A stretch of 64,000 nucleotides of DNA from Rhizobium bangladeshense (GTDB lineage Bacteria; Pseudomonadota; Alphaproteobacteria; Rhizobiales; Rhizobiaceae), in assembly GCF_017357245.1 (NCBI RefSeq), contig NZ_CP071614.1, positions 310,001 to 374,000 of the forward strand. The letters run 5' to 3'. Below the pieces are notes generated by a model. The model ran no database searches, was not told where the DNA came from, and saw only the letters and a list, made by a program, of their open reading frames with translations. This document shows, one piece after another, positions 1-64,000 of this stretch. Positions within the stretch are counted from its first letter, which is position 1; each line of letters begins with the position of its first letter. Made by a program: the position numbers and the translations under genes.

Positions 1-261
1 GACTGGCGCCCGCCTGCCGAGATGAAGGCGCGCTCAGCCGGACTTCCGGACCTGGTGCCTGCCGGTCCGCTCAATCCGTTGGGCGCTCGCGGGATCTATC
101 TCTACAAGGACAGCACCGACACGCTCTACCGCATTCATGGAACGAACGAGCAGTCGACGGTCGGCGGTTTCGCGTCATCGGGCTGTTTTCGCATGAGCAA
201 TGCCGACGTCATCGATCTCTATGAGAGGGTGAAAATCGGTTCCACGGTCATTGTAAAATAG
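1..261 (+). CDS. L,D-transpeptidase (YkuD family), C-terminal part only
   Basis: The reading frame is open from the first base, so the N-terminus lies outside the window; 86 residues remain. They carry the end of a YkuD catalytic domain: HGTNEQ about 16 residues before SSGCFRMSN, where the cysteine is the catalytic nucleophile and the histidine and arginine are the usual partners. Enzymes of this family make 3-3 peptidoglycan cross-links or attach proteins to peptidoglycan in the periplasm. The stop is only 16 bases before the cpaF start, so it may be co-transcribed with the pilus genes. The link to the pilus is inference. Confidence 0.85.
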   Translation, partial: DWRPPAEMKARSAGLPDLVPAGPLNPLGARGIYLYKDSTDTLYRIHGTNEQSTVGGFASSGCFRMSNADVIDLYERVKIGSTVIVK

Positions 262-277
262 TTCAGGGGTGGGAAGC

Positions 278-1726
278 ATGGCGACCGGAATCATTGGGCG
301 TTTCTACAAGCATCAGCAGGAGCCTGAAAGCCGGGAACATCCGGAGGCGGCCGAACCGTCTCCAGTCGCTGTTCAGGACATGCCTGCTCAACCGGTCTCT
401 GACAGCGCTACGGCGAGAGGCGAAGAAGCCTCGCTCGGGCCGGACATGGTTTCCGAACGGGTCAATCTGCACCGCTACCTGCTCGATCGCATCAACCTCG
501 GGATCCTTGACACGCTCGATAATGAGGAGATCGCCACCGAAATCCGGCCGTTGGTCAAGGATTATATCCGGAGTAACAACTTCCCGCTCAATGCCAAGGA
601 AATCAGCGATCTGATCCGCGATATCACCGACGAGATGCTCGGGCTTGGACCGATCGAGCCGCTGCTCGCCGACGACACGATCGCAGATATTCTCATCAAC
701 GGCTACAACAGCGTCTATGTCGAGCGGAGCGGCAAGCTCGAGAGCACCGCCGTGCGGTTCAAAGACGAGGATCATCTCCTTCGGGTAATCAACAAGATCG
801 TCTCGGCGGTTGGCCGCCGTGTCGACGAGTCAACGCCGATGGTTGACGCCCGCCTCAAGGATGGTTCGCGTGTCAACGTCGCCATCAGGCCGATCTCGGT
901 CGATGGACCGCTCGTTTCCATTCGGAAATTCACCCGCAAGCCGCTGACAATGGAGCGCCTGGTGCAATATGGCGCGATGGCCGATGCGATGCGCATCCTT
1001 CTCAGCGCTGCGGTCAAGGGCAAGGTGTCCATGGTGATTTCAGGCGGCACCGGTTCCGGCAAGACCACCTTGCTCAATGCTCTCTCGTCCCAGATTTCTC
1101 CAAAGGAGCGCCTGATCACCATCGAGGATGCGGCCGAGCTTCAACTGCAGCAGCCACATGTCGGGCGTTTGGAAACCCGACCGCCGACGCTCGACGGACG
1201 CAACGAGATCCGCCAGCGCGAACTTTTGAAGAACGCTCTCCGCATGCGTCCCGATCGCATCATCGTCGGCGAAGTACGCGGCGACGAGGCGTTCGACATG
1301 CTGCAGGCGATGAATACCGGTCATGAGGGGTCGATGACGACCATCCACGCCAACACGCCCCGCGACGCCGTCGGCCGGCTCGAGCAGATGGTCGGCATGG
1401 CCGGGATGCCGATGTCGCAGTTGAGCATTCGCTCGCAGATATCGTCCGCCATCACCATCATCGTGCAGGTCCAGCGCCTGAGCGACGGCAGCCGCAAAGT
1501 TGTCTCGATTTCCGAGATCACCGGCATGGAGGGCGAAGTCGTGCAGATGCAGGAGATTATGAAATTCAAGAAAACCGGCACCGATGAAGGCGGGCGGATC
1601 CATGGAGAATTCCGCGCCACCGGCATCCGGCCGCGGTTCGTCGAGGAGTTTGCCGAACTCGGGATCGAGATCCCTGTGTCGATTTTTGAGCCCGGTAAAC
1701 CGCTCCAAACGGGACCTGTTCAATGA
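278..1726 (+). CDS. cpaF: Tad/Flp pilus assembly ATPase CpaF (TadA)
   Basis: Secretion ATPase of the type II/IV family that powers Flp pilus assembly at the inner membrane. In the 482-residue protein the Walker A motif GGTGSGKTT lies near residues 256-264 and the Walker B region RIIVGEVRG near 327-335, followed by the [12 protein letters not shown] segment typical of CpaF. The first 60 residues are low-complexity. I chose the ATG at 278, which follows GGTGGGAAGC; a GTG at 269 in the same frame is poorer. The 3' end overlaps tadB by four bases (ATGA), indicating translational coupling. Confidence 0.95.
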
Positions 1727-2676
1727 TGCTGACCCTGCTATACGCGGCCGTTTTCACCGCGGCCCTTGTTGCTGTCGAAGCGACCATGCGCGGCTACTTC
1801 AAGACATCCGAACGCCACCGCGCAGTGAACCATCGGCTGAGATTGCTCGAGGTCAGCGATGATCATCGCAAGACCTATAGCGATATGCTCAAGGAGCGCG
1901 GTGCCGGCGAAGGTTGGCGGCAAATCCCCGTGATGCAGCGGCTGCTGCGGTTCTACGCCCAGTCGGGCATCAAGTTCGATGCCAAGAGGTTTGCTCTCTT
2001 CGCGATCGCTGGTGCACTTCTGACGTGGCTGGTCGTCCAGTTCCTGGTGCCGAGCGCTCTGTTCAGAATACCCGTCTTTCTCCTGATCTGCCTCCTCGTC
2101 CCCGCACTCGTCATCTGGCGCGCCCGGGCGCGCCGCCTGAAGAAATTCGAACTGAAGCTTCCTGAAGCGCTCGATGTCGCCAATCGCAGCTTGGCCGCCG
2201 GCCACCCTCTGCCGGCGGCGATTTCTTTGGTGGCACGCGAGATGCCTGATCCGATCGGCACCGAGTTCGGCCTCCTCTCGGATGAACTCACCTACGGCGT
2301 GAGCCTGGACGATGCCCTTCTCAACTTGGCGGACCGGGTCGGCGCCGAGGATCTGAACCTGCTGGCAATATCGCTGAGCGTACAGGCGGGAACCGGCGGA
2401 AATCTCGTGGAGATCTTGCAGAACCTTTCGAAGACGCTGCGAGACCGGACGATGCTGAGGGCAAAGGTCAGGGCGATTTCCTCGGAAGGACGCATCACGG
2501 CGATCTTCATGTCGATCTATCCGTTTCTGCTCTATGCGATGATCAAGGCGTTGTCGCCGACCTACTTCGATCCCGTCTGGGAGAGCGGCTACGGAACCGT
2601 GGTGGTGAGCGTTTTGCTGGTCGTCATGGCGATCGGGAATGTCATTCTCTACAAGATGGTCAACTTCGAGTACTGA
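1723..2676 (+). CDS. tadB: Tad pilus inner-membrane platform protein TadB
   Basis: A 317-residue type II secretion F-domain protein. It has an N-terminal hydrophobic segment, a pair of membrane segments near residues 88-125, a cytoplasmic four-helix domain (PEALDVANRSLAAGHPLPAA onward) and C-terminal membrane segments. With TadC it forms the inner-membrane platform on which CpaF acts. Its start overlaps the cpaF stop and tadC begins 7 bases downstream, so the three genes form one operon. Confidence 0.93.
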   Translation: MMLTLLYAAVFTAALVAVEATMRGYFKTSERHRAVNHRLRLLEVSDDHRKTYSDMLKERGAGEGWRQIPVMQRLLRFYAQSGIKFDAKRFALFAIAGALLTWLVVQFLVPSALFRIPVFLLICLLVPALVIWRARARRLKKFELKLPEALDVANRSLAAGHPLPAAISLVAREMPDPIGTEFGLLSDELTYGVSLDDALLNLADRVGAEDLNLLAISLSVQAGTGGNLVEILQNLSKTLRDRTMLRAKVRAISSEGRITAIFMSIYPFLLYAMIKALSPTYFDPVWESGYGTVVVSVLLVVMAIGNVILYKMVNFEY

Positions 2677-2683
2677 GGCGGTC

Positions 2684-3628
2684 ATGTCGAGTGAGTATGG
2701 AATCTACCTCATCGTCTTCTTTGCAGTGCTGATATTTTCTGCGGCAGCATCGGAGTTGTTTTTTCGACAGCGCGAGGTTTCGGTTCGCGTGTCGAAGAGT
2801 TCGGCGGCAACAGGCGAGGAGTTCCACCTGGGCGATACGACGATTGCCGATCTCGGCGAGGCGGAAAACCGCCTGATCCGTCGCTATTTCGAGATTACCC
2901 GACGTGACACCAATGTGAACTCCACACAGAACCGGCTGATCAGGGCAGGGTATTTCGCTGCCGGCGCCGTGACCACCTTCCAGGTGGTTCGCGCGGTCGT
3001 CTGTATCAGCATGCTCGTCGCGACGGTCTGGGCCCTGAACCGGGTCGCGCCAGCCATGTCGCAGATGGCGACCCTGTTCGTTGCCATGTTTGCTGCGGGT
3101 GCGACCTTCATTCTCGTCAACATCTATATCGACCGGCGTGGCGCCGCCAAGGAGCGGGAATATCGCCGCCTCTTTCCCGATTTCATGGACATGCTGATCG
3201 TCTGCCTCGATGCAGGCATGAGCATCGAGGCGGCGGCCGACCGCGTGGCCCGTGAATTCGTCGACAAGCAGCAGGATTTCGGCCTGCATCTCTCGATCAT
3301 GATGCTGGAAGTGCGCGGCGGCCGGCGATTGCGCGAGGCGCTCGCCAACCTCGCCACCCGCCTGAGGATTGACGAGGCCAGGGCCCTTTCGGTTCTATTC
3401 CGTCAATCGGAGGAGCTCGGGACCAGCGTAACGCAGACGCTGCGGGTCTACAGCAAGGAAATGCGCGATCTGCGGATTGTTCGCGCGGAGGAAAAGGCGA
3501 ACGCCCTGCCGGTCAAGATGCTGCTGCCACTCGGCGCGTTCCTTTTTCCGGTAAGCCTCGTCATCGTTCTCGTACCCGTTGTTATCCGTGTCGTCATGCT
3601 TCTCGTAGGCATGAAACCCGGCGGTTAA
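2684..3628 (+). CDS. tadC: Tad pilus inner-membrane platform protein TadC
   Basis: A 314-residue F-domain protein paralogous to TadB. Recognisable features are the hydrophobic N-terminus (EYGIYLIVFFAVLIF), a membrane pair near residues 95-145, the PDFMDMLIVCLDAGMSIEAA segment that opens the cytoplasmic domain, and a C-terminal membrane hairpin. The ATG at 2684 follows TGAGGCG just after the tadB stop. An in-frame ATG at 2639 would overlap tadB by 38 bases and was rejected. Confidence 0.92.
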   Translation: MSSEYGIYLIVFFAVLIFSAAASELFFRQREVSVRVSKSSAATGEEFHLGDTTIADLGEAENRLIRRYFEITRRDTNVNSTQNRLIRAGYFAAGAVTTFQVVRAVVCISMLVATVWALNRVAPAMSQMATLFVAMFAAGATFILVNIYIDRRGAAKEREYRRLFPDFMDMLIVCLDAGMSIEAAADRVAREFVDKQQDFGLHLSIMMLEVRGGRRLREALANLATRLRIDEARALSVLFRQSEELGTSVTQTLRVYSKEMRDLRIVRAEEKANALPVKMLLPLGAFLFPVSLVIVLVPVVIRVVMLLVGMKPGG

Positions 3629-3643
3629 GCCAAGTGAGGTCGT

Positions 3644-4948
3644 ATGCAGTATTCGCTCGAAGAGAATCGTAAAGAGGCCATCATTTCCCTCGATCCGCGT
3701 ATGCCCGTGGCACCGGCAAGCATGGAGCAAGCGGGATTGGACCCGTCGTTCCTGCTTCGGCTGGCGTCCAAATGTGCGGCCGAGCAGGATACGACCACGG
3801 CATCTCATCTCGCTGACCGCATGAAATTGCCGAAGGTGATCGTCAATATCCTGATCAAGGAGCTCGTGAAACTCGCCTATCTCGAGGCTCGCGGCTTGGC
3901 CGGCGAGGATGTGCGATCCGATGTTCGATACGCGCTTTCGATGAAAGGGGTCGAATATGCCCATGCGGCGTCGCGTCAATCCCAATATGTCGGGCCGGCG
4001 CCGGTGTCGCTCGACGCGTTCTGCCGGCAGCTGGGTTTGCAGTCCATCCATTACGAGCGCGTGACCCCGGAGCGGTTGACCGATAGCCTTCGAGGACTGG
4101 TGCTTTCGGACGCCCTGGTCGAAAAGCTCGGCCCGGCCATCAACTCCGGTCGCTCTATCCTTCTTTACGGACCACCCGGCAACGGAAAGACGAGCATCGC
4201 CGAGCGGACGTCGCAACTGTTTCGCCAAACGATCTGGGTGCCCTATGCCATCGAAGTTGGCGGCCATGTCATCAGTTTCTATGACGAAGCAGTGCATCTC
4301 CCAGTATCGGAGGCTGACACAGAATCCTATCCGAAAGCGGATCAACGATGGGTCGAATGCCGCCGTCCGGTGATCAAGACTGGCGGGGAATTGACCCTCG
4401 ATCAGCTCGATCTCACCTTCAACGCGGGACCGAATGTCTATGAAGCGCCGATACACTTGAAGGCATCAGGCGGCGTTTTCATCATCGACGATTTCGGGCG
4501 CCAGCAGGTGGCGCCGCAGGCGCTCATCAATCGGTGGATTGTGCCTCTCGAGCGCGGATATGACTTCCTGACGCTGCACACCGGCAAGAAGTTCAAGGTT
4601 CCTTTTGACGAACTGGTGGTATTTTCGACCAATATCGCACCGAAGGACCTCTCGGACGAGGCGGGCTTGCGGCGCCTAAAATACAAGATCTTTGTCAACA
4701 CGCCGTCGCGCGACGAATATATCAGAATTTTTAAATCCTATGCCAGCGGCACCGGATTGGCTGTCTCTGATTCAGACCTGAGCCTGTTCTACGATCGCAA
4801 GTACAACGGCGATGTGCTAGCATCGTGCTATCATCCCAAATATCTTCTCGATTTTGTCGGTTCTTACTGCGAGTTCAACGGCTTGGCGAGAATCGCGTCG
4901 CTCGATATGCTCGAACGGGCGTGGGAAGGTGTATTTACGTCGGAATGA
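3644..4948 (+). CDS. AAA+ ATPase associated with the tad locus
   Basis: A 434-residue protein with a winged-helix-like N-terminal region (about residues 25-110) and a C-terminal AAA+ module. Walker A GPPGNGKT is at residues 176-183 and Walker B GGVFIIDDFGR near 275-285, followed by a sensor-type VVFSTNIAP. It starts 15 bases after tadC after a short SD (AGTGAGG), so it is probably translated with the pilus genes. Similar ATPases occur beside tad genes in other proteobacteria, but I know of no assigned function. It differs from the CpaE and CpaF ATPases and from MoxR in sequence. Confidence 0.75.
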   Translation: MQYSLEENRKEAIISLDPRMPVAPASMEQAGLDPSFLLRLASKCAAEQDTTTASHLADRMKLPKVIVNILIKELVKLAYLEARGLAGEDVRSDVRYALSMKGVEYAHAASRQSQYVGPAPVSLDAFCRQLGLQSIHYERVTPERLTDSLRGLVLSDALVEKLGPAINSGRSILLYGPPGNGKTSIAERTSQLFRQTIWVPYAIEVGGHVISFYDEAVHLPVSEADTESYPKADQRWVECRRPVIKTGGELTLDQLDLTFNAGPNVYEAPIHLKASGGVFIIDDFGRQQVAPQALINRWIVPLERGYDFLTLHTGKKFKVPFDELVVFSTNIAPKDLSDEAGLRRLKYKIFVNTPSRDEYIRIFKSYASGTGLAVSDSDLSLFYDRKYNGDVLASCYHPKYLLDFVGSYCEFNGLARIASLDMLERAWEGVFTSE

Positions 4949-5027
4949 GTGCGGACTTGGCGCTGATCGCGGCCTTTTCCTGGACGATGTGTCCAAGCGG
5001 ATGTGATGACTTACGGGGAGTAAACGC

Positions 5028-5597
5028 ATGACCGGCATCCCGAATATCGACGTCGAAGTCGACGGCGCAAAACCAAGCCATCTGCGAGCACCGGAGCCGA
5101 GAGGCTCAAGAAACCCGCTGCTCGTCGGTTTGATCCTCATGCTCTTGCCAGTGAATGCTGGCGTTCTCATCTATACCGCCAAGAACTCAGCGGATGTTCG
5201 CGAGAGCCGCGAGACCATCGCCGCGCTCAAAAGGTCCATCGACGGCCTCAAAGGACAATTGGACAAGCAGTCGCACCACATTGCGGACAATGCCAAGGCC
5301 GACGAACTCGCACTTGTCCGCCAGGAGATGGAAAGCCTGCAGAAGGCTATCTTGTCGATGAACGAACGGATGCGCACCGACATAAGCGGTACCCGCATGG
5401 GTTCAGCTTTGGTCCTCAGCGCGCCCGGCAAGGAGCCGGCACAATTTTTCGCACCCCGTGCCGTGCCAGCGGAAACCGAAACTCCGGATAGCACTCTTGC
5501 GTCGATCGAAGCCGGGGGCATTGCCGTCGATAACCTCCCGCGTTACGAACGCACACTCTCGCCGGAAGGCCAGCTCATCCTTCGGAAGGCACGGTAA
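5028..5597 (+). CDS. Membrane-anchored coiled-coil protein, function unknown
   Basis: A 189-residue protein with a short cytoplasmic N-terminus, one membrane segment near residues 33-50 (LLVGLILMLLPVNAGVLIY) and a long helical heptad-rich region at about 55-120 (ESRETIAALKRSIDGLKGQL and following), then a low-complexity tail. The ATG follows GGGGAG. It lies 79 bases after the AAA+ ATPase on the same strand, so it may belong to the tad operon. No enzymatic motif is visible; a structural or scaffolding role is inference. Confidence 0.7.
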   Translation: MTGIPNIDVEVDGAKPSHLRAPEPRGSRNPLLVGLILMLLPVNAGVLIYTAKNSADVRESRETIAALKRSIDGLKGQLDKQSHHIADNAKADELALVRQEMESLQKAILSMNERMRTDISGTRMGSALVLSAPGKEPAQFFAPRAVPAETETPDSTLASIEAGGIAVDNLPRYERTLSPEGQLILRKAR

Positions 5598-5706
5598 ACA
5601 CCGATCTCACCGAAACCTTCAAAGCAATCGGCGGACGCCCCGCCGATGCTCGCAGTTCGGCAAGAGCAGCTCTATCTCGACGCGGATTGTCGGTCGCTGA
5701 AGGGGC

Positions 5707-6249
5707 CTATCCCCGCTGAGGGTGGTTGACACTGTTCTTCATCAATTCGAGATTGCGGGCAGTGACCTCGTTTCCGGGGTCAAGCTCATAGGCTTTCAGG
5801 AAATACCGTCGGGCATTGCGCAAATCACCGCGTAAAAGGTGAGAATATCCGATATTGTTGTAGTAGACCGGAGTATTGCCGATCATGCGCGAGAGTTGCT
5901 GATAGGCGCGGTCGGAGGTGTCGAAGCGGGCAACCATGTCGGCGGAGGCTGCCAAGCCTAGCCAAGCGGCCGGATCCTGCGGAAAAACATCAACCGCCCG
6001 CTTGTAAATGGCGTAGGATTTTCCGTAGTTCTTTTCCTGAAACTGCAGTTTACCGGTGGTGATCAACTCGTCGTTCTTATAGAAGGCGACGGCTGCATCA
6101 TCCTCAAGGGTCTTGGCACTATCGCCATAGGCAGCCAGACCATCAACGCTGGATGATTGGCAGCCAGCTAAAATCGCTCCGGCCGCTATCAAAAACGCAA
6201 TGCATTTAGTTCCAGCTCTGATCTGCAACATTGCAACTCGATCCCCCAT
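5707..6249 (-). CDS. tadD: TPR lipoprotein TadD
   Basis: A 180-residue secreted lipoprotein. A hydrophobic signal ends in a lipobox LAGC near residues 26-29, and tetratricopeptide helices fill about residues 65-165 (YGKSYAIYKRAVDVFPQDPA; YYNNIGYSHLLRGDLRNARR). TadD proteins help localise the secretin or assemble Flp pili. Here it is on the opposite strand to cpaF-tadBC and converges on it. An alternative start five codons downstream (6234) would still leave a full signal peptide. Confidence 0.85.
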   Translation of the reverse strand: MGDRVAMLQIRAGTKCIAFLIAAGAILAGCQSSSVDGLAAYGDSAKTLEDDAAVAFYKNDELITTGKLQFQEKNYGKSYAIYKRAVDVFPQDPAAWLGLAASADMVARFDTSDRAYQQLSRMIGNTPVYYNNIGYSHLLRGDLRNARRYFLKAYELDPGNEVTARNLELMKNSVNHPQRG

Positions 6250-6488
6250 CAGACATTTTTACCTAAGATCCGGATGCGTTCACCGGAAATCATCGTAAAA
6301 AAAAGCTAACAACTCAAAAATTTGAGCGAATAGTCGCAAAAAAGCGACAGATGCGGTCTACGCTGAAAGACGCCAGCGTGGTAGGTGGCAACCATTCCAG
6401 GTTGGTATCATGTGTCCGGTGATTCTCAGAGTAGAAAATTAATCAACGTCGCCTAACCTGCTCAGCAGGTCAAAGGATGGAGCGCCTT

Positions 6489-6995
6489 ATGCGGATGGCT
6501 ATTTTCATGCTGCTGCGACTTGGGCCATCGCTGGCCTACGCGATAGCATCGATATTCCTTCTCAGCATACCGCTGTTGGACAGCCACCCTTCAAGTGAGT
6601 CCGTCTGGTGGCTGCACATGACGATACTTCCGGTCATGCGCGAACCCATTTATCTGCTTTTAGCGGTACCCGGCGTTGGAATTTGGAGCGCCGCGGTCCT
6701 GTTGATGCTTGCATCGGTTTTTGGGATTCGAGTGGCCCTGCAGCCGCAAAGACACTACCGGTCGGGCTTCATCCATGCCCATATCGCGCTAATCGCAACC
6801 GGTCTGACTATGGGACGGGCAGCAGTCGCGCAAGCCGGCCTTTCCGGCTTTGCGATGCCTCAGCTTCAGCGAAGCGACTGGTCGTTCCTGCCGCTATCCT
6901 ACTCGCCGCTTGGGGTCGTCCTTTTTGTATCCGTCTGTTTGGCTTGCATTTGCTGCCATTTAACGGTCATCAAGCGGATAAAATCAGCGCCATAG
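6489..6995 (+). CDS. Small polytopic membrane protein, unknown
   Basis: 168 residues with at least four hydrophobic segments (near 8-27, 45-65, 88-105 and 135-157). No family was recognised. The ATG at 6489 is preceded by GGAG with six-base spacing; the in-frame ATG at 6477 has AAAGG directly against it and is less likely. The 239-base gap upstream separates it from divergent tadD and must hold both promoters; it contains a short inverted repeat (GTCGC, six A's, GCGAC) near 6333-6348. Confidence 0.6.
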   Translation: MRMAIFMLLRLGPSLAYAIASIFLLSIPLLDSHPSSESVWWLHMTILPVMREPIYLLLAVPGVGIWSAAVLLMLASVFGIRVALQPQRHYRSGFIHAHIALIATGLTMGRAAVAQAGLSGFAMPQLQRSDWSFLPLSYSPLGVVLFVSVCLACICCHLTVIKRIKSAP

Positions 6996-7036
6996 AACCT
7001 GGCGGCGCGTGTCTTCACCAACTGCCGCTTCACGCT

Positions 7037-7474
7037 TTAGTCTCTGGCGCTGAGGATTTCGATCGTCCGCTCGTCGAATTTTCCTTGATAAAAGCGTTCG
7101 ATTGCCCGGTGGAAGGGCGAGCCGTGATCGCTGATCGCGGCAAACAAGGTCATTGATGAGCGCAGCTTGAGATCATCAGGCGAACCGAAGATGTCGTGTG
7201 CCGATCGGCCGTCGATCGACAAAATCGCCTCGACGCAGCGCAACAGCCGGCTCGAGAGAGTGGGATCGGCGAGATAGGCGGCCGCTTCCCCGGCCGAGCG
7301 TATGGCATATTTTTCGGCCATCGCAGAGGTGCCGAGGCCCGCAATCTGCGGGAAGATGAACCACATCCAATGAGACGTCTTGCGTCCGGCCTTCAGCTCG
7401 GAAAGCGCCTGTTCATAGACGCCCTTTTGCGCCTCAATGAAACGACCAAGATTGTAGTCGATGTTGCCGGCCAT
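7037..7474 (-). CDS. DUF1810 family protein
   Basis: A 145-residue soluble protein. The order of conserved blocks (DYNLGRFIEAQ, SHWMWFIFPQIAGLG, YAIRSAGEAAAYL, MTLFAAI) is that of DUF1810, a bacterial family of unassigned biochemistry and similar length. It converges with the preceding membrane-protein gene with a 41-base gap. The start is the ATG after AGGAGAGACC. Confidence 0.85.
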   Translation of the reverse strand: MAGNIDYNLGRFIEAQKGVYEQALSELKAGRKTSHWMWFIFPQIAGLGTSAMAEKYAIRSAGEAAAYLADPTLSSRLLRCVEAILSIDGRSAHDIFGSPDDLKLRSSMTLFAAISDHGSPFHRAIERFYQGKFDERTIEILSARD

Positions 7475-7579
7475 GGTCTCTCCTCTTTGCTGTCAAGCAG
7501 CCTGGCCCAAGATCTCCTTGCCCGGCGAACCGGTTCTTGTAGCTGGCGCCAGGCTGGCAGAGGCGAGCCACGGTCGCCT

Positions 7580-7894
7580 TCAGCAAACCCTTTCAGCATA
7601 AGGGCTGCTGTCGCGGCAGTGGCCGTAAGGCTGATGATGCGGCGCGCTGTCGCCTGATGTGGCGGCAATGGCCGAGGTCGTCATAGGATCGGTATCACCA
7701 GAAGAATATGCGGCAAAACCTGCAAAGCTCAGGACGACCAAGGCCGCAACCACGATAATGCGCTCGAAACCGGAAAGCTTCTGGGCGCTGACATGTTCCA
7801 CATAGTCGCGCTCGCCTGGGCCGGCCGTTTCGTCCTCTTTCACATGGAGGGTCACCATGTCCTGGCGACGGCTTAATGTTTCACAATCTATCAT
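7580..7894 (-). CDS. Small single-pass membrane protein, unknown
   Basis: 104 residues: a charged N-terminal half, one membrane segment near residues 48-65 (IIVVAALVVLSFAGFAAY) and a polar tail. The frame is open for another 42 codons upstream, but only the ATG at 7894 has a strong SD (AGGAG, eight-base spacing), so I use it. No family recognised. Confidence 0.6.
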   Translation of the reverse strand: MIDCETLSRRQDMVTLHVKEDETAGPGERDYVEHVSAQKLSGFERIIVVAALVVLSFAGFAAYSSGDTDPMTTSAIAATSGDSAPHHQPYGHCRDSSPYAERVC

Positions 7895-8129
7895 TTTAAT
7901 TACTCCTGCAACACATGCGGGGCGGTCGAAGAGGACACTCTCACCCTCACGCCGAACCGGCTCGGCATGCGTGCATGCATGTGTGTCTTCAATCGTGGCA
8001 AATGAAGGGGCGCTATCCAAACTCAGTGTTCAAAAATTCGTACCAATAGATGCAAAAGAACGTGAGGCTCTGGCTCGCTCGAACGTTCCGGGTTAGTCCT
8101 TTGACAGCATCTCTCATCAGGACCGTCCC

Positions 8130-9500
8130 ATGAGCAAATCCTTCGGTGCGATGTCCGTCGCCCAGCTTTCCGTCCTCATCCAAGGCGGTGCCGCCGATCC
8201 GGTCGATGTGGCCGAGACGGTGTTCGAATCCATCGAAAATTATGCCGATAAGGCGGTCTTCACCACGCTGCTCAAAGACCGGGCTATGGAGGAGGCGCTC
8301 GCATCTTCCAAACGTCTGCGGGAAGGGCGCTCGCTGGGTCTGCTGGACGGCGTTCCGATTGCGTGGAAGGATCTTTTCGACATCGAGGGGTTGCCGACGA
8401 CGGCGGGGTCCGTCGTCCTGACCGCCGACGCGCCCGCCAGCTGCGATGCGGCGATCGTCGGTCTCCTCAGGCAGGCGGGCATGGTCGCCATAGGCCGCAC
8501 CAATATGAGCGAATTCGCCTTTTCCGGCCTGGGCATCAATCCGCATTACGGCACGCCGGTCAATCCACGCGGCGCCGATCTCCCGCGCGTTCCCGGCGGC
8601 TCGTCCTCCGGCGCCGGTGTCGCCGTCGCAGCCGGGCTTGTCCCGGTCGCGATGGGCACGGATACCGGCGGATCAGTGCGAATTCCTGCGGCCTTCAACG
8701 GCATCGTCGGCTACAAGGCGACACGCGGCCGTCATGCGATGGATGGCGTCTTTCCGCTGGCCAAGAGCCTCGATTCCCTGGGGCCGCTCTGCCGCAGCGT
8801 CAGGGACGCCGTCTGGATCGATGCGGCGATGCGCGGCTTGACCGCGCCTGATGTCGTCCAGCGACCGCTGCGGGGGCTGGAATTGCTCGTGCCCGAAAAT
8901 GTCGTTTTCGATGCGGCGGAACCGGGTGTCATTGCCGCGTTCGAGGCGGCTTTGGAGCGCCTTCAAAATGCGGGCGCCTCCGTTTCCCGCACCGCCATTC
9001 CCGCTTTCAACGAAATCTTCGACCTGATGACGAGATATGGTCCGCTGGTGACGGCGGAGGCTTTCGCCCTTCACCGCGAACGTTTGGCGGGACCGGACGC
9101 AGACCGGATGGACCATCGCGTCGTCATGCGCACCCGCTTGGGAAGCAGGACCACGACGCCCGATTACATCGCGATCCTGCAGGCACGCAGCCGCCTGATC
9201 GCCGATGCGGAGCGTCTTATCGGTAACCGTCTGATCGCCTTTCCCACGGTCGCTCATGTCGCTCCGCCGATCGCGCCGCTGGAGGATGATGATCAACTCT
9301 TCTTCGCTGCGAATAACAAGACGCTGCGCAACACCGCGCTCGGCAATTTCCTAGACTGGTGCGGCGTTTCCATCCCCTGCGGCACGGGCGTAGCAGGCAT
9401 GCCGGTCGGTCTGCTGCTTTCGGCGACCGCCAGTCGTGACGAGGCGCTGCTGGGGGCGGCACTTGCTGCCGAGGCGGTGGTCCGCGGCGATTTCGTCTGA
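8130..9500 (+). CDS. Amidase signature family hydrolase
   Basis: A 456-residue amidase of the GatA/AmiE fold, which hydrolyses a carboxylic amide. The Ser-cisSer-Lys triad is visible: Lys80 in AWKDLFD, cis-Ser158 in GGSSSGAG and nucleophile Ser182 in TDTGGSVRIP, with the family's usual spacing. There is no gatB or gatC nearby and the protein is slightly short for GatA, so it is more likely a catabolic amidase than the tRNA amidotransferase. The TIM-barrel gene follows after 66 bases and may be co-transcribed. Substrate unknown. Confidence 0.88.
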   Translation: MSKSFGAMSVAQLSVLIQGGAADPVDVAETVFESIENYADKAVFTTLLKDRAMEEALASSKRLREGRSLGLLDGVPIAWKDLFDIEGLPTTAGSVVLTADAPASCDAAIVGLLRQAGMVAIGRTNMSEFAFSGLGINPHYGTPVNPRGADLPRVPGGSSSGAGVAVAAGLVPVAMGTDTGGSVRIPAAFNGIVGYKATRGRHAMDGVFPLAKSLDSLGPLCRSVRDAVWIDAAMRGLTAPDVVQRPLRGLELLVPENVVFDAAEPGVIAAFEAALERLQNAGASVSRTAIPAFNEIFDLMTRYGPLVTAEAFALHRERLAGPDADRMDHRVVMRTRLGSRTTTPDYIAILQARSRLIADAERLIGNRLIAFPTVAHVAPPIAPLEDDDQLFFAANNKTLRNTALGNFLDWCGVSIPCGTGVAGMPVGLLLSATASRDEALLGAALAAEAVVRGDFV

Positions 9501-9566
9501 AATTGGCAATTGAACCACCGGGCTTTTATTGCCATTGATGGATGAGGAGAGCCTGGAGGAAAGCAC

Positions 9567-10427
9567 GTGCAGGTTTTGCAGAACGGACGCTTCGCGGTTT
9601 CGACCTGGTCGCTGCATCGGCTGCTCGGCACCGTTTATGCCTATAGCCCCGATCCCGGCAAGAGCGCGGCGCCAAAACAGCCATATGGTCCCGGCGGTGC
9701 GGCGCTGATCGACATGCCGGCAGCGCTCGCCGCGCGCGGTATACACCGGCTGGAAGTCTGCTCCTTCCATCTGCCGAGCCTTGATGCCGCTTATTTGAGT
9801 GAACTCAGCGACGCGATGGCGTCGTCGAACGTGCTGTTCCAGACCCTGCTCGTCGAGGACGGCGATCCAAGCGACCCCGCAACGGCCGAACGCGACGTCA
9901 GATGGATGGCAGAATGGATCGATATCGCGGCTGCGCTCGGGGCGCAAAGGATGCGCGTCATCGCCGGCAAGCAGAAGCCGGTGCAGGAAAACCTTGCCCG
10001 CGCCGCCCGCAACCTTGGCTGGCTGGCCGAAGAGGCGGAGGGCAGCAATGTGCGTGTCGTCGTCGAAAACTGGTTCGATCTGCTGCCGTCCCCCGTCGAA
10101 GTGAACTGGCTGCTGGACCGGCTGGACGGCAGGGTCGGGCTCAACGGCGACCTTGGCAACTGGGCGGCACCGGCCAAATACAAAGGCCTGGCCGATATCA
10201 TGGGTTGGGCGGAAATCTGCCACGCCAAGGCCGATTACGCCGCCACCGGCCTCGATGCGGACGATTATCGCAAGTGCCTGGAGATGTGCGAAAAGGCCGG
10301 TTACGCCGGTCCTTTCACGCTGATCTACGACTCGCCGTTCTTCGCCGACGAATGGGACGGCATTCTGCTGCAAAAGCAGTTCATCGAGGGTTTCCTGCGC
10401 GAGGCGCCGGCGCGCAGCATTGCTTAA
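9567..10427 (+). CDS. Sugar phosphate isomerase/epimerase-like TIM-barrel protein
   Basis: A 286-residue protein of the xylose-isomerase-like TIM-barrel superfamily. Candidate metal-binding positions lie in the usual strands: LEVCSFH, VVVENWFDL, NGDLGNW and CHAKADY. The start is a GTG after GGAGGAAAGC. It converges on betC with an 18-base gap. Members epimerise or isomerise sugars and related polyols; the substrate cannot be read from the sequence. Confidence 0.78.
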   Translation: MQVLQNGRFAVSTWSLHRLLGTVYAYSPDPGKSAAPKQPYGPGGAALIDMPAALAARGIHRLEVCSFHLPSLDAAYLSELSDAMASSNVLFQTLLVEDGDPSDPATAERDVRWMAEWIDIAAALGAQRMRVIAGKQKPVQENLARAARNLGWLAEEAEGSNVRVVVENWFDLLPSPVEVNWLLDRLDGRVGLNGDLGNWAAPAKYKGLADIMGWAEICHAKADYAATGLDADDYRKCLEMCEKAGYAGPFTLIYDSPFFADEWDGILLQKQFIEGFLREAPARSIA

Positions 10428-10445
10428 ATACCAAGGACTTCGCGC

Positions 10446-11960
10446 TTATTCCTGGCGCGGGAACCTCTGGCTTTCCTCCAGCACGTTCAGATCCATGTGG
10501 TTGCGCATATAACGCTCCGAGGCTTTCTGCAGCGGCTGATAATCCCACGGATAATAGGCGCCGTTGCGAAGTGCTGCGTAAACCACCCAGCGGCGTGCCT
10601 GGCTCTCGCGTACGGCCGCATCGAAATCTGACAGGTTCCAACGTCGCCCGGCCTGTTCGACAAGCCGAGCCAAGGTGTCGGCATGCGCCGGGTCGGCCGC
10701 CAGATTCTTGAGTTCTTGCGGATCGGCCTCGAGATCGAACAGCATAGGCGGATCCTTCTCGCAGAGCGATAGCTTATATCGCCCATCCCTCAGGCAGACG
10801 AGCGGCGCTTCGGAGCCTTCCGCGGCATATTCCATCGGCACGGGGCCGCGGCTGCCGGTGCCTTGGGCAAGCGGTGCAAGATCCCAGCCCTCGGTCCACG
10901 GTCTCAGCGAAGCGATGTCGATCCCGACGAGGCCGGCGAGCGTCGGCGTCACATCGAGGGTGGAGACGGGTTGGTCGATGCGCTTAGGCTTCCAGCCTGG
11001 TGCCGCAATCATCAGCGGAACGCGGGCAGAACCTTCGAAGAAGTTCATTTTGAACCAGAGGCCGCGATCGCCGAGCATGTCGCCATGGTCGGACACGAAG
11101 AGGATGATGGTGTTGCCGCCCATGCGGCTGCGTTGCAGGACGTCGAGAACCTCGCCGATCTTTTCATCGACATAGGAGATATTGGCGAAATAGCCGCGTC
11201 TTGCCCGCCTGATCTGTTCGCGGCTGATATCGAATGCATCGTGGTCGCAGGCCCTCATCAGACGCTGCGAATGCAGGTCCTGCTGAACATACGCGATCGG
11301 CGCAACCGCCGGGTCGAGGGCCGGGCAGTCCTCATAGAGATCCCAGTATTTGCGCCGTGCGACGTAGGGGTCGTGTGGATGCGTGAAGCTGACGGTCAGG
11401 CACCAGGGGCGCTCGTCATGGCCACGCGAGAGGTCGTAGAGTTTCCGCGTGGCGTGATAGGCGACCTCGTCGTCATATTCCATCTGGTTGGTGATTTCGG
11501 CCACGCCGGCGCCGGTGACCGAGCCGAGATTATGGTACCACCAGTCGATGCGCTCGCCAGGCTTGGTGTAGTCAGGTGTCCAGCCGAAATCGGCAGGATA
11601 GATATCCGTCGTCAGGCGCTCTTCGAAGCCGTGCAGCTGGTCGGGGCCGACGAAGTGCATCTTTCCCGAAAGCGCCGTCTGGTATCCGGCCGCGCGCAGA
11701 TGATGGGCATAGGTCGGGATATCGGACGCAAATTCGGCCGCGTTGTCATAGACCCGCGTCCGGCTCGGCAATTGTCCGGACATGAAGGAGGCTCGCGCCG
11801 GCGCGCAGAGCGGACTTGCCGTATAGGTATTGGCGAAACGCACCGAGCGCTCAGCCAGCGATTTCAGATGCGGCGCGTGAAGAAAATCGGCGGGGCCATC
11901 GGGAAACAATGTCCCGTTCAACTGATCTACCATCAGGATAAGGAAGTTAGGGCGCGCCAT
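10446..11960 (-). CDS. betC: Choline-sulfatase
   Basis: A 504-residue type I sulfatase that hydrolyses choline-O-sulfate to choline and sulfate. The formylglycine motif CAPAR is at residues 52-56 (Cys52 modified), with metal-site residues in MVDQLNG and FVSDHGDM. Long stretches, such as FADTYT-like N-terminal blocks and the SQARRWVVYEALRNGAYYPW-like tail, match Sinorhizobium BetC as I remember it. The ATG at 11960 was chosen over one 16 codons upstream because the protein then begins with the sulfatase core. Unlike the betICBA operon, it stands alone beside a divergent LysR gene. Confidence 0.93.
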   Translation of the reverse strand: MARPNFLILMVDQLNGTLFPDGPADFLHAPHLKSLAERSVRFANTYTASPLCAPARASFMSGQLPSRTRVYDNAAEFASDIPTYAHHLRAAGYQTALSGKMHFVGPDQLHGFEERLTTDIYPADFGWTPDYTKPGERIDWWYHNLGSVTGAGVAEITNQMEYDDEVAYHATRKLYDLSRGHDERPWCLTVSFTHPHDPYVARRKYWDLYEDCPALDPAVAPIAYVQQDLHSQRLMRACDHDAFDISREQIRRARRGYFANISYVDEKIGEVLDVLQRSRMGGNTIILFVSDHGDMLGDRGLWFKMNFFEGSARVPLMIAAPGWKPKRIDQPVSTLDVTPTLAGLVGIDIASLRPWTEGWDLAPLAQGTGSRGPVPMEYAAEGSEAPLVCLRDGRYKLSLCEKDPPMLFDLEADPQELKNLAADPAHADTLARLVEQAGRRWNLSDFDAAVRESQARRWVVYAALRNGAYYPWDYQPLQKASERYMRNHMDLNVLEESQRFPRQE

Positions 11961-12056
11961 TTGGAATTGCCTTTTGCTATTGGAAGATTTTATTGAAACG
12001 CCTATCATCTCACCTGTAAAGGCTGCTTTTTTCGATGGCTTCTCAAAGGGATTTTT

Positions 12057-12965
12057 ATGTCAGAACGACCGCCTGAGCTCGGATGGATGCGCCTGTTCGT
12101 CGAGATCGCCAGGCTCGGGAGCTTTTCAGCGGCTGCAACTCTTCTCGGGCTGACCCAGCCAGCCGTGAGCTACCAGATCCGCCGGCTGGAGGAGCAGTTC
12201 GGCGTCACCCTGCTGCGCCGGCGGCATCGCGGGGCCGAACTCACTGCCGAGGGCGAGCGGCTTCTTGAGGTCACCGCAAAAGCGATCGGCGACATCGATG
12301 CCCTCGCCCGCAGTTTCAGGGTCGAAGCTCAAAGACCGGTCGTCAGACTCAGGACCGATTACGCTTTCTCGGCGCTCTGGCTGATCCCACGTATGGATGG
12401 CTTTCGCCATCTGCATCCGGAAACGGATATGCAGATCGTCGCGACGCAGCGGCTTGCCGCCGGATTTCGCGACGAGGCAGATGTCGCGGTGGTTTTCGGT
12501 ACGCGGGCGGAATTCGGCTCTGTCGGTACGCTGCTGTTGCCGGAGAGGATCGTGCCCGTCTGCACGCAGGGATTTCTCGATCGCAACGGCCCTTTCGACG
12601 ATCCAGGACAGCTTGCCAAGGCGCGGCTCATTCATCTCGATGCGCCGCTGCCATCACCCTGGTTCGACTGGCGCAGCTATTTTGCCGAATTCTCGGTCCT
12701 GCGCGACATCAATGCCGGTCGCGGCGATATCAGTTTCAATACCTATTCATTGGTCGTTCAAGCCGCTCTGAGCGAGCAAGGGGTGGCGATCGGCTGGATG
12801 GGCCTGGTTGATACGCTTCTTTCGGCACGCATGCTGCTGGAAGCCGGCCCGCCGCTGGAGGCGCCCGACCACGGTTACTGGCTGGTGCCGCCGCGATCTC
12901 GGAACATCCACAGCGAGAGGCTGAGCGCCTGGCTGTCGGATGAGGTGAAGAGAAATGGTGGGTAA
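12057..12965 (+). CDS. LysR-type regulator, probably of choline-sulfate use
   Basis: A 302-residue LysR protein: N-terminal winged helix with the classic SFSAAATLLGLTQPAVSYQI helix-turn-helix at about residues 22-41, then an effector-binding domain. The short RLRTDYAFSALWLIPRMD block and divergent position 96 bases from betC fit the LysR subgroup associated with choline sulfatase genes. The shared intergenic segment 11961-12056 should contain its binding site; I could not define an operator by eye. Confidence 0.85.
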   Translation: MSERPPELGWMRLFVEIARLGSFSAAATLLGLTQPAVSYQIRRLEEQFGVTLLRRRHRGAELTAEGERLLEVTAKAIGDIDALARSFRVEAQRPVVRLRTDYAFSALWLIPRMDGFRHLHPETDMQIVATQRLAAGFRDEADVAVVFGTRAEFGSVGTLLLPERIVPVCTQGFLDRNGPFDDPGQLAKARLIHLDAPLPSPWFDWRSYFAEFSVLRDINAGRGDISFNTYSLVVQAALSEQGVAIGWMGLVDTLLSARMLLEAGPPLEAPDHGYWLVPPRSRNIHSERLSAWLSDEVKRNGG

Positions 12966-13053
12966 CGGTTGCATTTCTCGTCGGGAGAAGCCTTGTCATT
13001 GGCAATGGCGACCGACATTGTGGGATCGCATCTAAGGAGAAGGTGGCTGACGC

Positions 13054-13254
13054 ATGCGAGCGATCGGATATGTCATCGGACTGCTTATGGTCCTGCTCGG
13101 CCTGATCTGGATCGGGCAGGGAAGCGGCTATTTTCCCTATCCGGCGTCCAGTTTCATGATTGCCCAAAAGATCTGGATGCTCTGGGGCGCCGTTCTGGCG
13201 GTTGCGGGCATCGTCGTGATGGTCATCAGCTCGCGGCTGCACCGCAGAGGATGA
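13054..13254 (+). CDS. Small two-pass membrane protein
   Basis: 66 residues, almost wholly two membrane segments (IGYVIGLLMVLLGLIWI and IWMLWGAVLAVAGIVVMVI) joined by a short polar loop, with a basic C-terminus (SSRLHRRG). The SD (AAGGAGAAGG) lies 11 bases before the ATG. No known function; similar short proteins are common in rhizobia. Confidence 0.6.
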   Translation: MRAIGYVIGLLMVLLGLIWIGQGSGYFPYPASSFMIAQKIWMLWGAVLAVAGIVVMVISSRLHRRG

Positions 13255-13316
13255 ATTGCTGCTGCCGTTTGGCGGCAATCCGGCCGTTGACGGCCTGTCG
13301 AAATGAGGAGAATGGC

Positions 13317-14111
13317 ATGAGCGCAGCTGAAATCGATGGCTTTGCGGACCGGATCAGGAAGCATCGAGGCGGCATGATCTCCGGCTGGGTCGGCATCCCC
13401 GACGCCATGCTCGTCAACCATCTGGCGCAGGAAGCTTTCGATGCAGTCGTGCTGGATATGCAGCATGGGATGTGGGACATGCAGTCGGCGGCAAACGCCG
13501 TCGCTCAGACGCGTCTTGCCGGCAAGCCGGCCATCGCGCGCATTCCCGTCGGCGATTTCGCCTCGGCCTCGCGGCTGCTCGATGCCGGTGCCTCCGGTGT
13601 CATCGCGCCGATGATCAATTCGGCCGAGGATGCGCGAGCGCTCGTCAGGACCACGAAATATCCGCCCCTCGGCGAGCGCAGCTGGGGGCCATCTCTTGCG
13701 CTGAACCATTCCGGCCTGTCGGCCGATGCCTATCTCAAGAACGCCAACGAGCTCACCGTCGCCATCGCCATGGTCGAGACCCGCGCCGCCCTCGATGCGA
13801 TCGACGGCATTCTCGGGGTGACCGGCATTGACGGCATTTTCGTCGGCCCCGCCGATCTCTCGATTGCGCTGTCCAACGGTGACCAGGTGGCGCCGAACGC
13901 CGCCGAGATCGACAGCGCCATGCAGCACGCCGTTTCGCGCTGCCGCGCCCACGGCAAATTCGCCTGTGCCTATGCCGGCGACGGTGAGCGGGCCGGCGAA
14001 CTGCTGAAATTCGGCTTCGATCTGGTCATCGCCGGTGCGGAGACGGTGCAACTGCGCGCCGGCGCCCGCCGGGCGATCAATGCTGCGCGCAGGATCGCTT
14101 CCGGCGGCTGA
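13317..14111 (+). CDS. HpcH/HpaI family aldolase
   Basis: A 264-residue class II aldolase that cleaves or forms 4-hydroxy-2-oxo acids. Family residues are present: His50 (LDMQHGMWD), Arg75 (AIARIP), metal ligands Glu154 (AMVETRAAL) and Asp180 (FVGPADLS). The ATG at 13317 follows GAGGAG by seven bases; a longer frame back to 12969 overlaps the small membrane-protein gene and was rejected. It ends seven bases from the convergent gene at 14119. Natural substrate unknown. Confidence 0.88.
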   Translation: MSAAEIDGFADRIRKHRGGMISGWVGIPDAMLVNHLAQEAFDAVVLDMQHGMWDMQSAANAVAQTRLAGKPAIARIPVGDFASASRLLDAGASGVIAPMINSAEDARALVRTTKYPPLGERSWGPSLALNHSGLSADAYLKNANELTVAIAMVETRAALDAIDGILGVTGIDGIFVGPADLSIALSNGDQVAPNAAEIDSAMQHAVSRCRAHGKFACAYAGDGERAGELLKFGFDLVIAGAETVQLRAGARRAINAARRIASGG

Positions 14112-14118
14112 GCTCGTC

Positions 14119-14796
14119 TCAGCGGGCCAGTTTAACCGCCAGCCAGATCACATGCCGGGCGCCGCGCTTGCGGTTGGCCCGGGTATTGACGACGTCGACG
14201 GGGAAGCCGCTGTCCTTCAGGCGCCGGGTGAAATCCGGATCGGGGCCGGACGACCAGACGGCGAGCACGCCGCCGGGACGAAGCGCGTCGCGGGCGGCGC
14301 GCAGGCCGGCGAAATCATAGAGCCGGTCGTTGGATTTGCGGGTCAGCCCATCCGGGCCATTGTCGACATCGAGCAGGATCGCATCATAGGCAGCCTTGCC
14401 GGCACGGATCGCCTCGCCGACATCGCCCTGGTGGATGACGACGCGCGGGTCGTAGAGGCAGCCTTTGAAGACCTCGGCCATCGGCCCGCGCGCCCAGGCA
14501 ATGACGGCGGGCACCAGTTCGGCGACGGTGACGGCGGCATCCTCGGGAAGAACGGCAAGGGCGGCACGCAGGGTGAAGCCCATGCCGAGCCCGCCGATCA
14601 GGATTCTCGGCGTTGGATGCGCCTTGATCCGCTCCCAGGCAAGGGTCGCCAGCGCCTCCTCCGAGCCGCTGAGGCGGCTGTTCATCAGCTCGTTGGCCCC
14701 GAGCATGATCGAGAATTCGCTGCCGCGCCGCTTCAGCCTGAGTTCGCCTTCTTCGCCGGGAATGGTCGCGGAATCGAGCTGGATCCAGGGCAGCAT
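14119..14796 (-). CDS. Spermidine-synthase-like methyltransferase-fold protein
   Basis: 225 residues with a Rossmann methyltransferase core: ILIGGLGMGFTLRAAL is the nucleotide-binding loop, VTVAELVPAV the acidic loop and YDAILLDVDNGPDG the strand-4 region. Family annotation is spermidine synthase-like, but the protein is short (true SpeE is about 280-300 residues) and lacks the N-terminal beta domain, so polyamine synthesis is not assured. Confidence 0.75.
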   Translation of the reverse strand: MLPWIQLDSATIPGEEGELRLKRRGSEFSIMLGANELMNSRLSGSEEALATLAWERIKAHPTPRILIGGLGMGFTLRAALAVLPEDAAVTVAELVPAVIAWARGPMAEVFKGCLYDPRVVIHQGDVGEAIRAGKAAYDAILLDVDNGPDGLTRKSNDRLYDFAGLRAARDALRPGGVLAVWSSGPDPDFTRRLKDSGFPVDVVNTRANRKRGARHVIWLAVKLAR

Positions 14797-14866
14797 GACG
14801 TTTTCGCCTCACATGAAAGGGACCGTCCCCTAGCACAGGGCGAAGAGCGAGGCCAGCAAGCGGGCC

Positions 14867-15766
14867 TCAGAGCATCCGAATGAAATGATCGGCTTCCACT
14901 TCGACGATCTCGTCCTGCGATGCGGCGGAACGGCGGCGGACATCGTCGACCTCGCCGGGCCTCAGGCGCGCCTTCGGATCGCCGAAGCGGACGTCGGGAT
15001 CGGGCACGGCTGAGAGCAGCAGTCTTGTATACGGATGCAACGGATTGTCGATCACCCGGGCGGTGCTGCCCCATTCGACGATCTGGCCGGCATACATCAC
15101 CGCGATGTCCTCGGCGACATAGCGGGCGGTCGCGATGTCATGGGTGATGTAGAGCAGGCCGAGATTCATCTCCTGCTTCATCTCGTTCAGCAGGTTGAGC
15201 ACGCCGAGGCGCACCGAAACGTCGAGCATCGAGGTCGGCTCATCGGCTACGATGACTTCAGGCTTGACGGCAAGGGCGCGTGCGATGTTGACGCGCTGGC
15301 GCTGGCCGCCGGAGAGCTCATGAGGATATTTCGGCGCAACGAGATCGGGATCGAGCCTAACGCGCTGCAGCAGTTCTCGGATCGTTGCGTCGATCTTGCT
15401 GCCGCCGATATCCGGCCTATGCAGCTTCAGTGGTCGCCGCAGATGGTAGGCGATCGTATGGGCCGGGTTGAGTGAAGCGAACGGGTCCTGGAAGATCATC
15501 TGCACGGAACGGCGATAACGGGCGATTTCGTCCGCCTTGGCCCCTTCGACCGGGCGGCCCTTATAGAGGATCTGCCCCGATGTCGGCTGATACTCGCGCA
15601 TCGCCATCCGGGCGCAGGTGGTCTTGCCGCTGCCGGATTCGCCGACGAGCGCCAATGCCCGGCCGGCATGCAGCGAAAATGAGATCGAGCGGGCAGCATG
15701 AACGGCGGATGCGCCGTGGCCGAAGGTCTTCGTTACCTGGTCTAGAGCGAGGATGGCATTGCTCAC
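14867..15766 (-). CDS. Oligopeptide/oligosaccharide ABC transporter ATPase (OppF type)
   Basis: 299 residues. Walker A GESGSGKTT, Q-loop [10 protein letters not shown], signature LSGGQRQRV, Walker B VIVADEPTSMLD and the switch histidine in ITHD are all intact, and the C-terminal HPYTRLLLSAVP motif is typical of the Opp/Dpp subfamily. It starts with GTG overlapping the stop of the preceding ATPase gene (GTGA). It is the last gene of the minus-strand importer operon that begins near 21744. Confidence 0.9.
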   Translation of the reverse strand: MSNAILALDQVTKTFGHGASAVHAARSISFSLHAGRALALVGESGSGKTTCARMAMREYQPTSGQILYKGRPVEGAKADEIARYRRSVQMIFQDPFASLNPAHTIAYHLRRPLKLHRPDIGGSKIDATIRELLQRVRLDPDLVAPKYPHELSGGQRQRVNIARALAVKPEVIVADEPTSMLDVSVRLGVLNLLNEMKQEMNLGLLYITHDIATARYVAEDIAVMYAGQIVEWGSTARVIDNPLHPYTRLLLSAVPDPDVRFGDPKARLRPGEVDDVRRRSAASQDEIVEVEADHFIRML

Positions 15767-16566
15767 AGCAGCACGCCTCCATGAAGCGAGGGGAAGGAGG
15801 CCCAGAGCTTCTTCGTATAGGCGTGCTTCGGCGTCTTGTAGATCGCCTCGGCGCCGTTCTGCTCAACGAGCTTGCCGGCAAGCATGATGCCGATGCGGTC
15901 GCAGAACTGCACCATGAGCCCGAGATCATGGGTGATAAACAGCACGGAGAAGCCGAATCTGCGACGAAGTTCGTTGATGCGCTGGAGGATCTCGCGCTGG
16001 ACAACAACGTCGAGCGCTGTCGTCGGCTCGTCCATGACGACGAGTTTCGGATCGAGCGCCATGCAGATGGCGATGACGATGCGCTGGCGCATCCCGCCGG
16101 AAAACTGGTGCGGATAGTCGCGCATGCGGTCCGGCGCGATGTCGACCAGTTTCAGCATCTCGGCGGTGCGCTCGCGGGCTTGCGCGCGGCTCATGTTCTT
16201 ATGGGTACGCAGCACATCGTAAAACTGAGCCTCGATGCGCAGCACCGGATTCAGCGAATTCATGGCGCTCTGGAAAACCATCGCCACCTCGCGCCAGCGG
16301 AAGGCGGCGAGCGCCTGCCGGTCGAGGCCGAGCACGTCGCGGCCGTCGAGCAGGATACGGCTCTCCTTGCGGATCAGTGCCGGCGGCCTGTGCAGGCGGC
16401 TGATGGCGAATGCGATGGTGCTCTTGCCGCAGCCGGATTCGCCGGCAAGACCGAAGACCTCGCCGGGGGCGACATCGAAGCTGACATCGTCGACGGCGCG
16501 AAAATCCTTCTCCTCGCCGATATAGTCGATGGAAAGGTTCCTCACGGAGAGCAGCGGCTGCGTCAC
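15763..16566 (-). CDS. Oligopeptide/oligosaccharide ABC transporter ATPase (OppD type)
   Basis: 267 residues, starting at a GTG that overlaps the permease stop and follows GGGGAGGG. Walker [10 protein letters not shown], signature FSGGMRQR, Walker [12 protein letters not shown] and FITHDLG are present. The frame continues upstream into the permease gene, but those residues do not resemble the family. It pairs with the OppF-type ATPase as a heterodimer. It is slightly shorter than usual OppD (about 320), lacking much of the C-terminal extension. Confidence 0.9.
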   Translation of the reverse strand: MTQPLLSVRNLSIDYIGEEKDFRAVDDVSFDVAPGEVFGLAGESGCGKSTIAFAISRLHRPPALIRKESRILLDGRDVLGLDRQALAAFRWREVAMVFQSAMNSLNPVLRIEAQFYDVLRTHKNMSRAQARERTAEMLKLVDIAPDRMRDYPHQFSGGMRQRIVIAICMALDPKLVVMDEPTTALDVVVQREILQRINELRRRFGFSVLFITHDLGLMVQFCDRIGIMLAGKLVEQNGAEAIYKTPKHAYTKKLWASFPSLHGGVLL

Positions 16567-17441
16567 AGGCGACCCTCCCCGGCACGCACGAGCAGGGACC
16601 AGCGCTTCAGGTGATTGCCGGTGCGAAGCCTCGGATTCGCGATCTCGTCGACGGCGAAGTTGAGCAGCGACATGCCGATGCCGAGGAAGGCAAGTGCGAA
16701 GCAGGGCGTGAGAATATCCCACCAGGCGCCGACTGAAAGCGCCGAAGCCTTCTGTGCATTGTAGAGCATGGCGCCCCAGGAGATTGCTTTGGGATCGCCG
16801 AGGCCGAGAAACTCCAGCGTCGCCTCGGTTATAATCGCGAAGATGACGCTGCCGATGAAATTGATGCCGACGATCGAGATCACGTTGGGGAAGATCTCGA
16901 ATGTCATGATGCGCCATTGCGGCTCGCCCATCATCTCGGCGGATTTGACGAAATCCTTCTGCTTGACGGAGAGCGTCTCGGCGCGGGTGACGCGCGCGCC
17001 CCAGGCCCAGGAAGTGGCGCCGAGGATGAGGGCGATGACCAGCGGACTTGCCTGGCCGATGAAGGCGGCGAGCACCAAGAGCAGCGGCAGATTGGGAACG
17101 ACGAGCACCATGTTGGTGAAGAAGCTGATGATCTCATCCGTCTTGCCGCCGCGATAACCGGAGATGATGCCGAGCGCTGTGCCGACGAAGGTGATCAGCA
17201 GGCCGGCGCCGAAGCCGACGGCAAGTGATGTGCGTGCGCCGTAGAGCAGACGGGCGAAGACATCCTGGCCGATGCGGGTCGTGCCGAGCAGATGATCGAG
17301 CGACGGCGGCTGATGCGGCCTGCCGGTGCGGGCAGCGGGATCATATTGCGTCAGCAGCGGCGCTGCGATCGCAACGACGACGATGACGGCGATGATGACG
17401 AGGCCGGTGAGCGCTTTGCGGTTTCGAAACAGGACCTTCAT
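16563..17441 (-). CDS. ABC transporter permease (OppC/DppC type)
   Basis: 292 residues with an N-terminal membrane segment (LVIIAVIVVVAIAAPLL), the LGTTRIGQDVFARLLYGARTS block diagnostic of DppC-like permeases, and a C-terminal EAA-type loop (MMGEPQWRIMTFEIFPN). It begins one base after the OppB-type stop and overlaps the OppD-type ATPase by four bases. Confidence 0.9.
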   Translation of the reverse strand: MKVLFRNRKALTGLVIIAVIVVVAIAAPLLTQYDPAARTGRPHQPPSLDHLLGTTRIGQDVFARLLYGARTSLAVGFGAGLLITFVGTALGIISGYRGGKTDEIISFFTNMVLVVPNLPLLLVLAAFIGQASPLVIALILGATSWAWGARVTRAETLSVKQKDFVKSAEMMGEPQWRIMTFEIFPNVISIVGINFIGSVIFAIITEATLEFLGLGDPKAISWGAMLYNAQKASALSVGAWWDILTPCFALAFLGIGMSLLNFAVDEIANPRLRTGNHLKRWSLLVRAGEGRL

Positions 17442-17442
17442 A

Positions 17443-18420
17443 TCATGCTCCCTTCAGCCGCGGGTCGAGCAAGATATAACTGACGTCGACGATGAAATTG
17501 GCGATGAGCATGGTCGCGGTCATGATCAGGAGCTGGCCCTGGATGACGGGGTAATCGCGGGCGAGGATCGCCTGGTAAAGAATGTTGCCGAGGCCGGGAT
17601 AGTTGTAGACGACCTCCGTCACCAGCGAGCCGCCGAGGATGGTGCCGATGGCGATGGCAAGGCTGGAGACGGTCGGCAGCAGGGCATTGCGCGCCGCATA
17701 CCAGAGCATCACATGCCGGTCGGACAGACCCTTGGCGCGGGCCATCACGATATAGTCCTCGCCGAGCAGATTGATCATGTTGTTGCGCATGGTGACGGTG
17801 AAGCCGCCGATCAGCACGGTGCAGAGCGTCACCATCGGCAGGATGCCGTGATAGGCGACGCTGCCGATATATTGCAGGCTGAGAGCCGGATCGAGCGATG
17901 GATCGGCGGCATAACCATTCGGGAACCAGCCAAGCGTGAAGCCGAAGATGAAGAGCACGATCAGCGAGGTGACCACTGCTGGTACCGAGGTCGCGAAGAT
18001 CGCGCCGACGGAGACGACGACATCGAACCTGCTGCCGCGCCGCCAGGCGGCGACGATGCCGAGGAAGGTGCCGAGCGCGAAGCTGACGATCGTTGCCGTT
18101 CCCATCAGGCCGACGGTCCAGACGAGAGCATGGCCGAGCACCGAAGTGACCGGCAGCGGGAAATATTTGATCGAGCGGCCAAGATCGCCGGTGAAGATAC
18201 TGCCGAGATAGGTGAGATATTGCTGCCAGAGCGGGCCGTCGACGAAACCGAAGGTGAGCTTCAGCGCCTGCAGGCTTTCCGGCGGCAATTCGGCGCCGGC
18301 GCTCGAAAACATGATCTGCACCGGATCGCCCGGCATCAGCCGCGGCAGGAAGAAATTGATCGTCGCTGCCGCGATGAAGGCTGCCATATAGAAGACGAGG
18401 CGGCGAAGCAGAAAAGCCAT
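17443..18420 (-). CDS. ABC transporter permease (OppB/DppB type)
   Basis: 325 residues. N-terminal membrane helix, a large periplasmic loop, PAVVTSLIVLFIFG, and the ARAKGLSDRHVMLWYAARNA coupling-helix segment identify a DppB-like permease. The ATG at 18420 has GGAG six bases upstream; an ATG 14 codons earlier lies in the palindromic region and was rejected. It is separated from the binding-protein gene by 110 bases holding a nested palindrome. Confidence 0.9.
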   Translation of the reverse strand: MAFLLRRLVFYMAAFIAAATINFFLPRLMPGDPVQIMFSSAGAELPPESLQALKLTFGFVDGPLWQQYLTYLGSIFTGDLGRSIKYFPLPVTSVLGHALVWTVGLMGTATIVSFALGTFLGIVAAWRRGSRFDVVVSVGAIFATSVPAVVTSLIVLFIFGFTLGWFPNGYAADPSLDPALSLQYIGSVAYHGILPMVTLCTVLIGGFTVTMRNNMINLLGEDYIVMARAKGLSDRHVMLWYAARNALLPTVSSLAIAIGTILGGSLVTEVVYNYPGLGNILYQAILARDYPVIQGQLLIMTATMLIANFIVDVSYILLDPRLKGA

Positions 18421-18436
18421 GGGAACTCCGTCGTGG

Positions 18437-18518
18437 CGGGAGTGGCGTTTCTGGAGGAGCATGATGTCTTCCGAAAACCGCTAACACTTTTCGGCATCAT
18501 GCTTCGACGCCACTCCCG
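18437..18518. repeat. Nested palindromic repeat within the importer operon
   Basis: Two concentric inverted repeats. The outer arms are CGGGAGTGGCG at 18437-18447 and its exact complement at 18508-18518. The inner arms are GCATGATG plus CCGAAAA (18459-18466, 18471-18477) facing TTTTCGG plus CATCATGC (18488-18502). It lies just downstream of the binding-protein gene and just before the permease. Such palindromes in rhizobia are often dispersed repeats (RIME-like) and in this position can protect the upstream mRNA. Confidence 0.75.
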
Positions 18519-18530
18519 AGATCATGATGC

Positions 18531-20177
18531 TTACTTGACGGGCTCGAGAGCGAGCAGGTTCAAGAGGCGCGCCGGATTGGTGCGCGAGATCGACGGGTTG
18601 ACGAAGGGGTTCTCCTTGGTCGACCAGCCGGTGAAGCGTCTGGTGTTGTATTGATACCAATTCGGATTGTTGAAGACCGGAATCATCGGCATGTTTTCGG
18701 CGACGATGCGCTGCGCCTTGTTGATCGCTTCCTTCTGCTTGGCAAGGTCGGCGGTATGGGTGAACTCGGTGACGAGCTTCTCGACATCGGGATTGAACCA
18801 GCGCTGCGCTGTGAAGCGGGTCTTGCCCTTGTCCGAGGCGCTGAAGGCGCGCTTGTAGGGGTAATACGGCGAGGCCGAAGCGGGCAGGCTGTTGATCGCC
18901 GCATCGAAGGTTCCGTTGATGAGGTTGCCGGTCCAGACGGCTTCCTCAGGCGTTTCGATCTTGGCGTCGATGCCGACCGCCTGCATACCTTCGACGGCAA
19001 TGTTTACGGTGTCGACCCAGTCCGTCCAGGAGTTCGGGACGATGATCGAGAAGGAGATCTTGCTGCCGTCGGGATTGTCGCGGAAGCCGTCGCCGTCCTT
19101 GTCATTATAACCAGCCTCGTCGAGCAAGGCTTTGGCGGCGTCGGCGTCATAAGTGGCGAACTTGCCGAAGTCGGCCTTGACGGACGGATCCGCCCAGCTC
19201 TTGTAGAGCTCGCCCATAAGGCCGGGGTCTTCATTCAGCGTCGGGTAGCCATAGCCGGCGACGTCGATCATCGTCTTGCGGTCGAGCGCCATGCCGACTG
19301 CGCGGCGGAACTTCACGTCGGTGAAGGCCTTCTTGTTGTTCTCATTCGCTGTTTCCAGGTTGAACAGGAAGGCGACCATGCTGCTCGGCGAATACCAGTA
19401 GTGGAAGTGCTGCGGGTCCTTCGAGACATAGACGTTGTCGATATCGGGAATGAAGGAGACGCCCCAGTCGAGCGTACCGTCGGCCGTTGCCGTCAGGATC
19501 TGGTTGTTGTCGGCAAGCTGCGGGAAACGAATGCAGTCGACCTTCAGATGCGCGTTGTCCCAGTAGTTCGGGTTGCGGCACTGGTCGTAGGTCTGGCCGG
19601 TGAAACGCGGCACTTCCGTCAGCGGGCCGCTGCCGACCGGGGTCTCGTTGGCGAAAGTGACGGGATCGGCGACATCCTTCCAGATATGTTCGGGGACGAT
19701 CGGCAGCTGCGAGATCTGCTCGGCGGCAAGCGAGCTCGGATTGGCGAGCGTGAAGCGAACCGTCTGGCCGTCGACCGCCTGCACATCGGTCACGAAGGTC
19801 CAGATGCTGACGAAGTCGAGCGCCGGGAATTTCTTCAGGTAGTCATAGGTGAACTTGACGTCGGCTGCGGTCAACGGCTTGCCATCCGACCATTTCAGGT
19901 TCGGGCGCAGCTTGAATTCGATGCTCTTCAGATCGTCGGAGAGCTTGAAGCTTTCGGCCAGGCGATAGACCGGCTTGTTGCTGTCGAAACGGTTGAAAAT
20001 AACAAGCGGCTCGTAGATGAAGTCGAGCGTCGACTGGCGCGACGATGTCTGGTTGAACGGGTTGAAATTGCGAACCCAGGTCGTCGCCGGTTCGATATTC
20101 GCCGTCAGGATCGTCTGCGCCATGGCGGATCCCGGAAGCAGCGTCAGTGCTGCGGCTGCAAGTAGATATTTTTTCAT
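18531..20177 (-). CDS. Solute-binding protein of Opp family, chitooligosaccharide-binding-like
   Basis: 548 residues; cleavable signal peptide ending near SAMA-Q at residue 20, then the SBP_bac_5 fold. Several blocks (TWVRNFNPFN, DFIYEPLVIFN, LAESFKLSDDL, NETPVGSGPL, CRNPNYWDNAHLKVDCIR, YNTRRFTGWSTKENPF) resemble the chitin-oligosaccharide-binding proteins of Vibrio as I recall them more than peptide-binding OppA. This is memory-based resemblance, not an alignment. The start follows GGGGAATAG. The neighbouring NagZ-like gene supports a GlcNAc-containing substrate. Confidence 0.85.
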   Translation of the reverse strand: MKKYLLAAAALTLLPGSAMAQTILTANIEPATTWVRNFNPFNQTSSRQSTLDFIYEPLVIFNRFDSNKPVYRLAESFKLSDDLKSIEFKLRPNLKWSDGKPLTAADVKFTYDYLKKFPALDFVSIWTFVTDVQAVDGQTVRFTLANPSSLAAEQISQLPIVPEHIWKDVADPVTFANETPVGSGPLTEVPRFTGQTYDQCRNPNYWDNAHLKVDCIRFPQLADNNQILTATADGTLDWGVSFIPDIDNVYVSKDPQHFHYWYSPSSMVAFLFNLETANENNKKAFTDVKFRRAVGMALDRKTMIDVAGYGYPTLNEDPGLMGELYKSWADPSVKADFGKFATYDADAAKALLDEAGYNDKDGDGFRDNPDGSKISFSIIVPNSWTDWVDTVNIAVEGMQAVGIDAKIETPEEAVWTGNLINGTFDAAINSLPASASPYYPYKRAFSASDKGKTRFTAQRWFNPDVEKLVTEFTHTADLAKQKEAINKAQRIVAENMPMIPVFNNPNWYQYNTRRFTGWSTKENPFVNPSISRTNPARLLNLLALEPVK

Positions 20178-20217
20178 GTTCTATTCCCCTTTTATACAGT
20201 GAGAGATGGCGCGCCGG

Positions 20218-21240
20218 TCAGGAGATAAGCGCGCTTGCAAACATGTCTTCGACTTCGGCGTGGGCGGCGCGATAATCGATCTTGAGATCGCCGAGGCGGG
20301 CCTTGCCGGCGGCGATGCGCTTGAGGGCGGCATCCGTCAGCGGGCGGGCCGCCTTGGCGGCGGCTTCGCTTTCCCTGACGTCACCATGGCTGTGGAGGGC
20401 GATGTCGAAGCCGGCATCGAGCACTTGGGCGACCCGCTCCGGCAGCGTGCCGGCAAGCGACTCCATGAAGATGCAGTCGGAGATCAGCACGCCCTCGTAA
20501 CCCATGTCCTTGCGGATGACGTCGTGCATAACAGGCGAGATCGACGCCGGCAGCTCCGCGTCATAAGCCGAATAGACGACATGAGCGACCATCGCCCAGG
20601 GCGTATCCTTCAGCGCGACGAATGGTTTGAAATCGGTGGCGATGAGGGTCTCACGGCTGGCATCGACGACCGGGCGCTCCTTGTGGGAATCGAGCGTCGC
20701 GCGGCCGTGGCCGGGAATGTGCTTCATGACCGGCATGTTGCCGGTCTCGAGCAGGCCGTCGACCACCTCCCGGCCGAGCGCGGCGATAAAGTCCGGATCG
20801 GGGCCGAAGGAGCGGGCGCCGATGACCGCGCTCGTCGTCTCGAAGACGAGATCGAGAACGGGCGAGCAACCGCTGGAAAGGCCAAGTTCCGTCATCATCG
20901 CGCCCATGCCCTGGGAGGAAAGGCGCAGTGCTTTTTTGCCGAGATCGAAATCGCGGCGGGCAAGCTCGGCGAATTGGCCGAAGCTGCGGAAGAGCGGCCA
21001 GGGACCGGCATCGAGATGCTGGACGCGGCCGCCTTCCTGGTCGGTGAAAACGGGCGCATCGTCGCGGCCGACGGCTTCGCGGAAGCGGTCGACCAGCCGC
21101 TTCGTCTGCTCCGGCTCGCGCTGATTGCGCCGCCCGACGAAGAGGCCGAGCGGGTTGGTGTCGCGAAACAGCGCGAATTCGTCATCCGAAATGGCAGGGT
21201 TCGGGAGGCCGACGAATAGGGCGAGCGGGGTTGAGGACAA
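20218..21240 (-). CDS. Glycoside hydrolase family 3, NagZ-like beta-N-acetylhexosaminidase
   Basis: 340 residues. The NagZ signature KHIPGHGRATLDSH spans residues 173-186, with the Asp184/His186 acid-base dyad; Asp255 in VLISDCIFME is the expected nucleophile. No signal peptide, so it acts in the cytoplasm, as NagZ does, removing terminal GlcNAc from imported oligosaccharides or muropeptides. The start is a TTG after GGAG with good spacing; no ATG fits the N-terminus. It lies between the acetyltransferase and the importer genes on the same strand. Confidence 0.88.
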   Translation of the reverse strand: MSSTPLALFVGLPNPAISDDEFALFRDTNPLGLFVGRRNQREPEQTKRLVDRFREAVGRDDAPVFTDQEGGRVQHLDAGPWPLFRSFGQFAELARRDFDLGKKALRLSSQGMGAMMTELGLSSGCSPVLDLVFETTSAVIGARSFGPDPDFIAALGREVVDGLLETGNMPVMKHIPGHGRATLDSHKERPVVDASRETLIATDFKPFVALKDTPWAMVAHVVYSAYDAELPASISPVMHDVIRKDMGYEGVLISDCIFMESLAGTLPERVAQVLDAGFDIALHSHGDVRESEAAAKAARPLTDAALKRIAAGKARLGDLKIDYRAAHAEVEDMFASALIS

Positions 21241-21264
21241 TTCTGGTGCTCCAATATCAGCTGG

Positions 21265-21744
21265 TCATTTCGGCGCGCTTCGCAGCATGCCTTCGTAAAT
21301 GCCCGTATCGGGGGCAGGGATGGCGATCGCGCCTGCGGTGCTCGCGTAGAAATCGATGGGGCCGGCATCGCCGATGAAGGCATAGGCATGGCCGAGCGCC
21401 TTCATGGTCTGGAGGCACGCGGAAAACAGCGCGAGGCCGATCCCTTTGCCGCGTGCTTCCGGATCGACGCCGGTCGGGCCGAAGAAGCCGCGGGCCGTCG
21501 TGTCATAGCAGGCAAAGCCGAGCAGCTTGCCACCTTCGACTGATATCAGACAGGCGACGGGCTGGCGGGAAAAAGCGACGGAAACCTCGCTCGCCCAATT
21601 CTCGCTGAATTGTTCGCGAACCCAGTTGACGACGAGGTGCAGTTCCGGAGGAAGAGCCGGACGGATGGAAGCGCCGACGACGTCAGCCCGCTTTTTCAGT
21701 TCCGCGAGCCTGTTTGAATATAAGCTCACAAGCAGGTCTGGCAC
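21265..21744 (-). CDS. GNAT family N-acetyltransferase
   Basis: 159 residues. The acetyl-CoA-binding motif A is seen as GVDPEARGKGIGLALFSACL near residues 100-120, followed by HAYAFIGDAGPIDFYAST. The start is a GTG six bases after GGGAGGA; an ATG 27 codons upstream and a frame reaching 22323 have no comparable signal. First gene of the operon, 24 bases before the NagZ-like gene. Acting on an amino sugar released by the glycosidase is a plausible but unproved role. Confidence 0.8.
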   Translation of the reverse strand: MPDLLVSLYSNRLAELKKRADVVGASIRPALPPELHLVVNWVREQFSENWASEVSVAFSRQPVACLISVEGGKLLGFACYDTTARGFFGPTGVDPEARGKGIGLALFSACLQTMKALGHAYAFIGDAGPIDFYASTAGAIAIPAPDTGIYEGMLRSAPK

Positions 21745-21897
21745 CTGTCTATCCTCCCGAGTTCCGTTATTGCGGAATATATCCCCTTTTAATGTCATAG
21801 ACTTCGCCATCTCGGAGGGCTTGTCAACAGGGATTTTCGGATGCGGCGCGGCGGCGCCTGCGATTCTCGTTGCGGCTTCGACGTGAGGTATGGGTCC

Positions 21898-21936
21898 AAT
21901 GCAAAACGGCCCGGGAGAGCCGGGCCGTTTTGCATT
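21898..21936. terminator. Strong hairpin between thiD and the acetyltransferase operon
   Basis: Perfect 17-bp arms (AATGCAAAACGGCCCGG at 21898-21914 and its complement at 21920-21936) around a GAGAG loop, GC-rich at the top with A/T runs at the base. It lies 25 bases beyond the thiD stop and most likely ends the thiMED transcript. The symmetric A and T runs would let it act in both directions. Confidence 0.85.
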
Positions 21937-21961
21937 TGGATCTGTTCGCCGACGCCAGCGC

Positions 21962-22771
21962 CTATTCGCCCTCTTTCCAAAGCGCGTGGAAATGCTGGAC
22001 CGGACCGTGCCCGGAGCCCACGCTGAGCTTTCCGGCGGCTGCGACCGCGCCGGCGAGATAATCCTTCGCGATGGCAACGGCCTCTGGCGCCGAGGCGCCT
22101 TTGGCGAGTTCGGCGGCCAGTGCGCTGGAGAGCGTGCAGCCGGTGCCGTGGGTATTCTTGGTCGGTACACGTCGGGCCTCGAACCAGTGCAGGCCGTCGG
22201 CAATTGAAAGCACGTCGGGGCTTTCCTCACCGTCGAGGTGTCCGCCCTTGACCAGCACGGCGGCCGGACCGAGGGCGCGCAATCGCTCTGCCTGGGCGGC
22301 CATCTCCTCGCGATTGGTCGCAACCGGCTGGTGCAGCAGGGCGGCGGCTTCAGGTAGGTTCGGGGTGAGAAGCGTGGCCAACGGCAGCAGCCGCCGGGTC
22401 AGCACGTCGACCGCGTCAGGCTCAAGCAGGGTGGCACCGCCCTTGGCGATCATCACCGGGTCGAGGACGATGGGAATGCCGCGCCGGTCAGCAAGGGCTG
22501 CGGCGACGGCCTCGGCGATGGCGGCATTGGCGATCATGCCGATCTTGACGGCGTCGACGCGCACATCGGCAAAGACGGCATCGATCTGGTCGGCGACGAA
22601 TTGCGGCGGCACCAGATGCACGCCGGTCACACCCTGCGTGTTCTGCGCCGTCAGCGCGGTCAGCACAGCCATGCCGTAGACGCCGCGGGCGGAAAAGGCC
22701 TTGAGGTCGGCCTGGATGCCGGCGCCGCCGGATGGATCGGAGCCGGCGATGGAGAGAACGTTGCGGATCAT
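21962..22771 (-). CDS. thiD: Hydroxymethylpyrimidine (phosphate) kinase
   Basis: A 269-residue ribokinase-fold enzyme that phosphorylates HMP and HMP-phosphate in thiamine synthesis. The N-terminal SIAGSDPSGGAGIQADLKAF, VLDPVMIAKGG and the C-terminal anion hole KNTHGTGCTLSSALA are all present. Start overlaps the thiE stop by four bases, as the third gene of thiMED. Confidence 0.95.
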   Translation of the reverse strand: MIRNVLSIAGSDPSGGAGIQADLKAFSARGVYGMAVLTALTAQNTQGVTGVHLVPPQFVADQIDAVFADVRVDAVKIGMIANAAIAEAVAAALADRRGIPIVLDPVMIAKGGATLLEPDAVDVLTRRLLPLATLLTPNLPEAAALLHQPVATNREEMAAQAERLRALGPAAVLVKGGHLDGEESPDVLSIADGLHWFEARRVPTKNTHGTGCTLSSALAAELAKGASAPEAVAIAKDYLAGAVAAAGKLSVGSGHGPVQHFHALWKEGE

Positions 22772-23403
22772 GGGCGGACCTTTCGGATTTCTGCGGCGAT
22801 GCGGCGCGTGGCCGCCTCGGGGTCTGGCGTGCCCGCGATGGCGGAGACGACGGCAAGTCCTCTGGCGCCGGCGGCAAATACCTCGGCCACGTGGCTCGCC
22901 TTGAGGCCGCCGATGGCGACCGACGGCACCGGCGAGGCCTTCACCAGCCTTGCAAGACCGTCAAAGCCGATTGGCTGTTTGTGGTCGGCCTTGGTCGGGG
23001 TCGCAAAGACCGGTCCGACGCCGGTATAATCAACGAGACCGGGATCGACGGCGCTAGCAAGCGGCGCTGTCTCGACCGAGAGGCCGAGGATCATGTCGGG
23101 ACCGATCATAGTCCGTGCCGTGCGCGCATCCATGTCCTCCTGGCCGATATGCAGGCCGTCGGCACCTATGGCGACCGCTGCCTCGACATCGTCATTGACG
23201 ATAAGCAGCGCGCCGGTTCCCGCAAGCGCTTGTTTCAAGGCTCGGCCGGTCTCGATCATTCTGGGCGTGCCCGCATGTTTGTCGCGCAGCTGCACCATCG
23301 TCGCGCCGCCGGCAACGGCAAGGCGCGCGGTCTCGATCATGCCGATCGCGGCGCAGAGATCGGAATCGAGAACGAGATAGAGCGAAAGGTCGAAGCGCTT
23401 CAT
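22768..23403 (-). CDS. thiE: Thiamine-phosphate synthase
   Basis: 211 residues; joins HMP-diphosphate and thiazole-phosphate to thiamine phosphate. Family motifs MVQLRDKHAG, LLIVNDDVEAA, GADGLHIGQEDM, DYTGVGPVFATPTK and VAIGGLKASHV appear in the expected order on a TIM barrel. The ATG at 23403 overlaps the thiM stop (ATGA); a longer upstream frame lies inside thiM. Translationally coupled on both sides. Confidence 0.95.
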   Translation of the reverse strand: MKRFDLSLYLVLDSDLCAAIGMIETARLAVAGGATMVQLRDKHAGTPRMIETGRALKQALAGTGALLIVNDDVEAAVAIGADGLHIGQEDMDARTARTMIGPDMILGLSVETAPLASAVDPGLVDYTGVGPVFATPTKADHKQPIGFDGLARLVKASPVPSVAIGGLKASHVAEVFAAGARGLAVVSAIAGTPDPEAATRRIAAEIRKVRP

Positions 23404-24203
23404 GCAACCGATACCCTTGCCCTGGCATCGAGCGTTTCGGCGTCGATCGCAGCCAGCGCATCGAGGAAGCGCCAGGAGAAGGAGCCCGGGCCGGCGGCAC
23501 CCAGCGCCGCATCTTCGCCGGCAACGGCGAAGGTCGCAAGCGCGGCGACAGTCGCGCCGAAGATATCCTCGGGCGCGGTCGCGGCGAAGGCGCCGACGAG
23601 GCAGGTAAGCGAGCAACCGAGCGCGGTGACCTGCGGCATCAGGGCCGACCCACCCTGAATGCGCACGGCCCTTTCACCATCGGTGACGAAATCGACCGCA
23701 CCGGTGACGGCAACGACGGCTTGCTGCCGCTCCGCCAGCCGCCGTGCCGAATCCTCCGCCTGTTCGACCGGGTCGCGGCTGTCGACGCCCTGGCCGCGGC
23801 TCTCTCCGCCAGCAAGCGCGATGATCTCGGACGCGTTGCCGCGGATGATCGTCGGCTTGAGCGCCAGGAGATCGGCGACCGCTGCGCGGCGGAAGGCCGT
23901 CGCGTAATGCGCGACTGGATCGAGCACCCATGGTTTGCCGGCTGCGTTGGCGGCCTTCGCCGCCGTCTGCATGCCGTCGATCCATTGCGTCGACAGCGTG
24001 CCGATGTTGATGGTCAATGCATTCGCGATACCGGCGAATTCACCGGCTTCTTCAGCGGCATGCACCATGGCGGGCGAAGCACCCGACGCAAGCAGAACAT
24101 TGGCCGCGATGTTCATGGCGACATAATTGGTGATGCACTGGACGAGCGGCGGCTTTTCGCGCATCGCCTTCAGCATGGTTCCCGACGTGAACTTTCTTTG
24201 CAT
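23400..24203 (-). CDS. thiM: Hydroxyethylthiazole kinase
   Basis: 267 residues; phosphorylates the thiazole alcohol for salvage. Diagnostic segments are PLVQCITNYVAMN, LLASGASPAMVHA, KPWVLDPVAHYA, IRGNASEIIALAG, VAVTGAVDFVTDG and TALGCSLTCLVGAF. It is the first gene behind the TPP riboswitch, with an AAAGGGG SD five bases before the ATG. The trio salvages both halves of thiamine rather than making thiazole or HMP from scratch. Confidence 0.95.
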   Translation of the reverse strand: MQRKFTSGTMLKAMREKPPLVQCITNYVAMNIAANVLLASGASPAMVHAAEEAGEFAGIANALTINIGTLSTQWIDGMQTAAKAANAAGKPWVLDPVAHYATAFRRAAVADLLALKPTIIRGNASEIIALAGGESRGQGVDSRDPVEQAEDSARRLAERQQAVVAVTGAVDFVTDGERAVRIQGGSALMPQVTALGCSLTCLVGAFAATAPEDIFGATVAALATFAVAGEDAALGAAGPGSFSWRFLDALAAIDAETLDARARVSVA

Positions 24204-24263
24204 GGCGCCCCTTTCAGGCGGGGGCGGGCGCGGGGCGCGCCTCTCACGGCGGGTTCCCGAGCG

Positions 24264-24337
24264 ACTCCCTCCGCCGGCATTATCCGGTTCAGGTTCGAAG
24301 GGTTCTTCTCAGCCCGTCTGTCGACGAACGCCCCTGT
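24264..24337 (-). ncRNA. TPP riboswitch (THI element)
   Basis: Read on the minus strand, the conserved parts appear in order: GGGGCG, then GCTGAGA, then ACCCTTCGAACCTGA, then CCGGATAATGCCGG and GGAGGGAG. These form helices P1, P2/P3 and P4/P5 of the TPP aptamer. The aptamer ends about 60 bases before the thiM ATG. The following sequence includes GCGCGCCCC, which could pair with GGGGCGCC overlapping the thiM SD, consistent with control of translation; that pairing is inference. Confidence 0.93.
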
Positions 24338-24467
24338 CTCTCAATCGTGCTCTTTTCGCAGAGAAGGGCGCGGCTGTCACTCCGAAAATGACAATTCGGG
24401 TATAGTGGCTACCCTTGGGCGTGGATGTTACTGCGGTGCTTCGGAGCGCAATCCTGACGAAATCCCC

Positions 24468-25052
<585 letters not shown>

Positions 25053-25202
25053 TCGATCCTCCCTTTGTTGAAGTCCTGACGCTGCCGATTCTCCATGTTC
25101 GTATCATGCGCGACCTTCGCGCAGGCAGCCAGTCTCGGCCGGCGATGTTGTGCTCTCTCAGGCATTTCAGCCTCCGCCGCAGACATAATCCGCGGCTTCG
25201 GC

Positions 25203-25256
25203 TTGACACGATAGTTCCAGCTTCTATTCTGTTACAAAAAGATGAATTACATAATT
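25203..25256 (+). promoter_or_regulatory. Sigma-70 promoter and possible operator upstream of the importer operon
   Basis: TTGACA (25203-25208), 16 bases, then TATTCT (25225-25230) make a good housekeeping promoter pointing at the gene starting at 25282. Just downstream, AATTA-CA-TAATT (25245-25256) is a perfect 5-bp-arm palindrome where a repressor could sit. The neighbouring GntR regulators are candidates, but no matching site was confirmed elsewhere. Confidence 0.55.
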
Positions 25257-25281
25257 GTGGAACTAAATCGGGAGCTCTTAC

Positions 25282-26808
25282 ATGAAAACGCTTGTCGCAT
25301 TCCTTCTCGGCACCGCGCTCGTCGCCCTGCCTTCGACCCTCTCTGCCCAGGAAAAGGGCGGCGTCATCAATGTCGCGACGATCGGCGAGCCGCCGACGCT
25401 TGATCCGATGTCGTCGACGGCCGATCTCGTCGGCATCGTCACGCAGCATATTTTCGAAACGCTCTATACCTTCGACAAGAGCTGGAACGTCACGCCGCTG
25501 CTGGCCGAGAGCCTGCCTGAGATCAGCGCCGACGGCAAAACCTATACGATCAAACTCAGAACCGGCATCAAGTTCCACGACAATACAGACATGACGTCGG
25601 AGGATGTCGTCGCCTCCCTTAACCGCTGGATGAAGATCGCCTCGCGCGGCAAGCAGGTGGCCGGCTTCATCGACAAGGTCACCGCCGCCGATCCGGCGAC
25701 CGTGACGATCACGCTGAAGCAGCCCTATGCGCCGCTGACCTCGCTGCTGGCCTTCAACAATTCGGCGGCAATCATCATCCCGTCGGAAAAGCAGGACGAA
25801 CCGATGAAGGAATTCATCGGCACTGGCCCCTATATGCTGAAAGAGCGCAAGGCAGATCAGTATATTCAGCTCGTCCGCTTCGACGGGTATGTCCCGCGCA
25901 GCGGCGAGAGCGATGGTTATGGTGGCGCCCGTCATCAATATCTCGATGAAATCCGCTTCGTACCGGTGCCGGACCCGAACACCCGCGTCGAGGCCGCTAT
26001 CTCCGGCCAGTATGATTATGTCGACTCGATCCCGGTCGAATCCTACGACAAGCTGAAGGCATCGACCGCCTCGCAGCCGGTCATGCTGAAGCCCTTCGGT
26101 TATCCAGTCTTCGTCTTCAACACGAAGGAGGGTGTTGCCGGGAATGTCGAGGTCCGCAAGGCGATCCGCCAGGCGCTCAGCATGGAAGACATGCTGGCGG
26201 CGGCTTTCGGCAGCAAGGATTTTTATGCGCTCGACGGCGCCATCTACCCCAAGACCTTTGCCTGGTCGACGGATACCGGCGTCGAGGGCGCCTATAATGT
26301 CTCTGATCCGGAAGGGGCGGCTGCGGCCGCCAAGAAGGCCGGCTACAATGGCGAGCCGATCCGCATTCTGACCAGCCGCCAATACGAGTTCCACTACAAG
26401 ATGGCGCAGGTCGCCGCCGAATATCTGAAGCTTGCCGGCTTCACCGTCGATATGCAGGTGGTGGACTGGGCGACGCTGACGCAGCGCCGCACCGACCCGA
26501 AGCTCTGGGATATCTATATCACCCACAGCCCCTTCCTGCCGGAGCCGGCGCTCATCGGCTCGCTCTCGACCAGCTCGCCCGGCTGGTGGGATACGCCGGC
26601 CCGCAAAGCGGCCGTCGATGCCTTTACCTCCGAGGTCGATCCGAAGAAACGCGTGGCGCTCTGGGCCGATGTCCAGAACGCGGTTTATACAGACGCGCCC
26701 TTCATGAAGATCGGCGATTTCAACGCCGTCTCGGCGAAGTCGGTTAAGCTCGAAGGGGTCGATCCAGCTCCGTGGCCGTATTTCTGGAACGCTTCGATCA
26801 AGAAGTAA
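25282..26808 (+). CDS. Peptide-type ABC transporter substrate-binding protein
   Basis: 508 residues; signal peptide ending at LSAQ-EK near residue 23, then an SBP_bac_5 fold (TIGEPPTLDPMSSTADLV, LAESLPEISADGKTYTIKLR, KFHDNTDMTSEDVV). Start follows GGGAGCTC. It heads the operon continuing with two permeases, RidA, a SelA-like enzyme and the fused ATPase. Family members bind di- or oligopeptides, opines or other amines; the substrate here is not known. Confidence 0.92.
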   Translation: MKTLVAFLLGTALVALPSTLSAQEKGGVINVATIGEPPTLDPMSSTADLVGIVTQHIFETLYTFDKSWNVTPLLAESLPEISADGKTYTIKLRTGIKFHDNTDMTSEDVVASLNRWMKIASRGKQVAGFIDKVTAADPATVTITLKQPYAPLTSLLAFNNSAAIIIPSEKQDEPMKEFIGTGPYMLKERKADQYIQLVRFDGYVPRSGESDGYGGARHQYLDEIRFVPVPDPNTRVEAAISGQYDYVDSIPVESYDKLKASTASQPVMLKPFGYPVFVFNTKEGVAGNVEVRKAIRQALSMEDMLAAAFGSKDFYALDGAIYPKTFAWSTDTGVEGAYNVSDPEGAAAAAKKAGYNGEPIRILTSRQYEFHYKMAQVAAEYLKLAGFTVDMQVVDWATLTQRRTDPKLWDIYITHSPFLPEPALIGSLSTSSPGWWDTPARKAAVDAFTSEVDPKKRVALWADVQNAVYTDAPFMKIGDFNAVSAKSVKLEGVDPAPWPYFWNASIKK

Positions 26809-26816
26809 GCATCACC

Positions 26817-26848
26817 GCCGGTGCCGGTCCTTCGCGACCGGTACCGGT
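26817..26848. terminator. Intercistronic hairpin after the binding-protein gene
   Basis: GCCGGTGCCGGTC (26817-26829) faces GACCGGTACCGGT (26836-26848) around a six-base loop, with 11 of 13 positions pairing in Watson-Crick manner, followed by CATCTTTT. It lies just after the binding-protein stop and before the permease, where partial termination or 3'-end protection would give more binding protein than membrane components. Confidence 0.65.
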
Positions 26849-26891
26849 CATCTTTTCTGCCGCATCTGTAAGGGCTTGAAGGCCGGCATTC

Positions 26892-27833
26892 ATGATACGC
26901 TACATCCTCCAGCGCCTGTTCGGCATGGTCGTCGTGATGTTTCTGGTCGTCACGATCGTCTTCGTCATCGTGCGCGTGACGCCGGGAGATCCGGCCGCCG
27001 TAATGCTCGGGCCGGATGCGACGCCGCAGGATATTGCCGATCTGAGAAGCCGGCTCGGCCTCGATCAATCGCTCGGGCTGCAATATGTCTATTATATCGG
27101 CCAGCTGCTGAGGGGCGATCTCGGCCAGTCGATCTTCCTCAATATGCCGGTCACATCGGCGCTCATCGACCGGGCCGAGCCGACCTTCTTCCTGACGCTG
27201 TTTTCGCTTGCGATCGCCAGCATCATCGCCCTGCCGATCGGCATCTATGCCGCCTATCGGCGCGGTTCCTTCATTGATCAGGCGGCAACGACGCTCGCCA
27301 TGTTCGCCGCCAGCATTCCGAGCTTCTGGCTCGGCCTCATCCTGATGCAGTTCTTCGCCGTCAGGCTCAATCTCTTCCCGGTCTCCGGCTATGGCGGCCC
27401 GGGCTCGACCTTCATCGACCGGATGTATCACCTGACGCTGCCGGCCTTTGCGCTTGGCATCGTCTCTTCTGCGCTCATCCTGCGCTTCACCCGCGCCTCT
27501 ATGCTCGATGTGCTCGGCGACGATTATATCCGCACGGCCCGCGCCAAGGGGCTGATCGAGCGCAAGGTCATCCTCAAGCACGCGCTGAAGAACGCGCTGA
27601 TCCCGATCCTGACGGTGCTCGGCCTGACGGCAGCGGTGCTGATCTCGGGCGCCGTCGTCACCGAGACTGTCTTCGGTCTGCCGGGTGTCGGCAATCTCGT
27701 CGTTTCGGCGGTTTTGCGCCGCGACTATCCCGTCATCCAGGGCGCGCTGCTGGTCATCGCCGCGCTCTATGTGCTGATCAATTTTGCGATCGACATGCTC
27801 TACCTGCTGGTCGATCCGAGGGTGCGCTACTGA
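26892..27833 (+). CDS. ABC transporter permease (DppB type)
   Basis: 313 residues with the DppB family pattern: RYILQRLFGMVVVMFLVV at the N-terminus, RVTPGDPAAVMLG, the PSFWLGLILMQFFAV segment and the ARAKGLIERKVILKHALKNA coupling helix. Its stop overlaps the next permease start by one base (TGATGG). Confidence 0.93.
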   Translation: MIRYILQRLFGMVVVMFLVVTIVFVIVRVTPGDPAAVMLGPDATPQDIADLRSRLGLDQSLGLQYVYYIGQLLRGDLGQSIFLNMPVTSALIDRAEPTFFLTLFSLAIASIIALPIGIYAAYRRGSFIDQAATTLAMFAASIPSFWLGLILMQFFAVRLNLFPVSGYGGPGSTFIDRMYHLTLPAFALGIVSSALILRFTRASMLDVLGDDYIRTARAKGLIERKVILKHALKNALIPILTVLGLTAAVLISGAVVTETVFGLPGVGNLVVSAVLRRDYPVIQGALLVIAALYVLINFAIDMLYLLVDPRVRY

Positions 27834-28702
27834 TGGCCGATATCGCAATCAAACCCGTCGAAAGCGAAGGCAGCAAGTTCGTCCGCCGCCTGATGAAGCG
27901 CAGGACGGTGGCCTTCGGCCTGCTGATCCTGGCGATCTTCGTGCTACTGGCGGTCTTCGCGCCTGTGGTCGCGCCCTATTCGCCCTCCAAGCTTTCCATC
28001 GTCAACCGGCTGAAGCCGCCGAGCGGCACCTTCTTCTTCGGCACCGACGAGTTCGGCCGCGACGTCTTCTCGCGGACGATTTTCGCCGGCCGGCTGTCGC
28101 TGCTCGTCGGGGCCGCCGTCGTGACCTTGTCGGCCGCCATCGGCGTCACCCTCGGCCTGCTCGCCGGATTTTTCCAGAAGCTCGATACGCCGATCGCCCG
28201 GCTGATCGACGCGATGATGGCGTTTCCGGATATCCTGCTGGCGATTGCCCTCGTCGCCGCCCTCGGCCCGTCCTTGACGACCGTCATCATCGCGCTGTCG
28301 ATCGTCTATGCACCGCGCCTTGCCCGTGTCGTCCGTGCATCGACGCTTGTTATTCGCGAGCTGCCCTATGTCGAGGCGGCGAGGGCGCTCGGCATTTCAA
28401 CCTTCCACATCATGACGCGGCACGTCTTGCGCAATCTGCTGTCGCCGATCCTGGTGCAGGCTACTTTCCTCTTTGCCAGCGCGATGCTGGCCGAAGCCGG
28501 TCTCTCTTTCCTCGGCCTCGGAGTCAGCCCAGAAATCCCGACCTGGGGAACGATGATCGCCGCCGGTCGCCAATATATCGGCCAGGCCGACTGGATGACG
28601 CTTTTTCCCGGCGTCGCCATAGTCCTCTCGGTGCTGTCGCTGCAGATGGTCGGCGACGGCCTGAGGGACATGCTCGACCCAAGGCTTCGCAAGGACCTTT
28701 AA
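27833..28702 (+). CDS. ABC transporter permease (DppC type)
   Basis: 289 residues. FGTDEFGRDVFSRTIFAGRLS is the DppC hallmark; five or six membrane segments and the EAARALGISTFHIMTRHVLRN coupling loop follow. Translationally coupled to the DppB-type gene. RidA begins 68 bases downstream. Confidence 0.93.
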   Translation: MADIAIKPVESEGSKFVRRLMKRRTVAFGLLILAIFVLLAVFAPVVAPYSPSKLSIVNRLKPPSGTFFFGTDEFGRDVFSRTIFAGRLSLLVGAAVVTLSAAIGVTLGLLAGFFQKLDTPIARLIDAMMAFPDILLAIALVAALGPSLTTVIIALSIVYAPRLARVVRASTLVIRELPYVEAARALGISTFHIMTRHVLRNLLSPILVQATFLFASAMLAEAGLSFLGLGVSPEIPTWGTMIAAGRQYIGQADWMTLFPGVAIVLSVLSLQMVGDGLRDMLDPRLRKDL

Positions 28703-28770
28703 TCCGCCGACCTCTCAGTCGGCTTAATCCGGAATTCGCCAAATCGAAAATTCGCATGACAGGAGTTTGC

Positions 28771-29268
28771 GTGAATCAGTTTCCCACTGCCGCCGGCAAG
28801 GTCGAGAACTCGCCTTATCATCGGTTAGCCGCCCTCGGCATTGCGCTGCCGCCACCGCCGCCGCCGATCGCCAATTTCGTGACGCATGTGGTGGAAGGCA
28901 ACATGCTCTATCTCTCAGGCCAGGGACCGCGCGAGGCCGATGGCTTTCTGCATGCCGGCAAGGTCGGCGGCGGAGTCGGTGTCGAGGAGGCCTACCGGCA
29001 TGCGCGGCTGACCGGCATCAACCTGCTTGCCGTCATGCATGAGGCGCTTGGCGATCTCTCCCGCGTCAAACGAGTGGTCAAGCTGCTCGGCATGGTCAAT
29101 GCCGTGCCTGAGTTCGAGGACCATCCGAGCGTCATCAACGGCTGCTCGGATCTGTTGATCGCCGTCTTCGGAGCGGCCGGCGAACATGCCCGCTCGGCGG
29201 TCGGCTTCGGCTCGCTGCCCGGCAACATCACCGTCGAGATCGAGGCCATCGTCGCCTTGCATGGCTGA
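28771..29268 (+). CDS. RidA family (YjgF/YER057c/UK114) protein
   Basis: 165 residues, in the range of longer RidA relatives. RidA proteins hydrolyse reactive enamines or imines released by PLP enzymes. Seen: YLSGQGPRE, AVMHEALGDLSRVKRVVKLLG and the C-terminal ARSAVGFGSLPGNITVEIEA, which holds the substrate-binding arginine and the VEIEA signature. The GTG at 28771 follows CAGGAG by seven bases; the ATG at 28756 has no SD. Placed directly before a PLP-dependent enzyme, so it probably deals with that enzyme's product. Confidence 0.88.
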   Translation: MNQFPTAAGKVENSPYHRLAALGIALPPPPPPIANFVTHVVEGNMLYLSGQGPREADGFLHAGKVGGGVGVEEAYRHARLTGINLLAVMHEALGDLSRVKRVVKLLGMVNAVPEFEDHPSVINGCSDLLIAVFGAAGEHARSAVGFGSLPGNITVEIEAIVALHG

Positions 29269-29403
29269 CGAGGTGTTTTCATGTTTAGAGTGGTCTTCGG
29301 ATGAGCTTTTTCTATTTCAATCCGCATCTTTCGCCCGGCGTCTCGACACTACCGGATGACCGCGCCATGTTCTGCCCTTCGCCCCAGACTTCCGGAGAAC
29401 TTC

Positions 29404-30600
29404 ATGCCCGATGATATCAGACCTTCGCTCGGCCTTCGCCCCGTCATCAATGTCTCCGGCACGATGACCAGCCTCGGCGCCTCGATCGTCGTTCCGGAGG
29501 CGATCGCCGCGATGACGGCGATCCTGCCGCACTTCGTCGAGATCAACGACCTGCAGCGCAAGGCAAGCAGCGTCATCGCCCGGGTGACCGGCGGCGATGC
29601 CGGCTTCGTCACCGCCTCCTGCTCGGCCGGCATTTCGCTTGCCGTCGCCGGCGCGATCACCGGCGACAATCTGCTGGCGATCGAGAGGCTGCCGGATGCC
29701 GTGCCCGAGAAGAACGAGGTGCTGGTGCAGATGGGCCATGTGGTGAGCTACGGTGCGCCGGTCGACCAGGCGATCCGGCTTGCCGGCGGGAAGGTGGTGC
29801 TTGTGGGACAGGCGACCTCGACACACCGTTTCCACATGGAAAGAGCGATCACCGACAAGACCGCCGCTGCCGTCTATGTCATCTCCCATCATGTCGTCGA
29901 TTATGGTCTTCTGAACCTCAAGGAATTTGTCGAGATCGCCCATGCCAGGGGCGTGCCCGTCATCGTCGATGCGGCCTCGGAATACGACCTCAGGATTTTC
30001 CTGGAGCAGGGGGCCGATATCGCCCTTTATTCCGGCCACAAATTCCTCGGCGGTCCGACCTCGGGCATCGTTGCCGGCAGCAAGGAGCTGGTGCGCCATG
30101 CCTTCCTACAGAATATGGGCATCGGCCGCGGCATGAAGGTCGGCAAGGAGAGCATTTTCGGGGTCATGGCGGCGCTGGAAGCCTGGGAAAGCCGCGACCA
30201 TGCCGGGATCCGCGAACGTGAGACCAGCTATCTCAATCTCTGGAAGAAGACGCTCGACGGCCGTCCCGGCGTCACCGCGCTGATCGAGCCCGACCCGACC
30301 AACAACCCCCTCGACCGTCTTCGCCTGATCGTCGATCCGGAAGAGGCGCATATCACCGCCTGGGATCTGGCCGATGCGCTGGCGAGGGGCAGTCCGCCGA
30401 TTATCGTGCGCGACCACGAAGTGGAGCATCGCTATTTCTATCTCGACCCGTGCAACCTGCATCCGGGCCAGGAGGTGATCGTCGCAAACCGTCTTGCTGA
30501 GGAGCTCGACAAGGCGCGCGCTTCCAACGAGATCATTGCAACTCCGATCGAAAACCGCAGCAGGCACCGCTTCGACGGATTGCTGCGCTGGCCGGATTGA
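29404..30600 (+). CDS. SelA-like PLP-dependent lyase/transferase (COG1921)
   Basis: 398 residues, fold type I PLP enzyme related to selenocysteine synthase SelA and D-glucosaminate-6-phosphate ammonia-lyase. The PLP lysine is Lys213 in [24 protein letters not shown] holds the aspartate that contacts the pyridine ring. Start at 29404 after GGAGAAC. No selenocysteine genes are visible and it is short for SelA, so a catabolic ammonia-lyase-type role on an imported amino compound is more likely. Substrate unknown. Confidence 0.82.
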
Positions 30601-30634
30601 TCCGCCGTTCTCATCCGCCGCAAGAGGAGCCGAC

Positions 30635-32491
30635 ATGGCCAACGCCCAAGCCCAGCCGATCGACACATTGAGCCCCGTTCTTTCCGTCGACCGGCTGACC
30701 ACGTCCTTCGTGGTCGACGGCGCCTGGAAGCCGGTCGTGCTCGACGTTTCCTTCACCGTCGCGCCCGGTGAGACCGTGGCGATCGTCGGCGAATCCGGCT
30801 CGGGCAAGAGCGTGACGTCGCTGTCGATCATGCGGCTGTTGCAGCCGGAGACGAGCCGCATCGAAGGCCGCGTCATGCTCGGCGGACGCGATCTGCTGGC
30901 CCTGCCGGAACATGCCATGCGGCAGGTGCGCGGCAATGAGGTGGCAATGATCTTCCAGGAGCCGATGACCTCGCTCAATCCGCTCTTCACCATCGGCGAT
31001 CAGATCTCCGAAGCGCTGCTCTGCCACTCCGATATGAGCCGGGCCGACGCCAGGGCTGAAACGATCAGGGTGCTGGAGAAGGTCCGCATCCCCTCGGCCG
31101 CCTCCCGCTTCGACGAATATCCGCATCGTTTTTCCGGCGGCATGCGCCAGCGGGTGATGATCGCCATGGCGCTTGCCAGCCGGCCGAAACTGCTGATCGC
31201 CGACGAGCCGACGACCGCACTCGACGTGACGATCCAGGGCCAGATCCTCGATCTCATCAAGATGCTGCAGGAGGAGGAGGGAACCTCCGTTCTCTTCATC
31301 ACCCACGATATGGGCGTCGTCGCCGAGATTGCCGACAGGACCGTGGTGATGTATCGCGGCGAGCAGGTGGAAAGCGGCGCCACTTCCGATATCTTTCACC
31401 GCGGCAGACATCCCTACACAAGGGCGCTGTTGTCAGCCGTGCCGGTGCTCGGCTCGATGCAGGGCCGGCAGAGGCCGCTGCGTTTTCCCGTGGTCAACAC
31501 CGCGACGGGTGAATCGGACGTCCCCGCCGAGGCTGCCGATACGGTGGCGGCAACGCCAGTCCTGCAGGTGAAAAACCTCACCAAGCGCTTCGACATCCAT
31601 TCCGGCCTCTTCGGGCGGCTGACGAGCCGCGTGCACGCGGTCGAAAACGTCTCTTTCGATCTCAATGCCGGCGAGACGCTGTCGCTCGTCGGCGAATCCG
31701 GCTGCGGCAAATCGACGACAGGGCGGGCGATCATGCGCCTGATCGAGCCGCAGGCCGGTTCGGTGCTCGTCGAAGGCAGGGAGGTGCTGGGCCTCGACAG
31801 GAAGGAGCTGCGCGAGATGCGCAAATCCGTGCAGATGATCTTCCAGGATCCCTTCGCCAGCCTCAACCCGCGCATGACGGTGGGTGCTGCGATCGCCGAG
31901 CCCTATCTCGAGCACAGGATGGGCAGTTCAAAACAGGCCAGGGACGTCGTCGCCGATCTGCTGATCAAGGTCGGCCTTTCCGCTGACATGGCCGTGCGTT
32001 ATCCGCATGAATTTTCCGGCGGCCAGCGCCAGCGCATCTGCATCGCCCGGGCGCTCGCCCTGCAGCCGAAGGTCATCGTTGCCGACGAAAGCGTTTCGGC
32101 GCTCGACGTGTCAATCAAGGCGCAGGTCATCAACCTGATGCTCGACTTGCAGCAGAGCCTCGACCTCGCCTTCCTGTTCATCTCGCATGATATGGCGGTG
32201 GTCGAGCGCGTCAGCCACCGCGTGGCGGTGATGTATCTCGGCGAGATCGTCGAGATCGGCCCGCGGGCCGCCATCTTCGAAAATCCACAGCACCCCTATA
32301 CGAAGAAACTCATCGCCGCCGTGCCGGTGCCCGATCCCGACCGCCGCCACGAAAAGCGCATGGTGGCGAACGACGAGATCAAGAGCCCGATGCGCCCGAT
32401 CGACTATGCCCCTCCGATAGCCGCCTATCGCGAGGTCGGGCCGGGCCATCTTGTCATGGCCGATCGCTCGTCCGGCTTGGGAGTTGCCTAA
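30635..32491 (+). CDS. Fused peptide-type ABC transporter ATPase (DppD-DppF)
   Basis: 618 residues containing two complete ABC ATPase halves. First half: [36 protein letters not shown]. Second half: [35 protein letters not shown]. In the second Walker B, the usual PT is replaced by SV, a common variant. Each half ends with [12 protein letters not shown] or [12 protein letters not shown]. The start follows AGAGGAGC. It serves the permease pair at 26892-28702. Confidence 0.93.
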
Positions 32492-32546
32492 CGGATCGGC
32501 GGCGCATAAAGCAGGTGCAGAGACAAATGCTTCGAAAGCCGCGCTT

Positions 32547-33368
32547 ATGAACAAGACAGATTATTTTTCGACGCTCGGCGGATTGCCGCCGCAGAGCCAG
32601 CTGCTTTCGGGCCGGGCCGTTTTTACCACGGCTTACGCGGTCATCCCCCGCGGCGTCATGAGCGATATTGTCACGAGCCTCCTTCCGCATTGGACGGGCA
32701 CGCGCGCGTGGGTTCTCTCCCGCCCGCTTTCCGGCTTCTCCGAGACCTTCTCACAATATGTGATGGAGGTTCAGCCGGGCGGCGGTAGCGACCGGCCGGA
32801 GCCCGACAAGCGGGCCGAAGCGGTGCTGTTCGTCGTCGAAGGCGGCATGACGATCGAGCTCGAAGGCGTCAGCCACGGGCTGCGCGCCGGCTCCTTCGCC
32901 TACCTTCCGGCCGGCTCGGCTTGGCGCCTGAAGAACGACGGTTCGACCGCAGCGATCTTCCATTGGGTCCGGAAGGCATTCCAGGAAGTCGAGGGACTGG
33001 AGCTGCCGCCGGCGATCGTCACACATGAGGACAACCATCCGATCCGCGCCATGCCAGACACCGACGGCCGCTGGGGCACCACCCGCTTCATCGATCCGGC
33101 CGATGTGCGTTATGACATGCATGTCAATATCGTGACGCTGGAGCCGGGCGCGGTGATCCCCTTCATGGAAACGCATGTCATGGAGCACGGCCTCTATGTG
33201 CTGGAGGGCAAGGCGGTCTATCGCCTGAACCAGGATTGGGTCGAGGTCGAGGCCGGCGACTTCATGTGGCTGCGCGCCTTCTGCCCGCAGGCCTGCTACG
33301 CCGGCGGCCCCGGGCGCTTCCGGTACCTGCTCTACAAGGACGTCAACCGCCACATGAAGCTCTGGTAG
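32547..33368 (+). CDS. allE: (S)-ureidoglycine aminohydrolase-like bicupin
   Basis: 273 residues with two cupin domains. The C-terminal cupin has the metal ligands expected for ureidoglycine aminohydrolase: Glu208, His210, His214 (METHVMEHGLYVLEGKAVY) and Gln248 (AFCPQACY), with Lys264 in LLYKDVNRHMKLW. That enzyme releases ammonia from ureidoglycine in allantoin breakdown. No other allantoin genes are in the window, so it may act on a related N-acyl aminal. SD weak (GAAAG). Confidence 0.8.
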   Translation: MNKTDYFSTLGGLPPQSQLLSGRAVFTTAYAVIPRGVMSDIVTSLLPHWTGTRAWVLSRPLSGFSETFSQYVMEVQPGGGSDRPEPDKRAEAVLFVVEGGMTIELEGVSHGLRAGSFAYLPAGSAWRLKNDGSTAAIFHWVRKAFQEVEGLELPPAIVTHEDNHPIRAMPDTDGRWGTTRFIDPADVRYDMHVNIVTLEPGAVIPFMETHVMEHGLYVLEGKAVYRLNQDWVEVEAGDFMWLRAFCPQACYAGGPGRFRYLLYKDVNRHMKLW

Positions 33369-33447
33369 TCGCTTTTCGCGACGCGCGTGGCACGCGCGCG
33401 GCACGCTTCGGATCCCCTGTTCGGTTGCTTGACAGCTCTCTGGATTG

Positions 33448-33470
33448 CCCGCATCGTCCTTCGATGCGGG
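33448..33470. promoter_or_regulatory. Inverted repeat overlapping the GntR start codon
   Basis: CCCGCATCG at 33448-33456 and its exact complement at 33462-33470 around TCCTT. The first candidate ATG (33464) lies in the right arm and the second (33473) just after it. No SD is visible. A TTGACA at 33429-33434 lacks a good -10. The repeat could be an autoregulatory operator or an RNA hairpin limiting translation. Confidence 0.55.
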
Positions 33471-34183
33471 ATATGGATTCATGGCTGTCGGAGAAGAAAG
33501 AAATAGGCCGAAGAAACGCTGCCGAAGCGGTCTTCGAGGATATCCGCACGGCCATTGTCGATCGGAAACTGGCGCTCGGGATCCGTCTTCCCTCGGAGGT
33601 GCAGCTCGCCGAACGTTACGGCATCAGCCGGGCTATTATCCGTGAAGCGCTCCGCTCGCTGCAGACACTGGGGTTTACCCAGACCCTGACTGGCCGGGGC
33701 ACCTTCGTCGTTTCGGAGAGCCCCGCGCGACAACTCGGCGGCGGCGCCTATTCCGCCCGCGATCTGATGGAGGCGCGACCCTGCGTCGAGATTCCGGCTG
33801 CCGGTTGGGCGGCGTTGCGGCGCTCGGACGAGCAGCTGAGCCGCCTGACATCCTTGTGCGAGCGGATGGATGAGGAAGAGGGTGTCCGGGAATGGGTGCG
33901 GATGGATGCCGCCTTTCACGGACAAATCGCGGAGGCTTCCGGCAATGCGATCTTCCGCAAAGTCGTCGCCGATGTTCGCGGCGCGCTTTCGACGCAATCG
34001 GAACTGGTCGAGCATGTTCGCGGCCGGCGCAAAGCGTCGAACGCCGAGCATCGTCGAATCCTGGAGGCAATTGCCGCGGGCAGCGAGCAGGATGCGCGCG
34101 CAGCCATGGCGGAGCACCTACTGGAGGTCAAGCGGTCCATTATCGGGATTGCCGATGACAGTCGAGCTGCCGAGAAGGCATGA
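33464..34183 (+). CDS. GntR family regulator (FadR subfamily)
   Basis: 239 residues (236 if the ATG at 33473 is used). N-terminal winged helix at about residues 15-80 (RLPSEVQLAERYGISRAIIREALRSLQ), then an all-helical FCD effector domain with candidate metal ligands in DAAFHGQIAEASGN and the C-terminal EHRRILEAI. It is paralogous to the next gene: both share YSARDLMEARP and AAGWAALRRSD. It follows the peptide importer operon and precedes the ans locus, and could control either. Confidence 0.88.
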   Translation: MRDMDSWLSEKKEIGRRNAAEAVFEDIRTAIVDRKLALGIRLPSEVQLAERYGISRAIIREALRSLQTLGFTQTLTGRGTFVVSESPARQLGGGAYSARDLMEARPCVEIPAAGWAALRRSDEQLSRLTSLCERMDEEEGVREWVRMDAAFHGQIAEASGNAIFRKVVADVRGALSTQSELVEHVRGRRKASNAEHRRILEAIAAGSEQDARAAMAEHLLEVKRSIIGIADDSRAAEKA

Positions 34184-34222
34184 TTTCAAATTTGCGCCCG
34201 GATATCCCGCGCGGCCGATCGA

Positions 34223-34939
34223 ATGCAAGCGATGAACGATCTAGAAAACTGGCTGTCCAATCCCGCGACCATCAGTCGCAAAAGCGCCTCGGAACTTGTG
34301 TTCGAGGAGTTGCGTAGCCTCATCCTTTCCGGCCGATTTGCTGCCGGTTCGAAGCTGCCGTCGGAAGCTAAGCTGGCGGCAAAATACGGCGTCAGCCGAC
34401 CAATCGTGCGGGAAGCGCTGCGTTCGCTGCAGATTTTGGGGCTGACCGAGACGAGAACGGGCAGCGGTACATATGTGCTTGCGGCTGCCGGCGACGGAGA
34501 TATCAGTTACGGCGATTATTCGGCGCGTGATCTGATGGAGGCGCGGCCTCACGTCGAAGTATCGGCCGCCGGCTGGGCGGCGCTGCGTCGGAGCGATGAC
34601 GAGCTGTCCCGGTTGTTCGGACTTTGCGACGAGATGGAGCAGGAGGAAAATACCGAGGCCTGGGTGCGGCTGGATTCGGATTTTCATGGGCTTATCGCAA
34701 CGGTATCGAAGAACGCCGTCTTCCGCGATATCGTCGACGAGGTTCGGGAGGCGATGGCGCAGCAATCCGGGCTGCTGACGGTGTTGGGACCGCGGCGTCA
34801 GGAGTCGAATGAAGAGCATCGCGCCATTGTCGAAGCCATCCGCGCCGGCTCGGATATCGAGGCCCGGGCTGCGATGGAAGTCCATCTCCAAAAGGTCGAG
34901 GCGGCGGTCAATCGCATCATCGGCGCCGCACCGCGTTAA
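34223..34939 (+). CDS. ansR: GntR family regulator of the asparagine operon
   Basis: 238 residues (235 from ATG 34232). GntR winged helix (KLPSEAKLAAKYGVSRPIVREALRSLQ) and FCD domain (DSDFHGLIATVSKN, NEEHRAIVEAIRAG). Position upstream of ansP-ansA-ansB on the same strand matches the R. etli arrangement in which AnsR represses the asparaginase operon. The 211-base gap to ansP should hold the regulated promoter; TTGACA at 35096-35101 is the best -35 candidate but has no clear -10. Confidence 0.85.
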   Translation: MQAMNDLENWLSNPATISRKSASELVFEELRSLILSGRFAAGSKLPSEAKLAAKYGVSRPIVREALRSLQILGLTETRTGSGTYVLAAAGDGDISYGDYSARDLMEARPHVEVSAAGWAALRRSDDELSRLFGLCDEMEQEENTEAWVRLDSDFHGLIATVSKNAVFRDIVDEVREAMAQQSGLLTVLGPRRQESNEEHRAIVEAIRAGSDIEARAAMEVHLQKVEAAVNRIIGAAPR

Positions 34940-35150
34940 GCAATTGCGAACGATTCCCGCAACACCGTTGCGTGCGGGCATAGGCAGCTGCTGATGGCCG
35001 AACCGGCTTCCATATATGCACACCATCGAACGAAAGGCCCTTGACCGTGGCGCGGCTTCTCCGTTATTCCCGAACCTGTCAGACCGCATTGCAGATTGAC
35101 ACCTTGTGTGGCGGCCGGGGAGGCTGCCGAACCCAAGATAGGGAGGAGAA

Positions 35151-36623
35151 ATGACAGTCATGGAATCCACCAGAACGAAGGCCGACGGCCAGGTTTTCGC
35201 CGAGGAGGACCTCGGTTACAAAAAGGCGCTGAAGCCGCGGCAGATCCAGATGATCGCCATCGGCGGCGCCATCGGCACCGGCCTGTTTCTGGGTGCGGGC
35301 GGGCGGCTTGCCGCTGCCGGTCCGGCGCTCGTGCTCGTCTATGCCCTATGCGGCTTTTTTGCATTCCTCGTTCTGAGAGCGCTCGGCGAACTGATCGTGC
35401 ATCGCCCGACCTCGGGTTCGTTCGTCTCCTATGCCCGTGAATTCTACGGCGAAAAGCTCGCCTTCGCGGTCGGCTGGCTGTACTGGCTGACCTGGGCGAT
35501 GACAGCCGTCGCCGATGTCACCGCAGTGGCTCTCTACATGAATTTCTTCAAGGCATATGTCCCATGGATCGCCATGATCGATCAGTGGGTATTTGCGCTG
35601 ACGGCGCTGGTCCTCGTTCTCGCCATGAACCTTGTGTCGGTAAAGGTCTTCGGCGAACTGGAATTCTGGTTCAGCCTCGTCAAGGTTCTCGCTCTGGTCG
35701 TCTTCCTGATCGTCGGGGTCTACTTCGTCGTCACCGGCACGCCGATCGACGGCCATGTTCCGGGGCTGAATACAATCACCGACTTCGGCGGCATGTTTCC
35801 GAGCGGGATCTTGCCGGCGCTGGTCGTGATACAAGGCGTCGTCTTCGCCTATGCCTCGATCGAGTTGATCGGCACTGCCGCAGGCGAAACCGAAAATGCG
35901 CGCAAGGTCATGCCCCGCGCGATCCGAACGGTTGTGCTGCGGTTGGTGGTCTTTTATGTCGGCTCGGTTCTGCTGCTGTCGCTGCTGCTGCCCTATACCG
36001 CCTATAAGGGCGGCGAGAGCCCGTTCGTCACCTTCTTCGGCAAGATCGGCGTCCAGGGCGCCGACGTCGTCATGAACCTCGTCGTGCTGACTGCGGTCCT
36101 GTCGTCGCTCAATGCGGGCCTATATTCGACCGGCCGCATCCTGCATTCCATGGCGATTTCGGGCTCGGCGCCGGCCGCGCTGGCGAAGATGAACAGATCC
36201 GGCGTGCCCTATGGCGGCATCGCGGTGACGGCTGTCGTGACCGCCTTCGGCGTCGTGCTGAACGCCGTCGTTCCGGCAGAAGCTTTCGAGATCGGCTTGA
36301 ACGTCGCCGCACTCGGCATCATCGCTGCATGGGGCGTCATCGTCCTGTGCCAGCTCAAGCTGTGGCACCTGTCGCGTCAGGGCAAGCTTGCCCGGCCTGA
36401 ATTCCGGATGTTCGGCGCGCCCTATACCGGCCTGCTGACGCTGGGCTTCCTGGCGGTCGTCGTGAGCCTGATGGCGCTCGATTATCCCGTCGGAACCTAC
36501 ACGGTCGCTTCTCTGCTGCTGATCATTCCGGCGCTGGTGGTCGGCTGGCTCGTGATGCGCGAGCGCATCCACATGCTCGCCGCCGAACAGGGCGAGGATC
36601 GCGGCGGCTTCGATCTGGCCTGA
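35151..36623 (+). CDS. ansP: L-asparagine permease (APC superfamily)
   Basis: 490 residues with twelve predicted membrane segments. The N-terminal [19 protein letters not shown] is the substrate-binding helix-1 motif of amino-acid permeases, followed by [26 protein letters not shown]. Start after GGGAGGAGAA. Operon position before the asparaginase gene specifies asparagine as the likely substrate; the sequence alone would also allow other amino acids such as GABA. Confidence 0.9.
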
Positions 36624-36691
36624 GGGATAATCGAACCTGTCCCGGTGGCGCATCATGCCGCCGCCGGGGCACCGCATCAATGGAGAGAAAA

Positions 36692-37795
36692 ATGACCCCG
36701 AGTGAGGATTGCGTCGTCACCGATCGTGGCGGGATCGTCGAGAACCGTCATCGCGTCCACGTTGCTGTCGTCGATGCTAAGGGCAGGCTGCTTTACACGC
36801 TGGGGGACCCGACACGCATGACGCTTGCCCGCTCCGCCGCCAAGCCGGCCCAGGCGCTCGCCATCCTGGAGACGAATGGGTTCGAGCGATACGGCTTCGA
36901 TGATGCGGATCTCGCGCTAATGTGCGCTTCCCACAGCAGCGAAGAGCGGCATATCGCACGGACGCGAGCCATGCTGTCGAAGATCAAGGCCGAGGAGGCC
37001 GATCTTCGCTGCGGCGGCCATTCTTCCCTGTCCGAAACGGTGAACCGCGCCTGGATCAAGCAGGACTATACGCCGACGGCGGTCTGCAACAACTGCTCGG
37101 GAAAGCACGTCGGAATGATTGCCGGCGCCCGCGCCATCGGAGCGGGGGCGGAGGACTATCACCTGCCGGATCATCCGATGCAGGTGATCGTGAAGCGAAC
37201 GGTTGCCGAGCTGTGCGATCTGGACCCGCAGGACGTCGAATGGGGGATCGACGGATGCAATTTGCCGACCCCCGCCTTTCCGTTGGATCGCCTGGCGCGC
37301 CTCTATGCCAAGCTTGCTTCGGCAGCAGATGGAGGCGAGTGGCGCCAGGGGTCGTCGAGGCGAGGCCCGGCACTGGCTCGCATTTTCCAGGCGATGACGC
37401 GCCACCCCGACATGGTCGCGGGCGAGGGGCGCTACTGCACGGTTTTGATGGGCGCATTCGGCGGTGCGATAATCGGCAAGCTCGGCGCCGATGCCAGCTA
37501 TGCAATCGGTGTGCGCGCCTCGGATGATACCAGGCGATTGGGAGCGGATGGGGCGCTCGGCATCTCGGTCAAGATCGAGGATGGCAACGTCGAAATCCTC
37601 TACGCCGTCGTCACGGAAATCCTCGAACAGCTTGGCATCGGCTCGCCGGAACGCCGCAAGCAGCTTGCGGAGTTTCATCATCCCAAGCGCGTGAACACCA
37701 TGGGTGTCACGACCGGCGGCGTGTCCTTTCCTTTCAAGCTACGCGGATACACGCCGGACGGAGAGAATTCCAGTCCTGCGGCTTTAACCCGATGA
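36692..37795 (+). CDS. ansA: Inducible zinc-dependent L-asparaginase, Rhizobium etli type
   Basis: 367 residues. Hydrolyses asparagine to aspartate and ammonia; unrelated to E. coli asparaginases. Counting from the ATG at 36692 (SD GGAGAG), the catalytic Ser48-Lys51 tandem (RSAAKPAQ) and zinc ligands Cys135, Lys138 (CNNCSGKH) and Cys189 (GIDGCNLP) fall exactly at the numbers I recall for the R. etli enzyme ReAV. An upstream ATG at 36680 would shift all by four, so it is not the start. Confidence 0.93.
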   Translation: MTPSEDCVVTDRGGIVENRHRVHVAVVDAKGRLLYTLGDPTRMTLARSAAKPAQALAILETNGFERYGFDDADLALMCASHSSEERHIARTRAMLSKIKAEEADLRCGGHSSLSETVNRAWIKQDYTPTAVCNNCSGKHVGMIAGARAIGAGAEDYHLPDHPMQVIVKRTVAELCDLDPQDVEWGIDGCNLPTPAFPLDRLARLYAKLASAADGGEWRQGSSRRGPALARIFQAMTRHPDMVAGEGRYCTVLMGAFGGAIIGKLGADASYAIGVRASDDTRRLGADGALGISVKIEDGNVEILYAVVTEILEQLGIGSPERRKQLAEFHHPKRVNTMGVTTGGVSFPFKLRGYTPDGENSSPAALTR

Positions 37796-37896
37796 CACAA
37801 TCAGGACGCGGCAATTTCTGCTGCGTCTCAACCCATCATCTCTTTGGCCTGCCGCCGTCTTTCAGCTCCGCAGCGCCCTCTCTCGAAAGTCCAGCC

Positions 37897-39324
<1,428 letters not shown>

Positions 39325-39402
39325 GGCATGCGGCTCATTTTGTCCGGGGGCTTCTTTGCGAGGGGTCTCCGGCCGTCCGCCGTCTGTCCTGGAAGGTGTC
39401 GA

Positions 39403-39437
39403 CCGGCAGATGAAGCTCTGGTCGCTTCATGTGCCGG
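39403..39437. terminator. Hairpin between convergent ansB and dioxygenase genes
   Basis: CCGGCAGATGAAGC (39403-39416) pairs with GCTTCATGTGCCGG (39424-39437), 13 of 14 positions, around a seven-base loop. It sits between two converging genes, where it could end both transcripts. There is no T-tract, so its strength is uncertain. Confidence 0.65.
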
Positions 39438-39458
39438 CCAACACTCATGTATGTGGGA

Positions 39459-40388
39459 TCACGCCGCCTTTGCTTGCGGCTTGGCGGCCTTGACATGGGT
39501 TATGCTGCGGCGACCGTCGATGCTGAAGGGAACATCGCCGTCAACCGTGGCACGGCGCACGACGCGGTGCTGGTCGCCATAGTCGTTGACGGCATAGTGC
39601 TGGGTTGCGCGGTTGTCCCAGATCGCGACATCTCCGGCTCTCCAGCGCCAGCGCACGGTATTTTCCGGGGCGGTGACGTAGGACTGGAACACCTCGTACA
39701 GTTTCGCGGAGTCGCTCTTCGACAGTCCGACAAGGCGCTGAACGAAGTTGCCGAGCAGCAGCGATCTTTCGCCGGTCTCCGGATGAACACGCACGACCGG
39801 GTGCTCGGTCTCGTAGATCGTGGAGGTGAAAACCTCTTCGAAAAACTTCTTCTCTTCGGCGGTGGCGCGAGGGCGCACGGCGGCATAGTCATAGGCGTTG
39901 CTATGAATGGCCCACAAATTGTCGGCCAGCAGTTTGAGCGGCGCCGGCAGGCTTTCATATGCGGCATGGGTATTGGACCAGATCGTGTCACCACCGGCCG
40001 CCGGAATGACGACGCCGCGAAGGACGGAGAATTTGGGATAGGCATCAACGAATGTGACGTCTGTGTGCCACTGGTCCGCCCGGCCGCCGCCGCGGCTGGA
40101 ATCGAGGTTGAGGATGGAAGCCGTGCCGGCGACCGGTCCCTGGGTCGGATGAGGCACGAGATCGCCGAGCCGGCGCGTGAAGGCTTCCTGTTCGGAATCG
40201 TCCAGATGTCCCTGATCGCGGAAGAAGATGACCTTGTGTTTCAGGAGAAGCTGGTTGATGGCTGCCACCGTTGCATCCGAAAGATCTCCGCCAAGGCGGA
40301 TACCTCTGATTTCGGCTCCGACACGGCCGGTCAGCGGAACGACATCGGATTCGGGAATGATCTGATTGACGAGAACCGGATTGCTCAT
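39459..40388 (-). CDS. TauD/TfdA family alpha-ketoglutarate-dependent dioxygenase
   Basis: 309 residues. Iron ligands His108 and Asp110 (DQWHTDVTF) and His264 (ATQHYAVNDY), with oxoglutarate-binding Arg275 or Arg279, match TauD spacing. Members hydroxylate taurine, alkyl sulfates or other acids, releasing sulfite or sulfate. The alkylsulfatase or sulfonate type seems closest, but the substrate is not determined; no sulfonate transporter is adjacent. Start after CAGGAG. Confidence 0.88.
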   Translation of the reverse strand: MSNPVLVNQIIPESDVVPLTGRVGAEIRGIRLGGDLSDATVAAINQLLLKHKVIFFRDQGHLDDSEQEAFTRRLGDLVPHPTQGPVAGTASILNLDSSRGGGRADQWHTDVTFVDAYPKFSVLRGVVIPAAGGDTIWSNTHAAYESLPAPLKLLADNLWAIHSNAYDYAAVRPRATAEEKKFFEEVFTSTIYETEHPVVRVHPETGERSLLLGNFVQRLVGLSKSDSAKLYEVFQSYVTAPENTVRWRWRAGDVAIWDNRATQHYAVNDYGDQHRVVRRATVDGDVPFSIDGRRSITHVKAAKPQAKAA

Positions 40389-40690
40389 GGAAATCTCCTG
40401 TTGATATTGGAAGAAGTCGGCAGGTCGCCAGCGCCCGAAGAAAGGTTCATCGGACGTTCGAAATCTCATCGCTGAAAGTCGACGGGGCTATGGAACCGTA
40501 TAATCTATAAAATCTGTAGACAATAATTTCTAATTTTGCCTGTTTTCCTGAAACAGCTGTCTTCGATTTCCTCGCCGGGAGGGAGGCTGGCGGCCATTGT
40601 CATTTCTTCGTATGTACCGCCCGGCAGAGTGGGATCGCCGAGAAAAATATGCTTTGAGGCCGTAGATCGGCGCTCGGAAAGGAACTTTCG
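40389..40690. other. Divergent intergenic region with AT-rich core
   Basis: This 302-base gap separates the dioxygenase from the AhpD-like gene. Bases 40495-40545 are AT-rich and contain TCTGTAGACAAT around 40513-40524, in which TGT-AG-ACA is a small palindrome of the kind bound by GntR-type regulators. Promoters for both genes probably lie here. No small ORF with a convincing SD was seen. Confidence 0.4.
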
Positions 40691-41098
40691 ATGGCAACAG
40701 TCAAGCTTCTGTCGGACCAAGAGGCGGCAGCCATTCCAGCCGTGCAAGCCGTGTTCGATGACATCAGAGCGACACGCAAGACCGATTTCATCAACAATTT
40801 CTGGCGTGCTCTTGCAAACGATCCGGCAAATCTCAAGCGGGTATGGGAGACGCTCAAATCGGTCATGACGGTCGAAGGCGCGATTGATCCGTTGACGCGG
40901 GAGATGATCTACATCGCCGTGTCGACGGCCAATGCCTGCCAGTACTGCATTCAATCCCACACCGCAGCCGCCCGCACGCGCGGCATGACCGATGCCCAGC
41001 ATGGCGAACTGCTAACGATCATCGGGCTTGCCGCGCAGACAAATTATCTCGCTCTCGCTATGCAGGTTCCCACAGATCCGGAATTCGAGGTGCGATAG
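40691..41098 (+). CDS. Carboxymuconolactone decarboxylase / AhpD-like protein
   Basis: 135 residues, all-helical. The redox motif CQYCIQSH near residue 80 is the AhpD-type CXXC-X3-H signature; the surrounding REMIYIAVSTANAC and GLAAQTNYLALAM are family-typical. With CXXC it is more likely a peroxidase-type protein than a true decarboxylase. Start after GGAAAGGAAC. Confidence 0.85.
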   Translation: MATVKLLSDQEAAAIPAVQAVFDDIRATRKTDFINNFWRALANDPANLKRVWETLKSVMTVEGAIDPLTREMIYIAVSTANACQYCIQSHTAAARTRGMTDAQHGELLTIIGLAAQTNYLALAMQVPTDPEFEVR

Positions 41099-41129
41099 GT
41101 AACGACGTCTCGGATCAAGCACATGCAAC

Positions 41130-41205
41130 CAGTCCCGTCCGCAATCTCCCGCATCATCAGATGCGGGGAGTGTCACATTCCAACTTAGCTTAGCTTTGCG
41201 ACTAT
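41130..41205 (+). mobile_element. Degenerate end of an insertion sequence related to the one at 50784-52450
   Basis: The stretch CAGTCCCGTCCGCAATCTCC, then ...CATCA..., GGGGAG and TGTCACATTC, then AGCTTTGCGACTA parallels the right end of the intact element (52360-52450), where CAGTCCCATCCGCAATCTCC, GGGGAGAGTGACATTC and AACTTTGCGGCTACA occur in the same order. About 16 bases of the inner part are missing. No transposase remains. Confidence 0.65.
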
Positions 41206-41233
41206 CCCTTAGAGCGACTTCAGCACGATGCGA

Positions 41234-42892
41234 TTACTCTCTCAAAACGCTCACATGTGCCTTCGATAGAATTACAAGATTGTCCGGTCTGACGTTGAGA
41301 TAGTTGCGCCGCGTGCCGCAGACGGCTCCTCCGTCAGCAAAAATCTCTAAGATGCCCTTGTCGTGGATGACTCTCAAATCCGTTGCATCGGCAATGGCCG
41401 CGGCATAACGGATCGATCCGTCGTCTTGTGGCAGATGCACGGAGATACTTTGATCTTCCACCAGGATGGAAAATGACAATCGTCCGGCTTCGGTCGCGGT
41501 GATCCTTGTACCGTCTAGCATCCCGTTCAGTCGGATGTCGATGGACGCTTCTTCCAGAACATATCTGCCGGGCTCTGCGGAAGACAGAGGCGCATGAGGG
41601 AGAGCCTCCTCCACTTCGTCGGCGGGTCTCATACATATCCTGTTGCGCGCATCCAGCGATAGCTCGCGGGGTAACGACAACTCGCCGGAATACGGCGATC
41701 CGGCAGGCTTGCGGAACTCCCAATTGAAGAGCCACGCAAACGCGATCTGCCTGCCACCCGCCGCGAAGCTCTGCATCGCATAAAAGTCGCTGCCGAAATC
41801 GAGGAGTTGCAGCGCATCGGAGTCCGGAATGAAGCGGTCATCGGCGAAACTCCCGACGAGCCCATAGAGCAGGTTGTGTCGCCCGCTGTCAGGATCACAG
41901 TGTCCGACAAGTCCCATGATCAGCACCCATTTGCCGTCGATGGAAAAAAAGTCAGGGCATTCAACTGCCCTGGCGCCCTGCTCGCGGAAATAGGGCGGCG
42001 CACGGTACAGCGGTCCCAGGTATTTCCACTCAAGCAGATCCTCCGAACCATAAAGCAAGACTGCCGGGTCGCCATGAATAGAAGCTCCGAGCACCATGCG
42101 ATAAGCGCCGGAGGCTTCATCCCACCACACCTTTGGATCGCGGAAATCGTGCTCAATTCCTTCGGGTCGTTGCTCGAGCACGGTCGAGATGCTTTCCGCC
42201 TTGATCATCCGCCGGTCCGGCCGGGCGATCTTCTGTATTTCTCGATAGCCTTTGAAAAGGTCATAGGCGGGCAGGCGTTCCGTATAGAAGAACATCAGGC
42301 TGCCATCCCTGTCCTGAAATGCATTGCCGGAGAATGCGCCTCCGGTTGCACCGAGACGCCAGAGGTTCTGCTCCGGATGGAGGAAAACCGGCATGTGTGT
42401 CCAAGTGAACAGGTCAGGGCTGGTAGCATGTCCCCAGTGCATTGGCCCCCAGTCGCCGCCGCATGGATGGAATTGATAAAACAGGTGCCAGCAGTCGCCG
42501 ATCCTGCAGAGACCCACGGGATCGTTCATCCAGTTGCGACAAGGAGAAAAATGAATTCGAGGCCGCTGAGGATCGCTTCGCAGCCATGTGCCAATTTCGC
42601 TTCTTGCGCGAATTAGAATTTCATCCGTGTTGAATTCCCATAGCTTTATGCCGGCCTCCGCAACGGTTGCCGGATCGTAGGAGTAGGCCCAAAGGAATGC
42701 TTCCGGCCGGTCCCATTCAACGAGAACGCTGCCGGCCTCGCGGTGGTGATAGGAATAGTATGATGGATGAGCTTCGAAAGCGGGCACATGCCAGAGGGTC
42801 TCACCATATTGTGAAATGGTGACGGCCCCAGGGCCGGTTGCCCAGAATTCCAAACGCTCGCCCGAAGCAAATGAGACAATCGCTTTAGCCAT
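41234..42892 (-). CDS. Glycoside hydrolase family 32 beta-fructosidase, cytoplasmic
   Basis: 552 residues. All three GH32 acidic motifs are intact: WMNDP at 121-125 (nucleophile Asp124), RDPK at 251-254 (Asp252, transition-state) and ECPD at 311-314 (acid/base Glu311), followed by a C-terminal beta-sandwich. Unusually, about 105 residues precede the catalytic domain. There is no signal peptide, so the substrate must be imported. The ATG at 42892 is preferred to a TTG at 42904; neither has a strong SD. Last gene of the operon starting near 48604. Inulobiose, sucrose or fructooligosaccharides are possible substrates. Confidence 0.9.
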   Translation of the reverse strand: MAKAIVSFASGERLEFWATGPGAVTISQYGETLWHVPAFEAHPSYYSYHHREAGSVLVEWDRPEAFLWAYSYDPATVAEAGIKLWEFNTDEILIRARSEIGTWLRSDPQRPRIHFSPCRNWMNDPVGLCRIGDCWHLFYQFHPCGGDWGPMHWGHATSPDLFTWTHMPVFLHPEQNLWRLGATGGAFSGNAFQDRDGSLMFFYTERLPAYDLFKGYREIQKIARPDRRMIKAESISTVLEQRPEGIEHDFRDPKVWWDEASGAYRMVLGASIHGDPAVLLYGSEDLLEWKYLGPLYRAPPYFREQGARAVECPDFFSIDGKWVLIMGLVGHCDPDSGRHNLLYGLVGSFADDRFIPDSDALQLLDFGSDFYAMQSFAAGGRQIAFAWLFNWEFRKPAGSPYSGELSLPRELSLDARNRICMRPADEVEEALPHAPLSSAEPGRYVLEEASIDIRLNGMLDGTRITATEAGRLSFSILVEDQSISVHLPQDDGSIRYAAAIADATDLRVIHDKGILEIFADGGAVCGTRRNYLNVRPDNLVILSKAHVSVLRE

Positions 42893-43001
42893 TTGGAGAC
42901 GCAATCTAAGTGAAGTACGGCCGGTCCGAAGACTGGCTCAAATTATGCAGGGGAGGACTTTCGGTCCCATGACGGCGGAAGAGGCCTTGCGGCTGCGGGT
43001 T

Positions 43002-44363
43002 CTATTGCCCAGGAACCGGATTGCCCCTGAATGCATTTACCGTTCTGTCCATCACCACTTGTTCGACATTTCCGGAGTCTAGGACTGTATTCCGTACGGA
43101 GTCCTTGTGCACCAGCACTGTCGTTACGTCGAGCGCTGTCGAATTCCCGACTGAAAGCAATGCGGTTACTTGTGTTGAAAAACAGGCGCTGTTTGGCGCA
43201 TCGGTCCTGTCATTTTGAGGTATCTCGGTGGTGGCCACAATGTGATTGTTGGCTATGTAGTTTCCACTGCCGGAAACTACATTAATTATTACGGGTTTTG
43301 CTGCGGGAGGCCTGATATATTGAGCGTCTATGGTTTCCGAAATATGGTTCGCGATCAGCGAATTGTTGCTGCCGTCAATCTGCAAAAGCCCAAATAGATC
43401 ATCCAAGCCGTTGTCGTACTTCTGCATCGGCGCCCATGGCTCGCGATCTCGCAGAAAGTGATTTGAGGAGACCAAATTCTCGCAGCAGTTAGCAGCAAAA
43501 ACCAACATTCCTGGATAAAAGGAATGGAACCTATTTCCTGTGACCGAGGAGCGCACCACGCCGGAGAAATGGACACTGCTCGCTCCTCGAGGAAATACGT
43601 TATTTGAGGATACCAGAATGCCCGCGTAATTCTCGGCGTAAATTGAGTGTCCCCTATATCCGGCGCCGACGAAATTATTTGCTATTCTTGAGGCCTGCCC
43701 CATGCCTTTCAGTTCGATACAGTTGCCGCACTCTGCGATGAAATTGTTGTCTATTGCGAGCGCATCCGCATCATGAACAGTAACTCCATGCTCCAGGTAG
43801 ATAAGGCCCATCCCGGTTATTCGGAATGAGTCATTGGCGCTGCCGACGTAAATTCCCGTTTTGCCATTCCTGTATGTGTTTTCTGCGTCGTTTTGCCCCG
43901 AACCATCATCGATGAAGTGCAAGCCATCGATGCAAAAGTCAGCAAACTCCACAGAGCTTATACGAGGATTTCCGCCGCGCTTGACATAAAACGCGGCACC
44001 AGCAGCCTCACCGTCTGCCGCCTCTGGAGAAATGTCCACAAGTATACGACTTCCGCCCGGCCACACCTCGTGCCAGTGGGCTAGCTCGCTTGCGGGTGTG
44101 TTGAAACGGATGCTCGACGACGTAAAACCATGCCCAGAGCCAACGATTTTCAGATAGCTCACGTCTATCACGACTTGAGTGACAAGACGATAATCGCCTG
44201 GCGGTATATAGATAACTGATCCAGGTTTTCCGCCGTCATTTGCATCGACAACCGCTTGCCTGTTTTTAATATCCGCAATGATGTTATTGATGACGGCGCC
44301 AATATCCTCACGAGGATTGCCTGCTGGATACTTCGTGACGTCGTAACAATTTTCGCTAAGCAT
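43002..44363 (-). CDS. GH91 family protein: inulin fructotransferase or difructose-anhydride hydrolase
   Basis: 453 residues forming a right-handed parallel beta-helix. DIGAVINNIIADIKNRQ, IYIPPGDYRLVTQVVIDVSYL, GSGHGF, NGKTGIYVGSANDSF, ITGMGLIYLEHG, FIAECGNCIELKGMGQA and FYPGML follow the inulin fructotransferase pattern I remember from Arthrobacter. Those enzymes are secreted; this one starts MLSENCYDVTKY after a strong GAGGAGG and has no signal, so the intracellular difructose-anhydride hydrolase activity seems likelier. Hand count of 43201-43320 gives 46% G+C against 69% in 45061-45180, hinting at later acquisition. Confidence 0.8.
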   Translation of the reverse strand: MLSENCYDVTKYPAGNPREDIGAVINNIIADIKNRQAVVDANDGGKPGSVIYIPPGDYRLVTQVVIDVSYLKIVGSGHGFTSSSIRFNTPASELAHWHEVWPGGSRILVDISPEAADGEAAGAAFYVKRGGNPRISSVEFADFCIDGLHFIDDGSGQNDAENTYRNGKTGIYVGSANDSFRITGMGLIYLEHGVTVHDADALAIDNNFIAECGNCIELKGMGQASRIANNFVGAGYRGHSIYAENYAGILVSSNNVFPRGASSVHFSGVVRSSVTGNRFHSFYPGMLVFAANCCENLVSSNHFLRDREPWAPMQKYDNGLDDLFGLLQIDGSNNSLIANHISETIDAQYIRPPAAKPVIINVVSGSGNYIANNHIVATTEIPQNDRTDAPNSACFSTQVTALLSVGNSTALDVTTVLVHKDSVRNTVLDSGNVEQVVMDRTVNAFRGNPVPGQ

Positions 44364-44416
44364 TGTAATGCCTCCTCGGACGGCGAGAGTAATCTTGTTT
44401 TGTTTTGGCTATGCCA

Positions 44417-45559
44417 TCACCAGATGCTGGTGCGGGTGTCCGGGTCAAAGAAGTGAAGTTCTTCGGCATCGACAGCTATGCGCGCGATGTCACCTGCTCG
44501 CACCGTGCTCTTTGGGGAAAAACGGGCTACAGCAGCTTTTTCGTCGCCGATGTCGGCGATGGCGTCCGGGTCGCCAGCATCGACCCAAGGTGCATCGATA
44601 TTCAGATGCACCATGGATTCAGAACCTAGCGCCTCAACAAGAGTGACCGGGGCCGAGATCTCGGCGGGAGAAGGCCGGATTGCAGCGTCGTTCATGTGCT
44701 CGGGCCGGATACCGAGGAGAATTTGACGGTTAGACGCACCGTTCAGCGAGGGACGGCATTCGAAAACCCGGTCAGGAATTTCGAAACTGTTGCTGCCCAG
44801 GGTCACCGTCCTTCCATTCAGAACGGCCTCGTACAAGTTCATCGAGGGCGATCCGATAAAAGCCGCAACAAAGACGTTGTCAGGGCGGCTGTACAGGTTT
44901 TGCGGTGTGTCGACTTGCTGCAGCACACCGCCCTTCATGACAGCGACACGGTCACCCATCGTCATTGCCTCGACCTGATCGTGAGTGACGTAGATGGTGG
45001 TGACGTTTAGTTTTCTCTGGAGGCTGGCAATCTCGGCGCGCATCTGCACACGCAGTTTTGCATCGAGATTGGACAGCGGTTCATCCATCAGGAAGGCGGA
45101 CGGCTGGCGGACGATCGCCCGACCCATGGCGACGCGCTGCCGCTGGCCGCCGGAGAGCAGCGCCGGTTTGCGGTCGAGCAGAGCCGTCAGTTCGAGGATG
45201 CGCGCGGCCTCATCCACGCGCCTGGCGATGACGGATTTTGGCAACCCCGCCATTAGCAGTGGAAAGGCGATGTTTTCGCGCACGGTCTTGTGCGGGTACA
45301 GCGCGTAAGATTGAAAGACCATGGCGATGTCGCGATCCTTGGGATCGACATCGTTGACGACCCTGTCCCCGATCCTGAGTTCGCCGCTCGAAACGCTCTC
45401 AAGGCCGGCGATCATCCGAAGCGCCGTCGATTTCCCACATCCCGAGGGACCGACAAACACCATGAACTCACCATCCCTGATGTTGAAATTCAGGTCGTGT
45501 AGCGCATGAAAGCTGTTGCCGTAGATCTTGTTGACGTTGCGTAGTTCTATACCGGCCAT
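44417..45559 (-). CDS. Sugar ABC transporter ATPase (MsmK/UgpC type)
   Basis: 380 residues. Walker [10 protein letters not shown], signature LSGGQRQRV, Walker [17 protein letters not shown] switch and a C-terminal TOBE/OB domain with LGIRPEHM. The ABC subfamily is that of sugar importers. Start after GGCGGAGAC; 13 bases after the second permease and 53 before the GH91 gene. Confidence 0.93.
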   Translation of the reverse strand: MAGIELRNVNKIYGNSFHALHDLNFNIRDGEFMVFVGPSGCGKSTALRMIAGLESVSSGELRIGDRVVNDVDPKDRDIAMVFQSYALYPHKTVRENIAFPLLMAGLPKSVIARRVDEAARILELTALLDRKPALLSGGQRQRVAMGRAIVRQPSAFLMDEPLSNLDAKLRVQMRAEIASLQRKLNVTTIYVTHDQVEAMTMGDRVAVMKGGVLQQVDTPQNLYSRPDNVFVAAFIGSPSMNLYEAVLNGRTVTLGSNSFEIPDRVFECRPSLNGASNRQILLGIRPEHMNDAAIRPSPAEISAPVTLVEALGSESMVHLNIDAPWVDAGDPDAIADIGDEKAAVARFSPKSTVRAGDIARIAVDAEELHFFDPDTRTSIW

Positions 45560-45572
45560 GTCTCCGCCTCCC

Positions 45573-46409
45573 TCATCCTTTTACAGCGCCGAAAGTCAGG
45601 CCGCCGACGATCTGCTTTTGAAGTGCGAGTGTTACGATGATGACGGGCAGCGAATAGAGCACGGCCGCCGCCGTCATCGCTCCCCAGGCAAGGCCATAGA
45701 CTGAGTTGTATTCAGCAATGACGATCGGTGCCGTTTTGGTCGCCTCTGACGTCAGCAGCAGAGCGTAGAGGAACTCGTTCCAACTCGTGATGAAGGTAAA
45801 GAGCGCGGTGACGGCGATTCCGCCCGTCATGATCGGAAGAATGACCTTCAGAAAAGCCTGGAAACGGGTGCAGCCGTCCATGCGCGCCGCCTCTTCCAGA
45901 TCCTTCGGAACGCCTTCAAAGAAGGCTGCCATGAGAAGAAGCGCAAGAGGTACCGCGGCTGATGTGTGGGCGAGCACCAGACCGGGAACGGTATCCAGCA
46001 GACCGAGCGACTTCAGAAGCTGGAACAACGGCACGCCGAGCGACACCGAGGGCACCATGCGCGTGACCAGCGCGAAAAGCAGGAACAGGGTGGTGATCCG
46101 GCGCCGGTAGTGGGTCGCGACATAAGCGGCCGGAACCGCCACAGCGAGGGAAAGGATGGTTGTCAGTACCGCCACCGTCAGCGAGCTTGCGAAGGCCCGC
46201 GGCAGGGTCGATGATTGCAGGACTTCGCGAAAATTCTGGAAAGAGGTCACGACGGGAAAGAAGCTCGGCGGGATCTGCTGGACATCCGCTGCCGGCTTGA
46301 TCGACGTCATGAGCAGATAAACGTAGGGCAGCGCATAGGACAGGACGAGGACGAGCGCGGCGGAATTGATCACGATGCCGTTGAGATTCAGGCGGCGCGC
46401 ACTAAGCAT
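45573..46409 (-). CDS. Sugar ABC transporter permease (MalG type)
   Basis: 278 residues with six membrane segments and the EEAARMDGCTRFQAFLKVILP EAA loop of MalG-like permeases. The ATG follows GGAGG and overlaps the preceding permease stop by eight bases. Confidence 0.92.
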   Translation of the reverse strand: MLSARRLNLNGIVINSAALVLVLSYALPYVYLLMTSIKPAADVQQIPPSFFPVVTSFQNFREVLQSSTLPRAFASSLTVAVLTTILSLAVAVPAAYVATHYRRRITTLFLLFALVTRMVPSVSLGVPLFQLLKSLGLLDTVPGLVLAHTSAAVPLALLLMAAFFEGVPKDLEEAARMDGCTRFQAFLKVILPIMTGGIAVTALFTFITSWNEFLYALLLTSEATKTAPIVIAEYNSVYGLAWGAMTAAAVLYSLPVIIVTLALQKQIVGGLTFGAVKG

Positions 46410-47283
46410 GGACCGGCCTCCATATCTTCCAATAGGCAGCGGCAGCCAGAAGCATCATGACGATCAGAAACAGCGTGCCGGAGGCCGACGCCTCGCCGAG
46501 ATCGCCGAAGCGCACCATGCGCTGATAGATGTTCATCGAAAACACTTCAGAAGCGTGGTTGGGACCACCTTGCGTCTGAATCCAGATGAGGTCGAAAGTC
46601 TTGGCCGCATCCACCCCACGCACGATGACGACAACGGCGATCACCGGGCGCATCAGCGGCAGCGTGACATGCCAGAAGCGTTTGAACGCGTTCGCGCCGT
46701 CGATCCGCGCGGCCTCGAGCAGGTCTTTGGGAATGTTGGTTAATCCGGCGTAGGAGACGAGGGCGACAAAGGATGTCGTTAGCCAGATATCGGCGAAAGA
46801 AACGGAATAGATGACGATATCTTCATCGGACAACCAGGCAATCGCATCGGGGTCGCTGATGACGCCCAGATGGACGAGCCCGTAATTCAAGATGCCGATG
46901 TTCCCGACCAGGAGAAAGCGCCACAATAGGCCGGCGACAATGGGCGGCACCATTAATGGCAGCGTGAAGATCGTGCGGTGCCAGCGCGACTGGCCTGGGA
47001 GCGCCGTGAACAGCAGAGCGGCGCAGAAACCGAAGGTAAATTCGAAGAACAGCGCAAAGATCGAGTACTGAATTGTTCTGAATGCGCTTTCCGCGACGCG
47101 TTTCGAGGTGAGCGCATCGATATAGTTCTTGAGCCCGATCCACTCTCGTATGTGGGGAGTAATGGTATCGACCTTAAAAAAGGAATCGAACACTAAAAGC
47201 CCTACCGGGTATGCGACCAGCAAGCCAAGGATGGCGAGGGCCGGCGCAAGCATGCACAGCACGAATCGGTCTTCACCCGACAT
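46402..47283 (-). CDS. Sugar ABC transporter permease (MalF type)
   Basis: 293 residues, six membrane segments, LLEAARIDGANAFKRFWHVTLP coupling loop. The ATG at 47283 follows GGAGAG; a frame open to 47400 has no family sequence upstream. It is 61 bases after the binding-protein gene. Confidence 0.92.
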   Translation of the reverse strand: MSGEDRFVLCMLAPALAILGLLVAYPVGLLVFDSFFKVDTITPHIREWIGLKNYIDALTSKRVAESAFRTIQYSIFALFFEFTFGFCAALLFTALPGQSRWHRTIFTLPLMVPPIVAGLLWRFLLVGNIGILNYGLVHLGVISDPDAIAWLSDEDIVIYSVSFADIWLTTSFVALVSYAGLTNIPKDLLEAARIDGANAFKRFWHVTLPLMRPVIAVVVIVRGVDAAKTFDLIWIQTQGGPNHASEVFSMNIYQRMVRFGDLGEASASGTLFLIVMMLLAAAAYWKIWRPVHA

Positions 47284-47344
47284 GGCGCTCTCCGAAAGCT
47301 GATGATGCGAGGAGGACCACCCCGGCCTCCTCGCCGCCGAGGGA

Positions 47345-48604
47345 TTACTCGAGGATGTCTTCGATCGTTTCCTTGGCGTCCGCCAGGACCTTGCCGACAT
47401 CCGCTTTGCACGTCAGGGCCTGTTGCACAGCTGGAAGAACCGCTTCGTCGACAATTTCCTGATATTTTTCGTTAAGCGGACGGCCTTGCGTCGCAGGAGC
47501 ACTCAACGTCTCAAGCAGCGGCGTGAAATGCTCATAACCGGGCTTGCTGGCATAGCCGTTATAGGCCGAGTTCGTCGCAGCCAACCCAAGCGGCGCTTCG
47601 ATACCCAGGGCATTGTTGGCGATCGCGAAAGCTATGAACTTCTTGGCCGCTTCCTTGTGCTGGGACGTCGACGGAACGACATTGTACCAAGGACCCGGAA
47701 TTGCCCCGACTCCTGCATCGCCGGCCAGCATTGGGGCGACGCCGACCTTTCCGCTGACCTTGGAATCGGTGGGCGTCATCTTGTAGGCGTGCGCCCAGAA
47801 TTTCATCATCGCTGTCTTGCCTTGATAGAACAGGTTCTGAGCCTCGCCCCAGCCGATCTCGTTCACGTTTTCGGGCACGGAATGATCGATGCAGTGCGGC
47901 GCGATGTAGAATTCGAGCGCCTTCCTATGCGCTTCGTTGTCGATGATCACCTTCCCATCCTTGTCGAGGATTACACCTGGCGAGCCCGCCTGAAGCACAT
48001 GCGCCATCCATTCTTCGGAGAAGCTGCCGATCGTGTCGGTGCCCCAAAAGTCGGTCTTGCCGTCACCATCTGTGTCTCGGGTGAAGAATGTTGCGATGTC
48101 GCGCCATTGCTGCCAAGTCTTCGGCGGCGCGAGGGGATAACCATATTTTGCCTGGAACGCTTTCTGTTCCTCAGGCTTGTCGAAGAGGTCCTTGCGATAA
48201 AAAACAACTTCGGCATTGGCCCAAGCAGGCATGCCGATCAGTTTGTCACCGATCTTCGCGTCGGCAAGCAAGGCAGGCGGCAGGTCCTTGCGAACTGCAT
48301 CGGTGAAAAGCGGCGCAAGGTCTTCGACATGGCTTGCGAATTTCGCGTTCCACACGACGTCGATCGTTACCACATCGAACGCCGACGAACCTGAGGCGAT
48401 TTCGGCCGAAAACTTGTCGAAGACGCCTTGATAGGGAACGACGGTGAAGTCCACCTTGATACCGGTCTCGGCCGAGAACTTCTCTGCGGCTGCCTTCTGC
48501 AGCATTTCGCCGCCGCCTTCCACAAGGATATTGATGGTCTCGGCCTTGGCGGAGGCCGTAATGCAAACGAGCGCGAGCGCGCTGGCGCCAAGCAGTTTCT
48601 TCAT
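47345..48604 (-). CDS. Sugar-binding protein of the fructan-linked ABC importer
   Basis: 419 residues; signal peptide ending near ASAKA-E (residue 22), then an SBP_bac_1 fold (INILVEGGGEMLQKAAAEKF, TGIKVDFTVVPYQGVFDK). Family 1 binding proteins take oligosaccharides. The ATG at 48604 follows GGGAGGAAC. First gene of the six-gene operon; its promoter lies in the region of the three operator-like repeats. Confidence 0.93.
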   Translation of the reverse strand: MKKLLGASALALVCITASAKAETINILVEGGGEMLQKAAAEKFSAETGIKVDFTVVPYQGVFDKFSAEIASGSSAFDVVTIDVVWNAKFASHVEDLAPLFTDAVRKDLPPALLADAKIGDKLIGMPAWANAEVVFYRKDLFDKPEEQKAFQAKYGYPLAPPKTWQQWRDIATFFTRDTDGDGKTDFWGTDTIGSFSEEWMAHVLQAGSPGVILDKDGKVIIDNEAHRKALEFYIAPHCIDHSVPENVNEIGWGEAQNLFYQGKTAMMKFWAHAYKMTPTDSKVSGKVGVAPMLAGDAGVGAIPGPWYNVVPSTSQHKEAAKKFIAFAIANNALGIEAPLGLAATNSAYNGYASKPGYEHFTPLLETLSAPATQGRPLNEKYQEIVDEAVLPAVQQALTCKADVGKVLADAKETIEDILE

Positions 48605-48674
48605 GAGTTCCTCCCTTGTTCCGCCGGAAGCACTTGCCTCAGGCTGCTCCATTGTCAGGACCATAGGCGTGCTA

Positions 48675-48732
48675 TGACGACGTTGTCAATTCCAATTGTC
48701 GACGTTGTCAGAAAAATATGTCGACGTTGTCA
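48675..48732. promoter_or_regulatory. Three operator-like repeats with 22-bp period
   Basis: TGACGACGTTGTCA (48675-48688), TGTCGACGTTGTCA (48697-48710) and TGTCGACGTTGTCA (48719-48732). Each begins exactly 22 bases after the last, two DNA turns. The 14-mers are partly palindromic around a central ACGT, as LacI-family sites are. They lie between the divergent binding-protein and lacI genes, so one repressor could control both. Confidence 0.8.
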
Positions 48733-48776
48733 TTTGTGTGGATTACAACAGACCCGCATCAGGAGAATTGGCGGAA

Positions 48777-49802
48777 ATGGTAAGCATCGTGAGCGTCGCG
48801 AAAGCGGCAGGGGTTTCGAATAAAACAGTCTCTCGCGTCATCAATGGCGAGCCCTACGTGACTGAGGAAACCCGGGAGAGGGTGGAAAAGGCTATTCGGG
48901 ACCTCGGCTATATCCCGAATATGGCGGCGCGCCTCATACGATCCAGCCGCTCCAACACCTTTGGGATTATCACCGATTATGTTTCCACGACGCCTTATTC
49001 GGTTGATATTGTCCGCGGAATTCAGGATTGGGCCAATGCGAATGGGAAAACCATCCTGATAGCCAACACCGGTGGTTCGTCCGAGCGAGAGGTGGAAATC
49101 TGGAAAATGTTCCAGTCCCATCGCATTGATGGAGTCCTGTATGTAACCATGTACCGCCGCATTGTGGATCCGGAGACCGGCGATGTCAGCATTCCAACCG
49201 TGATGATAAATTGTCGGCCGCAAACAAGGGAGCTCCTGCCGTCTATCGAGCCCGATGATTATCAGGGGGCGCGAGATCTTACCCGGTATCTCCTTGAACG
49301 GCGTCATCGCAGAATCGGTTACATCCGGCTCAATCCGATCCTATTGGGAGCCGAACTGCGCTTGGATGCATTTCGCCGAACGACAAGCGAATTCGGTCTC
49401 ACAGAGAACGACCTCTCTATCAGCCTGGGCATGGATGGGCCTGTTGGGGCAGAAAACAACTACGTCTTTGCTGCAGCGACCGAAATGCTCAAACAAGACG
49501 ACCGTCCGACTGCGATCATGAGCGGCAACGACGAAATGGCAATTCAGATCTACATTGCTGCCATGGCACTGGGATTGCGGATTCCACAAGATGTCAGCAT
49601 CGTCGGCTTTGACGATTTTCGAACAGTCACTATGGCGCTGAAGCCAGAGCTGACCACGGCGGCGTTACCATACTACGATCTCGGCCGAGAGGGTGCGCAG
49701 TGCCTGAACGATTTGATAGCGGGCGAGAAGATTTATCCGGGCAGTCGAGTTGTCTCTTGCAAGCTGGTTGAACGTAGCTCTGCGACCTTTAGCCCTCATT
49801 AG
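48777..49802 (+). CDS. LacI family transcriptional regulator
   Basis: 341 residues. N-terminal helix-turn-helix and hinge (SIVSVAKAAGVSNKTVSRVIN at residues 3-23, IRDLGYIPNMAARLIR), then a periplasmic-binding-protein-like sugar domain. The ATG at 48777 follows AGGAG at 11 bases; the frame is open 27 codons further up, but those overlap the operator repeats. Divergent from the operon it probably represses; likely effector is a fructose-containing sugar. Confidence 0.93.
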   Translation: MVSIVSVAKAAGVSNKTVSRVINGEPYVTEETRERVEKAIRDLGYIPNMAARLIRSSRSNTFGIITDYVSTTPYSVDIVRGIQDWANANGKTILIANTGGSSEREVEIWKMFQSHRIDGVLYVTMYRRIVDPETGDVSIPTVMINCRPQTRELLPSIEPDDYQGARDLTRYLLERRHRRIGYIRLNPILLGAELRLDAFRRTTSEFGLTENDLSISLGMDGPVGAENNYVFAAATEMLKQDDRPTAIMSGNDEMAIQIYIAAMALGLRIPQDVSIVGFDDFRTVTMALKPELTTAALPYYDLGREGAQCLNDLIAGEKIYPGSRVVSCKLVERSSATFSPH

Positions 49803-50236
49803 GCGCGAGAATCTCTACTGCCTGCCTCGAATGACCACGTCTGGTTTGAGCGTTGCCACAGCTGAATGAGCTCCGCCAGATAACCTTGTTTTGCCTATGA
49901 AAATCAGAGACCGTCGAAGGCCGATTTTGGATGCTGAAACGCATAATCCTGAATCGAGCGACAGCCTTCACCCACAATATTCAACTGAACTTCAGGAGTA
50001 GAATCGTCGCCATCACGGCGCTCAGCACGATGAGAAAGCGGGCCAGGAACGATGTCAATGGTGCCGGGGAAGTGGCATCGGCGACGGAGGAGAGGGCGGC
50101 ATTGAGCTTCTTGCACGACAGGGCGCCCTACGCCGGGGTTTACTCCGGTTTACCTAATCGCGGTGAACGCCTGGATGTGAGATACTGAATATGCGGCAGA
50201 TCAGCCGATCTGCCCGATTGTTGAGGAGGATGTCCT
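49803..50236. other. Intergenic region with leader hairpin before the GYD gene
   Basis: This gap of 434 bases has frames open on both strands (e.g. 49931-50188), none with an SD or recognisable sequence. Near its end GGCAGATC (50195-50202) and GATCTGCC (50207-50214) form a perfect 8-bp hairpin with a four-base loop, 23 bases before the next start; it may regulate or end transcription. Confidence 0.5.
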
Positions 50237-50569
50237 ATGCCACTGTTCATAATCACAGGGTGCTATTCAGCCGCGGCAGCGAAGGGAATGATCGCCGATC
50301 CATCGGACCGGGAAGCGGCGGCCCGTGCCATCATGGAAGCAGCAGGCGGGAAACAGCATTCTTTCTACGTCACGACCGGCGAAACCGACTGGATGGTAAT
50401 CGCAGAATTCCCCGACGGTGTTGACCTGATCCCCGCGCTTCTTGTCGTCGGCGCATCGGGAGCAGTATCGAATATCAAAACCGTGCGAGCGTACACGGGT
50501 GCCGAATTCAAGGCCGCCCAAGAAAAGGCGGGCAAAATCGCATCTGCCTACAAAGCCCCGGCAAAATAA
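50237..50569 (+). CDS. GYD domain protein
   Basis: 110 residues of the GYD ferredoxin-like fold family: PLFIITGCYSAAAAKGMI, FYVTTGETDWMVIAEFPD and AVSNIKTVRAYTGAEFKAA match its pattern. GYD proteins are widespread small cytoplasmic proteins without a defined activity. Start after GAGGAGGATGTCCT. Downstream is the insertion sequence. Confidence 0.85.
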   Translation: MPLFIITGCYSAAAAKGMIADPSDREAAARAIMEAAGGKQHSFYVTTGETDWMVIAEFPDGVDLIPALLVVGASGAVSNIKTVRAYTGAEFKAAQEKAGKIASAYKAPAK

Positions 50570-50783
50570 GCAGACCACTTGTTGAATTATCTTCGGCAGC
50601 GGATGTTCGATCCGTTGCCGGTTCGTTTCCGGCATCGCTGACAGGCGGAGAGGTCAGGCATTCGGGCAGGTGAGTGCGTAGATCCGAAACTGTGGGTGCA
50701 CAGTCCAAGAGTGCGTGACCGAAGTCCAAAATTATCTGGCGATACTCAACTTCATCCTTGAACCCACCCGGCTTACATGTAAA

Positions 50784-52450
50784 TGTGGCGGCTAGGTTGA
50801 AATGTCCGCTGTTGCGCAAAGTAGAAATGTCACTTTGGGGCGTCTTCAGCCATTTAGAAATGCGACACTCGACATCTCCACTTGCACTGAGGCAAGCCCC
50901 CGACCGGACCGGCTGGGCCGGGTTGCAAGGGAAGGAGGGGGCGGGTGAAGCACACCTCTTCGGCTTTAGCTTTGAGTCTCTTCAATCGACCATTCACTCC
51001 GCAGCATCAAGCCGCGACAGTGCCTTCTGGCGCCGCGCAAGGACCGCCGGATCGTTCATGAAATCCTTCCGCCGTCCCGGTCCGTGAGCACGTCGCACAT
51101 AGCCGTTCTTCTCGCTGTTGGTCTTCACAGCCGGCTTCGACTGCTGCTCCTGGCGCTCCTTGATATAGGCCAGAACATCCCCCAATCGCTTGTTCTCGAT
51201 AATCGCCGCATGCGTCACCCGCTGGTCCTTGTCGAAGGTCTTGTAGGGCAGGGAGTGCCCCTTCCAGCGCACATCCAGGCGGCCATCGGCATAGGCGTAG
51301 GTCTCAACATAGCGACCGGCCAGACCGCGCGTCACCTCAGTCTCCTCCAGCATGATCCGCTTGCGTTCAAACGAAAACGTCAGCTGCGATCCCACATAGC
51401 GCTGCTCGCGCTTGCACAGGATCTCTTGCAATCGATCCGGCGCCAGATTCATTGGCCGATGCAGGTCATCGCACCGGGCAGGGGCAATCGCAAACCGCGC
51501 ATTGTAATCCGCCATGAAGCCAGGCAGAAACGCGTTGCCCGCCTCCATGGTGTCGATACCGGCCAGTCGCAGTTCCTTGACCAACCGATCCTGCAGCGTC
51601 CGGTTCATCCGCTCGACACGGCCTTTGGCCTGACTCGAATTTGCGCAAAGAATCTCGATATTTAGTTCCGAGAGTGCACGCCCGAACTGGGTCATGCCCT
51701 GGCCGCCTCTGGCGTCCTTCTTCGCCACCCGGAACACCGAATGCTTGTCGGAATAGAAGGCAACCGGAGCACCATGCGCCTTCAGATAGAGCGCCAATGC
51801 CTCGAAATAGCTGAAGGCGCTTTCCGAGCGGACAAAGCGCAACTGCATCAATCTGCCGGTCGCATCGTCGACGAACACCAGCAGCGAACACGGATCACCG
51901 CGGCCCTCAAACCAGCGGTGCTCGGAGCCGTCGATCTGCACCAGCTCGCCACAGGCTTCGCGCCGCAACCGCGGCTGATGAAACGTTCGGCGCTGCTTGC
52001 GCGACAGCCACAGCCCGGCATCAACCATCCAGCTGCGCAACGTCTCGCGCGACACACGCAATCCATCTCGCTCGGCAAGCTTCTCGGCCGCCAGCGTCGG
52101 GCCGAAGTCTGCATAGCCTTCGCGAACCAGCGTCACCGCGTAATCGCGCACACCATCACTGATCCGGTTGTTCGACGGCCGGCCGATCGCCTTGTGCCGG
52201 ATCGACGCTGCGCCGTCAGTCTTGATCCGCTCCAGCAGACGACGCACCTGACGTGTGCTCAGATCAAGCACATGTGCCGCCGACACCAGCGTCATGCGGC
52301 CGGCAATCACCTTCGACAAAATCTCGATCCGCTGCACATCACGCTCGCTCATCGCTATCAGTCCCATCCGCAATCTCCCAGGTCATCAAAACCCGGGGAG
52401 AGTGACATTCTTACTTTGCAGAAACAGGACACTTTAACTTTGCGGCTACA
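50784..52450. mobile_element. Complete insertion sequence (ISNCY-like), 1667 bp
   Basis: Bounded by imperfect terminal inverted repeats of about 24 bases (left TGTGGCGGCTAGGTTGAAAT..., right complement TGTAGCCGCAAAGTTAAAGT...; 17-18 positions match) followed by second repeats with GCAAAGTA and AATGTCACT at both ends. Flanked by a direct repeat TGTAAA (50778-50783, 52451-52456), the target duplication. One transposase gene inside, apparently intact; a recent insertion is likely. Confidence 0.85.
50994..52367 (-). CDS. Transposase of the ISNCY-like element
   Basis: 457 residues. N-terminal helix-turn-helix (VSAAHVLDLSTRQVRRLLERI), then an integrase core with DDE candidates: Asp in ELVQIDGSEHRW, Asp in VAFYSDKHSVF and Glu in GRVERMNRTLQ. 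The ATG at 52367 follows GGGAG by seven bases. No frameshift or stop is seen, so it may be active. Confidence 0.9.
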   Translation of the reverse strand: MGLIAMSERDVQRIEILSKVIAGRMTLVSAAHVLDLSTRQVRRLLERIKTDGAASIRHKAIGRPSNNRISDGVRDYAVTLVREGYADFGPTLAAEKLAERDGLRVSRETLRSWMVDAGLWLSRKQRRTFHQPRLRREACGELVQIDGSEHRWFEGRGDPCSLLVFVDDATGRLMQLRFVRSESAFSYFEALALYLKAHGAPVAFYSDKHSVFRVAKKDARGGQGMTQFGRALSELNIEILCANSSQAKGRVERMNRTLQDRLVKELRLAGIDTMEAGNAFLPGFMADYNARFAIAPARCDDLHRPMNLAPDRLQEILCKREQRYVGSQLTFSFERKRIMLEETEVTRGLAGRYVETYAYADGRLDVRWKGHSLPYKTFDKDQRVTHAAIIENKRLGDVLAYIKERQEQQSKPAVKTNSEKNGYVRRAHGPGRRKDFMNDPAVLARRQKALSRLDAAE

Positions 52451-52546
52451 TGTAAAAAGCGGCGTAATCTGTCTTATGGAACTTGATGGCGCAAGGCAAA
52501 GCTGCTGGATAATTCCTTGAGATATACCGTTTGGGTGCCTTCCACA

Positions 52547-53689
52547 TCAACGTGCGAGCGTTAGCCAATCACCGATCGTTGTCCCGACACGTCGCATGGA
52601 ACGTGTTGCTGAGATGGCCGGGCGCTCGGTTGCTATGGTCTTTCGAACCTCCCGCGGGCTGAGCCCGAATTCATGGCTGAACGCACGCGTGAAATTGGCT
52701 GCAACATCGAAGCCGGCGGCCTCGGCAATCTCTGAGATCGACCTGTTGTCGGTCGGGTTAGTAATATCCGCATAGGCCTGCAGCAATCGGCGCTTGCGAA
52801 TGTAGTTGAAGACGCCCCCGCTCGTTTCGAACAATTGGTAGAGCCGCGTCCGCGAGATGCCCAGCGCACGGCACATGACCTCTGGCGTTAAGCTATCCGA
52901 ATGTAGATTGAGGTGAATATAGCGATGCGCCCGCTCCATCAGCCCCATATTGGTCTGTTCCTGACCGCGATCCAAACTGGTGGATGATGCAGCGCACGCA
53001 ACGACCATATCGCCAATCGTCCGTATGATCCGCGGCACCTCTTCCACTGTCAAATTGCTCAGGTTCGCCTCCAGCCCGTTGATATAGCTGACGAGCAATT
53101 CAGCCAGGCTGCCGGAGAAGGCTATGTTGTTGGCGCTCTGCAGAAGACTCGCATCACGAGTCAACAGTTCATAGGGCAGGAAGACCAGCACAGCGGCTGA
53201 ATCGGTCATCCGCCCGCGGTACGGAAAACCTAGAGACCTGAAAAATATTTCACCCGGCCCGGTCTCCGTTACATGCCGATTAGCCTCGGTCCAGGCCCGG
53301 CCGCTGCGCAGTACGCCGACGTTCCAGTGATCGATAGGACTCGATCGCAGCATGGCCTGGTCGCGAATATAGCTGCACGCCTGCGCGCGCTGCTGAACGA
53401 TGAGGATATCGCCGAGATGCCAGCCGGTCTGTTCCGCAAGGAAACCGTCTCCCTCTGATTTGCCGTCCGGCAGATGAACATCCACAAGCGGCGCCACATG
53501 TGATCGCCAAGCCTGGAACTGTTCTTTGGGTGGCAGGTCGTGCGTCGAAAATCGCACGGGCACCAGCGCCGGTGGAATGTCCACCCGATGTTCTTTCTGG
53601 GGGGGCGGTTCGCGCGGCCAGCGCCGCCGCTCCAAGTGGGCCGGCCATTCCTGTCCCGCAGGGGGGTCATCTCCAGATTCTGTAACCAT
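52547..53689 (-). CDS. AraC family transcriptional regulator
   Basis: 380 residues. An N-terminal AraC-binding-like domain (ALVPVRFSTHDLPPKEQFQAWR) and a C-terminal double helix-turn-helix: LTPEVMCRALGISRTRLYQLF and ISEIAEAAGFDVAANFTRAFSHEFGLSPREVR. The ATG at 53689 has GGAGG six bases upstream; an earlier ATG was rejected. No regulated target is evident next to it. Confidence 0.88.
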   Translation of the reverse strand: MVTESGDDPPAGQEWPAHLERRRWPREPPPQKEHRVDIPPALVPVRFSTHDLPPKEQFQAWRSHVAPLVDVHLPDGKSEGDGFLAEQTGWHLGDILIVQQRAQACSYIRDQAMLRSSPIDHWNVGVLRSGRAWTEANRHVTETGPGEIFFRSLGFPYRGRMTDSAAVLVFLPYELLTRDASLLQSANNIAFSGSLAELLVSYINGLEANLSNLTVEEVPRIIRTIGDMVVACAASSTSLDRGQEQTNMGLMERAHRYIHLNLHSDSLTPEVMCRALGISRTRLYQLFETSGGVFNYIRKRRLLQAYADITNPTDNRSISEIAEAAGFDVAANFTRAFSHEFGLSPREVRKTIATERPAISATRSMRRVGTTIGDWLTLAR

Positions 53690-54320
53690 CCAATTCCTCC
53701 AGCGCATAAGCCATCCGGGCTGTTGAGACTGAAGCAAACAATGTTTTCGCGGGCTGAACCGCGCAGCCATCCGCCAGCGGAATTGGCTAAAGCTTTACGT
53801 GCATAAGCTACTTATCATATTCCTCTGCGAGCAGAAATGGACGGACCGATAATTTTCTGGATGCTGCGATAACGACAAGTGCGTTCCGTTCATATATCTA
53901 AATAAGCAATGGTTCATTCCGACAGAAAGTTCGGGAGTTCCAAATACTTAACTGCCGGTGCAATGTAGTGTCGAAGCGCCGAGAACACAAAACGACACTT
54001 GTTCAAAACAAAAGATGCAAACATGGGAGGATAGGTCGTGAACTATCGGAGAAGTAAATCGTGCGCGCCTTGCGCAAGCGTTGGATTGCAACAGGAATCA
54101 TTCCGAGGGTGCGCCAGTAAAATCCTACGGTCCGTCGTGCAGACTGATGCGAGACGCTCCTGAGGCCGACATCGGCAAATAATGGCGCGCGAGGGGTTGC
54201 GCGCAGCCGAGGCCATACATGTCTATGCGTAATGGCTCGAGGTCTGTACGCAACCCTACAATATCCACTTATCGTCGAATTTCTTTACGCTGCCCTTTCA
54301 ATGGCAGAACGGAGGCTAAG
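53690..54320. other. Intergenic region, AT-rich, mostly without genes
   Basis: 631 bases, noticeably poorer in G+C than the flanking regulatory gene (e.g. TTCATATATCTAAATAAGC near 53890). Apart from the short candidate gene at 54038 I see no coding sequence, repeat or terminator. Promoters for the small protein at 54321 and the AraC gene should be here. Confidence 0.4.
54038..54163 (+). CDS. Possible 41-residue small protein
   Basis: A GTG start six bases after a strong GGGAGGATA, then 41 codons to TGA. Four cysteines (CAPCASV, GCASK and others) and many arginines are present. Codon pattern is not clearly coding, no homologue recognised. It might be a leader or spurious. Confidence 0.25.
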   Translation: MNYRRSKSCAPCASVGLQQESFRGCASKILRSVVQTDARRS

Positions 54321-54521
54321 ATGACTACCGTATGTGATGAGAACGTTATCCAATTGAAGCCGATTTCGAGCTGCAGACGAGAAGTCGAAGTCGCAATGGT
54401 GGAAATGCTCGTCAGTTTGCAGAAACGTGGATGGTCGGCCGCGGAATTGGCATTGACACTCGCAGACGCCTCGGAAGATCTCGTCATGCTGATCGCGACC
54501 AAAGAACTTCGGCCGCATTAG
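54321..54521 (+). CDS. Small helical protein, unknown
   Basis: 66 residues, start after GGAGG CTAAG. Predicted mostly helix: VEVAMVEMLVSLQKRGWSAAEL and LALTLADASEDLVMLIATKE. The stretch around GWSAAELAL resembles GWSPDEATEAL in the gene at 54814. No family recognised; not close to any known domain. Confidence 0.55.
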   Translation: MTTVCDENVIQLKPISSCRREVEVAMVEMLVSLQKRGWSAAELALTLADASEDLVMLIATKELRPH

Positions 54522-54813
54522 AGCCGTTCCTGGCAAGGTGAGAAGCGGTTTCCCGTCCCGAATTGCGGCGCTGAGTATGCAATAATCAGCTGGATCCGTC
54601 TATGCGACAGGGACGGATGGTCGCTCTTGAGGGATAGGAACACGAGCCGCGATAAGACTTGCGTACCATAATGTTGATTTACTGAAGGATCGCTCAAAAT
54701 CCGGCGGCACGCTGAGCCTCAAAAGACTCTTCGATCCCGCCGGATATTGTGAGACCTCAGAGGAAAGAGACAAGCAGATCTGCCGCCATGGCAGTAGTGA
54801 TCACCTTCTCGAA

Positions 54814-55038
54814 CTATTGGCCAGATCGTTCGTCGAGGATGGACAGCGCGTCCTGCAGTCTGAGCGCCGCCAGCGCTTCCGTTGCCTCGTCCGGAGACCA
54901 TCCTGCTTCAAGCGCTGCAGAAAGAACCAGCGATTCCGTTTGAAGTTCGAGCTTCTCATAAAGCGGCTCGATGGCCTCGCGCGCGGTGACAACGTGCTGA
55001 TCGGGCGGAGTGATGGGCGTCGCAGCAACCGTAGGCAT
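54814..55038 (-). CDS. Small helical protein, unknown
   Basis: 74 residues, start after GGAGGAG. The helical pattern (REAIEPLYEKLELQTESLVLS, AALEAGWSPDEATEALAALRLQDAL) resembles the small protein at 54321, which lies on the opposite strand. Function unknown; the frame is open upstream but only this ATG has an SD. Confidence 0.55.
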   Translation of the reverse strand: MPTVAATPITPPDQHVVTAREAIEPLYEKLELQTESLVLSAALEAGWSPDEATEALAALRLQDALSILDERSGQ

Positions 55039-55288
55039 AATGCTCCTCCTTTTAAACACTAAGGTTCGAAACCCAATTGCCGGCATGCTTGTTCCGTTCA
55101 CAACACATTTTTTGGCCGTATCACGGCTGACGGAAACTGTTCCGAGGCTCTGGACGATCGCAACTTCGCCTGTCCTCGGCATCTATGGGGCTTGCAGCGA
55201 AGATCTTCGCTGGATGTGAACGAACGGACAGGCTACCGCACAATTGCCGAAAGCGGAAGCGACTTGCGGTAATCATTGAGTGCCGCCG

Positions 55289-56101
55289 CTATGAAGAACG
55301 CCTCCACATCCAGCGAAATTTCCTCCATTTCAGAAAGGCACGTATGACGATGACCGGCGGTATCTTCCTGTGGTCGCCGACGGTCCCCTGCTTGGCGACC
55401 GGTGCGTTTGCATCGAGGAGAAACGCGATCAACGTGGCTGGATCCTTGGCCTCAAGGCCGAGCCTGTCATCCGACAGATGCAGTCCCTGCTCGCCTTCGG
55501 TAAAGCTCTGCCCATCAACGACGATTGAGCCACTGAAGACATAAAAGTAGAGATCTCTGCCCTGTTTCCGCGGGAATTCTGTCCGTGCGCCCGCCTCCAG
55601 CCGAATGTCGAATATGTCGACGGCGTTGCGGATATAATACGGCGCGCCCTCCCCTTCCGGGCCGACCAGATGCCGCCAGAAATTCGCCGTGGCCGCAGGG
55701 ATTGAGCCGTATTGGATTTTCGGCTCCAGACCGATGGCGCGCGGGCGAACAAGGATCTGCAGCATGCGCAGCGGCGGATCGGAGGCGAGCGTTTCTTCGG
55801 AGTGCCAGAAGCCTGTTCCGGCATTCATCACCATCAGATGGTCGCGGTCGATGACCAGGCGGCCGGTGGCCTTGTCGTCGTGACGCATCACGCCTTCGGG
55901 CACCCAGGAAACGATCTCGTCGTTTCTGTGCTCATGCATCGCGATCAGCCGGCCAGGATCGAGAATGGATTCGACGACCATTGCGAGAGGGCCATGGCCG
56001 TGGTCAACCGGCCTGGGCTTCAGCCACCCGGGCATATTGATGTGCGCGACGAAACCTCCAGCATCCCGCACCACGAATGTTCGTTCGCCTTTGAGCAGCA
56101 T
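55289..56101 (-). CDS. Pirin-like bicupin
   Basis: 270 residues. N-terminal cupin with metal-binding HEHRNDEIVSWVPEGVMRHDD and a WHSEE segment, and a C-terminal second cupin (RDLYFYVFSGSIVVDGQSFTEGEQG) as in pirins, some of which oxidise quercetin. The ATG at 56101 has GGAGG five bases upstream; two earlier ATGs are weaker. About 25 basic residues at the C-terminus (VIVIRAFLKWRKFRW) extend past the usual pirin end. Confidence 0.8.
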   Translation of the reverse strand: MLLKGERTFVVRDAGGFVAHINMPGWLKPRPVDHGHGPLAMVVESILDPGRLIAMHEHRNDEIVSWVPEGVMRHDDKATGRLVIDRDHLMVMNAGTGFWHSEETLASDPPLRMLQILVRPRAIGLEPKIQYGSIPAATANFWRHLVGPEGEGAPYYIRNAVDIFDIRLEAGARTEFPRKQGRDLYFYVFSGSIVVDGQSFTEGEQGLHLSDDRLGLEAKDPATLIAFLLDANAPVAKQGTVGDHRKIPPVIVIRAFLKWRKFRWMWRRSS

Positions 56102-56219
56102 CGCGTCCTCCATGCCTGCCAGGCTATGACGACACCACGTCTTCCTGAAGATGCCGATGAATGGCCTTAGTGGCAATTTGAAAACATCCGCCGCAATCGA
56201 TTCGCTGACGGGATCTCCA

Positions 56220-56705
56220 ATGACTATCGACGCCGCACGAAATCCGCATCCGATCTATTTTGCCGGCGCTTTTGCTACGGGTGGGCTCCTGACGTTCATG
56301 GTGCACCTGAATGGCGAGCTGGCACGTTATGGCAATCCGCTGTTCTCCTCTTGGACCGCTCACGGTACCGGCATCATTGCCGCCGTCATTCTTCTCCTGC
56401 TGATCCACCGGCGAGACACGCCAACGCGGGGCAACACCCCCAAGGCGCCCTTATGGGCCTATTTCGGCGGAATATCCGGTGCGGCAACGGTCATTCTAAC
56501 CTCCACTGCGGTCAATTCACCGCTCGGGCTCTCCGGCACCCTGGCTCTGGGCCTGGCCGGTCAGGTTGTCTTCAGCGCCGCCGCCGATAGTTGGGGACTG
56601 TTCGGGCTGCCAAAGCGACGTCTCGATACACGGGACGTCGCGGCGCTCGGCTTGGTCGTGACGGGTGCGGCCCTGATTATCCTGTTCGGGCGAGGTGCGG
56701 CGTGA
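56220..56705 (+). CDS. YdcZ/DUF606 membrane transporter subunit 1
   Basis: 161 residues with five predicted membrane segments; VHLNGELARYGNPLFSSWTAHGTG is the family's repeat motif. DUF606 proteins are half-size drug/metabolite transporter units that act in pairs. The next gene overlaps it (GTGA) and is its sister, so the two probably form a heterodimer. Substrate unknown. SD weak. Confidence 0.85.
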   Translation: MTIDAARNPHPIYFAGAFATGGLLTFMVHLNGELARYGNPLFSSWTAHGTGIIAAVILLLLIHRRDTPTRGNTPKAPLWAYFGGISGAATVILTSTAVNSPLGLSGTLALGLAGQVVFSAAADSWGLFGLPKRRLDTRDVAALGLVVTGAALIILFGRGAA

Positions 56706-57142
56706 CGGTCTTCGTTTTCCTCGCGAGCCTGGGCGGCGTGCTTGTCGGCCTCAGCCGCCAGCTCAATGGGCGTCTGAGCATCTCCACGACGCCGCTGATC
56801 GCATCCTTCTGGAATCACGCCGTAGGGTTCGCCGTACTCACCTGCCTCGGCCTCTTCATCGGGGGCCTGTTTCCCCAGCGCGCCGCCGAGGCGCCCTGGT
56901 ATGCCTATCTAGGCGGTCCCATCGGCGTGATCTTCGTGGCCGTCGGCAGTTGGGCAATCGCGCGGATCGGTGCGGTCAACTCGGCTCTACTGATCAACGG
57001 CGGGCAGATGGTAACGGGGGTGGCGTTTGCTTACATCAGAGCCGTTCCGGCGTCGTTCTGGGCGAACGCCAGCGGAATTGTTCTCATCGTCGGCGGAATG
57101 ATGGTCAGTCGAGGACGGCGCAAGGTCGACCGTTCGCAATAG
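56702..57142 (+). CDS. YdcZ/DUF606 membrane transporter subunit 2
   Basis: 146 residues, same fold as the preceding gene: LGGVLVGLSRQLNGRLSIST and VGSWAIARIGAVNSALLINGGQMVTG. Starts at a GTG overlapping the upstream stop; no ATG fits. Paired with subunit 1. Confidence 0.85.
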   Translation: MTVFVFLASLGGVLVGLSRQLNGRLSISTTPLIASFWNHAVGFAVLTCLGLFIGGLFPQRAAEAPWYAYLGGPIGVIFVAVGSWAIARIGAVNSALLINGGQMVTGVAFAYIRAVPASFWANASGIVLIVGGMMVSRGRRKVDRSQ

Positions 57143-57202
57143 CCGGGCGCGACATTTGCCAGTCGGCGGTGATGTCCCCCGCCGCTTCAAGCCGATGTAT
57201 TC

Positions 57203-58090
57203 TCAAGCGAGATATTTGCTGAACCAGTCGACCGTTCGCTGCCAGGCGAGCTTGGCTGCCGCCTCGTCGTAGCGTGGCGTGGTGTCATTGTGAAAGCCGT
57301 GATTAACGTCGGGGTAGATATAGGCCTCGTAGGTTTTTCCTGCCGATTTCAGCGCGGCTTCATAGGCTGGCCAGCCTTCGTTGACGCCCTTGTCCAGCCC
57401 GGCATAGTGAAGAAGCAATGGCGCCTTGATCTTCGGCACGTCTTCGGCGCGCGGATGCCGGCCGTAGAAGGGCACCGCTGCGGCCAGTTCGGGATAAGCG
57501 ACCGCCGCAGCGTTGGCGACGCCGCCGCCGTAGCAGAAGCCTGTGATGCCGACCTTGCCGGTGGTGAGATCACTCCTCATCAGGAACTCGACCGCCGCGA
57601 AGAAGTCGTTCATCAGCTTTTCCGGATCGACCTTCTGCTGGAGCTCCCGCCCCTTTTCGTCATTGCCGGGGTAACCGCCGACCGACGTCAGGCCATCCGG
57701 CGCCAGTGCGATGAAGCCCGCCTTCGCTACACGCCGCGCCACATCCTCGATATAGGGATTGAGGCCTCTATTCTCGTGAACGACGACCACGCCTGCGACC
57801 TTGCCGGCGGCCTTTGCGGGGCGCACGAGATAGCCGCGGACATCTCCGTTTCCGTTGGGAGAGGGATAGGTAATGTATTCGGCTGATATATTGGGATCGG
57901 TGGACTCGACCTGGGTGGCCAGCGCATAATCGGGGCTGAGCGACGCAAGAATGGCGGCTGCCGTGATGCCACCGACCGCAAATTTGGCGGCGCGGTCGAG
58001 AAACTCGCGCTTGGTGATTTTCCCATGCGCATAATAATCGTAAAGTTCGAGAAGTTCCTGCGGGAAATCCTTGGCTGTCATACGGGTCAT
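57203..58090 (-). CDS. Dienelactone-hydrolase-family enzyme, YghX-like
   Basis: 295 residues of alpha/beta-hydrolase fold. Triad: Cys186 (GFCYGGG), Asp233 ([11 protein letters not shown]), His264 (VNHGFHND). The N-terminus [20 protein letters not shown] with [22 protein letters not shown] is like E. coli YghX as I recall it, and holds a hydrophobic stretch that may be a Tat-like signal lacking the full twin-arginine pair. Start after GGAGGAGC. Substrate unknown. Confidence 0.88.
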
Positions 58091-58390
58091 AATTGCTCCT
58101 CCTTGCCTCGGCTTCTCACGGCATCCTACACACGAGGAATAGCGAGTCCTTTCAACCTTTCGCGAGCCCTTGCGTGATCAGCGGCGCAGGGCGCGTCCAT
58201 CCGCCGTCCTTTGCCTGAAGGTGCGCCGTGTTCCATTTGCCGCAGCATTCGGCCTCTCTCTGCACAAAATCGACAGCCGCCTACCGATATATGAAAATCA
58301 ATTTCATGCGCGTGCTTCGATGCCCGTTTTCTATTGACGCCTCCGGATTTTTGTCCCAACTTAAAGAAAATAAATTACTTAACTGGGAAC
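58091..58390. other. Divergent intergenic region
   Basis: 300 bases between the hydrolase and oxidoreductase genes. The final 60 bases are A-rich before the oxidoreductase start (TTAAAGAAAATAAATTACTT); a TTGACG at 58334-58339 is a plausible -35. No small gene with an SD was found. Confidence 0.4.
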
Positions 58391-59557
58391 ATGATCGGCA
58401 TGAAAGTAGGAATCATCGGGCTAGGATTCCGGCTGGGTTATCTCGGCTATGTCTTCAAGGCGATCGACAGCAGTTTTGACATTGTGGGCTATGTGGATCC
58501 GGAACCTGCCGGGCTCCCCGGATTGACGGAAAAGGGAATTTCGGTCGGCAAGGCCTACGCTTCGCCGGAAGAGCTTCTCGCCTCGGAAAAGCTCGATCTG
58601 CTGATGATCGGCTCCCCCAATCACCTGCATCTCGATCATATCCGGCTCGGGCTGCAAGCCGGTCTCAAGGTTTTCTGCGAAAAGCCGATCGTCACGACAA
58701 TCGCGGAAAGTATCGAGCTTGCCCATCTGATGGCGAAATTCGGCCATCAGCGGCTGATGGTCGGTCTCGTGCTGCGTTATTCTCCTCTTTACAAGGATTT
58801 GCGCGCCATCCAGGCCGAGGGCAAACTCGGGCAGATCGTGTCGATCGAGGCTTCCGAACATATCGAGCCCTACCACGGCGCCTTTTTCATGCGCGACTGG
58901 CGCCGCTACGAGCGCTATTCCGGCAGCTTCATGCTGGAGAAATGCTGCCACGATCTCGACCTTTATAATGGCGTCGTCGGAGCGCGGCCCGAGCGCGTCG
59001 CCAGTTTCGGCGGACGCAAGAGCTTTACTCCCGCCAACGACCCGGCGCGTGAAGGCATCAACGATCTCGAGCTGTTCCATCGCAAGCCGAGCGGCTGGAT
59101 GGGATCGGACAAGGTCTTCGACAGCGATGCCGACATTATCGACTATCAGGTGGCGATCGTCGAATATGCCAATGGCGTCGGCATGAACTTCCACACCAAT
59201 TTGAACGTGCCCGACCAGTTCCGCCGCTTCGCCATCATGGGTTCACGCGGCATGGCCGAAGGCGATTTCGTTCGCGGCTATCTCAACGTCCACGAACAGC
59301 TGACCGGCCAAAAAGTGGTCGAGAACACATATGCCGCCACCGAACTCTCCCAGCATTACGGCGCCGACGAACAGATGGCGAGCGATCTGCTCGAAAGCGT
59401 CCGCACCGGGCTCGAGCTTCCCGTTTCCACCCTGAATGCGCTCGAAGCCGGCATTCTGGCGCTGGCGATGGACGAAGCGAGGATGAAGAAGACTGTCGTC
59501 GACCTGCGTCCCGTCTGGGATCGCTTCGACGAGGCCCTTCACGCTAAGGCAGCTTGA
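58391..59557 (+). CDS. Gfo/Idh/MocA family oxidoreductase
   Basis: 388 residues; NAD(P)-binding GIIGLGFRLGYLGYVF at the N-terminus, then CEKPIVTT (the EKP motif) near residue 98 and the C-terminal dehydrogenase domain (ECCHDLDLYNG-like KCCHDLDLY with the usual catalytic histidine region). Acts on sugars or inositols. GGGAAC lies close to ATG 58391; ATG 58400 is an alternative. First gene of a sugar importer operon, 13 bases before the permease. Confidence 0.9.
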   Translation: MIGMKVGIIGLGFRLGYLGYVFKAIDSSFDIVGYVDPEPAGLPGLTEKGISVGKAYASPEELLASEKLDLLMIGSPNHLHLDHIRLGLQAGLKVFCEKPIVTTIAESIELAHLMAKFGHQRLMVGLVLRYSPLYKDLRAIQAEGKLGQIVSIEASEHIEPYHGAFFMRDWRRYERYSGSFMLEKCCHDLDLYNGVVGARPERVASFGGRKSFTPANDPAREGINDLELFHRKPSGWMGSDKVFDSDADIIDYQVAIVEYANGVGMNFHTNLNVPDQFRRFAIMGSRGMAEGDFVRGYLNVHEQLTGQKVVENTYAATELSQHYGADEQMASDLLESVRTGLELPVSTLNALEAGILALAMDEARMKKTVVDLRPVWDRFDEALHAKAA

Positions 59558-59570
59558 GGAGGGCGGCAGG

Positions 59571-60455
59571 ATGGGTGTTCAGAGAAGCACGGTCATCTTC
59601 GCCTGGATCCTTCTCCTTCCGGCCGTTCTCTATGTTCTCGCAATCGTCGCCTATCCGCTGGTCGATACGTTCATACTCTCCTTCACCGATGCGTCGCTGA
59701 GGAAGACCACCAATTGGGTCGGCTGGGTCAATTACGACAAGATCTTCAATGAACGCTTTGCCGAGGTCATCATTCGGACCTTCGTCTGGACCTTCTTCTC
59801 CGTCGCCCTGAAAATGGTGATCGGCACGTTCGGCGCATGCATGCTGAATGCCGCCGTTCCTGGCCGCTCCCTGTTCCGGCTGTTGACCATGCCGCCATGG
59901 ATCGTGCCGATGGCGATCGGCATCTTCATGTGGGGCTGGATGTATAACGGCCAGTTCGGGATGATATCGGGCCTTTTGCAGCGCTTCGGCCTCGTCGACG
60001 GCCCGGTCGCCTTCCTCGCCTATGGAAGTACGGCCTTCTGGGCGACGATCGTCACCGACGTGTGGATCGGCGTGCCGCTGGTGACGATCTATTTCCTGGC
60101 GGCGATCCAGTCCATTCCGAAGGATCTCTACGAAGCCGCCTGGACCGACGGCGCCGGCCGCTGGTACCGCTTCCGCCGCATAACCCTGCCGCTGATGGTG
60201 CCCGCCATCATCACCATGTCGATGCTATCGCTGATCGCCACCTTCAATTCCTTCGACATCATCTGGATACTGACGCAGGGCGGGCCGAGCGGCGAGACGA
60301 CGACGATGATCATCGACACCTATCAGACGGCGATCGGTTCGAAGAAATATGGGGAAGGTGCTGCGCGCGCCGTGCTGATCTGCATCTTCCTGTCGCTCTT
60401 CTGCTTCGCCTATTTCCGCGTCACCCGCCGCCTCAACCCGGAGAAGCGCGCATGA
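59571..60455 (+). CDS. Sugar ABC transporter permease (MalF/UgpA type)
   Basis: 294 residues, six membrane segments; LYEAAWTDGAGRWYRFRRITLP is the EAA loop. Start after GGAGGGCGG. Overlaps the next permease by four bases (ATGA). Confidence 0.92.
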   Translation: MGVQRSTVIFAWILLLPAVLYVLAIVAYPLVDTFILSFTDASLRKTTNWVGWVNYDKIFNERFAEVIIRTFVWTFFSVALKMVIGTFGACMLNAAVPGRSLFRLLTMPPWIVPMAIGIFMWGWMYNGQFGMISGLLQRFGLVDGPVAFLAYGSTAFWATIVTDVWIGVPLVTIYFLAAIQSIPKDLYEAAWTDGAGRWYRFRRITLPLMVPAIITMSMLSLIATFNSFDIIWILTQGGPSGETTTMIIDTYQTAIGSKKYGEGAARAVLICIFLSLFCFAYFRVTRRLNPEKRA

Positions 60456-61309
60456 GCAGCCCCGCCATGATCGACCGTTACCGCTGGTGGGAAATCATCC
60501 TGATCTATTGCGGCATCGCCGTTTTTCTCTTCTTCGTGCTGGCGCCCTTCTTAGAAGGTTTCCTGGTATCGCTGAAGCCGCTCAGCCAGCTCTTCTCCTC
60601 GCCCTACCGCTTCTGGCCGGAGAACGGCTCGTTCGAAGCCTACCGGACAATGTGGATCAGCGTGCCAGGTTTTGCCCGCTATATCTTCAATTCCTTCTTC
60701 ATCTCGACCGTCGTCACGCTGATCGTGCTCTGCCTCGTCATTCCCGCGGCCTATGCTTTCGCGAAGTTCGAATTCAGGGGCATGGGCATTCTGCTCGGCG
60801 CCTTCCTGACGGTGAACATGTTTTCCGGCGCCGTGCTCTTGATTCCGCTCTTCCGCTTGATGCGCAGCATGGGCGTACTCAACACCTATCTCGCCATGAT
60901 CGTGCCCGGCGTCGCCTTCCTGATCCCGTCGGCGATCTGGCTGCTGCGCACCTATATGATCCGCATTCCCCAGGAGCTCAACGAAGCAGCTTATATGGAT
61001 GGCGCGAGCCATTTCTACACGCTTCGCCGCGTCATCCTGCCCATCGCGATGCCGGGAATTATCGTCGTCGCCATCACCACCTTCATCGGCGCCTACGCCC
61101 AGCAATTCATCTTCGCGCTGACCTTCAACTCGAAGACCGAATACATGCCCCTGCCGGTGGGGCTCTTTGCTTACTTCGGCAAGCAGGAGGTCATCTGGAA
61201 CGAACTGATGGCGGCCTCCTTCGTCGGCATCGCTCCGGCCATGGTCGTCATCTTTTTCCTTCAGCGTTATCTCGTCGGCGGTCTGACCGCCGGTGCGGTG
61301 AAACAATAA
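60452..61309 (+). CDS. Sugar ABC transporter permease (MalG/UgpE type)
   Basis: 285 residues, six membrane segments; ELNEAAYMDGASHFYTLRRVILP is the EAA loop. The ATG at 60452 overlaps the previous stop; a frame open to 60062 is an artefact. It ends 46 bases before the binding-protein gene. Confidence 0.92.
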   Translation: MSSPAMIDRYRWWEIILIYCGIAVFLFFVLAPFLEGFLVSLKPLSQLFSSPYRFWPENGSFEAYRTMWISVPGFARYIFNSFFISTVVTLIVLCLVIPAAYAFAKFEFRGMGILLGAFLTVNMFSGAVLLIPLFRLMRSMGVLNTYLAMIVPGVAFLIPSAIWLLRTYMIRIPQELNEAAYMDGASHFYTLRRVILPIAMPGIIVVAITTFIGAYAQQFIFALTFNSKTEYMPLPVGLFAYFGKQEVIWNELMAASFVGIAPAMVVIFFLQRYLVGGLTAGAVKQ

Positions 61310-61355
61310 GAGCAAAAACGAGTGAACAGCTAACAACCACAATGGGAGTCACGAC

Positions 61356-62588
61356 GTGAGCATAACAATCAAGACAGGCCTTATGGCGCTCGCCCTGCTC
61401 GGTTCGACGGCACTGACCGCGGTCACTGCCCATGCGGCCGACAAGGAAATCAGCTGGATCTATTGCGGCGACACGATCGACCCGATCCACACCAAATACA
61501 TCAAGCAGTGGGAAGAAAAGAACGCGGGCTGGAAGATCACGCCCGAAGTCGTCGGCTGGGCGCAGTGCCAGGACAAGGCAACGACGCTCGCCGCCGCCGG
61601 CACGCCTGTTGCCATGGCCTATGTCGGCTCGCGAACGCTGAAAGAATTCGCGCAGAACGACCTCATCGTTCCGGTACCGATGACGGAGGATGAAAAGAAG
61701 AGCTACTATCCGAACATCGTCGACACGGTGACCTTCGAAGGTAACCAGTGGGGCGTGCCGATCGCCTTCTCGACCAAGGCGCTCTACTGGAACAAGGACC
61801 TCTTCAAGCAGGCCGGCCTCGATCCCGAGAAGCCGCCGAAGACCTGGGCCGAAGAGATCGAGATGGCGAAGACGATCAAGGAAAAGACCGGGATTCCCGG
61901 CTTCGGTCTCGTCGCCAAGACCTTCGACAACACGATGCACCAGTTCATGCATTGGGTTTACACCAACAACGGCAAGGTGATCGATGCCGAAGGCAACGTC
62001 ACGCTCGACAGCCCGCAGATTCTCGCCGCGCTGAAGGCCTACAAGGATATCGTCCCTTACTCCGAGGAAGGCCCGACGGCCTATGAACAGAACGAAGTCC
62101 GCGCCATCTTCCTCGACGGCAAGGTCGCGATGATTCAGGCCGGCTCGGGTGCGGCCGACCGTCTGAAGGCTACGAAGATCAGCTGGGGCATCACGACGCT
62201 GCCGCTCGGTCCCGACGCCAAGGGCCCCGGCACGCTGCTGATCACCGACAGCCTCGCGATCTTCAAGGGGTCGGGGGTCGAGGACAAGGCGACTGAGTTC
62301 GCCAAGTTCATCACCTCGCCGGAGGTTCAGTCGGAATACGAACTGCAGGGCGGCGCCGGCCTCACGCCGCTGCGTCCCTCTGCAAAGGTCGACGAATTCG
62401 TCGCCAAGGATCCCCACTGGAAGCCTTTGATCGAAGGCATCAGCTACGGCGGCCCGGAACCGCTCTTCACCGACTATAAGGGCTTCCAGAACTCGATGAT
62501 CGAGATGATCCAGTCCGTCGTAACCGGCAAGGCCGAACCGGAAGCCGCGCTGAAGAAGGCTGCGGGCGAAATCGAGGCCTTCAAGTAA
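61356..62588 (+). CDS. Sugar-binding protein of the Gfo/Idh-linked importer
   Basis: 410 residues; signal peptide ending THAA-DK near residue 27, SBP_bac_1 fold (ISWIYCGDTIDPIHTKYIKQWEEKNAG). Start is a GTG after GGGAG. Substrate is probably a sugar or polyol handled by the oxidoreductase; not specified by motifs. Confidence 0.92.
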   Translation: MSITIKTGLMALALLGSTALTAVTAHAADKEISWIYCGDTIDPIHTKYIKQWEEKNAGWKITPEVVGWAQCQDKATTLAAAGTPVAMAYVGSRTLKEFAQNDLIVPVPMTEDEKKSYYPNIVDTVTFEGNQWGVPIAFSTKALYWNKDLFKQAGLDPEKPPKTWAEEIEMAKTIKEKTGIPGFGLVAKTFDNTMHQFMHWVYTNNGKVIDAEGNVTLDSPQILAALKAYKDIVPYSEEGPTAYEQNEVRAIFLDGKVAMIQAGSGAADRLKATKISWGITTLPLGPDAKGPGTLLITDSLAIFKGSGVEDKATEFAKFITSPEVQSEYELQGGAGLTPLRPSAKVDEFVAKDPHWKPLIEGISYGGPEPLFTDYKGFQNSMIEMIQSVVTGKAEPEAALKKAAGEIEAFK

Positions 62589-62682
62589 GCTAGCCTCAAA
62601 CGCCGTGGGATCGCGGAGCGACAATCCGCGATCCCTCCCCTGACGATAAACGTGCGACGAAGGCCGCCGCGGAGACAGATTT

Positions 62683-63816
62683 TTGGGACAGCTTCTTCTC
62701 AACAAAGTCCAGAAGTTCTATGGCGACTACGAAGTTCTCAAGGGCGTGCAGCTCGAGGTAGGCAATGGCGAGTTTGTCGTTTTCGTCGGCCCGTCGGGCT
62801 GCGGCAAGTCCACGCTCCTGCGCATGATCGCCGGTCTCGACGCGACGACCGCGGGCGATATCGTCATCGACGGCGTCAGGGTCAACGACCTGCCGCCGGT
62901 CAAGCGCGGCATCGCCATGGTGTTCCAGTCCTACGCGCTCTACCCGCATATGACGGTTTTCGAGAACATCGCCTTCCCGCTTCGCGTCGAGAAGATGGAA
63001 GAGTCAAAGCTCAAGGCAAAGGTCGAAAACGCCGCCCGCATCCTGCATCTCGACCAGCGGCTGCAGCAGAAACCCGGCATGCTTTCGGGCGGCCAGCGCC
63101 AGCGCGTTGCGATCGGCCGCGCCATCGTGCGCGAACCGAAGATATTCCTGTTCGACGAGCCGCTTTCTAACCTCGACGCGGCGCTGCGTGCCGACATGCG
63201 CATCGAACTTGCCAAGCTGCACAGGGCCTTGAAGGCGACGATGATCTATGTGACGCACGACCAGGTCGAAGCCATGACGATGGCCGACCGCATCGTCGTG
63301 CTCGACGCCGGCAACATCTCCCAGACGGGCGCGCCGCTGGAGCTCTATCACAAACCGGCAAACCAATTCGTCGCCGGCTTCATCGGCAATCCGAAGATGA
63401 ATTTCCTGCCGGTAACCTGCAAAGGCGTCAGCGCCAACGGCGTCGAAGTGGAGTATCAAGGCCAGACCGCCGTTCTGCCGGTGAGGCCGCGCGAGGGCAT
63501 GGCCGGCAAGACCCTGACGCTCGGCATCCGGCCGGAGCATATTCAGCTGAACGGCGGCGATATCGTCTTTAGCGTGACGCCAACGGTCATCGAGCGCCTC
63601 GGTGCCAATACGGTCGCTTACGCCTCGCTCAACGGGGAGGCCGAGAATTTCTGCGCCATGCTGCCCGGCAGCGTCGGCATCCGTGCGGATGCGCCTGTTT
63701 CGACTGGCATCAATGCCGCCGATTGCCATCTCTTCGATGAGGCGGGCATTGCCTTCGAGCGGCGGGTGGAGCTGACCGAAATCGATATGAACGTGATCAA
63801 CCCGACGGCGGCTTGA
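62683..63816 (+). CDS. Sugar ABC transporter ATPase (UgpC/MalK type)
   Basis: 377 residues. Walker [35 protein letters not shown] and a C-terminal OB domain with LGIRPEHI. The start is a TTG eight bases after GGAG; no closer ATG or GTG fits the N-terminus ([19 protein letters not shown]). Completes the importer. The remaining 184 bases to the window end show no gene with an SD. Confidence 0.92.
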
Positions 63817-64000
63817 ATCGACTGGCTCCGTGTGGGCGGTCATCCTACAATAAGTCCGTTCGGAAGTGAATTGACAGCCGCCGCAGAGCTGCATCCGCCG
63901 GATGACTTCAGAGCCGGCCACGACACAGATGCCATGCTTGCATGCCGGACGCCTGGCATATAAAATCGCACAATGGTTGATCGTTCATCCCAATCTTCGA

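Follow-up and report, generated by a model that had tools for sequence, protein, structure and literature searches.

DFA III (di-fructofuranose 1,2':2,3'-dianhydride) is a cyclic fructose disaccharide reported to be released by inulin-degrading soil bacteria such as Arthrobacter (PMC4640833). According to the same report, A. aurescens SK8.001 is its own source of DFA III through an inulin fructotransferase that it makes as well, AaDFA-IIIase mutants at the catalytic Asp or Glu are inactive, and eleven further pocket residues are called highly conserved. Gene clusters that combine GH91, GH32 and ABC transporter genes were described in Blautia in 2024, with growth on DFA III shown and both enzymes assayed (PMC11538131). 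The pathway proposed there consists of import, opening to inulobiose and cleavage to fructose. The Blautia DFA-IIIase is reported not to hydrolyze DFA I (data not shown in that paper); it also acts on nystose (GF3), GF4 and inulin, and its action is reversible.

Because such clusters are already known from Blautia (PMC11538131), the type of locus considered here is not new as such, and its GH91 and GH32 enzymes are of a known kind; the triple operator array is new here. A first-pass annotation of this DNA knew of no such locus in rhizobia. In the open-licence PMC literature, as judged by title and abstract, we likewise found no rhizobial DFA III locus, nor any experiment on a rhizobial member, and the six operon locus tags are absent from the main text of two R. 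etli papers, on network and proteome.

Here, we analyzed a window of 64,000 nucleotides from Rhizobium bangladeshense (contig NZ_CP071614.1, positions 310,001 to 374,000). We propose that it carries a LacI-repressed catabolic operon through which DFA III would be imported, opened and split, and comparison with solved enzymes and related loci makes this the probable function.

Gene content and organization

The first-pass annotation had described a single minus-strand operon with a divergent LacI gene. This organization was confirmed: all seven open reading frames are intact at the coordinates listed below, the six operon genes lie on the minus strand and the LacI gene is divergent. Pfam and NCBIfam searches assigned the products to SBP_bac_1, BPD_transp_1 (both permeases), a UgpC/MalK-type ATPase, Glyco_hydro_32N and LacI. 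The likely true starts of the LacI (48777), binding-protein (48604), permease 1 (47283) and GH32 (42892) genes were taken from the RefSeq annotation of R. etli CFN42 p42e together with the sequence, and signal-peptide calls relied on visual inspection and hydropathy.

48777..49802, plus strand: LacI-family regulator, divergent from the operon (Pfam LacI and Peripla_BP_3)
47345..48604, minus strand: periplasmic sugar-binding protein (Pfam SBP_bac_1, 124.8 bits)
46402..47283, minus strand: ABC permease 1, UgpA/MalF type (BPD_transp_1; start ATGTCGGGTGAAGA)
45573..46409, minus strand: ABC permease 2, UgpE/MalG type (BPD_transp_1)
44417..45559, minus strand: ABC ATPase, UgpC/MalK type (ABC_tran and OB_MalK; NF008653 469.5 bits, cut-off 432)
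43002..44363, minus strand: predicted GH91 DFA-III hydrolase (DFA-IIIase), from 5zks similarity, catalytic residues, lid and lidded clade
41234..42892, minus strand: GH32 beta-fructofuranosidase (Glyco_hydro_32N, 231.8 bits, residues 118-427 of the 556-residue open reading frame)

GH32 beta-fructofuranosidases are marked by NDP (nucleophile), RDP and EC motifs, and the 552-residue GH32 protein carries WMNDPVG at residue 121, FRDP at 250 and ECPD at 311. It carries roughly 110 additional N-terminal residues that match no Pfam family, and no signal peptide is evident. The binding protein begins with what appears by eye to be a Sec-type signal peptide (MKKLLGASALALVCITASAKAE). Its relatives in the PDB, maltose and trehalose binders among them, are of low similarity and give no guide to its ligand. 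Within its own genome the nearest full-length paralog is 30% identical, and related transporters adjoin lidded GH91 genes in Arthrobacter (binding protein 47% identical) and Halanaerobium (40%). That the binding protein is nearer to these GH91-linked proteins than to its own paralog is what would be expected of a transporter of the GH91 pathway.

The operon had also been called self-contained, which overstates the case. A search of the window genome gave no second GH91 protein, and hence no GH91 fructotransferase or lidless paralog, so the operon would consume DFA III made elsewhere, and the strain itself probably makes none. The fructokinase for the pathway is likely encoded on another contig than the operon; a PfkB-type kinase on contig C1 is 73% identical to the kinase beside the R. 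mongolense locus.

Subfamily assignment of the GH91 protein

Pfam and NCBIfam scans turned up no whole-family GH91 model. PF18835 ("Beta helix repeat of Inulin fructotransferase"), which is a 68-position repeat model and not a definition of GH91, scored 23.5 bits on the protein, below its 30-bit cut-off; on relatives named Sinorhizobium meliloti (P0036) and Clostridium sp. (P0114) it reached 33.5 and 32.5 bits. The Pfam models NosD (33.7 bits) and Beta_helix scored above their cut-offs. The NosD match more likely reflects a shared beta-helix fold, and we rejected the copper protein NosD as an identity: the NCBIfam NosD model, whose cut-off is 300, scored 15.6 bits. Direct comparison with the PDB settles the question that the scans leave. 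The best match is the DFA-IIIase 5zks (E 7.1e-186, residues 2-452), which we take to be the A. chlorophenolicus enzyme (the PDB listing says "DFA-IIIase"), and the fructotransferase structures match more weakly (9j4i, E 3.5e-105; 2inu, E 9.5e-103). The GH91 membership read from sequence by the first-pass annotation is established by the full-length match to 5zks.

The protein is 63.7% identical to 5zks over 443 aligned residues, compared to 47.8% for 2inu and 47.6% for 9j4i. The catalytic acids are present as D200 and E211, equivalent to D207/E218 of AaDFA-IIIase and D233/E244 of BsIFTase. The lid segment spans 36 residues in the GH91 protein and 29 in 5zks, compared to four in 2inu and 9j4i, and lid residue C394 aligns with C387 of the DFA-IIIase; the lid is absent from the fructotransferases. 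This lid-loop comparison, which had been suggested as a check, places the DFA-IIIase lid and its cysteine in the window protein. Of the eleven further pocket residues that PMC4640833 names, nine are identical, the exceptions being Q313, which is His as in 5zks, and F346, which is Met unlike in 5zks. The same Met occupies this position in 74 of the 76 other lidded sequences of the sampled set, and we dropped the idea that it is a rhizobial peculiarity. As had been noted from the sequence, no signal peptide is evident by eye at the N-terminus (MLSENCYDVTKYPAGN), and the 5zks alignment starts at residue 2.

We built a GH91 tree from all 120 database sequences listed of 1646 found (P0121-P0240), 10 of the 120 listed from a second search (2797 found), 54 locus sequences, the window protein and three PDB chains, with the fragment P0128 dropped (n = 187). 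The 77 lidded sequences form one group, with modest support (0.607), and the 110 others have no lid of at least 20 residues. The window protein falls among the lidded hydrolases and not among the lidless sequences. Its identity to lidded members (55.2-95.6%) overlaps slightly with that to lidless ones (44.7-57.3%; 53.1% for a lidless Arthrobacter neighbor), and identity by itself does not separate the subfamilies. A twin-arginine-type leader occurs in 15 of 17 other database sequences of the fructotransferase clade, outside its rhizobial/Pleomorphomonas branch.

These sequence criteria place the protein in the lidded DFA-IIIase subfamily. Its likely substrate is DFA III and not DFA I, because of the lid, the placement in the lidded clade and the reported failure of the Blautia member of this subfamily to hydrolyze DFA I. 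The DUF2961 model, presumably the Pfam family matching GH172 DFA I synthase/hydrolase, had no match in the strain's own genome, in a search that had no positive control.

Putative operators and promoter

The LacI protein resembles the LacI-family structure 3miz (E 4.5e-189, residues 48-339). Three tandem palindromes (TGACAACGTCGWCA, 22 bp spacing) lie within the gap between the LacI and binding-protein genes, together with a putative promoter.

48719..48732, minus strand: putative operator O3, TGACAACGTCGACA; 22 bp from O2, with similar spacing in related loci
48697..48710, minus strand: putative operator O2, TGACAACGTCGACA; 22 bp from O1, with similar spacing in related loci
48675..48688, minus strand: putative operator O1, TGACAACGTCGTCA, an exact motif match that overlaps the -35 TTGACA of the putative promoter
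48660..48689, minus strand: putative sigma-70-type promoter of the operon, TTGACA, 18 nt, TATGGT; 10 of 12 consensus matches (-35 begins at 48689, -10 ends at 48660)

Promoter-like matches in the region as a whole number 5 against 5.1 in shuffled sequence, a count no better than chance, and the promoter is called because of its position and operator overlap rather than the number of matches. Genome-wide, the operator pattern with at most one mismatch gave 59 listed matches (27 + 32 by strand) compared to 7 + 8 for a reversed control, an excess that comes partly from counting a near-palindrome on both strands. Of these 59 listed matches, the three operon sites alone are spaced two helical turns or less apart. 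No other operator cluster was found in this genome; exact single sites occur elsewhere three times, one each on contigs C1, C2 and C3. A wider LacI regulon in this genome was rejected as unsupported. Inulin, fructan, fructotransferase and GH32 all go unmentioned in the main text of the LacI-regulon paper PMC4052901.

Conservation and distribution

Using patterns from the window protein, we found 42 related loci in other genomes, a set that leans to close relatives and includes three near-identical S. terangae contigs and two from R. aethiopicum. The strict order LacI-transporter-GH91-GH32 is kept in 29 of the 42 loci and 13 depart from it; a nearby ATPase gene is missing in four (L030, L031, L040 and L045). 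Similarly spaced operator copies occur in 38 loci, as a triplet in 34. In Martelella, the operators directly precede the GH91 gene and the transporter differs from the usual one. In the Sinorhizobium loci L011, L012 and L026, near-consensus sites upstream of a GH32 gene that stands apart were also considered as targets of this LacI; we set this aside, since a second LacI in these three loci (47-48% identical, with its own ABC genes) may be the regulator.

The operon sits on a minC-bearing, p42e-like replicon, and R. etli CFN42 carries the same operon on p42e. With one genome sampled per species, the GH91 gene is patchy: 29 of the 148 genomes sampled for the genus have it, and 9 of the 394 sampled for the family. 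The operon is also found in several Sinorhizobium/Ensifer and on Agrobacterium pAt plasmids. A signal-less, fructotransferase-like (lidless) GH91 gene lies in or near the operon in Agrobacterium pAt plasmids, Pleomorphomonas and two Rhizobium species, including R. mongolense. In plasmid and protein listings the GH91 gene is mostly labeled "NosD domain-containing protein" and sometimes "inulin fructotransferase (DFA-I-forming)" or "fructotransferase".

Discussion

In the reading that we favor, DFA III would be captured in the periplasm by the binding protein and imported intact by the ABC transporter. In the cytoplasm the lidded GH91 DFA-IIIase would then open the ring to give inulobiose, and GH32 would cut inulobiose into two fructoses, pulling an unfavorable equilibrium forward, for phosphorylation by a fructokinase encoded elsewhere in the genome. 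LacI may sit over the operon promoter on the three operators, spaced by roughly two helical turns, and be released by a pathway sugar. The DFA III could be left by inulin-degrading soil bacteria or be heat-formed from fructose sugars. Anhydride import, cytoplasmic GH91 opening and GH32 cleavage had been suggested in the first-pass annotation, and this reading, with LacI control, is the one that the sequence evidence supports.

In favor of DFA III we count the closest structural relative (5zks), the lid, the split in the tree, the catalytic Asp/Glu with nine of eleven pocket residues, the gene order in 29 of 42 loci, operators in 38 of 42, the Martelella operators, and the Arthrobacter and Halanaerobium transporters. 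We also count the same three-step pathway, proposed for a Blautia cluster of like composition with both enzymes assayed, and the PfkB-type kinase on contig C1. Against it we count the overlap in identity, the support of 0.607, the 13 of 42 departures in order, PF18835 below its cut-off, the promoter count at chance and the patchy GH91 gene (29/148 and 9/394). Signal-less fructotransferase-like GH91 relatives also count against it, as they fit oligosaccharides, and not DFA III, as the imported sugar, and so does the breadth reported for the Blautia DFA-IIIase (nystose, GF4 and inulin), by which the imported sugar could be short inulin oligosaccharides.

These last points bear on an unlikely alternative, in which the imported sugars are short inulin-type fructo-oligosaccharides such as inulobiose and nystose, GH91 and GH32 convert them to fructose, and DFA III is a cytoplasmic intermediate or by-product. 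Lidless, signal-less GH91 enzymes in or near the operon in Agrobacterium, Pleomorphomonas and R. mongolense would need an intracellular substrate, and the Blautia enzyme acts reversibly on GF3, GF4 and inulin besides DFA III (PMC11538131). The window genome has no detectable lidless paralog, and a DFA-III-forming paralog in the cytoplasm would merely add a detour. GH32 by itself should degrade short inulin-type oligosaccharides, making a dedicated lidded GH91 superfluous. A broader and tentative idea is that in alphaproteobacteria the whole route from fructan through DFA III and inulobiose to fructose may have moved into the cytoplasm under one LacI, with an importer that takes inulin-type oligosaccharides, and that strains like that of the window, where no fructotransferase-like GH91 was found, may be scavengers of DFA III shed by other soil bacteria. 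Agrobacterium pAt plasmids, Pleomorphomonas and some Rhizobium carry a fructotransferase-like GH91 gene, lacking an export signal, in the operon or behind the same operator type.

A sucrose or general fructoside operon with the GH91 gene as a passenger is very unlikely. Sucrose is a common substrate of GH32 enzymes, the transporter falls into the MalK/UgpC class, and maltose and trehalose binders are among the distant relatives of the binding protein. Yet GH91 is found with LacI, operators and transporter in strict order in 29 of the 42 loci, and the Martelella operators precede GH91 without the usual transporter; our locus search was seeded with GH91 and says nothing on how frequently the transporter occurs without it. 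Finally, some close relatives (including CB782) are named in databases as DFA-forming fructotransferases acting on inulin, and such enzymes share the family and catalytic residues, with lidless sequences reaching 57.3% identity. The lid, the 64% identity to 5zks compared to 48% to solved DFA-III-forming fructotransferases, and the tree led us to reject this identity for the window protein, and with no evident signal peptide extracellular inulin would be out of reach; we regard it as highly improbable.

If DFA III is the substrate, a regulated uptake operon for it would be a cross-feeding trait linking actinobacteria to plant-associated bacteria, present in roughly one in five of the genus's species genomes (29/148), in Sinorhizobium/Ensifer and on Agrobacterium pAt plasmids. 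The analysis also corrects an annotation, since the NosD and DFA-I-forming labels hide the pathway in rhizobia.

Comparison with described systems

In the Bifidobacterium dentium DFA I synthase/hydrolase cluster (PMC8605356), as here, ABC genes lie beside an anhydride hydrolase and GH32, both reported without a secretion signal; that enzyme belongs to an unrelated family (GH172) and acts on another anhydride (DFA I). The DFA-III-forming inulin fructotransferases (2inu, 9j4i) share the GH91 family and catalytic residues with the window protein, but have no lid, are 47.6-47.8% identical to it, and belong to a clade in which 15 of 17 other database sequences outside the rhizobial/Pleomorphomonas branch have a twin-arginine-type leader, which the window protein lacks. 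The Arthrobacter/Paenarthrobacter DFA-IIIase (5zks) is, like the window protein, a lidded GH91 hydrolase with the catalytic Asp/Glu, at 64% identity. A. aurescens SK8.001 is reported to have its own inulin fructotransferase (PMC4640833), whereas the search of the window genome yielded no second GH91. The Blautia clusters (PMC11538131) have in common with this locus the adjacent GH91 DFA-IIIase, GH32 beta-fructofuranosidase and ABC transporter. They come from a gut Firmicute, whereas the present operon is alphaproteobacterial, lies on a large secondary replicon, has a divergent LacI gene and a triple operator, and encodes a GH32 enzyme with additional N-terminal sequence.

Organization of the operon

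The window corresponds to bases 310001-374000 of contig C3 (461,863 bp), one of six contigs in a genome of 6.35 Mb. We found seven intact ORFs within 41234-49802, and the families assigned by Pfam and NCBIfam profiles agree with the minus-strand operon and divergent LacI gene described in the first-pass annotation. Automatic ORF starts were too long in four genes when judged against the sequence and the annotation of Rhizobium etli CFN42 plasmid p42e, which carries the same operon; corrected starts are listed below.

Genes of the locus, with the operon in transcription order. Starts marked (c) follow the CFN42 p42e annotation and the sequence.
48777-49802, plus strand, LacI-family regulator, divergent; start 48777 (c)
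Start 48604 (c), minus strand, binding protein; Sec-type signal peptide recognized by eye
Start 47283 (c), minus strand, first permease
Minus strand, second permease
Minus strand, ATPase
43002-44363, minus strand, GH91 beta-helix protein
41234-42892, minus strand, GH32 fructosidase; start 42892 (c)

The putative LacI-family regulator 3miz in the PDB matches residues 48-339 of the window LacI (E 4.5e-189). The effector domain of a close relative has thus already been solved, and a ligand bound in 3miz, if there is one, could hint at the inducer. Beyond the LacI gene, a transposase-like ORF was recognized by eye at 50994-52373. An annotated ISNCY transposase occupies a similar place on pAt of Agrobacterium Ach5 (L054:7944-9317).

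The GH91 protein carries the lid of DFA-III hydrolases

The best PDB match of the GH91 protein is the DFA-III hydrolase (DFA-IIIase) 5zks, over residues 2-452 (E 7.1e-186), and the DFA-III-forming fructotransferases 9j4i and 2inu match far more weakly. Identity is 63.7% to 5zks, 47.8% to 2inu and 47.6% to 9j4i. Identity alone would not decide the subfamily, because values against the window protein go up to 57.3% among lidless sequences and down to 55.2% among lidded ones. The first-pass annotation had proposed comparing the lid loops of fructotransferases and DFA hydrolases, and this comparison revealed a DFA-IIIase lid of 36 residues with a cysteine equivalent to C387. In a tree of 187 GH91 sequences, the window protein, 5zks and 48 genes from related loci and plasmids form one group of 77 (support 0.607) with lids of 27-38 residues; none of the other 110 sequences has a lid of at least 20 residues. 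The lid cysteine is kept in 46 of 48 lidded genes (42 named genome loci and six plasmid stretches), the exceptions being a Devosia MAG and Latilactobacillus.

D200 and E211 form the catalytic pair. Excerpts of PMC4640833 list eleven further pocket residues, of which nine are identical in the window protein and one is His, as in 5zks. The eleventh, Phe346 in BsIFTase numbering, is Met (M313) here and Phe in 5zks. Met occupies this position in 74 of the 76 other lidded sequences, and the residue varies among lidless ones (43 Phe, 34 Met, 32 Leu, 1 gap). According to PMC11538131, which cites earlier work on this point, the Arthrobacter enzyme becomes a fructotransferase when its lid is absent. 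The same paper reports that the Blautia DFA-IIIase converts DFA III to inulobiose and back, and that it does not hydrolyse DFA I (data not shown there). Database names of close relatives, 'NosD domain-containing protein' or 'inulin fructotransferase (DFA-I-forming)', are probably misleading. The N-terminus, MLSENCYDVTKYPAGN, has no evident signal peptide, and the enzyme should for this reason act in the cytoplasm. The G+C content of the gene is 0.501 vs 0.601 for the window, and is below that of the other six locus genes.

The GH32 protein has NDP, RDP and ECPD motifs and no evident signal peptide. No Pfam family matched the approximately 110 N-terminal residues ahead of its catalytic domain. 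The GH32 of a Citrobacter plasmid cluster aligns over this extension too (44%), and those of Halanaerobium, Latilactobacillus and Arthrobacter align from about residue 104 only.

Tandem operators between the divergent genes

The 172-bp gap between the LacI and binding-protein genes contains three tandem copies of TGACAACGTCGWCA at 48675, 48697 and 48719, in steps of 22 bp. A spacing of about two helical turns places dimers on one DNA face. The window has no other exact match. Allowing up to two mismatches on both strands raises the count to 17, against an expectation of 1.76, and six of the 17 fall at the three sites; none of 100 shuffles reached 17. Across the genome, up to one mismatch gave 27 and 32 matches per strand (7 and 8 for the reversed control), and the only cluster is the three at the operon. 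Single exact matches occur at C1:3166439, C2:566908 and C3:115761. The copy nearest the operon overlaps TTGACA, 18 nt from TATGGT, and these elements form a putative promoter; promoter-like matches over the control region are as common as in shuffles (5 vs 5.1), so this call rests on position.

Conservation and replicon

Among 42 loci taken from other genomes, 29 show the strict order of divergent LacI, binding protein, two permeases, ATPase, GH91 and GH32. Two or more operators spaced 18-24 bp apart are present in 38 of the 42, with a triplet in 34 of these, and the operator-bearing loci include Rhizobium, Sinorhizobium/Ensifer, Devosia, Pleomorphomonas, Histidinibacterium, Maritimibacter and Martelella. 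Spaced operators were not found in R. sullae (L014), Halanaerobium (L029) or two Anaerobiospirillum loci (L039, L043); in L014 the upstream half of the operon is missing too. Gene content varies as well. The ATPase gene is missing from four loci (L030, L031, L040, L045). Three Sinorhizobium loci (L011, L012, L026) have no GH32 directly after GH91; their more distant GH32 has near-consensus sites 19 bp apart and lies beside a second LacI and ABC set. Martelella L024 has two sites 22 bp apart ahead of a GH91 gene beside a different transporter.

Within the genus, 29 of 148 species genomes, counting this one, have the GH91 gene, as do 9 of 394 genomes drawn from the family. It also occurs in 84 plasmid records, and Rhizobium accounts for 69 of these. 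Contig C3 holds the genome's only minC match, and excerpts of PMC9611204 place minCDE on R. etli p42e. The two genes that follow GH32, one carboxymuconolactone decarboxylase-like and one TauD-like, have counterparts at the equivalent position of p42e with 98% and 96% identity, respectively. A p42e-type secondary replicon is therefore the most likely location of the operon.

Proposed pathway and the substrate imported

The operon most likely works by a route from DFA III through inulobiose to fructose. The ABC system would import DFA III, GH91 would open it to inulobiose, GH32 would split inulobiose to fructose, and a kinase encoded on another contig would phosphorylate the fructose. The candidate, on C1, shares 73% identity with a PfkB-type gene found next to the R. 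mongolense locus and is presumably a fructokinase. Excerpts of PMC11538131 give an equilibrium of 59:41 favouring DFA III for the Blautia enzyme, so it is reasonable for one operon to couple GH91 with GH32. In Arthrobacter and Halanaerobium, lidded GH91 genes likewise stand with related transporter genes, whose binding proteins are 47% and 40% identical to that of the window; within this genome, no full-length paralog of the binding protein comes closer than 30% identity. These observations argue that the transporter belongs to the GH91 pathway, with DFA III as its presumed ligand. Our search of the genome found no second GH91 and only one other GH32. A GH91 route that would make DFA III from inulin is thus not apparent, and DFA III would come from outside.

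An alternative is that such systems import inulin oligosaccharides, and its main ground is a lidless second GH91 in several relatives.

Lidless GH91 genes near lidded ones.
L054:16517-17722 and L057:13368-14663, Agrobacterium pAt
L028:5883-6926, Pleomorphomonas
L018:1814-3034, R. mongolense
L019:1853-2896, R. multihospitium

The lidless gene is within the operon on pAt of Agrobacterium strains Ach5 (from Achillea ptarmica) and 15-1187-1-2a (from yarrow) and in Pleomorphomonas, where it is flanked by ATPase and GH32, with the lidded gene coming after GH32. R. mongolense and R. multihospitium have it some 8 kb upstream of their lidded gene. These proteins group with DFA-III-forming 2inu and 9j4i (support 0.973) and have no evident signal peptide. 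Within this clade of 31, which includes the five locus sequences listed above, database sequences outside the rhizobial/Pleomorphomonas branch mostly have an N-terminal twin-arginine-type leader (15 of 17), and none of the 12 sequences within the branch has one. A cytoplasmic fructotransferase suggests that some relatives' systems import inulin oligosaccharides. The signal-less type is not confined to this branch, since Arthrobacter plasmid L058 encodes one in another clade; there (L058:9769-16359) its gene is separated by a few kb from that of a lidded GH91, which has related transporter genes beside it. The R. mongolense lidless gene is preceded (L018:1500-1850) by an operator pair and then by short fragments left from the start of a binding-protein gene, interrupted by an in-frame stop, and from the end of an ATPase gene. 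The lidless gene was therefore probably once part of a second operon of the same design, since deleted.

Comparison with known systems

Two further plasmid clusters differ in their transporters. A Citrobacter freundii plasmid (L055:8486-15253) carries a lidded GH91, an MFS transporter, a kinase, GH32 and LacI near resistance genes, and so has a different transporter in what may well be the same pathway. A Latilactobacillus sakei kimchi plasmid (L056:1290-12286) carries GH91, with Ala for the lid cysteine, GH32, fructokinase, a mannose-type PTS and sigma-54 genes. Among matching open-licence PMC titles and abstracts, none described a GH91, GH32 and ABC locus in rhizobia. Excerpts of PMC11538131 already describe a GH91, GH32 and ABC cluster with the same proposed pathway in Blautia, and excerpts of PMC4640833 the enzymatic DFA III pathway of Arthrobacter. 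The window operon is thus a rhizobial case of the cluster type known from Blautia, and what was less expected is its set of three operators and, in relatives, the variants that encode an additional signal-less GH91.
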